Positions 1-33,101 of a stretch of DNA of 33,101 nt are shown here, piece by piece. The DNA comes from Rhodospirillales bacterium. Lineage in GTDB: Bacteria > Pseudomonadota > Alphaproteobacteria > Rhodospirillales > Defluviicoccaceae. The stretch is taken from positions 1 to 33,101 of the forward strand of contig REEP01000026.1 of assembly GCA_007695045.1 (NCBI GenBank), in the 5' to 3' direction. Position 1 is the first letter of the stretch; every line of letters begins with the position of its first letter. The position numbers were made by a program, and so were the translations under genes. The notes below the pieces were generated by a model. It was not told the origin of the DNA. It did not search any database and saw nothing but the letters and a program-made list of their open reading frames with translations.

Positions 1-272
1 TGTTCTTCGGGCCGGTGCAGGCGGCCAGCCGATCGATGATGGCCCGCCTGGCGCCCAAGGACGTGGAGGCGGAGATGTTCGGCCTCTATGCTCTGTCCGG
101 CAAGATCATCGCGTTCGCGGGACCGGTGGCCCTGGCCGTCGTGACCGACATCTTCGAGAGCCAGCGCGCCGGCATGGCCACCATCGTGGTGTTCTTCGTG
201 GTCGGGATCATCATCATGTGGGGGGTGCAGGAACCGGAACGCGGCCGGACCACGGTCAAGCCGCCGCTCTAG
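1..272 (+). CDS. MFS transporter, UMF1-like, C-terminal fragment
   Basis: The reading frame is open from the window edge (first full codon at base 3) to a TAG at 270-272, so the 5' part of the gene lies outside. The visible 89 or so residues start with a stretch of the type FGPVQAASRSMMARLAPKD, followed by AEMFGLYALSGK and two hydrophobic segments (roughly IIAFAGPVALAVV and ATIVVFFVVGIIIMW). The QAxSRSxMARL...E.FGLYxLSGK pattern is typical of the UMF1 (Atg22-like) branch of the major facilitator superfamily, inner-membrane transporters of mostly unknown substrate. A GTG at 15 is internal and not a real start. The stop overlaps the stop of the convergent sugar kinase by 3 bases. The family call rests on a short C-terminal piece. 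Confidence 0.7.
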   Translation, partial: FFGPVQAASRSMMARLAPKDVEAEMFGLYALSGKIIAFAGPVALAVVTDIFESQRAGMATIVVFFVVGIIIMWGVQEPERGRTTVKPPL

Positions 273-1198
273 AGGCAGGCCGGGCCGAACAACTGCGCCT
301 TCCGGCGGAGGTCGTCGATGTGGTCGAGCCAGGCGCGGGTGCCGAAGTGGGCGCAGGATCGGGCGGCCACCCGGGCGGCGAAAGCGAGCGCCGCGGGGAA
401 GCTTTGTCCGGTGGCATGGGCGAAGCAGAACGCGCCGTGGAAGAAGTCTCCCGCGGCCAGGGTGTCGACGGCGGCGATCGGCGTTGCCGGCACCTCGAAC
501 CGGTGGCCGTCTTCGAAGGCACGGATGGCGTGCTCGCCGCGGGTGACCGCGACCCGGCGGCAGCCGAAGCGTTCGTGCAGGGCTGATATCACGTCCGTTG
601 CCGCCGGCAGGTCCGGCGGGCGGAACCGTTCGGACACCACGGCGATATCGGTAAGCGCCAGCAACCGCTCCAGCCCCTCCTTCCAGCTGCCGCCGTCCAG
701 CACCACCGGAGCGCCGCGCTCGCGTGCGCGGGAAGCCAGAGCCACGGCCGCGTCCAGAAAGAAGCCGTCGACCAGGCAGATGTCGGCACCGTCGACGGTA
801 TCGAGAAGGTGGGACGGCGGCGCGATGGGGATGACATCCGGGCGGCGGGTGATCACGGTGCGGTCGCCGTTGTCGCTGCTGGACAGGATCGAGACGATGG
901 GCGGGGCCACCGGCTGGCCCGCGTGCAGGTCGACCACGACGACACCCGAAGCCCGAAGGTCGGCGGCGATGACCTCGGCCAACGGGTGCTCGCCGTTGCC
1001 GGTGACCAGGGTCGCGTTTCCCCCCAGCCGGGCGAACACGGTGGCGGCGTTGGTGGCGGGGCCGCCCGGGGCCACCGCCCAGGCATCGGCATAGGTCTTG
1101 GCGTTGCGTTCCGGAAAGCCGGGCAGTGCGTACTGCAAGTCCACGGTGACGACGCCGGCGAACAGCCCGCGCGGCCCGGCCCAGGGTGGGGTCGTCAT
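269..1198 (-). CDS. PfkB/ribokinase-family carbohydrate kinase
   Basis: The 309-residue product has the ribokinase-fold hallmarks. There is an N-terminal AGVVTVDLQY strand with a GGPATNAATVFARLGG substrate-binding segment near residues 45-60. Near the C-terminus, VDTLAAGDFFHGAF is the PfkB signature 2; its Asp in AAGD is the expected catalytic base and GD the anion hole. Length is normal for the family. It probably phosphorylates a sugar or nucleoside-like substrate in the cytoplasm using ATP; the substrate cannot be inferred. The ATG at 1198 has only a weak upstream AGGG. The first Gly of the usual DTxGAGD is Ala, a tolerated variant. It converges on the UMF1 transporter and the two stops overlap. 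Whether the two share a pathway is unknown. Confidence 0.85.
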   Translation of the reverse strand: MTTPPWAGPRGLFAGVVTVDLQYALPGFPERNAKTYADAWAVAPGGPATNAATVFARLGGNATLVTGNGEHPLAEVIAADLRASGVVVVDLHAGQPVAPPIVSILSSSDNGDRTVITRRPDVIPIAPPSHLLDTVDGADICLVDGFFLDAAVALASRARERGAPVVLDGGSWKEGLERLLALTDIAVVSERFRPPDLPAATDVISALHERFGCRRVAVTRGEHAIRAFEDGHRFEVPATPIAAVDTLAAGDFFHGAFCFAHATGQSFPAALAFAARVAARSCAHFGTRAWLDHIDDLRRKAQLFGPACL

Positions 1199-1256
1199 GT
1201 TGGCGAACAGCCCTGACCGGTGGGCTTTGCCTTCGCGGTGCTTGTTGCGGGGCTTT

Positions 1257-1310
1257 GAGGCATGGGAGGCATGGGAGGCATGGGAGGCGTGAGCGCCATG
1301 GGAGGCATGA
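1257..1310. repeat. 9-bp tandem repeat, six units
   Basis: Six consecutive 9-bp units lie between the sugar kinase start and the higA stop. Units 1-3 are identical (GAGGCATGG), unit 4 is GAGGCGTGA, unit 5 GCGCCATGG and unit 6 GAGGCATGA. There are no spacers, so this is a minisatellite and not a CRISPR. A related array with unit GCGGGCATG lies at 28214-28244. Such arrays are prone to slippage. The array sits about 60 bases upstream of the kinase start and could affect its expression, but no regulatory role can be shown. Confidence 0.9.
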
Positions 1311-1314
1311 GAAG

Positions 1315-1638
1315 CTAGTCGTGGTGGCCGACCAGGGATCCGGTGAACCGCGCGACCATGATTTCTCCTTCCCGCTTACGGGTCTCGTTAATGGCGTAAG
1401 TGATCTGCATGCGCATCAGGGTCTCCATGGAGACGCCGAAGGCTTTTTCGATGCGCAGTGCCATTTCCGGAGAGAGCGAGGCGTGTTCATTGAGCAGGGC
1501 GGAAAGCGCCGGGCGCGTGACACCCAGGACATGAGCGGCATCGGTGACCGAGAGGCCCAGTGGCTCAATGATCTCGGACTTGATGAAGCTGCCGGGATGG
1601 GCGGGGTTCTTCATACGAATGCCACGTCCTGGCGCCAT
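1315..1638 (-). CDS. higA: HigA-family antitoxin (HTH-XRE)
   Basis: The 107-residue protein matches HigA antitoxins: MKNPAHPGSFIKSEIIEPLGLSVTDAAHVLGV near the N-terminus, then the HTH recognition segment TRPALSALLNEHASLSPEMALRIEKAFG, then a C-terminal tail ending in ETRKREGEI and a short extension. It should bind and neutralise HigB and repress the shared promoter. The gene follows higB with a 9-base gap. The ATG at 1638 is preceded by a strong AGGAGGG that overlaps the higB stop, so it is preferred although it adds eight residues (MAPGRGIR) to the usual MKNP start at 1614, which lacks a comparable ribosome site. The toxin-first order is typical of hig loci. Confidence 0.9.
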   Translation of the reverse strand: MAPGRGIRMKNPAHPGSFIKSEIIEPLGLSVTDAAHVLGVTRPALSALLNEHASLSPEMALRIEKAFGVSMETLMRMQITYAINETRKREGEIMVARFTGSLVGHHD

Positions 1639-1647
1639 TGCTCCCTC

Positions 1648-1938
1648 CTAATGGTCGTCTTCATAGTCGAGATCACAGATCTCGCGCCGGGCCTGATCGA
1701 TGCGGAAGGTGAGCCGCCAGTTCCGTGTGACCAGGAGGCTCCATGTCCCCTTTCGGTCACCGGTAAGTTGATGCACTTTCCAGCTCGGAACGGTGTGCAG
1801 TTCATCCTCGCACTCCATGTCTTGCAGGAAAGAAAGCATGCGCTGCAACTTGGGAAGTACGGCAGGTTGAAGCCCTGCAGCAACGTCATCTTCGATAAAG
1901 CGGCGCAATCCCTTATGGACGACGTTCCTGATACGCAC
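1648..1938 (-). CDS. higB: HigB-family toxin (RelE superfamily mRNA interferase)
   Basis: The 96-residue product fits HigB: IRNVVHKGLRRFIEDD at the start, a helical middle region (QPAVLPKLQRMLSFLQDM), then VPSWKVHQLTGDRKGTWSLLVTRNWRLTFRID and the acidic tail DLDYEDDH. Members are ribosome-dependent mRNA endonucleases of the RelE fold. The WSLxVxxNWRLTFR strand carries basic residues expected to contact RNA. Translation must start at GTG 1938 to give the normal N-terminus. No Shine-Dalgarno sequence precedes it, and the predicted -10 lies only a few bases upstream, so the message may be leaderless. It forms a two-gene operon with higA. The toxin looks intact. Confidence 0.88.
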   Translation of the reverse strand: MRIRNVVHKGLRRFIEDDVAAGLQPAVLPKLQRMLSFLQDMECEDELHTVPSWKVHQLTGDRKGTWSLLVTRNWRLTFRIDQARREICDLDYEDDH

Positions 1939-1942
1939 TGCA

Positions 1943-1984
1943 GTTTATCGCGTGCGTTCGTAAAGTGTCAAGGCACACTTTACG
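1943..1984 (-). promoter_or_regulatory. higBA promoter with palindromic operator
   Basis: A perfect inverted repeat with 10-bp arms, CGTAAAGTGT (1959-1968) and ACACTTTACG (1975-1984), is separated by 6 bases. Reading the minus strand, a consensus TTGACA -35 (1966-1971) lies inside the palindrome. A GATAAA -10 (1944-1949) follows after a 16-base spacer, or ATAAAC after 17. The predicted transcript start falls at or beside the higB GTG at 1938. The overlap of -35 and palindrome is what is expected of an operator bound by the HigA dimer (autorepression). The palindrome and -35 are seen directly; binding by HigA is inference. Confidence 0.75.
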
Positions 1985-2040
1985 GCCCTCAGCTCGCCCA
2001 TGCGGACGAGCCCGTGCACAGAGTGCCTCCAAAAGCGCGG

Positions 2041-2069
2041 AAAAATTACCCGTTCAACATGGCCGAACG
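2041..2069 (-). terminator. possible weak terminator of the suf-exoD operon
   Basis: On the minus strand just after the exoD stop, a 5-bp stem (arms 2065-2069 and 2051-2055, loop of 9) is followed by GGTAATTTTT. The T-run is good but the stem is short, so this may be only a weak or Rho-assisted stop. Confidence 0.3.
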
Positions 2070-2091
2070 CGAGGAGCACGGACTCTGAAGG

Positions 2092-2811
2092 CTACCCCGC
2101 CAGCAGCCAGCGGAGGCTGACGATGGCGCCGACCCAGAAAAAAACGGCCACGATCATCGACAGGACGCCGAGGAGGACGCCGCCGGCCACCATCAGACCG
2201 TCACGCTCAATCAGGCCCAGCGCGATCACCGCGATCGACAGCGCCGGCCCCGAGTTGGTCATCGGGAACGGCACGCAGATGGCCAACGCCAGCACCAGGA
2301 TCCAAAGGGCCACCAGGCGGACCACGGGTCCGTCGGTCGGGTGGCCCAGGCGCGGGCGGCAGACCTGCTCGATACGGCGAAGCCAGGGTTCCGCCCGATC
2401 CACCAGCCGGCGGAACTTGTCGGCGGCGAGGCCGCGCTGCTCGACGATCTGCGGCAGCCAGGGGACCGTCTTGCCGACGATCATCTGAAGCGCCACTGCG
2501 ACCAGAACGATGCCGAAGATCGACGCGACTCCGGGCGGCAGCACCGGGATCCAGGCGGGCAGCGCCAGCACCAGCAGCACCAGACCGTAGGACCGCCCGC
2601 CCAGCCAGTCCGCCACATCCCGCACGGTCACATCGCCCTGCGTGCGATGCCTGGCGAGGGCAACCAGAAGTTGCGAGGTCCGCGGCCGCGGCGCGCCCGG
2701 TTGTTGCGGCCCGGCCGAGTCTTGCGGTTCAGCGGCGGCGTTGGCGGGGGCGGAACCTGCCGAAGCGGGCGCGCATGGCGCGGCCAGTTCAGACGTGGAA
2801 GGACTCGCCAC
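2092..2811 (-). CDS. exoD: ExoD-family exopolysaccharide synthesis membrane protein
   Basis: The 239-residue protein has a low-complexity Ala/Pro-rich N-terminus of about 45 residues, then the ExoD domain. The signature region is YGLVLLVLALPAWIPVLPP followed by a second hydrophobic segment (FGIVLVAVALQMIVG) and PWLP. Two or three more membrane segments follow (LVALWILVLALAICVPFP, ALSIAVIALGLIERDGLMVAGG, LGVLSMIVAVFFWVGAIVSL). ExoD proteins are inner-membrane proteins linked to exopolysaccharide production; their biochemical role is not known. The listed start is a GTG at 2811 that overlaps the end of sufA by 23 bases; a later start within the Ala/Pro-rich region is possible. It is the last gene of the suf run and probably co-transcribed by read-through, without an obvious functional link. 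Confidence 0.82.
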   Translation of the reverse strand: MASPSTSELAAPCAPASAGSAPANAAAEPQDSAGPQQPGAPRPRTSQLLVALARHRTQGDVTVRDVADWLGGRSYGLVLLVLALPAWIPVLPPGVASIFGIVLVAVALQMIVGKTVPWLPQIVEQRGLAADKFRRLVDRAEPWLRRIEQVCRPRLGHPTDGPVVRLVALWILVLALAICVPFPMTNSGPALSIAVIALGLIERDGLMVAGGVLLGVLSMIVAVFFWVGAIVSLRWLLAG

Positions 2812-3112
2812 AGCCGCAGCGCCCTTTCTCGTTTGGGTTGCGGAAGACGAAGCCGGATTGCAGCTTATCTTCCTGGTAGTCCATCTCCGAGCCTACCAGA
2901 AACATGATCGCAGTGGGATCAATGAAGATGCTGATCCCCTTGTCCTGGATCTCCTCCTCGAACGGCTTGCGCGATTCCGCATACTCGATGATGTAGCTCA
3001 TGCCGGAACAGCCCTTGGTGTTGACCCCGACCCGAAGCCCCAGCACCGGTTTGTCGGACCGACCCATCAATGCCTTGACGCGCGTTGCCGCCGCATCGGT
3101 GATGGTGATCAT
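2789..3112 (-). CDS. sufA: A-type Fe-S carrier, SufA/IscA/ErpA family
   Basis: The 107-residue protein has the A-type carrier fold and the three conserved cysteines: Cys35 in NTKGCSGMSY, and Cys99 and Cys101 in the C-terminal GRCGCGESF. These ligands hold a [2Fe-2S] or [4Fe-4S] cluster that is received from the SufBCD scaffold and passed to apoproteins. The MITITDAAATRVKALM start is typical. The ATG at 3112 has an AAGGG about 8 bases upstream. Placement as the last Suf gene of the operon supports the name sufA; sequence alone does not separate SufA from ErpA or IscA. Confidence 0.93.
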   Translation of the reverse strand: MITITDAAATRVKALMGRSDKPVLGLRVGVNTKGCSGMSYIIEYAESRKPFEEEIQDKGISIFIDPTAIMFLVGSEMDYQEDKLQSGFVFRNPNEKGRCGCGESFHV

Positions 3113-3166
3113 GGCATCACCCTTTCAACGTTTCGTTCAGTCGCAAATCCGTTGCAACAAGATAGC

Positions 3167-3571
3167 CTAAAACAGGTCCAGCGCCAGCCGGGCATCCTCT
3201 GACATGCGCTCGCGCGACCATGGCGGGTCCCAGACCAGATGCACGGTCACGGTCCCCACACCGTCGACGGCGGCAACGGTATCCGCCACCTGGCCCGGCA
3301 TCTCTCCCGCCACCGGGCAGGCCGGGGCGGTCAGGGTCATGTCGATGTCGACATTGCCGCGGCGATCGATGTCGAGGCGGTAGATCAGGCCGAGATCATA
3401 GAGATTGAGCGGAATTTCCGGGTCGTACACGGTTTTCACGGCCTCGATCACGACCGCCTCGTCGGCAACCGGCATTCCTTCCGGCAGGTCCTCGCCCGCC
3501 GTCGCCACGAACCCGTCATCACCACCGCGCCGGGGCAGAAAGTCCGCAAGGGTCGGATCAGGAGCGGTCAT
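3167..3571 (-). CDS. sufT: SufT / MIP18-family (DUF59) Fe-S assembly protein
   Basis: The core EAVKTVYDPEIPLNLYDLGLIY, then TLTAPACPVAG and VWDPPWSRERMSEDARLALDLF, identifies the MIP18/PaaD-like (DUF59) family in the form found inside suf operons, called SufT. It takes part in Fe-S cluster maturation or transfer. The single conserved Cys is in APACPV. The protein is 134 residues from the ATG at 3571; a GTG at 3580 would add three residues. Its 5' end overlaps the 3' end of sufE by about 14 bases, which suggests translational coupling. The family's exact biochemical step is unsettled. Confidence 0.9.
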   Translation of the reverse strand: MTAPDPTLADFLPRRGGDDGFVATAGEDLPEGMPVADEAVVIEAVKTVYDPEIPLNLYDLGLIYRLDIDRRGNVDIDMTLTAPACPVAGEMPGQVADTVAAVDGVGTVTVHLVWDPPWSRERMSEDARLALDLF

Positions 3572-4013
3572 CGTGGTCACCCGTACCGGCCATGGCGCCG
3601 TTGCCGCGGCCGAGCTTCTGCAGGTGTTTCAGCATCGCCATCATGCCCACCTGACGCTGGGTGGTCAGGGCACCAAGGTTCAGGCGGCGCACGTGATCGA
3701 CGGTGATGGTCTGCAGTTCCGCGCCAGTGAGACCGCTGAACGCGTCCGTCATCATGCCCACCAGGCCATTGACGATGATGGCGTCGCTGTGGCCGCGGAA
3801 GTGATGGCAGCCGGAATCGTCCACGTCATCGACGATCCAGACCTTGGACATGCAGCCGTGCATCAGGTGCTCATCCGTCTTCCAGGCCTCGGGGAACGGA
3901 TTTTCCCGCTCGTACTGGCGACCGAGATCGATGATGTACTCGAACCGCATTTCCTCGTCGTCAATCATCTCGAGGGCTTCGGCGAATTCCTCGAAACGCG
4001 ATAGATCCGTCAT
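3558..4013 (-). CDS. sufE: Cysteine desulfuration protein SufE
   Basis: The 151-residue protein matches SufE: an N-terminal helical region (FEEFAEALEMIDDEEMRFEYIIDLGRQ), then MHGCMSKVW with the sulfur-accepting Cys54, then AIIVNGLVGMMTDAFSGLT and the VRRLNLGALTTQRQVGMMAMLKHLQKL helix near the C-terminus. SufE takes persulfide sulfur from SufS and delivers it to SufB. The ATG at 4013 is preferred; a TTG at 4028 would add five residues. It lies directly after sufS, as expected for partner proteins. Confidence 0.95.
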   Translation of the reverse strand: MTDLSRFEEFAEALEMIDDEEMRFEYIIDLGRQYERENPFPEAWKTDEHLMHGCMSKVWIVDDVDDSGCHHFRGHSDAIIVNGLVGMMTDAFSGLTGAELQTITVDHVRRLNLGALTTQRQVGMMAMLKHLQKLGRGNGAMAGTGDHDDRS

Positions 4014-4042
4014 CCTGCCTGCCACCAAATCCTGTCAGCCGG

Positions 4043-5320
4043 TTATCCGCCGAGCATCCGCTTGGCCTTGTGGATGCCCTCGACCAGAGCCTCCACATCG
4101 GTGCCATCGTTGTAAAGCGCGAACGAGGCACGCACCGTCCCGTCCACGCCCAGGCGGCCCATCAGCGGCTCGGCGCAGTGCTGCCCCACCCGCACCGCGA
4201 TCCCGGCGCGGTCCAGCACGGCGGCCACGTCGTAGGGATGCAGGCTGCCCACCAGGAATGAGATGATCGCGGCCTTTCCCGGCGCCCGGCCGAAAATGCG
4301 CACGTCGCCCATCCCGGCCAGGGCCTCGGTGGCTTGCGCCAGCAGCGCCTGCTCATGGGCCCGGATGGCCTCCATACCGAGGGCGGAGACGTAGCGCACC
4401 GCGGCCGCGAGGCCGATCGCCTGGACAATGGGCGGCGTGCCGGCCTCGAACCGGTGCGGCGGCGCCTTGAAGGTGGTCTCGGCGAAGCTGACGTGGTCGA
4501 TCATCTCTCCCCCGCCCTGGTAGGGCGGCATGCGTTCGAGCCAAGCCCGCTTGCCGTACAGCACGCCGATTCCGCTGGGCCCGTACAGCTTGTGCCCGGT
4601 GAAGGCGTAGAAATCCACGTCCAGATCGCGCACGTCCACGCCGGCGTGGACGATGCCCTGGGAGCCGTCGACCACGACCGGGACACCGTGACCGTGGGCG
4701 AGAGCGACGATCTCCTTCAGCGGGGTCACCGTGCCCAGCACGTTGGAGCAATGGGTGATCGCGACCAGACGGGTGCGGGGCCCGATCAGATCCGCCAACG
4801 CCTCCAGCCGCAACACGCCGTCATCATCGATGGGCACCACCCGCAGCACCACCCCGATTTCGTCCCGCAGCAGCTGCCACGGCACGATGTTGGCATGGTG
4901 TTCCATTTCGGTCAGCACGATCTCGTCGCCTCGGGTGAGGAAAGTGCGACCGTAGCTCGCCGCCACCAGATTGAGCGCCTCGGTGGCGTTGCGGGTGAAC
5001 ACGATTTCGTCCGCGCTCTCGGCATTGACGAACCGGGCCACCGTCTCCCTCGCGTCCTCGAACGCGTCCGTGGCGAGTTGGCTCAGCCGATGGGCACCCC
5101 GATGCACGTTGGAATAGCTGGTTTCATATGCTCGGCTGACGGCCTCGATGACGGTACGCGGCTTCTGCGCGCTCGCGGCACTGTCGAGATACACCAGCGG
5201 GCGGCCGTAGACGGTTTCCTTCAGGATGGGGAACTCCGCGCGGACCTTCGCCACGTCCAGCGGGGCAGACGTCTGGGCCGGCGTCTGGATCACATCGGCG
5301 GCGACATCGAGCATGGTCAT
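4043..5320 (-). CDS. sufS: Cysteine desulfurase SufS
   Basis: The 425-residue class-V PLP enzyme removes sulfur from L-cysteine, giving alanine and an enzyme persulfide that passes to SufE. The visible signatures are YLDSAASAQKP near residue 45, RNATEALNLVA at 110-120, TEMEHHANIVPWQ near 138, the PLP lysine Lys244 in FTGHKLYGPSGIGVLYG, and the catalytic Cys382 in VRVGQHCAEPLM. The ATG at 5320 overlaps the sufD stop by 4 bases (ATGA) and gives a normal-sized protein. The frame stays open for about 250 codons upstream, but that part is sufD read in another frame. Group II (SufS) type is supported by the neighbours and the RVGQHCAEP motif. Confidence 0.96.
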   Translation of the reverse strand: MTMLDVAADVIQTPAQTSAPLDVAKVRAEFPILKETVYGRPLVYLDSAASAQKPRTVIEAVSRAYETSYSNVHRGAHRLSQLATDAFEDARETVARFVNAESADEIVFTRNATEALNLVAASYGRTFLTRGDEIVLTEMEHHANIVPWQLLRDEIGVVLRVVPIDDDGVLRLEALADLIGPRTRLVAITHCSNVLGTVTPLKEIVALAHGHGVPVVVDGSQGIVHAGVDVRDLDVDFYAFTGHKLYGPSGIGVLYGKRAWLERMPPYQGGGEMIDHVSFAETTFKAPPHRFEAGTPPIVQAIGLAAAVRYVSALGMEAIRAHEQALLAQATEALAGMGDVRIFGRAPGKAAIISFLVGSLHPYDVAAVLDRAGIAVRVGQHCAEPLMGRLGVDGTVRASFALYNDGTDVEALVEGIHKAKRMLGG

Positions 5321-6678
5321 TCGTGTTCCTCCCGTCGGTCGCGCATCCATTCCTCCACCCGCTCCGTGAGGCGGGTACGCAACGCCGGCAGACTGATCTG
5401 GTCCAAGGCATCGGCCAGGAAAGCTTCGATCAGAAGACGCCGCGCGGTTCTCTCGTCGATGCCACGGGCGCGCAGGAAAAACAGGGCATTGTCGTCGAGC
5501 TGACCGGCCGTGGCGCCGTGGCTGCATTTGACGTCGTCGGCATAGATTTCCAGCTCCGGCTTGGCATCGATTTCCGCTCCGTCGGACAACAGCAGCGTTC
5601 GGCATGACTGCTGCCCGTCGGTCTTGTCGGCCCCCGGATGGACCACGAGCCGGCCCTGGAACACGCCGCGCGCGTTGCCGTCGATCACCCCCTTGAACAC
5701 CTCCCGGCACGCGGTGTGGGGCACATGGTGATCGATCACGGAGGTGGTATCGCAATGCTGACGGCCGCGCATCATGAAGACGCCACCGAAGCCAACGTGC
5801 GCACCGGTGCCGGCCAAGCCGATGTCGGCGTCCAGTCGCGACAGCCGGGCGCCGGTGGAAAACGAAAACGTCTCGTAATCCCCGTCGCGACCCACCTCGG
5901 CCCGCAATGTGGTCACATGGAACGCCGCCGCGCCCTCGTCCTGAAGCCGATAGTGACGCAGCCTGGCGGCGTTGCCCACCCACACGTCGGCCACCGCGTT
6001 GTTGAAATAGACCGCGTCGCCGCCACCGGCCCAGTTCTCCAGGACGGTGGCCTCGGCGCCGTCCTCGATCCACACGATGATGCGCGGATGATGCGCCAGC
6101 GGTGCGCCGTCCGATCCCCGCGCCTGGCCGCTCAGGCGATCAATCTCGATGGGCTTGGCGATCCTGACACCGCGCGGGACCCGCAGCATGAAGCCGCCGT
6201 CCATGAAGGCGGTGTTGAGGGCGAGCAGGGACCGGCCGGTGATGCCGTTGCGATGCCCCAGACAATGTTCCAGCAGGGCTTCGTGCCGGCTTAGGCCCGC
6301 GGTCAGATCGGCGAACACAACGCCCGCCGGCAAATCCCGGCTGTGCGAGAGGTCCGGGCGGACCCGCCCGTCCACGAACACCAGTCGCGCCGCCACGTCG
6401 TCGTCGGCCAGCACGGTCGGGACCGGACAGGCGGTCGCCGGCTCCGGCATCGTGACCGCCGGCATCAGCGGCACCGACCCGAGCGCCTTCAAATCGGTAT
6501 ACTTCCACGCTTCGTTGCGACGGGTGGGCAGGCCGCTTGCCGCGAACGCGGCCAGCGCTTCGGCGCGGCGCTCGCACAGCCACGGCCGATCCGCGCCCGG
6601 AAGCCGCGCCTGCGCATCCTCGTGGCTGCGCAACCACGACGGCACCCCGGTTGCCGTTGCGCCGATCATGCTGTTCAT
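5317..6678 (-). CDS. sufD: Fe-S scaffold subunit SufD
   Basis: The 453-residue protein belongs to the SufB/SufD beta-helix family. It has RRNEAWKYTDLKAL near the N-terminus (the family's NExWKYT feature), a repetitive central beta region, and the C-terminal core DLDADIGLAGTGAHVGFGGVF, HVPHTACREVFKGVIDGNARGVFQG, and KPELEIYADDVKCSHGATAGQLDDNALFFLRARGI. SufD pairs with SufB on a SufC dimer, the SufBC2D scaffold where clusters are built. The ATG at 6678 follows a G-rich GGGGCGAGGCGAGG and lies 16 bases after sufC. The frame runs 42 codons further upstream, but only into sufC. Confidence 0.95.
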   Translation of the reverse strand: MNSMIGATATGVPSWLRSHEDAQARLPGADRPWLCERRAEALAAFAASGLPTRRNEAWKYTDLKALGSVPLMPAVTMPEPATACPVPTVLADDDVAARLVFVDGRVRPDLSHSRDLPAGVVFADLTAGLSRHEALLEHCLGHRNGITGRSLLALNTAFMDGGFMLRVPRGVRIAKPIEIDRLSGQARGSDGAPLAHHPRIIVWIEDGAEATVLENWAGGGDAVYFNNAVADVWVGNAARLRHYRLQDEGAAAFHVTTLRAEVGRDGDYETFSFSTGARLSRLDADIGLAGTGAHVGFGGVFMMRGRQHCDTTSVIDHHVPHTACREVFKGVIDGNARGVFQGRLVVHPGADKTDGQQSCRTLLLSDGAEIDAKPELEIYADDVKCSHGATAGQLDDNALFFLRARGIDERTARRLLIEAFLADALDQISLPALRTRLTERVEEWMRDRREEHE

Positions 6679-6694
6679 GCCTCGCCTCGCCCCA

Positions 6695-7444
6695 TCAGGC
6701 CGCTTCGCCGACGTAGGTGCCGTAGCCCTTCTCTTCCACTTCCAGGGCCAGTTCGGCCCCGCCGGACCGGATGATGCGCCCGCCCATGAGCACGTGAACC
6801 ACATCGGGCACGATGTAGTGCAGCAGCCGCTGATAGTGCGTGATCACCAGCATCGATCGATCCGGCGACCGCAACGCATTGACCCCATCGGCAACGGTGC
6901 GCAGGGCATCGACGTCAAGCCCGCTGTCGGTCTCGTCCAGCACGGCCAACGCCGGTTCCAGCAGCGCCATCTGGAGGACCTCATTGCGCTTCTTTTCGCC
7001 GCCGGAGAAGCCGACGTTGATGGCACGTTTCAGCATGTCATCGGCCACGCCCAGCTTGCGAGCGCGCTCGCGCAACACCTTGAGGAACTTGATGGCGTCC
7101 AGCTCGGGTTCGCCCCGGTATCGGCGGACGGCGTTGAGCGATTCCCGCAGGAACGTGGTATTGGCCACGCCCGGGATTTCCACCGGGTACTGGAAAGCCA
7201 GGAACACGCCCTCCCCGGCTCGCTCCTCGGGGTCCAGTTCGAGCAGATCCCGGCCGCGGAAGCGGACCGTTCCCTCGGTGACCTCGTACCCATCGCGGCC
7301 GGCAAGCACATAGGACAGCGTGCTCTTGCCGGACCCGTTGGGCCCCATCACGGCATGCACCTCGCCCGGCCCGATGCTGAGGTCGAGACCTTTCAGGATT
7401 TCGGCATCCTGGACACGCGCATGCAGATTGCGAATTTCAAGCAT
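6695..7444 (-). CDS. sufC: Fe-S assembly ATPase SufC
   Basis: The 249-residue ABC-type ATPase has Walker A GPNGSGKST near residue 35, a Q-loop in FLAFQYPVEIPGV, the signature FSGGEKKRNE, Walker B LAVLDETDSGLD, and the switch His in LVITHYQRLL. The FQYPVEIPGV and ETDSGLD sequences are characteristic of SufC. It drives conformational changes of SufB-SufD during cluster assembly in the cytoplasm; it is not a transporter. It lies between sufB (38-base gap) and sufD (16-base gap) in the operon. Confidence 0.97.
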   Translation of the reverse strand: MLEIRNLHARVQDAEILKGLDLSIGPGEVHAVMGPNGSGKSTLSYVLAGRDGYEVTEGTVRFRGRDLLELDPEERAGEGVFLAFQYPVEIPGVANTTFLRESLNAVRRYRGEPELDAIKFLKVLRERARKLGVADDMLKRAINVGFSGGEKKRNEVLQMALLEPALAVLDETDSGLDVDALRTVADGVNALRSPDRSMLVITHYQRLLHYIVPDVVHVLMGGRIIRSGGAELALEVEEKGYGTYVGEAA

Positions 7445-7482
7445 GGTTGCTGCGTCCCTTGTCGCGTTATCAAATCGCTTGG

Positions 7483-8937
7483 TCAGCCGACGCTGCCCTC
7501 GAGGCTGATACCCACCAGCTTCTGCGCCTCCACCGCGAACTCCATGGGAAGTTGCTGCAGCACCTCCCGGCAGAAACCGTTCACCACCAGAGCCACCGCG
7601 GTCTCCTCGGGAATGCCCCGCTGGCGGCAGTAGAACAGCTGGTCATCGCTGATTTTCGAGGTGGTCGCCTCGTGCTCCACGGTGGCCGTGCGGTTGCGGC
7701 TCTCGATGTAGGGAACGGTATGGGCACCGCAGGTGCCGCCGATCAACAGCGAATCGCACTGGGTGTGATTGCGCGCGCCCGCGGCCCGCGGCCCCATGCG
7801 CACCAGCCCGCGGTAGGTCTGATCGGCATGGCCGGCAGAAATGCCCTTGGAGACGATGCGCGAGCGGGTGTTGCGGCCGAGATGGATCATCTTGGTGCCG
7901 GTATCCGCCTGCTGCCGGTTGTTGGTGATCGCAATGGAGAAGAACTCCCCAACGGAATAGTCACCCTGGAGGATGCAGCTGGGGTACTTCCAGGTGATCG
8001 CCGAGCCGGTTTCAACCTGGGTCCAGGATATCTTGGAGTGGTGTCCGCGGCAGGCGCCCCGCTTGGTCACGAAGTTGTAGATGCCGCCGCGCCCTTCGGC
8101 GTCGCCGGGATACCAGTTCTGCACGGTAGAATACTTGATCTCCGCCTCGTCAAGCGCGATCAGTTCGACCACCGCGGCGTGCAGCTGGTTTTCGTCGCGC
8201 ATCGGCGCGGTGCAGCCTTCGAGGTAGCTGACGTAGGACCCTGCGTCCGCGATGATCAGGGTCCGCTCGAACTGCCCCGTATTTTTCGCATTGATCCGAA
8301 AATAGGTGGAGAGTTCCATCGGGCACCGGACGCCCGGCGGGATATACACGAACGTGCCGTCGGTGAATACCGCCGAGTTGAGCGTGGCGTGCTTGTTATC
8401 GGTGTAGGGTACAACGCTCCCCATATACTTGCGAACGAGTTCCGGGTGGGTCTCGACCGCTTCCGATATGGAGCAGAACACCACACCATGTTCGGCCAGC
8501 TGCTTGCGAAAGGTCGTCGCCACCGAGACGCTGTCGAACACCGCGTCGACCGCGACGCCGGACAGCTTCTCCTGCTCGTGCAGGGGGATGCCGAGCTTCT
8601 CGTAGGTACGGCGCAGTTCCGGGTCCACCTCGTCCAGGCTTTTCGGCCCGTCCTTCGTCTTCGGCGCGGAATAGTAATACGAGTCCTGATAGTCGATCGG
8701 CGGGAACGATACCTTGGCCCATTTGGGCTCCGGCATGCTGAGCCAATGCCGATAGGCGCGCAACCGCCAGTCCAACAGCCAACCCGGTTCATTCTTTTTC
8801 GCCGAGATGAAGCGGATCGTGCCCTCGTTCAGTCCCTTCGGCGCCGTTTCGCTCTCGATATCGGTCACGAACCCGTACTTGTAGGTCCCGGTGACGGAGC
8901 GCACCGTCTCGATCGCCGTATTCATTGCTGCGTCCAT
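7483..8937 (-). CDS. sufB: Fe-S scaffold subunit SufB
   Basis: The roughly 484-residue protein contains the SufB hallmarks: [18 protein letters not shown] near the N-terminus, a middle region with [64 protein letters not shown] with the Cys that receives sulfur in this family, the [18 protein letters not shown] stretch, and the C-terminal [30 protein letters not shown]. It is the main scaffold on which the cluster forms with SufC and SufD. The ATG at 8937 has a GGTGG about 5 bases upstream. GTG 8946 and ATG 8925 are alternative starts. Confidence 0.96.
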
Positions 8938-8988
8938 CGCTACCACCGTTTGGTTTTGATCGTATCCGAACTCGCCATGAACCCTGGA

Positions 8989-9456
8989 TCAGCCGGCTTG
9001 GCGGTGGGGCACCGCATCCCGCGGCGGGTCGTCCTGGAAAGACCACAACTCCGGCGCCGGCGCCGCCAGGTCGTGCAGGGAGACCGCCTCCAGGGCGCGT
9101 TGCACCGCCCGGTTGATGGTCTGCCAGCCCCGCCTGGTGGGACAGATCACCGAGACCTCACAAGCGTCCGGCCCGTGTTCCAGGCATTGCGTCAAGGCAA
9201 CCGGCCCGTCCACCGCCCCGATGATATCGGCCACCGAAATGTGCCGCGGGCTCCGCGCCAGCCGGAAGCCGCCCCGGGCCCCCCGCTGGGCCACCAGCAG
9301 ACCAGCCCGGGCCATCGCCGACAGGACCTTGCTGACGGTGGGAAGCGGCAGCTGGGTCGCATCCGACAATGCCTGGGCAGAGTGTACGTCGTCCCTGGAC
9401 GCCGCCATCTGACTCATCAGCAGCACACCATAATCCGCCAGTCGGCTCAGCCGCAT
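8989..9456 (-). CDS. Rrf2-family SUF operon regulator (IscR-like)
   Basis: The 155-residue Rrf2 protein opens with MRLSRLADYGVLLMSQMA and the winged-helix recognition region LPLPTVSKVLSAMARAGLLVAQRGARGGFRLARSP. Three cysteines follow in QCLEHGPDACEVSVICP (spacing C-x7-C-x5-C), the expected ligands for a [2Fe-2S] sensing cluster. It is most like the regulator that heads suf operons and should adjust suf transcription to Fe-S status. ATG 9456 is preferred over the adjacent ATG 9459 because GAGG lies 5 bases upstream. It is followed by sufB after 51 bases, so it is probably the first gene of the operon and self-regulated. Confidence 0.92.
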   Translation of the reverse strand: MRLSRLADYGVLLMSQMAASRDDVHSAQALSDATQLPLPTVSKVLSAMARAGLLVAQRGARGGFRLARSPRHISVADIIGAVDGPVALTQCLEHGPDACEVSVICPTRRGWQTINRAVQRALEAVSLHDLAAPAPELWSFQDDPPRDAVPHRQAG

Positions 9457-9504
9457 CATTGCCTCGGCACCCGGTCCTCAATCACGACCAATTCAGTCCG
9501 ATTT

Positions 9505-9533
9505 CATATAGCGGCTGGGCGCGGTCGTTGCAA
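9505..9533 (-). promoter_or_regulatory. candidate promoter of the suf operon
   Basis: On the minus strand, TTGCAA (9528-9533) and TATATG (9505-9510) are spaced by exactly 17 bases. Each matches the sigma-70 consensus at 4 of 6 positions. The transcript would start about 40 bases upstream of the Rrf2 gene. Any Rrf2 binding site should lie around here, but I cannot identify one with confidence. A short inverted repeat (TGAAA-ACGA-TTTCA, 9586-9599) lies further upstream. Confidence 0.4.
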
Positions 9534-9704
9534 CGCCGAAACATGCGTCCGGTGGCCGGCGTTCCCGTCGCCTGAAAGGCCCCAATGAAAACGATTTCAC
9601 TTGCAGCCTCGCCGCCATTGCATGATAGATTGTTTTCAAACTTCAGCCGCGTCCGGTAAGCTAGCGCCGGGGTCGAGTTGAAGGCATTCACAAGGAATAC
9701 CGGC

Positions 9705-10250
9705 GTGAACGAACGGCCGGTTGTAACGACAGGCGCCATATCCTCGGCCGGCGGCCCCACAAGGTCGCCGGCCGGTCTTGCTTGCTGCGCCTTGTTCTCC
9801 ACGCTGTCGCCTCAGCGTCTGGCCGATCTCGAAAGTCGCAGCCGCTGTGTCAGCTTCCCACCCGGTGGCTTGATCGTGGACCCGTGTACCCCCGGTCCGC
9901 ACGGCGTCTACGTGGTGCTGGTCGGCGCGGTGGCCGTAGCGGCGGCCACGCCGCACGGAAGCGAGGTCACCCTGGCAGAACTGGCGGCAGGCGCCCACTT
10001 CGGCGAGTTCGCGGCCATCGGCGGACAGTCCGGATCGGTGCTCGTTCGAGCCCGCACGGCGGCCGTCCTCGCCGAGATCCCGCCGGAGGTGTTTCGCCTT
10101 TTGCTGCGGGACGAGCCTACGGTAGCGCTCAGGCTAATGGAGCGGCTGGTTGCCTTGGTGCGGGGGCTGGATGCCCGGATCGTGCTGCTTCAGGACGGCC
10201 ACGACCAAGCTGGCCGGCTGCATCGCGAATTGATGCTGGCAATCCTTTGA
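9705..10250 (+). CDS. Stand-alone cyclic-nucleotide-binding-fold protein
   Basis: The 181-residue protein has one CNBD/cupin-like domain: ALFSTLSPQRLADLESRSRCVSFPPGGLIVD, GVYVVLVGAVAVAA, and the phosphate-cassette region LAAGAHFGEFAAIGGQSGSVLVRARTAAVLAEIPPEVF, then a helix (RLMERLVALVRGLDARI). It lacks the C-terminal HTH of Crp/Fnr regulators, so it is not a typical DNA-binding regulator. The Arg that normally contacts the cyclic-nucleotide phosphate (RSAT-like) appears to be Gly, so cAMP binding is doubtful. GTG 9705 is chosen because AAGGA lies 8 bases upstream; a TTG at 9678 would add nine residues. It diverges from the suf operon; no function is assigned. Confidence 0.7.
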   Translation: MNERPVVTTGAISSAGGPTRSPAGLACCALFSTLSPQRLADLESRSRCVSFPPGGLIVDPCTPGPHGVYVVLVGAVAVAAATPHGSEVTLAELAAGAHFGEFAAIGGQSGSVLVRARTAAVLAEIPPEVFRLLLRDEPTVALRLMERLVALVRGLDARIVLLQDGHDQAGRLHRELMLAIL

Positions 10251-10253
10251 GCC

Positions 10254-10270
10254 TTAAGCCTTCGGCTTAA
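10254..10270. terminator. hairpin between convergent genes
   Basis: A perfect 7-bp stem, TTAAGCC (10254-10260) and GGCTTAA (10264-10270) with loop TTC, lies exactly where the CNBD gene and the lrp-type gene converge; it includes the lrp stop codon. There is no T-run on either side, so termination is plausible but unproven. Confidence 0.35.
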
Positions 10271-10785
10271 TCGGCGCCGCCTTCGCCGTCCGCGAGGATC
10301 GGCACACCCGGGCGGTGTTTTGCGCTGCGGATCGACAACGCCGATTTGACGTGGCTGACATTGGGCGCGACCGTCAGCCGGGTGGTGAGAAACGCCTGAT
10401 AATCATCCCAGTCCCGGGCCACCACCTTGAGCAGGAAATCCGTCTCGCCCGCCAGCATGTGGCATTCCCGCACCTCGGGCCAGGTTTCCATCAAGTGCTC
10501 GAAGGCTTCCAGGTCGGGCTCCGCCTGGCTCGACAGGCCCACATGGGCGAAGACGGTCACGTTGAAGCCGAGCAGCTTGGGATCGAGATCGGCGTGATAG
10601 CCGCGGATGTAGCCGGCCTCTTCCAGCGCGCGCACGCGCCTGAGGCAGGGCGGTGCGGAGATGCCCGCCCGCCGGGCCAATTCCACGTTGGTTATGCGTC
10701 CGTCGACCTGGAGGTCGTGCAGGATGCGTTGATCGATCCTGTCGAGCTTCACCCGGCGCGGATTGTTCCGTTCATCTTTGTCCAT
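10267..10785 (-). CDS. Lrp/AsnC-family transcriptional regulator
   Basis: The 172-residue protein has the AsnC-type HTH LDRIDQRILHDLQVDGRITNVELARRAGISAPPCLRRVRALEEAGYIRGYHADLDPKLLG, followed by the RAM ligand-binding and oligomerisation domain (VTVFAHVGLSSQ..., VRECHMLAGETDFLLKVVARDWDDYQAFL). The ATG at 10785 gives the usual short lead (MDKDERNNPRRVK) before the HTH. It diverges from trxB across 190 bases. The same lrp / trxB / lsrB-type order occurs in rhizobia and other alphaproteobacteria, which suggests a conserved block. The effector amino acid and targets are unknown. Confidence 0.93.
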   Translation of the reverse strand: MDKDERNNPRRVKLDRIDQRILHDLQVDGRITNVELARRAGISAPPCLRRVRALEEAGYIRGYHADLDPKLLGFNVTVFAHVGLSSQAEPDLEAFEHLMETWPEVRECHMLAGETDFLLKVVARDWDDYQAFLTTRLTVAPNVSHVKSALSIRSAKHRPGVPILADGEGGAD

Positions 10786-10975
10786 GGCTGACGCAACGTT
10801 ATTCCAACCGCGCGATCCTGCCAAGGACAGAGACGAGTCCGACCGGCGCTTTTCGCCACCCGTTCGGGCGTCCTTGCGCGGGGCGACCGCGCCTCATATG
10901 CTGCACGTGCGTAAAAATGAGCTCGCGGCCGGCAACGGTTTCCGGCTTTTGTCCCCTGGGCGAGAGGTCACGGCA

Positions 10976-11938
10976 ATGAACAACGCCAGCAAGGTGTTGA
11001 TCCTGGGCTCCGGGCCTGCCGGCTGTACGGCGGCGATCTATGCGGCCCGGGCCAACCTGGAGCCGATCCTGGTGCGCGGCCTGCAGCCGGGCGGCCAGCT
11101 CACCATCACCACCGATGTGGAGAACTACCCTGGCTTTGCCGAAGCGATCCAGGGGCCGTGGCTGATGGAGCAGATGGAAGCCCAGGCGGCGCACGTGGGC
11201 ACCCGGATGCAGGACGACACCATCGTTGAGGTGGATCTCGGCGTCCGCCCGTTCCGGGTGGTCGGTGATTCGGGCGCGACCTACAGCGGTGACACCCTGG
11301 TCATCTGCACCGGGGCATCCGCCCGATGGCTTGGTCTGGCCAGTGAGGCGGCTTTCCAGGGGTTCGGCGTTTCGGCCTGTGCCACCTGCGACGGCTTCTT
11401 CTTTCGCGGCCAGGAGGTCGCCGTCGTAGGCGGTGGCAACACCGCCGCCGAGGAAGCGCTGTTCCTGACCAACTTCGCCAGCCGGGTCACCATCGTCCAC
11501 CGCCGCGACAGCCTGAGAGCCGAAAAAATCCTGCAGGACCGCGTGTTCCGCAATCCGAAGATCCGCCTGCTGTGGGACACCGTCGTCGACGAGGTGCTGG
11601 GCAGCGACGGGCCGCCGCCGGCGGTGACGGGCCTCCGGGTCCGCAACGTCAAAACCCAGGCCCTCGAGGACGTTCCCGTCAGCGGCGTGTTCATCGCCAT
11701 CGGCCACAACCCGAATACGGAACTGTTCCAAGGTCAGCTGGCCATGGATTCGGAAGGGTACATCGTCACCCGGCCGGACAGCACCGCGACCTCGGTGCCC
11801 GGCGTGTTTGCCGCCGGCGATGTTCAGGACAAGGTGTTCCGACAAGCGGTCACGGCCGCGGGTACCGGCTGCATGGCGGCGCTGGAGGCTGAACGGCTTT
11901 TGGCCCTGCACGAAGACGCGGCCGCAGCCGCCGAATAA
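10976..11938 (+). CDS. trxB: Thioredoxin reductase
   Basis: The 320-residue flavoprotein has an FAD-binding GSGPAGCTAAIYAARANL at residues 11-28, GGQLTITTDVENYPGF typical of bacterial TrxB, the redox-active CATC (Cys135 and Cys138), an NADPH-binding VVGGGNTAAEEALFLTN, and the C-terminal GVFAAGDVQDKVFRQAVTAAGTGCMAA. It reduces thioredoxin with NADPH in the cytoplasm. ATG 10976 has GAGAGG 8 bases upstream and aligns with normal TrxB starts; the 71 codons open upstream are not part of the gene. Neighbouring lrp-type and lsrB-type genes match known alphaproteobacterial synteny. Confidence 0.96.
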   Translation: MNNASKVLILGSGPAGCTAAIYAARANLEPILVRGLQPGGQLTITTDVENYPGFAEAIQGPWLMEQMEAQAAHVGTRMQDDTIVEVDLGVRPFRVVGDSGATYSGDTLVICTGASARWLGLASEAAFQGFGVSACATCDGFFFRGQEVAVVGGGNTAAEEALFLTNFASRVTIVHRRDSLRAEKILQDRVFRNPKIRLLWDTVVDEVLGSDGPPPAVTGLRVRNVKTQALEDVPVSGVFIAIGHNPNTELFQGQLAMDSEGYIVTRPDSTATSVPGVFAAGDVQDKVFRQAVTAAGTGCMAALEAERLLALHEDAAAAAE

Positions 11939-12039
11939 GCCGGCAGACCGGACCGGCGCGGGCTATCCGGCGAGGGGGCCGGGCGTTTGCGCGGCGATGC
12001 GGCGCTGGTGGGATTGGGGGGGCCGACAAGGCGGTCCGT

Positions 12040-12936
12040 ATGAACGATATGGATTGGGATAAGCTTCGGGTTTTCCACGCCGTGGCCGAGGCCGGCAGCT
12101 TCACGCGTGCCGGCGAGACGCTCAACCTGAGCCAGTCGGCCGTGAGCCGTCAGGTCAGCGGCCTGGAGGAAACCCTGCAGGTGCCGCTGTTTCATCGCCA
12201 CGCCCGCGGCCTGATGCTGACGGAGCAAGGGGAGATTCTGCTCAAGACGGTTCGGGAAATCTTCACCAAGCTGAAAACCGCGGAAGCGCGCCTGGTGGAG
12301 AGCCGGGAACGGGCGCAGGGCCCGCTCAAACTCACCACCACGGTCGCGTTCGGGTCGGTCTGGCTCGCCCCCCGGCTCAAGGAGTTCCTGGAAGACCATC
12401 CCGAGATCGAGGTGTCGCTGGTGCTCACCGATGACGAACTGGATCTCTCCATGCGCCAAGCCGACGTCGCCATCCGGATGACGCCGCCGACGCAGTCGGA
12501 TCTGATCCAGCGCCGCGTGATGTCCCTGCGCTACCATGTTTTCGCCGCGCCGTCATACTTGCAAAAGCATGGCATGCCCAAGCGGCCCGAGGACCTGGAT
12601 CGTCATCGCCTGGTGGTGTTCGGCGACGACGCACGGCCGCCGGTACCGGGACTCAACTGGCTGCTGGAGGCGGGCATCACCGGCCGCCGCCGCAAGGCGT
12701 TCCTCCGCGTCAACAGCACCTACGCGATCTTCCGGGCGGTGCAGAGCGGCATCGGGATCGGCGCCCTGCCGCACTACCTCAACAACGAGGCCGGAAATCT
12801 CGTGGAAATCCTGCCGGAGCTGCGCGGGCCGGTGCTGGACGTCTATTTCGTCTATCCGGAGGAGCTGCGTCATTCCAACCGGATCGCGGTGTTTCGCGAA
12901 TTCATCCTCCGCCAGATGGAGGATCTGCTTGCGTAA
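12040..12936 (+). CDS. lsrB: LysR-family regulator, LsrB/VtlR-like
   Basis: The 298-residue LysR protein has the N-terminal HTH WDKLRVFHAVAEAGSFTRAGETLNLSQSAVSRQVSGLEETL, then a LysR substrate domain with VLTDDELDLSMRQADVAIRM, LNWLLEAG and a C-terminal VYFVYPEELRHSNRIAVFREFI. DELDLSMRxADVAIR and FVYPEE resemble LsrB of Sinorhizobium and VtlR of Brucella, regulators of redox, envelope and symbiosis or virulence functions, and lsrB also follows trxB there. The symbol is therefore by resemblance and synteny. The protein contains no cysteine, so it cannot act as a thiol switch itself. ATG 12040 is used; ATG 12049 (MDWDKL) is an alternative. Confidence 0.85.
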   Translation: MNDMDWDKLRVFHAVAEAGSFTRAGETLNLSQSAVSRQVSGLEETLQVPLFHRHARGLMLTEQGEILLKTVREIFTKLKTAEARLVESRERAQGPLKLTTTVAFGSVWLAPRLKEFLEDHPEIEVSLVLTDDELDLSMRQADVAIRMTPPTQSDLIQRRVMSLRYHVFAAPSYLQKHGMPKRPEDLDRHRLVVFGDDARPPVPGLNWLLEAGITGRRRKAFLRVNSTYAIFRAVQSGIGIGALPHYLNNEAGNLVEILPELRGPVLDVYFVYPEELRHSNRIAVFREFILRQMEDLLA

Positions 12937-12972
12937 CCTCTGCGGACGGGGTGCATCTGTCGGCTGATGAGA

Positions 12973-13047
12973 TGGTGGGCGCGCGTGGGATCGAACCACG
13001 GACCCCCGCCGTGTGAAGACGGTGCTCTCCCGCTGAGCTACGCGCCC
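12973..13047 (-). tRNA. tRNA-Val (anticodon CAC)
   Basis: The minus strand folds into a complete cloverleaf: acceptor GGGCGCG/CGCGCCC, D-arm GCTC..GAGC, anticodon stem CCGTC/GGCGG with loop TTCACAC (anticodon CAC, reads GUG), and T-arm CGTGG-TTCGATC-CCACG. The discriminator A is followed by an encoded CCA (12973-12975). The length is 75 bases including CCA. No integrase gene or repeat of the tRNA end is visible nearby. Confidence 0.96.
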
Positions 13048-13171
13048 ATCCCGATCATGACCGGACCGGCATTAAAGAGATGCTACCGGCCGGCGTCAAG
13101 GCATCCGCAAGCTGCCGGCGCGGCGCTGTGGCCATTCGCAAACGGCCAGCGCTGACCGGCCGCGCACCCGA

Positions 13172-13354
13172 CTACGCTTCCGGCCCGTCGCCGATCCAGT
13201 CCGCGACCATGAACCGCGCTTCCTTCGGGGCCACTTGCGGATAGCGGCAGCGCAAAACCGTCACCGCCGCCTCGAACGCGGACGGATCGGGCTGGCCACG
13301 ACGGCGAAGCTCTGTATAGGCACGCAGGGAAGCCTCACGCGCGTCATCAGGCAT
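13172..13354 (-). CDS. Small hypothetical protein
   Basis: This 60-residue protein starts [20 protein letters not shown] and ends with a [20 protein letters not shown] segment. It is predicted soluble and mostly helical, with no signal peptide or membrane segment. ATG 13354 has AAGGA 9 bases upstream, better than the ATG at 13372. It has the feel of a small conserved alphaproteobacterial protein, but I cannot name a family. It is oriented like the tRNA-Val gene and separate from msrB. Function unknown. Confidence 0.55.
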
Positions 13355-13753
13355 GGGAAGGTTCCTTCGCATCGGCCCGGTCCCGCGGGTCGGCCTGTTC
13401 CTGGGTCTTATCGGATGATAACCGTAAGGAATTTATGGTCTCTGTCAAGTGGCTTTGAGATCGGGTCGCATCTTTGCTGGCCCATCGCGAACGAGTGCTT
13501 CGCATGGCGGGCCCAGGTCGCGGTCCGAGCGCTGGGAGATGCCATGGGTGTTGGCTTTCCGGATGATTGCGGCGAGTGTCTTGCCGCTTCGCCTCCCCTG
13601 CGCGCACCAAGCCAACCTTCACGGCTCCTCCACCATTCCAGGAGAGGAGTTTCCGGACCGACCGCCCGTCCGACCGGCATCGCGCCGCTGCGGCGCTTGA
13701 AAGCGCGCGTCGGGCGGAACATGTCAAAGTCCGGGTTGGACGGGAGTTGTGCG
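13355..13753. other. intergenic region upstream of msrB
   Basis: About 400 bases lie between the divergent small hypothetical gene and msrB. Open frames here on both strands lack recognisable domains and look like shadows. I see no RNA gene or clear promoter. Confidence 0.5.
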
Positions 13754-14164
13754 ATGGCCAATCGAATCGAGAAGTCCGAAGCGGCGTGGCGTGCCGAGTT
13801 GACGCCGGAGCAATATGCCGTATGCCGCCAGAAAGGTACCGAGCCCGCCTTCACCGGCGCCTACTGGAACACCAAGACCCCGGGCACGTATCTTTGTGCC
13901 TGCTGCGGGCAGGAACTGTTCGGGTCCGACGCCAAGTACGATTCGGGCACCGGCTGGCCGAGTTTCTGGCAACCGGTCGATCGCGACCGCGTCGCGACCG
14001 AGGTCGACAGCAGCTTCGGCATGATCCGGACGGAGGTGCATTGCAGCCGCTGCGGCGCTCACCTCGGCCACGTGTTCCCGGACGGACCCGCGCCCACCGG
14101 CGAACGCTATTGCATCAACTCGGTGTCATTGACGCTCCGCCCAACGGGTCCGGCCAAGGACTGA
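13754..14164 (+). CDS. msrB: Peptide-methionine (R)-S-oxide reductase MsrB
   Basis: The 136-residue enzyme reduces methionine-R-sulfoxide in proteins. It has two zinc-binding CxxC pairs (CACCGQELF and [10 protein letters not shown]), the conserved [14 protein letters not shown] and [22 protein letters not shown], where the Cys in RYCIN is catalytic. ATG 13754 has GGGAG 7 bases upstream; an ATG at 13721 would add eleven residues. It depends on thioredoxin, so the nearby trxB is functionally related, though about 1.8 kb separates the two genes. No signal peptide is seen, so it should be cytoplasmic. Confidence 0.95.
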
Positions 14165-14189
14165 AACGCCCGTCGCCCGCCACACCCGG

Positions 14190-15008
14190 TCAGACGATCA
14201 GGGCACCCTCGGCAAAGAAGGGATACGGCCCGTCGTAGGCACCGATCACGCTGGTGTGGCTGGTGATGCCGTCGCCGGTCCAGAGATGCAGTTGGATCGC
14301 CGGCGGCTCCAGCACGAAGGCCGGCGGTCCCTTGGGACGCAGGTCGAGGGTCACTTGGTGGCTGGTGCTGGGACAGATACTGGCCAGCGTCCCGGCATAG
14401 CGACGCTCCACCGCGCGGTGCACGTGGCCGCAGATGACCCGCTCCACATTCACGTGGTTGCCGATGATCGCCGCCAGATCGGTCATCCCTTCCAGCAGGC
14501 CGATCTCGTCCATGTGCAGGATGCCGGTGCGGAATGGCGGGTGGTGCATCATCACCACCGTCGGCGCGTCCGGAGCCTCGGCCAGCGTATCGGCAAGCCA
14601 ACGCAGGCGATCGGCGCACAGCGCGCCATGCCCCGCCTCCGGCACCAGGGTATCGAGCCCGATCAGCCGGACCGGACCATCTGCCACCACGTACTGAAGG
14701 AACGGACCTTCCTCGGGCAGATACCCCATGCCCCGAAACGCCCGCCGCAGAGCAGCGCGATCGTCGTGGTTGCCCGGAATCACCAGCACAGGTTGGGGGA
14801 GCGGTGCCAGCAACGCCTTCAACACCTCGTATTCCGCGTCCAGGCCGCAGTCCACCAAGTCACCGGTGGCGACGATCACGTCGGGCTGCGGCTCCAGCGC
14901 CAGAAGGTGGCGGACACACGCTTTCAGCGCGGCCGTGGTGTCCACCTTGCCGTAAGCGAGGCGCTCACCGGCCGTGATGTGAAGATCCGAGATTTGCGCA
15001 ATCAACAT
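14190..15008 (-). CDS. Calcineurin-like phosphodiesterase (CpdA/GpdQ type)
   Basis: The 272-residue metallophosphoesterase has all five metal-site motifs: ISDLH (residues 6-10), ATGDLVD, IPGNHDD, MMHHPPF and CGHVHRA. The spacing fits class III cyclic-nucleotide phosphodiesterases (CpdA) and GpdQ-like glycerophosphodiesterases; substrate choice cannot be settled from sequence. It should be cytoplasmic (no signal peptide) and needs two divalent metals. ATG 15008 has GGGAGG about 8 bases upstream. It lies 256 bases downstream of the lacI-type gene in the same orientation, so co-transcription is uncertain. Confidence 0.9.
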   Translation of the reverse strand: MLIAQISDLHITAGERLAYGKVDTTAALKACVRHLLALEPQPDVIVATGDLVDCGLDAEYEVLKALLAPLPQPVLVIPGNHDDRAALRRAFRGMGYLPEEGPFLQYVVADGPVRLIGLDTLVPEAGHGALCADRLRWLADTLAEAPDAPTVVMMHHPPFRTGILHMDEIGLLEGMTDLAAIIGNHVNVERVICGHVHRAVERRYAGTLASICPSTSHQVTLDLRPKGPPAFVLEPPAIQLHLWTGDGITSHTSVIGAYDGPYPFFAEGALIV

Positions 15009-15264
15009 ATGGCCTGCCTCCCACGCTCAGGATCGTTTTTTTGGTTATCGTCCAACAACACGCCGCCAACGCCTTCAACGCGGCGAATCACGCCCGGCCG
15101 CGGCGATCGGGCCGCGCCATCGAACCCATCGGGATCGGACCGGATCAAGCTGTTAGAAAAATAAGGAAGGATGAAAGGCCAAGTCCCGGAAAAATACCCT
15201 TCACCCGCGTCCGATGTTGTCAGCGGGCGGCTCCGGACAACGGACCTGCCACGGCACTCGGGCT

Positions 15265-16335
15265 TCAGCAGAGCGGGACTTGGCGTTGCGGCGCCGGGTG
15301 CCCTTCCGGTGCGGGCGCGTTGGACAATCGGGGCGGCAGGCCGGCCGATTCACCGGCGCGAAGTCGATAGGGCAGAAAGTCGGTTCCCTCGGTCACGCGG
15401 CCTGCGATGGCATTGAGAAGCCGGCGGCACCCGGCCACGCCGATCTCACGCCGCGGCTGATCGATGGTGGTCAGGCTCGGCACCACCAGGGACGCCACGG
15501 CAATGCCGTCGAAGCCGACCACCGCCACATCGTCCGGGACCGCAAGCCCAAGATCGTGCAAGCCGCGGAGGGCGGTGAGAGCCAGCATGTCGTTGGAGCA
15601 CACCAGCGCGGTCGGCGCATCCTTGCCGGTGAACAGGCCGGCAAGCCGGCCGGCCAGCGGCGCCATGTCGAAACTGATTTCCACCAGGGAGCATGCCGGC
15701 AGCCTGGCCTCCTCCAGGGCCTGGTTGAACCCTTCGAACCGCTGGCGGGATCGGTCGGAGGCATGGAACGATCCGGCCACCATGGCGAGGCGACGATGGC
15801 CGAGACCGATCAGGTGGCGCACCAGGTCCGCCACCGCTTGTCGGTTGTCCACCGTCACCGCCGGCCGGTGGCTGTGGTCCGGCTGATTGAACAGAAGGAC
15901 ATACGGCATGCCCTCGGCCTCGAGCATATCCAGAAGCCGGCTGTTCCCGGCATCGGCCACGGTCAGCAGCAGCCCCTCCACCCGGTGCGACAGCAGCGAT
16001 TCCGCGATGCTTCCTTCGCTCGCGGGGTCATAGTCCGTGGTCGCGACGACAATGGAGTAACCCGCGCGCCGGGCCTCGTCCTCGATCCCTTGAACGGTGT
16101 CCGCGAAGACCGGATTGGCGAGCGACGGCATCATTACGCCGATTGTCCGGGTGTTGGCGGTCTTCAGTTGCCGGCCGATGACATTGGGACGGAAGCCGAG
16201 GTCGCGCATCGCTTGGCGCACGCGGTCGAGCGTCTCCGGCCGGACTCTCGCAGCACAATTGATGGCGCGGGACACGGTTGCGACCGAAACACCGGCAAGC
16301 TCGGCCACCTGACGAATAGTCGCTGGCGGTCGCAT
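15265..16335 (-). CDS. LacI/GalR-family transcriptional regulator
   Basis: The 356-residue regulator has an N-terminal LacI HTH (ATIRQVAELAGVSVATVSRAINCAARVRPETLDRVRQAMRDLGFRPN) and hinge, then a periplasmic-binding-protein-like effector domain (TIGVMMPSLANPVFADTVQGIEDEARRAGY, VEGLLLTVADAG, ALVCSNDMLALTALRGLHDLGLAVPDDVAVVGFDGI). It probably responds to a sugar or related metabolite; the ligand is unknown. ATG 16335 is used; GTG 16341 would add two residues. It diverges from the dihydroorotase gene over 142 bases. No sugar-uptake genes adjoin, so its target is probably elsewhere, or the downstream phosphodiesterase. Confidence 0.93.
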   Translation of the reverse strand: MRPPATIRQVAELAGVSVATVSRAINCAARVRPETLDRVRQAMRDLGFRPNVIGRQLKTANTRTIGVMMPSLANPVFADTVQGIEDEARRAGYSIVVATTDYDPASEGSIAESLLSHRVEGLLLTVADAGNSRLLDMLEAEGMPYVLLFNQPDHSHRPAVTVDNRQAVADLVRHLIGLGHRRLAMVAGSFHASDRSRQRFEGFNQALEEARLPACSLVEISFDMAPLAGRLAGLFTGKDAPTALVCSNDMLALTALRGLHDLGLAVPDDVAVVGFDGIAVASLVVPSLTTIDQPRREIGVAGCRRLLNAIAGRVTEGTDFLPYRLRAGESAGLPPRLSNAPAPEGHPAPQRQVPLC

Positions 16336-16477
16336 CACCACGGGTGTTTCCCCCTACCCCGGCCCGGATCGACGCTTGGAGGCATGGTGCCCCCCGCGTA
16401 TAAGCGCACACTATAACATACTTGGAACGCCGGAGCCTCATGCCGGGTTCCGCGGGCGATAACGGGCGGGCTTGGCC

Positions 16478-17797
16478 ATGGACCTCATCCTCAAGAATGG
16501 AACCTGCGTTACCCCCGGCGGCATCGACGTCCTGGACATCGGCGTACGCAACGGCCACATCGCCGCGCTCGGCGCCGTGGATGCGGCGGCCGCTCCCGAG
16601 GTAATCGATTGCCGCGGCCTGCATGTGCTGCCGGGGGTCATCGACACCCAGGTGCATTTCCGCGAACCCGGCCTCGAACACAAGGAGGATCTGGCCACCG
16701 GCACCGCCGCGGCCGCCATGGGTGGCGTGACCGCCGTGTTCGAAATGCCCAACACCAAGCCCGCCACCACGACCACCGAAGCGCTGGCCGACAAATGTCG
16801 CCGCGCCAAGGGTCGCGTCTGGGTGGACGTGGCCTTCTTCGTCGGCGCTGCTGCCGACAACGTTGCCGACCTTCCGGAACTGGAGCGGCTTCCCGGGTGC
16901 TCTGGCGTCAAGCTGTTCATGGGCAGTTCGACCGGCGACCTGCTCGTCGCCGACGACGCCACCATCGCCCGGGTCCTCGCTTCGGGCTCCCGCCGGGTGG
17001 CGGTCCATGCCGAGGACGAACGCCGGCTGAACGAACGCTTCACCATCGTGGAAGGGGGCGCCGATCCCGCCATGCATCCCGAGTGGCGGGACGTTGAGAC
17101 CGCGCTGGCCGCCACGCGCCGGCTGCTGGCTCTGGCCCGCGGTGTCAAGCGGCGGGTGCACGTCCTGCATGTCACCACGGCGGAGGAATTGCCGCTGCTG
17201 GCCCGGAATCGCGATCTGGCCACGATGGAGGTCACGCCGCAGCACCTTACGCTGGCGGCTCCCGAGTGTTACGAACGGCTGGACACCTATGCCCAGATGA
17301 ACCCGCCGATCCGCGACGCCCGCCACCGGGAGGCACTGTGGGCCGCGGTCGCCGACGGCCTGGTGGATTGCATCGGTTCCGACCATGCTCCCCACACCCG
17401 GGAGGAGAAGAACCGCCCCTACCCCGCGAGCCCTTCCGGCATGCCCGGTGTGCAGACCCTGGTGCCGGTCATGCTGAACCACGTGGCCGAGGGCCGGCTC
17501 AGCCTTGAACGTTTCGTTGACCTGACCAGCGCCGGTCCGGCCCGTATCTTCGGCATCGCCGGGGCCGGGCGGATCGCGCTCGGCTATCCGGCGAGCCTCA
17601 CCGTGGTGGACCTCAAGCACCGCCAGATGATCACCAACCTCGGCATGGTCAGCCGCTGCGGCTGGACGCCGTTCGACGGACTGACCGTCACCGGCTGGCC
17701 GGTGATGACCGTGATCCGGGGCCGCGTGGTGATGCGCGAGGGCACATTGCTGGGCGACCCGGCCGGTGAGGCGGTGCGCTTTCTGGAATGCCTGTGA
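16478..17797 (+). CDS. pyrC: Dihydroorotase-type amidohydrolase (class I)
   Basis: The 439-residue amidohydrolase has the PyrC multimeric-class layout: GLHVLPGVIDTQVHFREPGLEHKEDL near residue 50, GGVTAVFEMPNTKPATT, GVKLFMGSSTG with Lys145 as the expected carboxylated metal bridge, VAVHAED (His177), HVLHVTT, and CIGSDHAPHT with the catalytic Asp. It should interconvert N-carbamoyl-aspartate and dihydroorotate in pyrimidine synthesis. The first His of the metal-binding HxH is Gln58 here (His60 is present), as I recall for a subset of alphaproteobacterial homologues. A hydantoinase or inactive-DHO role cannot be excluded. ATG 16478 is chosen, with GGGCGGG upstream. Confidence 0.82.
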   Translation: MDLILKNGTCVTPGGIDVLDIGVRNGHIAALGAVDAAAAPEVIDCRGLHVLPGVIDTQVHFREPGLEHKEDLATGTAAAAMGGVTAVFEMPNTKPATTTTEALADKCRRAKGRVWVDVAFFVGAAADNVADLPELERLPGCSGVKLFMGSSTGDLLVADDATIARVLASGSRRVAVHAEDERRLNERFTIVEGGADPAMHPEWRDVETALAATRRLLALARGVKRRVHVLHVTTAEELPLLARNRDLATMEVTPQHLTLAAPECYERLDTYAQMNPPIRDARHREALWAAVADGLVDCIGSDHAPHTREEKNRPYPASPSGMPGVQTLVPVMLNHVAEGRLSLERFVDLTSAGPARIFGIAGAGRIALGYPASLTVVDLKHRQMITNLGMVSRCGWTPFDGLTVTGWPVMTVIRGRVVMREGTLLGDPAGEAVRFLECL

Positions 17798-17951
17798 GGG
17801 CGCCGGCGGCGCAGTCTCGAGCACCCGCCGGGGGACATGAGATTGACACGAAAACGTCATGCGACAGCGGTATCATCTCTGGGATTGCCATGCTGTTTGA
17901 TGGCGTCGTTATTCTGTCGTCCATCGTCCGCCGTTGAACCGGGAGGGGGTT

Positions 17952-18560
17952 ATGCTGAAGAAATTGTTCGCGTCGATGGCGTTGTGTGGCGCCTTGATCG
18001 GCACCGCGCCAACGTATGCCGATTACGTGCACCCGTTCGCCTATCCGCAGCCGGAATCAGGTGCCGACTTTTTTGCCTTGATCGAGATTCCGGCGGGCAG
18101 CATCACCAAGTACGAAGTCGATGAAGATACCGGTCATGTTTTCGTGGACCGATACATGTCAATGCCCGTGGTGTATCCGGCCAACTACGGCTCCATCCCG
18201 TCGTCGCAGGGTGGCGACGGCGATCCGCTCGATGTCCTGGTGTTCACGCGGGAGCCGATCCTTCCCGGCGCGTTGATCAAGGTTCGAGCCATCGGCGTTC
18301 TTCACATGATCGATGGCGGGGAGCAGGACGACAAGATCGTCGCGGTGCCGGCCGGCGATATCGACCCGACATATGATGCGATCCGCACCATCGACGATCT
18401 TCCCGCCATCGAACGGGAACGGCTGGAGAGCTTCTTTCGTGTCTACAAACAGCTTCCGGAAGGCGGCAAGGTGGTCGAACTCGGTGGCTTCAGCGGCGAG
18501 AACACAGCGATCGATATGGTGCAGGAAGCGATCGACGCCGGCCGTGCCCCAGCCGACTGA
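17952..18560 (+). CDS. ppa: Exported family I inorganic pyrophosphatase
   Basis: The 202-residue protein starts MLKKLFASMALCGALIGTAP and has a lysine-rich start, a hydrophobic core and a likely cleavage after Ala23 (TYA/DYV). The rest is a family I soluble pyrophosphatase: ALIEIPAGSITKYEVDEDTG, VYPANYGSIP, the DGDPLD signature (Asp89, Asp91, Asp94), and VPAGDIDP. All expected acidic and basic active-site positions I can check are present. It should hydrolyse pyrophosphate to phosphate, but after export, presumably in the periplasm. A GGGAGGGGG Shine-Dalgarno lies 2 bases before ATG 17952 (best pairing 3-7 bases). An exported family I enzyme is unusual, since the housekeeping enzyme is cytoplasmic. 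Confidence 0.85.
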   Translation: MLKKLFASMALCGALIGTAPTYADYVHPFAYPQPESGADFFALIEIPAGSITKYEVDEDTGHVFVDRYMSMPVVYPANYGSIPSSQGGDGDPLDVLVFTREPILPGALIKVRAIGVLHMIDGGEQDDKIVAVPAGDIDPTYDAIRTIDDLPAIERERLESFFRVYKQLPEGGKVVELGGFSGENTAIDMVQEAIDAGRAPAD

Positions 18561-18664
18561 TCGCCCGTTCGCGCGACCCCTGCCGTCTCGTCTGCCGCGG
18601 TCGTCCCAGAGCTGGCGTTCGTCCTGAACCGACATCCGAGGCCGGCCGCCGGGCCAGACTCGGA

Positions 18665-19573
18665 TCAACTCCGGTCGCTGAGCCGGGCCTTGGCCGCGCC
18701 GAGCGAACAGGCGTGCCGGCCCAGGTCGGACCAGGGATCGTCCGTCTGCGCCAGGCGGCGGAAGATGTTCTTGATGGTATAGTTCCGCGGATGGAGATCG
18801 CTTGCGCCGACCTCGTCCCAGCGAAGCGGGGTCGCCACCGGCGCGCCCGCGATGGCGCGGACGGCATAGGCGGCCACCGCCGTCTGCCCGTAGGCATTGC
18901 GCAGGTAGTCCAGGAATACCCGATCGCCGCGCTTGTCCTTGCGCTGTTCCACCGTCAGCGTGTCGGGATAGCGCGCCGCCAGGCTCTCGGCCACGGTACG
19001 GGCGAAATCGCGGACGCTGTCGAAATCGGCGGAGCGATCCAGCGGCACGACCACATGCAGCCCCCGGGAGCCGGTGGTCTGAAAGAAGCTCGGCAGGTCG
19101 AGTTCGTCGAGACAGGCCTTCACCTGTGCCGCCGCCGTCTGAACCTTGCGGAAGTCGTCATCGGACGGGTCCAGGTCGAACATCAGCCGGTCGGGATGGT
19201 CGGGCGTGTCCCGCCGCGCCAGGCTCAGGTGCGGCGTGATACAGGCGTAGTTGGCAAGGTAGGCCAGCGTGGCGGCGTCGTTGGCGATGGCATAGGTCAC
19301 CGTGCCGTTCTCCTTCGCCAGCGTCACCCGATCGACCCAGTCCGGGAAATGGCCGGGGACGGATTTCTGGAAATAGCCCGGTTCGGTGATGCCGTCCGGA
19401 AAGCACTGCATGCTGAGGGGGCGATCGCGATAGTGTGGCAGGGCCACGTCGGCGATGCGGCGGTAGTACTCGATCAGATCGCCTTTGCTGATGCCGCTGT
19501 CCGGAAACAGGATCTTATCGAGATTGGACACCTCGATGCTGCGCCCGGATACCCGGATGGTTGGCTGGCTCAT
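18665..19573 (-). CDS. ligD: LigD polymerase domain protein (AEP primase-polymerase)
   Basis: The 302-residue protein is the polymerase (PolDom) module of bacterial NHEJ. It shows VSNLDKILFPDSGISKGDLIEYYRRIADVALPHYRDRPLSMQCFPDG, the metal-binding MFDLDPSDDDF, FFQTTGSRGLHVVVPL, and VFLDYLRNAYGQTAVAAYAVRA. It fills gaps and adds nucleotides, preferably ribonucleotides, at broken ends. It is a free-standing gene, not fused to the ligase. Its ATG overlaps the ligase stop by 4 bases (ATGA), implying translational coupling in the order phosphoesterase, ligase, polymerase. Confidence 0.94.
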   Translation of the reverse strand: MSQPTIRVSGRSIEVSNLDKILFPDSGISKGDLIEYYRRIADVALPHYRDRPLSMQCFPDGITEPGYFQKSVPGHFPDWVDRVTLAKENGTVTYAIANDAATLAYLANYACITPHLSLARRDTPDHPDRLMFDLDPSDDDFRKVQTAAAQVKACLDELDLPSFFQTTGSRGLHVVVPLDRSADFDSVRDFARTVAESLAARYPDTLTVEQRKDKRGDRVFLDYLRNAYGQTAVAAYAVRAIAGAPVATPLRWDEVGASDLHPRNYTIKNIFRRLAQTDDPWSDLGRHACSLGAAKARLSDRS

Positions 19574-20577
19574 GGTTGCGCCGGCTCCTCGCGCACGACT
19601 TCCCCGGCCTCCTTGTCATCCCGAAGCCCGAGGAAGCGCGGATGGCGCAGCTTGCCGTCCCGGGTCCACTCCGTGAACCCGAATTCGCCAACGAACCGCG
19701 GGGAGACCCAGGTGACATCCTTCTCGTTGACCTCCTCGGCGAAGGGCGACGTCTCCCGGCGCAGTCGGTCGAGCCGCTCCCGGAACGTCGCGAGGAAGTC
19801 GTCGTCGTAACCGGTGCCGACCTTGCCGGCGTAGCGCAGCTCGCCGTCTTCGTAGTAGCCCACGAGCAAAGCGCCGAAGCCGATCCGACTGCCCTGCGGT
19901 TTGGTAAAGCCGCCGATGACGAGTTCCTGCCCCCGGGCGCACTTGAACTTGAGCCAGTCCGAAGATCGACCGTGACGATACGCACCGTCGGCCCGCTTGG
20001 CGATCACCCCTTCCCAGCCCTTCTTGCAGGCCGCCGCGAAATACGCCTCGCCTTCCGTGTTGCGATGCGGGGTGAAGCGTAACCGGTCGTCGAACCCGAT
20101 GGCTTGTTTCAGCAGCACCTTGCGCCGACGCAGCGGCAGGCGCTCCAGCCCGTAGCCGTTCAGGTGGAGGATGTCGAACACGTAGTAATAGACCGCCACC
20201 GGGCTGGACCGGGCTTCCTTTGGATCGCTGATCTGCATGCGCTGTTGCAGGCGGGAGAAGCTGGTGACGCCATCATCGAAGGCCACGATCTCCCCGTCCA
20301 GGACGACGTCATCGCATGTCTGCTCTGCGAGGATGTCGATCAGTTCCGGATATGTGGCACTGATATCCTTCTGATTGCGGGTCAGCAGCCGCGGCGTTTC
20401 GCCGGCGCGCACAGCCAGTGCCCGTTCCCCGTCGAACTTGCGCTCGAAGATCCAGTCGGGATCGGAAAACCGTTTGTCGGTCAGCGTCGCCAGCATGGGC
20501 CGGCGCCATTCCGCCCGGCCGGCCGCGTCGATCAAGCCGCGTTCCTCTTGCGACAGGATTTCCGTCAGGTCGGTCAT
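19570..20577 (-). CDS. ligD: LigD ATP-dependent DNA ligase domain protein
   Basis: The 335-residue ATP-dependent ligase has adenylation motif I with Lys47 in FERKFDGER, downstream LDGEIVAFDDG (motif III region), KKGWEGVIAKRADG (motif IV) and DWLKFKCARGQELVIGG (motif V), then an OB-fold domain with GFGALLVGYYEDGELRYAGKVGTGYDD. These are the signatures of the LigD ligase module that seals double-strand breaks in NHEJ. It starts 3 bases after the phosphoesterase gene and overlaps the polymerase gene by 4 bases. It could also be called LigC-like, but the two LigD partner modules on either side favour a split LigD. Confidence 0.94.
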   Translation of the reverse strand: MTDLTEILSQEERGLIDAAGRAEWRRPMLATLTDKRFSDPDWIFERKFDGERALAVRAGETPRLLTRNQKDISATYPELIDILAEQTCDDVVLDGEIVAFDDGVTSFSRLQQRMQISDPKEARSSPVAVYYYVFDILHLNGYGLERLPLRRRKVLLKQAIGFDDRLRFTPHRNTEGEAYFAAACKKGWEGVIAKRADGAYRHGRSSDWLKFKCARGQELVIGGFTKPQGSRIGFGALLVGYYEDGELRYAGKVGTGYDDDFLATFRERLDRLRRETSPFAEEVNEKDVTWVSPRFVGEFGFTEWTRDGKLRHPRFLGLRDDKEAGEVVREEPAQP

Positions 20578-20580
20578 CGC

Positions 20581-21183
20581 TCAATCCTCGTCGGGGTCCT
20601 GATCCCGCGCGATCTCCTCGATGGTGCGCCCGCTCAAGACGGACTTCGGCTCGGTCGATACCGGGTTGCGACGGGCATCCGCTTCATCATCATCCATCTT
20701 GACCAGAAGCCAGCGCGCGCTTTCACCCTTGCCGGTGCGCTGCAGGGCATAACCGCCGGTCAGCTTCCGGCCGTGCAGCCGGATCAGGGCGTGTCCCTGC
20801 GCCAATGCATCGGCCATCGGCACGGTCTCGCCGTCCTTCTCGGTGATGTTGTCGTAAGCGCCGGTATCCCAAACCAGCACCGTGCCCGCACCGTACTCGC
20901 CTTCCGGAATCACCCCTTCGAAATCGGCATAGGCGACGGGATGATCTTCGGTCGGCAGGGCCAGGCGCTTTTCCCGCGGATCGGTCGATGGCCCCTTGGG
21001 GACCGCCCAGGATTTCAGTGCGCCGTCGACCTCGATCCGGAAATCGTAGTGCAAGGTCGACGCCTGGTGCTTCTGGATCACGAAGATGGGCCCCCCGGAC
21101 CGGCCGGGGGCATTGCCATCGTCCGGCTCCGGCTCAGGCGTGCGGGAAAAATCCCGCCGGCTTTCATAGTCCTTTGCCGACAT
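20581..21183 (-). CDS. ligD: LigD 3'-phosphoesterase domain protein
   Basis: The 200-residue protein is the phosphoesterase (PE) module of LigD as a separate gene. It has FVIQKHQASTLHYDFRIEVDGALKSWAVPKGPS with the conserved His and Asp-Arg residues, then HPVAYADFEGVIPEGEYGAG and VLVWDTGAYDN. The PE module trims 3'-phosphates and 3'-ribonucleotides at break ends to give ligatable termini. It is the first gene of the three-gene LigD run. The charged N- and C-terminal tails are probably disordered. No Ku gene is in the window. Confidence 0.93.
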   Translation of the reverse strand: MSAKDYESRRDFSRTPEPEPDDGNAPGRSGGPIFVIQKHQASTLHYDFRIEVDGALKSWAVPKGPSTDPREKRLALPTEDHPVAYADFEGVIPEGEYGAGTVLVWDTGAYDNITEKDGETVPMADALAQGHALIRLHGRKLTGGYALQRTGKGESARWLLVKMDDDEADARRNPVSTEPKSVLSGRTIEEIARDQDPDED

Positions 21184-21418
21184 CGCCTGCTGTCCACCCG
21201 TTCACGACCGCGGCGGAAGCCCTCAACCGGGGCGACGGGCCGCCTCGATCATCCTCCTATAGGTTATAGGCTCCCGAGCGGGACCGGGCCAGCTACGGGG
21301 TTTACGTACCGGAGCCGCTGCCTCGTTCACGCAATGTTAGCCGTTCAGCGATGACACTGGCGCATCAATCGTCCTGCGCCCTTTTGGACCCCCCAGCGAA
21401 ACGGGAGTTGGCCCCGTC

Positions 21419-21784
21419 ATGAAAGCGTGCCTGATCGTGGATGATTCCCGCGTGGTGCGGTCCGTTGCCCGCGGCATCGTGCGGGAACTCGGCTTCGAGA
21501 CAGCAGAGGCCGCCGATGGTGCGGCGGCGCTGGCAGCGTGCGAGGCCTGCATGCCCGACGTCGTGTTACTGGACTGGAACATGCCGGTCATGAACGGTCT
21601 CGAGTTCCTGTACGCCCTGCGCAACCGCCCCGACGGCGCCCGGCCCAAAGTGGTGTTCTGCACCTCCGAGAACGGCTTGCCGCACATCGAGCAGGCCCTC
21701 GCGGCCGGCGCCGACGAGTACATCATGAAGCCGTTCGACAAGGACATCGTCGAGACCAAGTTCAGCATGATCGGCGTCCTTTAG
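21419..21784 (+). CDS. cheY: CheY-like single-domain response regulator
   Basis: The 121-residue receiver domain has Asp8 and Asp9 for metal, the phospho-acceptor Asp52 in LLDWNMPVMNG, Thr82 in VVFCTSENG, and Lys104 in YIMKPFD. There is no output domain. Position directly before cheB and cheR indicates a chemotaxis role, probably switching the flagellar motor or acting as a phosphate sink. ATG 21419 has GGGAG 11 bases upstream. A 16-base gap separates it from cheB. The upstream 235 bases hold a small inverted repeat (21256-21270) but no clear promoter. Confidence 0.92.
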   Translation: MKACLIVDDSRVVRSVARGIVRELGFETAEAADGAAALAACEACMPDVVLLDWNMPVMNGLEFLYALRNRPDGARPKVVFCTSENGLPHIEQALAAGADEYIMKPFDKDIVETKFSMIGVL

Positions 21785-21800
21785 GATCGGCCGGGCAACC

Positions 21801-22988
21801 ATGGTCCATGCCGCCCAACAACCGCCCGCCGCCGCATCCGCCGGCGGCACGGCGAACCGGCCCATCCGGGTGATGGTGGTGGATGACTCGGTGGTCATCC
21901 GCGGCCTGATCGCCCGCATCCTGGAAAGCCACCCCGGTATCCGGGTGGTCGCATCCGCCGGCAACGGACGCCTCGCCCTCGACGTGATGCAGCGCCAGAC
22001 CATCGACGTGGTGGTCCTGGATATCGAGATGCCGGTCATGGACGGGATCACCACGCTGCCGGAACTGCTGAAGCTGGCACCGGGCATCAAGGTGATCATC
22101 GCCTCGACCCTGTCCACCCGCAACGCCGACATCTCCATCCGCTGTCTCGATGCCGGGGCTGCCGACTACGTCCCGAAGCCGACGGCCAGCCGGGATATCA
22201 GCGGCGCCGGCAGCGGCAGCGATGTCTTCCGTCGCGAGATTCTGGACAAGGTGCTGACGCACGGCGCGCTGCGCCGACGTCAACTCCCGGCTGACGACGG
22301 CGACGACGGCGCGGCGGACGGAACCGGCCGGGCCCGGTTGCCCGGTGCGGCCAAAGCCGCGGCGGCGCCCAAACCCATCAGCCTGCGCGCGCCGGGCACC
22401 CAAAGGCCGCAGATCCTGGCGGTCGGCTCCTCCACCGGTGGGCCGCAGGCGCTGCGCGGCTTTCTTTCCGCTCTCGGCCCCCGGTTCGGCCTGCCAATCC
22501 TGGTGTCCCAACACATGCCAGCCACCTTTACCGCCATCCTGGCCCAGCACCTGACCGCCCAGACCGGGCGGCCGTGTGCCGAAGCCGAGGACGGCCAGCC
22601 GCTGGCCGGCGGCAGCATCCACATCGCGCCCGGCAACTTCCACATGCGCGTCGCCCGCACCGTCGGCGGCGCCCCCGTGATCAAGCTCGCCCAGGACGCG
22701 CCGCAGAATTTTTGCCGGCCGTCGGTCGATCCCCTGTTCGCCAGTGCCGTCGACACCTTCGGTGCGGCCGTCCTCGCCGTGGTCCTGACCGGCATGGGAT
22801 CGGACGGCCTCACCGGCGCCAGGGCGGTGATCGCGGCCGGCGGCACCGTCATCGCCCAGGACGAGGCGTCCAGTGTGGTCTGGGGCATGCCGGGTGCGGT
22901 CGCGGAAGCCGGACTGTGCGCCGCGGTGGCACCGCTCGCCGACCTGGCGGCGTTCGCCTGCAAGCTTGACGGGAGGGCGGTGCGATGA
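21801..22988 (+). CDS. cheB: Chemotaxis methylesterase CheB
   Basis: The 395-residue protein joins an N-terminal receiver domain (IRVMVVDDS, Asp74 in VVLDIEMPVMDG, Lys126 in YVPKP) to a C-terminal methylesterase or deamidase domain. The catalytic triad is visible: Ser211 in VGSSTGGPQAL, His238 in VSQHMPATF, and the Asp in VVLTGMGSDGLTGA. The linker (about residues 130-200) is long and Ala/Gly/Asp-rich. Phosphorylated CheB demethylates chemoreceptors for adaptation, opposing CheR. Its stop overlaps the cheR start (ATGA). Confidence 0.96.
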   Translation: MVHAAQQPPAAASAGGTANRPIRVMVVDDSVVIRGLIARILESHPGIRVVASAGNGRLALDVMQRQTIDVVVLDIEMPVMDGITTLPELLKLAPGIKVIIASTLSTRNADISIRCLDAGAADYVPKPTASRDISGAGSGSDVFRREILDKVLTHGALRRRQLPADDGDDGAADGTGRARLPGAAKAAAAPKPISLRAPGTQRPQILAVGSSTGGPQALRGFLSALGPRFGLPILVSQHMPATFTAILAQHLTAQTGRPCAEAEDGQPLAGGSIHIAPGNFHMRVARTVGGAPVIKLAQDAPQNFCRPSVDPLFASAVDTFGAAVLAVVLTGMGSDGLTGARAVIAAGGTVIAQDEASSVVWGMPGAVAEAGLCAAVAPLADLAAFACKLDGRAVR

Positions 22989-23857
22989 GCCCACTGGATT
23001 TCGCCTATCTCGCCGATCTCCTGAAGCAACGCTCCGGCCTGATCCTGACCCCTGACAAGGAATACCTGCTGGAAAGCCGGCTGCGCCCGTTGATCCGGTC
23101 GCGCGGGCTGACCGATTTTCGCGAGTTCGTGAGCGCCCTCAGGACCGGCGACCGATCCCTGGCCAACGACGTGGTCGAAGCGATGACCACCAACGAGACC
23201 TCGTTCTTTCGCGACATCAAACCGTTCCAGTTGGTGCGGAATGTCGTGTTGCCGGCGCTGCTGGCGGCGCGAACGGGAACGCGGCAACTGCGCATCTGGT
23301 GCGCCGCCTGCTCAACCGGCCAAGAGCCCTATTCGCTTGCCATGGTGCTGGACGACGAGCGGGCGCGGCTGGATGCCTGGACCTGGCAGATCGTCGCCAC
23401 CGACATCGCGCCCTCGGTCCTGACCAAGGCCCAGAATGGCCTCTACTCCCAGTTCGAGGTGCAGCGCGGCCTGCCCACGCCGATGCTGCTCAAGCATTTC
23501 GCCAAGGCCGGCGACAGCTGGCAACTCAAGGACGAGATCCGTCGCAAGGTCATGTTCAGGACGGTCAATCTGCTGGACGATCTGCGTGGGCTCGGCCGGT
23601 TCGACCTGATCTTCCTTCGCAACGTCCTGATCTACTTCGATCCGGACACCAAGCGTGCGATCCTGGACAAGGTCAGTCACCAGCTCGCCGCGGACGGCTT
23701 CCTGTTCCTCGGCGGCGCCGAGACGGTCATCGGCGTGACCGAGGCGTTCGAGCCGGTGCCGGATCAGCGCGGCATCTACCGCCCCACGGGCGCGACACCG
23801 ATCCCACCCATCATGTCGAAAACGGCCCCGCCCGGACTGGCCGGCGCCCGCGCCTAG
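22985..23857 (+). CDS. cheR: Chemoreceptor methyltransferase CheR
   Basis: The 290-residue protein has the CheR N-terminal helical domain (FAYLADLLKQRSGLILTPDKEYLLESRLRPL), the conserved TTNETSFFRD, the SAM-binding IWCAACSTGQEPYSLAM, ATDIAPSVLTKAQNGLYSQFEVQRGLP, and FDLIFLRNVLIYFD. It methylates glutamates of chemoreceptors using SAM. The start overlaps cheB by 4 bases. Its stop shares the bases CTAG with the stop of the convergent hydroxyacid dehydrogenase gene. There is no C-terminal pentapeptide-binding extension evident beyond the core. Confidence 0.96.
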   Translation: MSPLDFAYLADLLKQRSGLILTPDKEYLLESRLRPLIRSRGLTDFREFVSALRTGDRSLANDVVEAMTTNETSFFRDIKPFQLVRNVVLPALLAARTGTRQLRIWCAACSTGQEPYSLAMVLDDERARLDAWTWQIVATDIAPSVLTKAQNGLYSQFEVQRGLPTPMLLKHFAKAGDSWQLKDEIRRKVMFRTVNLLDDLRGLGRFDLIFLRNVLIYFDPDTKRAILDKVSHQLAADGFLFLGGAETVIGVTEAFEPVPDQRGIYRPTGATPIPPIMSKTAPPGLAGARA

Positions 23858-24846
23858 AAGCCGAGGTCTTCCGGCAGGATGCGGTTGGGCGGGCGGTGGC
23901 CGTCGGCCCAGCTGCGGATGTTGACGATCACCACCTCCCCCATGGCGTTTCGTCCTTCCAGCGTGGCGGAAGCCATGTGCGGCAGCAGCAGCACCGTATC
24001 CAGCTGCAACAGCTTGCGGTTCACTTCCGGTTCGTGCTCGTACACATCGAGGGCGGCGCCCGCGATCTCCCCGTTGCGCAACATGCGCACCAGCGCGGTC
24101 TCGTCGATAATCTCTCCGCGGGCGGTATTGATCACGTAGGCGTGGGCTTGCAGGAGCTTGAGCCGCCGGGCCGACAGCAGGTGGTAGGTGGCCGGGGTGT
24201 GCGGGCAGTGCACGGTGACGATGTCCATGCGTGCCAGCATCTGGTCCAGGCTTTCATGGTAGGTGGCGTCCAGTTCCGCCTCGATATCGGGGTGCACGCG
24301 GCGGCGGTTGTGGTAGTGGATGGCCATGTCGAAGCCGCGCGCCCGGCGCGCCACGGCCTGGCCGATGCGCCCCATGCCGAGGATGCCGAGGCGCTTGCCG
24401 CTGACCCGGTGCCCGAGCATCCAGGTGGGCGACCAGCCGGTCCAGCCGCCGCCGCGCAGTACCCGTTCGCCTTCGGTCAGGCGCCGCGGCACCGCCAGGA
24501 TCATCGCCATGGTCATCTCGGCGGTATCCTCGGTGAGCACGTCCGGGGTATTGGTGACCAGGATGCCGCGCGCGCGGGCGGCCCTCAGGTCGATGTGATC
24601 CACCCCGGTGCCGTAGTTGGCGATCAGCTTCAGCCGGTCGCCGGCGGCGTCGATCAGATCCTTGCCGATTCGGTCGGTCACGGTGGGCACCAGCACATCC
24701 GCTGTCGCCATTGCCTGGCGCAGTGCCGCCGCCGGCAGCGGTGTGTCGTCCAGGTTGAGACGCACATCGAACAGCTCCATCATCCGGGTCTCGATGGCGT
24801 CCGGCAACTTGCGGGTGACGACGACGACGGGCTTGTCCTTCACCAT
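23854..24846 (-). CDS. D-2-hydroxyacid dehydrogenase (glyoxylate reductase-like)
   Basis: The 330-residue enzyme has the D-hydroxyacid dehydrogenase fold: ANYGTGVDHIDL, a Rossmann GILGMGRIGQAVARRA for NAD(P)H, and catalytic Arg in INTARGEIIDE, Glu in LDVYEHEPEVN and His in LLPHMASAT. Overall it resembles GyaR-type glyoxylate/hydroxypyruvate reductases of alphaproteobacteria. It interconverts a 2-keto acid and D-2-hydroxy acid; the exact substrate is not determined. ATG 24846 opens MVKDKPVVVVTRKL. It diverges from the DegT-family gene and converges on cheR. Confidence 0.92.
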   Translation of the reverse strand: MVKDKPVVVVTRKLPDAIETRMMELFDVRLNLDDTPLPAAALRQAMATADVLVPTVTDRIGKDLIDAAGDRLKLIANYGTGVDHIDLRAARARGILVTNTPDVLTEDTAEMTMAMILAVPRRLTEGERVLRGGGWTGWSPTWMLGHRVSGKRLGILGMGRIGQAVARRARGFDMAIHYHNRRRVHPDIEAELDATYHESLDQMLARMDIVTVHCPHTPATYHLLSARRLKLLQAHAYVINTARGEIIDETALVRMLRNGEIAGAALDVYEHEPEVNRKLLQLDTVLLLPHMASATLEGRNAMGEVVIVNIRSWADGHRPPNRILPEDLGF

Positions 24847-25031
24847 GGCGTCCTCGGCGATTGGCGTCGGCCTGTGCGGCAGGGCATGTCGGCCCCGGTT
24901 AGGGCGATAGCATTCCGCCCGAGGCCTGTCCAGGCGGCCGCGACGGATCTGTCGTGCCGGCCTCGTTCGGACTATGACAACGGGATGCAGGGATGCCTGA
25001 GTGCCCGGAACGCAGTGAAGGAGATGATCGC

Positions 25032-26165
25032 ATGACCGCCGACGCGTCCCCGATCCCGTTCATCGACCTGAAGGCGCAGCAGGCCCGCATTGCTGACGGC
25101 CTGCATCGACGCATCGACCGGGTGCTGGATCACGGTGCCTACATCCTGGGTCCGGAGGTGGCGGAACTGGAAGCGGCCCTGGCCGGCTTCACCGGGGCGC
25201 GCCACTGCCTGTCGTGCTCCAGCGGCACCGACGCCCTGCTGCTGCCGCTGATGGCCTGGGGGGTGGGACCCGGCGACGCCGTGCTGGTGCCGAGCTTTAC
25301 CTTCGTTGCCACCGCCGAGGTGGCGGTGCTGGCCGGTGCCGCGCCTGTCTTCGTAGACGTCCGCGCCGGCGACTTCACCATGGACCCGGCCAGCCTGGAG
25401 GCCGGCGTGGCCGCCGCTGTCACCGCCGGGCTCAGGCCGCGGGTGGTGATCCCGGTGGACCTGTTCGGTCAGCCCGCCGACTACCCGGCCGTCCGTGCCA
25501 TCGCCGACCGGCACGGGCTCAAGGTCCTGGGCGACGCGGCGCAGAGCTTCGGCGCCACCCTGGACGGCCGGCGGGTGGGCACCCTGGCGGATGCCACCGC
25601 CACCAGCTTCTTTCCGGCCAAGCCACTCGGCTGCTACGGCGACGGCGGTGCCGTGTTCAGCGACGACGCGGCCCTGATCGACGTCATGCACTCCATCCGG
25701 GTGCACGGCCAGGGGGTGGACAAGTACGACAACGTCCGCATCGGCATCAACGGGCGGCTGGACACCCTGCAGGCGGCGGTGCTGCTGGAGAAGGTCGCCA
25801 TCTTCCCCGAGGAGATCACCGCCCGGCAGTCCATCGCCGACCGCTACGCCGCCGGTCTCAACGACATCGTCGCGGTTCCGACGGTGCGCCCCGGCGCCAC
25901 CTCGGTCTGGGCGCAGTACACCATCGTGTCCGACCACCGGGATCGGATCGCGGCCGGGCTTCGTGCGGCGGCCGTACCGACCGCGATCTATTACGCGAAA
26001 CCGCTGCACCGCCAGCCGCCCTATCGCCGCTTCCCGCGCGCGGCCGATACCCTCGCCGTCTCCGACCACCTCAGCGGGCGGGTCCTCAGCCTGCCCATGC
26101 ACCCGTACCTGGACTCCCCGGCCCAGGACAGGATCGTCGGAGCCGTCCGCGCCGCCCTGGCGTGA
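25032..26165 (+). CDS. DegT/DnrJ/EryC1/StrS-family aminotransferase
   Basis: The 377-residue PLP enzyme opens with IPFIDLKAQQARIADGL and carries RHCLSCSSGTDALLLPL, VLVPSFTFVATAEVAVLAGAAPVFVDV, VIPVDLFGQPADYPAV, LGDAAQSFGATLDGR, the PLP lysine in SFFPAKPLGCYGDGGAVF, and VHGQGVDKYDNVRIGINGRLDTLQAAVLLEK. These are family hallmarks. Members aminate keto-sugars for surface polysaccharides or antibiotics; some are dehydratases. No sugar-nucleotide genes adjoin, so the substrate is unknown. ATG 25032 has AAGGAG about 8 bases upstream, so the in-frame codons before it are not used. Confidence 0.93.
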   Translation: MTADASPIPFIDLKAQQARIADGLHRRIDRVLDHGAYILGPEVAELEAALAGFTGARHCLSCSSGTDALLLPLMAWGVGPGDAVLVPSFTFVATAEVAVLAGAAPVFVDVRAGDFTMDPASLEAGVAAAVTAGLRPRVVIPVDLFGQPADYPAVRAIADRHGLKVLGDAAQSFGATLDGRRVGTLADATATSFFPAKPLGCYGDGGAVFSDDAALIDVMHSIRVHGQGVDKYDNVRIGINGRLDTLQAAVLLEKVAIFPEEITARQSIADRYAAGLNDIVAVPTVRPGATSVWAQYTIVSDHRDRIAAGLRAAAVPTAIYYAKPLHRQPPYRRFPRAADTLAVSDHLSGRVLSLPMHPYLDSPAQDRIVGAVRAALA

Positions 26166-26222
26166 ACGGCGTCGGCTCCGAGGCCCTTCGCCGACATCAG
26201 GCCCACCCGCGGCCGCGCTCGG

Positions 26223-27563
26223 TCACAGGAAGCGCAGTTCCACGTAGGCCATGGCGATGGCGACGGTCAGCAGCATCATGGGGACGGCGACCTTCGCGTA
26301 CTGCAGGAACAGGAAGCGGATGCCGGCCCGCTCGGCCAGGCCGGCGACGGCGAGATTGGCGGAGGCACCGATGATGGTGCCGTTGCCGCCGAGACAGGCG
26401 CCCAGCGACAGGGCCCACCACAGCGGCATGAGTCGATCCTCACCGCCGAACGTCGGGGCCATCTCCTCGATGATCGGGATCATCGTCGCCACGAAGGGGA
26501 TGTTGTCCACCAGCATCGACAGGATCGCCGAAGCCCACAGGATCGCGAGCGCGGTGATGCGCAAGTCCCCTTCGGTGAAAGCCAGCAGCTCCTCGGCAAG
26601 CAGATCGAGCAGGCCGGTGCTCTCCACCCCGGCGACGATGATGAACAGGCCGATGAAGAAGAAAATCGTGATCCACTCCACCGCTTCCAGGCTCTGGGAA
26701 ACGCTCCTGGTCTGGGCATCGGCGGTGCGGCGCAGGCACGACATCAACAGCAGCAGCGCCGCGCCGAACAGGGCCACGGTGGCCGGTTCCAGGTCCAGTT
26801 CCGGCGCCAAGACGAAGCCCGCCACCACCAGGGCCAGCACCGCCAGAGATTGGATGAGCAGGCCGGGATCGACGATGGCGCTCCGTTCCCGGAACGCCAT
26901 TACCTGAGCGCGCGCACGCATCGTGGTGCTCAGGCGTCGGCCCCAGAGCAGGTGGAACAGCAGGCACGCCACCAACTGGATGACCACCACCACCGGCCCC
27001 AGGTTGATGATGAACTCGCTGAAGCTGATGCCCACGCGGGAGCCGATCAGGATGTTGGGCGGGTCGCCGACCAGGGTGGCGGTGCCGCCGATGTTGGCAG
27101 CGAACACCAGAGCGACCAGCATGGGGTACGGCTTCACCGCCAGCCGCTCGCAGATCAACAGCGTCACCGGCACCACCAGCAGGACGGCGGTGACGTTGTC
27201 GAGAAAGGCGGACATCACCGCGGTGACGATCTGCAGCATCGCCATGATCGCGGCCGGATTGGCCTTGACGAGCTTGGCCGAGCGGATCGCCAGATACTCG
27301 AACATCCCGCTGCGGCGGGACACGGCGACGATGATCATCATGCCGGTGAGCAGGCCGATGGTGTTGAAATCGACCCCTTCCACCGCCTGTTCCTGCGACA
27401 GGATGCCCAGCACGATGGTGAGGGTGGCGCCGAGCATGGCGACCACGGCGCGGTTGATCTTCTCGCTGACCACCGCCGCATAGGTGAGCAGGAGCAAAGC
27501 CGCCGCCACCCACATCGCCGGCAGGCCGAGCACCGTCATCTCCCCGGCCGGCAGCGCAGGCAT
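26223..27563 (-). CDS. ArsB/NhaD (P-protein-like) membrane permease
   Basis: The 446-residue protein is very hydrophobic, with about ten or more membrane segments. Internal pseudo-repeats typical of the ion-transporter superfamily are visible: IVTAVMSAFLDNVTAVLLVVPV with NIGGTATLVGDPPNILIG in the first half, and ILSMLVDNIPFVATMIPI with GACLGGNGTIIGASANLAVAGLAE in the second. The DN/GDPPN pattern marks the ArsB/NhaD and P-protein group, which move anions or exchange sodium and protons. The substrate is unclear. Its ATG overlaps the stop of the upstream CBS-domain gene (TGATG), implying coupled translation and a regulatory pairing. Confidence 0.9.
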   Translation of the reverse strand: MPALPAGEMTVLGLPAMWVAAALLLLTYAAVVSEKINRAVVAMLGATLTIVLGILSQEQAVEGVDFNTIGLLTGMMIIVAVSRRSGMFEYLAIRSAKLVKANPAAIMAMLQIVTAVMSAFLDNVTAVLLVVPVTLLICERLAVKPYPMLVALVFAANIGGTATLVGDPPNILIGSRVGISFSEFIINLGPVVVVIQLVACLLFHLLWGRRLSTTMRARAQVMAFRERSAIVDPGLLIQSLAVLALVVAGFVLAPELDLEPATVALFGAALLLLMSCLRRTADAQTRSVSQSLEAVEWITIFFFIGLFIIVAGVESTGLLDLLAEELLAFTEGDLRITALAILWASAILSMLVDNIPFVATMIPIIEEMAPTFGGEDRLMPLWWALSLGACLGGNGTIIGASANLAVAGLAERAGIRFLFLQYAKVAVPMMLLTVAIAMAYVELRFL

Positions 27564-28036
27564 CAGCGTTCCGGTTGCAGTTTCGCCAGAATATCCCAGG
27601 TGGACACCACACCGACCAAGCGCCGGCTCTGCGGTTCGACCACGGGCACGAAGTTGCGCGTCCGGAACACCAGCAGAATCGCCTCCATCAAAGGCGATTC
27701 CGGCCTGAGGGTCGGCGCTTCGGGGTCCGCGTATTTGGCCACCGGCCGGTCGCGGAACCGGGCGAAGCGCTCGCGCAGGTCATCCAGGTCGTCGGACAGG
27801 TAGGCCAGATCGGTCAGGTGGGCGATTTTCGGGAGCATGTCCTCGAGCGCGACGATGCTGGGCAGCATCAGCCCGAACAGCCGGCTCTTGGCGAACAGGC
27901 CGATGTAGCGGCGGTCATCGTCCACCACGGGGAGCGCCAGATAGCGACGGGTCAACAGCCGGTTCAAAGCCTCGCCCACCGTCTCGGTGGCCAGCAGCAC
28001 CGGCGGATCCGGATTCATGATTGTTCGACAGGTCAT
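27563..28036 (-). CDS. CBS-domain pair protein
   Basis: The 157-residue protein carries two CBS motifs: MTCRTIMNPDPPVLLATETVGEALNRLLTRRYLALPVVDDDRRYIGLFAKSRLFGLMLP, and LRPESPLMEAILLVFRTRNFVPVVEPQSRRLVGVVSTWDILAKL. CBS pairs bind adenine nucleotides or similar ligands and regulate partner proteins. The stop overlaps the permease ATG, so it probably regulates that transporter. ATG 28036 (MTCRTIMNPD) starts where CBS1 should; the frame is open another 98 codons upstream but that part is low-complexity and repeat-derived. Confidence 0.88.
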   Translation of the reverse strand: MTCRTIMNPDPPVLLATETVGEALNRLLTRRYLALPVVDDDRRYIGLFAKSRLFGLMLPSIVALEDMLPKIAHLTDLAYLSDDLDDLRERFARFRDRPVAKYADPEAPTLRPESPLMEAILLVFRTRNFVPVVEPQSRRLVGVVSTWDILAKLQPER

Positions 28037-28524
28037 CCGGGCGCATCCCCCACACCCCAACCCAGTGCCGGGCGTTCCCCGGGCCCGGCAGCCGATCGTG
28101 AGACTGCCCCCAAACAGGCACCCGTGTCGACGACAAAGTAATGCGACGCGATCACACGCGCGGCATCGGCGGCGCGCGCGCTCGGGGGCAAGAAAGCCCC
28201 CGGCCAAGCCGCCGCGGGCATGGCGGGCATGGCGGGCATGGCGGCGCTCCCGGAAAACAGCGCAGCCGCAAGGCGCATGCCAGCGTATCGGCAGTTTGCG
28301 CATCGCCCCAACAATCCAATCCAGAATCACGGAAGGGGCTCGGCACTTGTCCTTGCCTCCAATTGGGGCTAAGCGTCGAGGAGGGTGCCGGAAAGCGAGG
28401 GTGCCGGCAAGAATGCCATCGGACGGGCGTCGCCGGGTGCCTGTGAGGTGAACCCCTCGCCCTCACGAACGGGTTCCCGCCCGCCCATCCCCGCACGAAC
28501 TGACCCGGCAGGGAGACATGGGCA
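28037..28524. other. intergenic region with short repeats
   Basis: No credible gene is seen in these 488 bases between the divergent CBS gene and the unknown gene at 28525. The region contains the GCGGGCATG array (28214-28244) and a two-copy 16-bp direct repeat at 28381-28412 (both units begin GAGGGTGCCGG). Open frames here have repetitive, arginine-rich translations and look spurious. Confidence 0.55.
28214..28244. repeat. 9-bp tandem repeat, three units plus partial
   Basis: Three exact copies of GCGGGCATG (28214-28240) are followed by a partial unit GCGG. The core GGCATGG is shared with the array at 1257-1310, and rotated units agree at 7 of 9 positions. There are no spacers between units. 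Confidence 0.85.
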
Positions 28525-29571
28525 ATGGTTGAAGCGGTGTGGGCGAGCGGCCGGGAGACCGCCCTGCCAAACCCGGCGACCTGGCTGAGCGACACGAAGG
28601 TCACCACGCTCGGCCTGGAGCGAACGCGCAGCGCCGCGCTGCAAACCGTCGACCGCAACCTCGCCGATTTCATTCAATCGCCCACCGCCCCGCGGCTGAC
28701 CACGCTGCGCCAGAACCTCAATGCCTGGCTGCAATCGAAAACCAAGGGCGGCCAGGTCAAGAGCATCCGGGAGCCGCACGCCACCAACCTGCAAGCCAGG
28801 GTGCAGGCCCTCTATAATCGCACCGGTGACATGCCGCGCCTGATGCGGGCCATCGGGGCTCAACTCGATACCCTCGATTGGCGCGAGGACGTGTTGTGCG
28901 CCGAATGCTACGGCACTCAGGGCGGCCAAGCGCAAGCCGCGTGGCAGGCGGTCAACCTGGACCCGATGCCGCTGGAACGCGAAGCCATCATGATGAGCAA
29001 GTGGGCCGACGTGGTGCCGAGGGACATCGATGGCTGGGCCGAACGCGGTGAGGAGGAGAAGGCCCGGCTCGAGGCCTGGCCGACCCTGATCGGCCCCAAA
29101 CGCATGATGCTGGGCCCGTGGCCGCCCTGGGCGGTTCCCTTCGTGCGCAAGGGGTTGTTCTGCCATTCACTCGCGGCGCTCGCCGTCAAGATCATCACCG
29201 ACAAGCGGACCCAGGTCGAGGGGGGCGGCGCGTGCCGCATCCGCTCCATCGACGTGTTCCACCAGAAGGCCAAGGGCGCGCTGATCACCCATTGGTGGGT
29301 CTGCATCAATCGCCCGCAGCAGCTGGTGCTCCCGTCCGGGCGGACGATCCGGTTCGACACCGATGCCGACCTCGTCTGGCTGCCGATGACCTGCGGTTTC
29401 GTCGTCGACCTCTGGGGCGCGCTGTGGCTCGATCAGCAGGATACGTTCACCGCGAAATCGGTCAGCAACGCCGCCACGGCCGACGACGCGGTCGCCGACG
29501 AGCCGTTGATCAACATCGGCGGCGGCGGCCCCGAGACGCTCACCCTCTACGCGCGTGAGGAGTACTACTGA
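28525..29571 (+). CDS. Unknown protein, possible Cys-His-Asp (papain/transglutaminase-like) domain
   Basis: This 348-residue protein matches no family I can name. Residues about 28-100 form a helical module (LERTRSAALQTVDRNLADFIQSPTAPRLTTLRQNLNAWL), of a type I associate with other uncharacterised proteobacterial proteins. The C-terminal half has FVRKGLFCHSLAALAVKIITD (Cys213, His214), ITHWWVCINR (His256) and FVVDLWGALW (Asp295). Cys then His then Asp, with the VVD-W ending, resembles papain or transglutaminase-fold enzymes. The catalytic role is inference only. No signal peptide or membrane segment is seen. GGGAG lies 9 bases before ATG 28525. It could be an effector or toxin; nothing adjoining acts as an obvious immunity gene. 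Confidence 0.7.
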   Translation: MVEAVWASGRETALPNPATWLSDTKVTTLGLERTRSAALQTVDRNLADFIQSPTAPRLTTLRQNLNAWLQSKTKGGQVKSIREPHATNLQARVQALYNRTGDMPRLMRAIGAQLDTLDWREDVLCAECYGTQGGQAQAAWQAVNLDPMPLEREAIMMSKWADVVPRDIDGWAERGEEEKARLEAWPTLIGPKRMMLGPWPPWAVPFVRKGLFCHSLAALAVKIITDKRTQVEGGGACRIRSIDVFHQKAKGALITHWWVCINRPQQLVLPSGRTIRFDTDADLVWLPMTCGFVVDLWGALWLDQQDTFTAKSVSNAATADDAVADEPLINIGGGGPETLTLYAREEYY

Positions 29572-29733
29572 GGTTGCGACCGCTTTCGGGCGCCGCGATC
29601 CGGCGGCGTTCCATGGAGGAAGCAGGAGCGACGGGCTCGCTCTCCGGCTTGGCCGCAATGCCGTTGATGGGCCCTGTTGATCCAACGTCGGCGGAGCCTG
29701 ATGCCGTCGCCTGCATCAAAAACCTGACACAAG

Positions 29734-29759
29734 AAAAGGCGGCTCCCGCGGGAGCCGCC
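29734..29759 (-). terminator. Rho-independent terminator of dodecin copy 1
   Basis: A perfect 22-bp palindrome (29738-29759, starting GGCGGCTCCC) is followed on the minus strand by TTTTCTTGT. It lies 45 bases after the dodecin stop and looks like a strong intrinsic terminator. A second hairpin, GGGTGA (29774-29779) pairing with TCACCC (29789-29794), lies between it and the stop. Both hairpins recur at the second copy. Confidence 0.85.
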
Positions 29760-29875
29760 CTTGGTCTCGGGGCGGGTGAACGAGTCGCTCACCCCCTCAG
29801 GCGATCAAGCGCCGTGTTTTTCCGGATGATAGCGGAACGAGGCGTGCACGCGCGCACGATACTCCGACACCTTCT
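29738..29875. repeat. direct repeat, left copy (dodecin 3' end plus terminator)
   Basis: These 138 bases align without gaps to 32964-33101 with 6 mismatches, in the same orientation, and the match runs off the window edge. Copies are 3226 bp apart. The match starts sharply at the terminator palindrome; the sequence on the outer side differs apart from a run of A. The three coding mismatches are all at third codon positions. Confidence 0.92.
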
Positions 29876-30023
29876 TCCCCTCCATTCTCATGTCGAGGAG
29901 CTCCACCTCGGCAACCCGCAGGTCCTCCAGGTGTTCGGCCGCGGTCTCGACGGCATTCTTGGCGGCTTCCTCCCAGGAGGTCTGGCTGCTGCCGATGATG
30001 CGGATGACGCGATAGGTGGACAT
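29805..30023 (-). CDS. Dodecin, copy 1
   Basis: The 72-residue dodecin starts MSTYRVIRIIGSSQTSWEEAAKNAV and continues TAAEHLEDLRVAEVELLDMRMEGKKVSEYRARVHASFRYH. Dodecins form hollow 12-mers that bind and buffer flavin. The Trp that stacks on flavin in the archaeal and mycobacterial proteins is Val37 here, as in the common EDLRVAEV proteobacterial type, so ligand use may differ. ATG 30023 has GAGGGGAG 7 bases upstream. The longer open frame to 30131 is not used. A second copy with identical visible C-terminus lies at the right edge. Confidence 0.93.
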   Translation of the reverse strand: MSTYRVIRIIGSSQTSWEEAAKNAVETAAEHLEDLRVAEVELLDMRMEGKKVSEYRARVHASFRYHPEKHGA

Positions 30024-30404
30024 GGCATTTCTCCCCTCGCTTGGTTCCACGTGGCCTTCGCTGCGGCCACGCCTGCCACCGCCGCTGCTGGCCCCCACAC
30101 GGATCCCTGGCCGAACCGAAAGCCGCGGCATCAGAGTTCCCCACCAAACCCCTTGCCAAAAGCCGCAAAGCCGATATCACATTTTCAGCCGCGATCCCGG
30201 TGAAACTGCGCGCCCTCATGCGCTTCCGTTCCGCTCAAGCCGCCCTAACACCCAATCCGCAGCCCGTTCGTTAAGAAGGCCGGCTAAGCGTCGGCAAGGA
30301 CCTGCCTTCGCGCAACGAAATCTTGGCGCCGCAACCTTACATTCGCCCACTTCACACTCTACGTCACATTGTGTACCATAACCAAAATAGTTTCAGGGGA
30401 GATC
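30024..30404. other. intergenic region upstream of dodecin and the three-gene cassette
   Basis: The 381 bases between divergent dodecin and the TIGR04255-like gene hold no supported gene. The left part is GC-rich like the chromosome, the right part more AT-rich. A candidate cassette promoter lies at 30351-30379. The left boundary of the inserted DNA is probably here, but no terminal repeat or integrase remnant was found. Confidence 0.5.
30351..30379 (+). promoter_or_regulatory. candidate promoter of the three-gene cassette
   Basis: TTCACA (30351-30356; 5 of 6 to the -35 consensus) and TACCAT (30374-30379; 4 of 6 to the -10) are spaced by 17 bases, ending 25 bases before ATG 30405. A small palindrome, CACA-T-TGTG (30365-30373), sits in the spacer and could be an operator, perhaps for the HTH protein of the operon. 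Binding is speculative. Confidence 0.45.
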
Positions 30405-31220
30405 ATGGCTGACAGGATCGACGATCCGCTCCGAGGGCAGCCACCCGGTCGGGTGCAGCTTGCCGATGCACCTTTGATCCGTGTCCTGGCCCAAGTTCAG
30501 TTCGCGAAGGTTATGAAAATCGCGTCCGAGCAGCATATCGGGGACTTTCAGGAGGCAGTTCGCAAAGACTTTCCCTATATCGAAAGGGATGTTGCGCAGT
30601 CGATCCGGCTGGATTTCGACGGACCCGATGTACGGGGTGCAAAGACCGAGGAGATGATCTGGCGCCTGTTCGATACAACCAAGCAATGGCGGGTATCGCT
30701 CAACACGTCGGCGCTGACTCTTGAGACCTTCCGGTACACCTCACGACAAAAGTTTCTTGATCGATTCAGATTCCTAATAAGCGCGCTGGCCGTTAAGATT
30801 CAGCCCACCATCGCGACTCGCGTCGGTTTTCGGTACGTGAACCGGCTTGACCAGCCGCAGGACATTCTCGATTTGGAGAAACTGGTCTACTCCGACCTTG
30901 TCGGGCTGCTGTCTGCACCACTACGCGATAAAGTCGAGTTGACCATCTCGCAGGCGCAATGTGAGACCCGCGAGGGTCGCCTTCTGGTGCGGTGGGGGCT
31001 GCTGCCGGCTGGTGCCACGCACGACCCTGATATGGCACCACCCGTCAATGCCCGCAGCTGGATGCTGGACATCGACTCGTTCACGACGAATGAACTTGCG
31101 AGTGATGAATTCCACCCAGATGAACTCATCGGCAAGGTCGACATGATGGCGAACCGCGCTTATGCGTTCTTCCGGTGGAGCGTGACACCAGAGTTCCTGA
31201 CAAGGTTCGGGGGAGCGTAA
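30405..31220 (+). CDS. TIGR04255-like protein (first gene of the cassette)
   Basis: The 271-residue protein resembles TIGR04255 proteins, a widespread family of unknown function. It has an N-terminal LADAPLIRVLAQVQF segment, WRVSLNTSALTLETFRYTSRQKFLDRFRFLISAL in the middle, TRVGFRYVNRLDQP, and a C-terminal AYAFFRWSVTPEFLTRFGG. These are the family's recurring elements. It is predicted soluble. ATG 30405 has AGGGGAG 3 to 5 bases upstream; a start at 30369 is less likely. It is followed after one base by the HTH gene, with a GGGGGAG ribosome site inside its 3' end, so the pair is translationally linked. The biochemical role is not known. Confidence 0.75.
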   Translation: MADRIDDPLRGQPPGRVQLADAPLIRVLAQVQFAKVMKIASEQHIGDFQEAVRKDFPYIERDVAQSIRLDFDGPDVRGAKTEEMIWRLFDTTKQWRVSLNTSALTLETFRYTSRQKFLDRFRFLISALAVKIQPTIATRVGFRYVNRLDQPQDILDLEKLVYSDLVGLLSAPLRDKVELTISQAQCETREGRLLVRWGLLPAGATHDPDMAPPVNARSWMLDIDSFTTNELASDEFHPDELIGKVDMMANRAYAFFRWSVTPEFLTRFGGA

Positions 31221-31221
31221 T

Positions 31222-31950
31222 ATGATGCAACACACATTTGGCGCCGATCCTCTTTATCCGGCCCCTGCGACGGGCAGCGCTTTCGAAAAATGGAAGCAAG
31301 CATCGCGATACGACACGTTCACGCGTTTTATCGGGAGCATGACGTCGACTCACACCTCATCTCGAGAAGAGATAAGTATTTTTCCTGATTTTGCGGCGGA
31401 CAGAAAATTTTTAAATGTCTTTGATGGAGGCACCAGCAGCGGATTCCATTTGTCGTGCTTTATAAACCAGCCAGAGGGGGACTGGTCCGGGATCCAGCTT
31501 GTCCGTGAGCTCCGGCAACTTTCTGGCCTCACTTGGTATCAGATGGCGGATCTACTCTGCGTAAAGCCTCGAACGCTTCACAACTGGGCCGCAGGTCACG
31601 TGATCGCCGAGAAGAACCGCCGGCGACTCGGTGAGCTGTTGGCCGTTTTGCGCCACATCGACAGGGGCTATGCCCAAGCGAATCGTAATTTGATGCTGAA
31701 CACCTCGGTCGCCGGACGCACGCTTTTCCTACTCCTGCGGGATGGTGAATTCGACCTGGTGAAGGAACAAGCCGGCCGCGGTCCCGGCCGCACCGGGTCG
31801 CCCGCCGCGCTCCCACTGGCGACAGTGAACACCTGGGGGCCCGAGCACTTTGGCATGGCACTTCTGGCGTCTCTCCATGATCAGGATGATGAAGTTGTTC
31901 CGGTCACATCGACCGGCAAGCGTCCTGCGAATGCGCGCAGGAAGGGCTAG
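31222..31950 (+). CDS. HTH (XRE-like) domain protein, second gene of the cassette
   Basis: The 242-residue protein has a helix-turn-helix at about residues 91-125 (IQLVRELRQLSGLTWYQMADLLCVKPRTLHNWAAG), followed by a helix with EKNRRRLGELLAVLRHIDRGYAQANRNLML. The N-terminal 80 residues and the C-terminal 80 match nothing I recognise. The DNA around 31370-31430 is markedly AT-rich. ATG 31222 (or 31225) has GGGGGAG about 6 bases upstream and lies one base after the TIGR04255-like stop. It may regulate the operon or act as an antitoxin-like partner; neither can be shown here. Confidence 0.75.
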   Translation: MMQHTFGADPLYPAPATGSAFEKWKQASRYDTFTRFIGSMTSTHTSSREEISIFPDFAADRKFLNVFDGGTSSGFHLSCFINQPEGDWSGIQLVRELRQLSGLTWYQMADLLCVKPRTLHNWAAGHVIAEKNRRRLGELLAVLRHIDRGYAQANRNLMLNTSVAGRTLFLLLRDGEFDLVKEQAGRGPGRTGSPAALPLATVNTWGPEHFGMALLASLHDQDDEVVPVTSTGKRPANARRKG

Positions 31951-31961
31951 AAGGTGCGGAC

Positions 31962-32816
31962 TTGGCCGAGGATGACAATAGAGCCGTGTCCACCCCGCAC
32001 ATCGAATGGCGGCAAGGCGACTTCGCGTTAGGTGTCGGCTCTTTTCTATTCGGAGATATCCCGGAAGTCGGCGACATTGGGGGCATTGGGGCGTTCTTCG
32101 AAGGGCGGGATCCGGCCGGTTTCGCTGTGGTCTCTCAGACCTGTGACATTGTGAGCGATCCAGTAAAATATGCCACGGTAGCAGTTTGCCCGCTTGTCGA
32201 CGTCGATTCAAAGCGAATCGGGGAGGTCGCGCGTGGTCACGTCCCTCGTTTGGGATTTATCGAAAACGCGCCGCAAGGCTTGGTAGCGGACATCGCGCGG
32301 CCAATGGCGATCAGCAAGCAACTTCTCTCGACCTGGAAGCGCGTCAAGGGTTTCACCGATGAAGCCAAGGCGCGCGCATTCGCACAAAGTCTCGAGCGGG
32401 TTTTTGGTCGCTTTGCATTTCCAAATGCATTCAATAACTCGATACGACCACTCGATAAAAAAATTAAATCAAAGTATGGAAAACCGAATTCGCCTTTGGG
32501 CAAGGCAGTAAATTCATTGGTAGAAATTCGCGTACGGCCCTCTGCTTCTTGGGACTCTGTAGCAGTACGGGTTCAATTTCTCCTGATATTTGACGCTGAC
32601 GAAAAGAGACTTGTCGATCCGTTAGCAATTAAGGAGGCTTTTGAGACGGAACTAGAAAAAATGCAATGGCAGGGTGGCTTTGGCATCGAAGATCCGCCTG
32701 TGCGCATTGGGAGTTACGATGATTTTCTGGCTCGCGATTATGTCGAAAGTGTACCTCTCGACGTAAACGCACTGTCATTCGCGGCACGTTATGCGAACAA
32801 TGACGAAGACGGCTGA
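31962..32816 (+). CDS. Unknown protein with SQTCD motif (third gene of the cassette)
   Basis: The 284-residue protein starts from TTG 31962, which has AAGG 7 bases upstream; the gap from the HTH gene is 11 bases. It has an early IEWRQGDFALGVGSFLFGDIP, then GFAVVSQTCDIVSDPVKYATVAVCPLVD (SQTCD at residues 58-62), a helical middle region (AKARAFAQSLERVFGRFAFPNAFNN), and VAVRVQFLLIFDADEKRLVDP near the C-terminus. The conserved-looking Cys-Asp could be functional but no enzyme family is recognised. It lacks membrane segments. The 3' half is much more AT-rich than the chromosome here. Function unknown. Confidence 0.65.
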   Translation: MAEDDNRAVSTPHIEWRQGDFALGVGSFLFGDIPEVGDIGGIGAFFEGRDPAGFAVVSQTCDIVSDPVKYATVAVCPLVDVDSKRIGEVARGHVPRLGFIENAPQGLVADIARPMAISKQLLSTWKRVKGFTDEAKARAFAQSLERVFGRFAFPNAFNNSIRPLDKKIKSKYGKPNSPLGKAVNSLVEIRVRPSASWDSVAVRVQFLLIFDADEKRLVDPLAIKEAFETELEKMQWQGGFGIEDPPVRIGSYDDFLARDYVESVPLDVNALSFAARYANNDEDG

Positions 32817-32956
32817 CCGAGACCTTGCAAAAACTATTTAGTTTCCCGTATTGTATTGGCTGGCACATTGACCGGGAATGATTTCACGAAATCAGCCTCG
32901 CCCTTTTCGGGCTTGACGTCACTGGGGATGCAGGTCGGTGACAATCCTCCCTATAT

Positions 32957-32985
32957 TAAAAAAGGCGGCTCCCGCGGGAGCCGCC
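32957..32985 (-). terminator. Rho-independent terminator of dodecin copy 2
   Basis: The same 22-bp palindrome as at 29738-29759 (here 32964-32985) is followed on the minus strand by seven T residues and AATATAG. It is the stronger of the two copies and lies 45 bases after the stop of the second dodecin gene. The AT-rich end of the cassette (32817-32956) holds no supported gene. Confidence 0.88.
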
Positions 32986-33101
32986 CTTGGTCTCGGAGCG
33001 GGTGAACGGGTTGCTCACCCCCTCAGGCGATCAAGCGCCATGCTTCTCCGGATGATAGCGGAACGAGGCGTGCACGCGCGCACGATACTCCGACACCTTC
33101 T
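32964..33101. repeat. direct repeat, right copy (dodecin 3' end plus terminator)
   Basis: This copy aligns without gaps to 29738-29875, with 6 mismatches over 138 bases, and continues beyond the window. It carries both hairpins and the end of a second dodecin gene. See the left copy for details. Confidence 0.92.
33031..33101 (-). CDS. Dodecin, copy 2, C-terminal fragment
   Basis: The last 22 complete codons before TGA (33031-33033) encode KVSEYRARVHASFRYHPEKHGA, identical to copy 1. The three base differences in the coding part are synonymous (His CAT/CAC, Lys AAG/AAA, Glu GAG/GAA). The start lies outside the window. The pattern suggests both genes are under selection to encode the same protein. 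Confidence 0.88.
   Translation of the reverse strand, partial: KVSEYRARVHASFRYHPEKHGA

Follow-up and report, generated by a model that had tools for sequence, protein, structure and literature searches.

What do three closely packed genes near the end of a draft contig from a Rhodospirillales bacterium do, and do they belong together at all? The window, that is, the whole stretch of 33,101 nucleotides analysed here, is the entire contig C17 of a draft genome, and the three genes lie on its forward strand: P1 (30405..31220), encoding a TIGR04255 family protein of 271 aa; P2 (31222..31950), encoding an antitoxin-like Xre-type HTH protein of 242 aa; and P3 (31962..32816, with a TTG start), encoding a predicted toxin-fold protein of 284 aa with a C-terminal domain. 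The original prediction, made from the letters alone, had proposed an undescribed system expressed as a single transcription unit, with gaps of 1 and 11 bases and an atypical base composition. The same ORF positions and gaps were returned by an ORF check, and the GC content of positions 30405-32816 (0.554) indeed departs from the rest of the contig (0.630-0.700 in 137 segments of 2400 b over positions 1-29733). A ribosome-binding-like AGGGGAG (30395..30401, forward strand), identified from sequence, precedes the ATG of P1. The promoter candidate at 30351-30379 is weak evidence alone because three such candidates were found in 29700-33101 against 1.4 expected by chance. The trio is flanked by a direct repeat, the left copy of which (29734..30039) holds a terminator-like hairpin and a whole dodecin gene, while the right copy (32960..33101) is cut by the contig end and, over the 142 bases aligned, differs at 6. 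The final 55 bases of the left repeat copy recur at the start of contig C33 in this genome, from which a join between C17 and C33 is inferred to be likely. An empty insertion site was sought in a sister genome, where the match falls at a contig end and is uninformative either way.

The proposal of a three-gene system would have been refuted had the genes rarely co-occurred elsewhere, or had one of them matched a housekeeping metabolic family. Neither proved to be the case: no housekeeping family gave a score above its cut-off for any of the three window proteins, and P1, P2 and P3 were found on one strand and in the same order at 55 of the 59 loci encoding P3, using profiles built in this analysis, which also supports the claim of a single unit. 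The trio is a real, widely spread three-gene unit with near-obligate linkage and order, present in four phyla (Pseudomonadota, Cyanobacteriota, Actinomycetota, and Deinococcota). The four remaining loci comprise one at a contig end (L025), one with P2 and P3 and no P1 (L027), one decayed (L028), and one partial match (L071). By source, 16 of the 59 loci are from plasmids, 32 from viral contigs (31 with the full trio), and 11 from genomes; as 48 of them stem from plasmid and viral collections chosen for the search, this split indicates no measured preference, and some near-duplicates are included. Grouped at 50% identity, the 47 P1 rows form 26 clusters, so the distribution of the trio is not that of one recent spread.

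The first genome scan located the trio in Phaeovulum, Tabrizicola, and another member of the window's order. The plasmid copies are from Rhizobium, Sinorhizobium, Sphingomonas, Mesorhizobium, Robbsia, Pseudomonas, Klebsiella, Acinetobacter, and Vibrio, and also from Chroococcidiopsis, Gloeocapsa, Kocuria, Paenarthrobacter, and Meiothermus. With the window's genome counted, P3 is rare in the order (2 of 297 genomes, single-protein query), the class (3 of 385), and the phylum (4 of 398, three of these matches being weak). The Klebsiella trio DNA found no match in a collection of 5,426 E. coli genomes with a query that detects only about 65% identity or more; phage records contained two matches for Klebsiella P3 and none for the window's P3.

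The first protein had been likened to TIGR04255, and this is firmly supported, P1 matching the NCBIfam model at 135.8 bits (cut-off 30; E 2.2e-39) over profile positions 2-252 of 252. It also matches PHROG 35157, of unknown function, and its best viral model match carries no name. P23, G141, and R143 are invariant in all 47 rows, and D222 and D224 are kept in 46 of them. The structure model of P1 is good (pLDDT 89.8, pTM 0.86). Guanidino-kinase, TBP, and AdoMetDC arrangements were considered for it by fold and, at Z of 8.3 or less, point to a common arrangement and to no family, and are not decisive. The P1 profile had no match among PDB sequences, and a search of viral contigs for TIGR04255 with the window's P1 returned none.

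Among 240 genomes of the class, TIGR04255 was matched 21 times in 17 genomes. When the next two ORFs were read by eye, only 4 of the 21 proved to be the trio, 1 was the locus L134, 13 had a different pair of small proteins next to them, and 3 fitted neither pattern. The linkage of the trio thus holds when viewed from P3, while TIGR04255 is not exclusive to it. TIGR04255 is accordingly a first gene common to operons whose partner pairs differ. At L134 (746-1372), a P3-like protein with LTQDCD (HMM E 2.8e-5) follows TIGR04255 directly, with no HTH gene between. At L130, L132, L133, L135-L141, and L144-L146, TIGR04255 leads another operon with two small uncharacterised proteins. Five of these sister operons (L135, L136, L141, L144, and L146) were scanned against PADLOC and Pfam. 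L141 and L144 have middle proteins that match PDC-M32A in its C-terminal part (at 1.2e-8 and 9.1e-8, respectively); the corresponding match is weak for L135 (0.0016), and for L136 and L146 the PADLOC scan gave none. Among the five third proteins, only that of L135 matches PADLOC (AbiEii, 1.4e-4); the TIGR04255 proteins of four operons were without a PADLOC match and that of L136 reached only E 0.028, and none of the ten partner proteins matched Pfam. PDC-M32 has been reported as a PADLOC call in Sinorhizobium prophages (PMC12429752).

Upstream of P1 lies a candidate operator, TTCACA CTCTAC GTCACA (30351..30368, forward strand), made of two TTNACA-like half-sites at a 12-base period with one mismatch. 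When the promoters at L003, at L004, and in the window are aligned, they show CTTCACACTCTACTTCACA, of which the window's copy bears one mismatch, and repeats of the same period are also evident in the Rhizobium and Chroococcidiopsis promoters. Upstream of P1, an exact copy of the pattern TTNACA-N6-TTNACA is present at 28 of the 45 loci, and at 38 if one mismatch is allowed, as opposed to 0 and 7 of 830 random windows from the same loci; other half-site spacings gave 0-1 exact sites and up to 8 within one mismatch. When one locus was counted per 50% cluster (25 clusters), the figures were 10.6 and 18.0, with other spacings at no more than 1.0 and 3.5. This pattern was derived from the same 45 upstream regions in which it was counted. 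A test free of any pattern, which counted direct repeats with at least 8 of 10 positions matching, gave 27 of the 45 regions for the 12-base period and 6 at most for every other period from 8 to 20; in 200 rounds of shuffling, the count averaged 1.7 and never exceeded 6. The promoter repeat is conserved and goes with the HTH gene, being found in none of 16 TIGR04255 operons without one; P2 is therefore its likely reader, an inference for which there are no binding data. TTNACA is similar to a -35 hexamer, yet of the 28 exact sites, 24 are on the opposite strand. The window's operator is the sole site there with at most one mismatch, and it overlaps the promoter-like -35. An inverted-repeat operator upstream of P1 was also considered and discarded, since none was common by eye to the five usable regions. 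No site of the direct-repeat kind is found near L027, the locus with P2 and P3 alone. When viral contigs were probed with the operator, the trio was near none of the 15 matches of one probe; with the other, it was near 7 of 15 (five of them known contigs) and absent from 8, the new trios being L168 and L176, whose mutual similarity was not compared. A conserved candidate operator is as expected if P2 autoregulates the operon, although binding by P2 has not been shown.

The HTH read in the second protein is confirmed, though HTH_3 scores just under the Pfam cut-off (22.2 versus 23 bits). In Pfam, neither PF20432 nor PF09722 was listed for the window's P2 at E up to 1, and PF20432 was listed below its cut-off for 4 of 6 relatives scanned. 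P2 is nevertheless profile-related to antitoxins. An hhalign comparison of 42 P2 rows with 20 Xre/MbcA/ParS members collected by PF09722 gave a probability of 96.8% (E 2.4e-10), with approximately residues 88-180 (31483..31761, forward strand) aligning with the HTH and the C-terminal toxin-binding (DUF2384-like) part of these antitoxins. Taken by halves, the HTH reached 94% and the C-terminal half 67%, as compared with 0.1-0.2% for mismatched halves, and none of 100 column-shuffled controls scored as high for the whole or for either half. Given that the Pfam antitoxin models were not reached, P2 is best called antitoxin-like and not a member of a filed family. Its gene directly precedes the toxin-like gene P3.

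The third protein had been left unrecognised apart from its VVSQTCDIV segment, and family searches leave it so: matches to Pfam (E 0.08 and 0.1), NCBIfam (0.22), and PHROGs (0.036 and 0.15) are at chance level, PADLOC has no match, and among PDB sequences the single sequence found two chance-level matches (E 0.049 and 0.92) and the profile none at E up to 10. A RES identity was rejected, as no RES match was found in Pfam at E up to 1. The order of its motifs (QGD; VVS; V-x-V-x-P; D-x-x-R-x-x-[TIV]-x-K) led a MazF-like barrel to be expected. An AlphaFold2 model of middling quality (27 rows; mean pLDDT 78, pTM 0.58) had S. aureus MazF (4mzt) as its top Foldseek match (E 8.2e-4, probability 1.00, TM 0.62 by target), and among the 50 matches listed, 47 were MazF-type or titled toxin or RNase and 3 were unrelated. 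With VIA, 49 of the 50 matches listed were MazF-, Kid-, or CcdB-type by title (a few as toxin or endoribonuclease only), the best having a Z of 9.4 at 2.8 A over 105 residues and covering residues 11-152. The model thus predicts a MazF/Kid/CcdB toxin fold for the N-terminal domain (residues 11-152; 31992..32417, forward strand). For the C-terminal domain (153-271) there was no convincing fold match, the sole one listed being a nucleotidyltransferase at Z 7.2.

By sequence, P3 is not a MazF family member. PF02452 in Pfam gave no match at E up to 1, and hhalign against the MazF profile a probability of only 4-8%; the N-terminal domain scored 20.6 against 24 PF02452 members, where 100 shuffles reached 13.2 at most. 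Q18, G19, and C61 are invariant in all 48 rows, with D62 kept in 46 and R150 in 47, so that the conserved residues read QG, [HQ]-x-C-D, K, and R; the C61-D62 codons of the SQTCD motif lie at 32142..32147 (forward strand). The residues that we take to be catalytic in MazF were not seen in P3 by eye, which suggests their loss, and we know of no invariant Cys or QG motif of this kind in MazF. Variants of P3 in which the motif Asp is replaced and the Cys kept are found at L026 (6080-7075, QTCN) and L036 (6438-7253, QSCT). MazF and CcdB have one common fold and target RNA and gyrase, respectively (PMC7180214); the fold of P3, accordingly, does not reveal its target.

We hold it to be slightly better than an even chance that the trio is a tripartite, autoregulated toxin-antitoxin-like module on mobile elements, which, judged by its parts, works in the manner of a type II toxin-antitoxin system to which a third partner has been added. 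P2 would be an Xre/MbcA/ParS-like antitoxin-repressor, inferred to bind TTNACA-N6-TTNACA in the operon promoter and, together with P3, to shut the operon down. P3 would be the toxin, with a MazF/CcdB-fold N-terminal domain, conserved residues of its own, and a C-terminal extension; both its toxicity and its neutralisation are inferred. P1 may be the third partner that senses the trigger, or holds or presents the toxin, a role likewise inferred, and phage infection would be the likeliest trigger. An anti-phage role is plausible by inference, and what the module protects might be the host cell or the mobile DNA that the cell carries. The likeness to toxin-antitoxin modules, earlier drawn from the tight operon, its composition, and its accessory location, has gained support from the predicted fold of P3, the profile alignment of P2, and the conserved operator. 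Several points go against this reading: no Pfam antitoxin or PemK model was reached, L027 and L134 each lack one partner gene, P3 is far longer than MazF, and its hhalign probability with MazF is low.

A module of the same kind could be purely selfish, an addiction unit that keeps its plasmid or prophage and has no dedicated anti-phage role, which we consider unlikely. The trio does reside on 16 plasmid records, 11 of them typed as conjugative or mobilizable, and on viral contigs, with the caveat that these shares are not evidence of enrichment, those being the collections searched; other copies, however, are on genome contigs of unknown replicon type, integrated prophages are generally less in need of addiction than plasmids, and the sister TIGR04255 operons share a domain with the PADLOC candidate PDC-M32A. 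Harder to accept, and in our view improbable, is that P3 only borrows the MazF/CcdB barrel and is, within a three-protein complex that includes P1, an enzyme without toxicity or a subunit that binds nucleic acid, P2 being simply a repressor. Its unfamiliar Cys and QG motifs, the missing PF02452 match, and the long C-terminal domain would suit such a protein, as would the conserved Arg and Asp residues of P1, which resemble a ligand site, whereas the alignment of P2 extends to the toxin-binding part of the antitoxins and is not confined to the HTH. Beyond the tripartite toxin-antitoxin-like module preferred here, it can be proposed, as a speculation that we ourselves regard as doubtful, that TIGR04255 serves a modular bacterial immune platform as its common sensor or toxin-handling subunit, with one conserved first protein and swappable two-gene effector cassettes; one cassette would pair an antitoxin-repressor with a re-tooled MazF/CcdB-fold toxin with a Cys-Asp centre, and others would be PDC-M32-like.

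PADLOC-DB 2.0.0 has no family that any protein of the window's trio matches at E up to 1, and eight proteins of related loci gave weak matches only (RmrA at 0.0014 and mad1 at 0.025 for the HTH protein of L027; also capH at 0.038 and JetA at 0.016). By eye and without a family search, the copies at L003 and L031 adjoin serine recombinases and phage repressors, and that at L030 follows lysis genes; accessory slots of such a kind often hold defence and superinfection genes. As to proximity to known defence genes, a check suggested with the original prediction, 7 of 16 annotated plasmid loci (L009, L012, L034, L035, L036, L038, and L039) have a restriction, toxin-antitoxin, or similar neighbour by product name, and little weight is placed on this count because it has no control.

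The sequence and partner criteria of MazEF and Xre-RES exclude the trio from both. It resembles the Xre-RES type II modules (MbcA/ParS/Xre) in having an HTH with a C-terminal antitoxin-like part, encoded directly upstream of a toxin-like gene, and promoter repeats, and it differs in that P3 is no RES protein and a third gene, TIGR04255, leads the operon. P. putida Xre-RES represses its own promoter, and its operator is an imperfect inverted repeat (PMC12204516), unlike the 12-base direct repeat of the trio. With MazEF, Kid-Kis, and CcdAB it shares the predicted fold of P3 residues 11-152, whereas P3 has no sequence-family match, 284 aa as opposed to about 110, a C-terminal domain, and an invariant Cys in [HQ]-x-C-D, and the antitoxin-like partner is of a different kind. 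PADLOC PDC-M32 is approached through the sister TIGR04255 operons, some middle proteins of which match the C-terminal part of PDC-M32A, but the trio proteins scanned match no PDC-M32 model.

The trio is apparently undescribed, inasmuch as no paper for TIGR04255 or SQTCD was found in open-access full text, most subscription journals being outside that scope. If the proposed reading is true, TIGR04255, a family so far named only as sporadically distributed (sporadTIGR04255), would gain constant partners together with a predicted operator, and a further toxin-antitoxin-like system, made of three proteins and having a novel toxin centre, would be known from four phyla or more. Thanks to the operator and the invariant Cys, a single round of cloning would suffice to test the model directly. 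Two different trios were seen in one genome, G360 (L023, 2760-5677, and L024, 1-1822, the latter cut by a contig end), and the window's own genome has, on contig C105, a decayed second P3 gene (L028, 6354-6887) that by eye adjoins pilus assembly-like genes.
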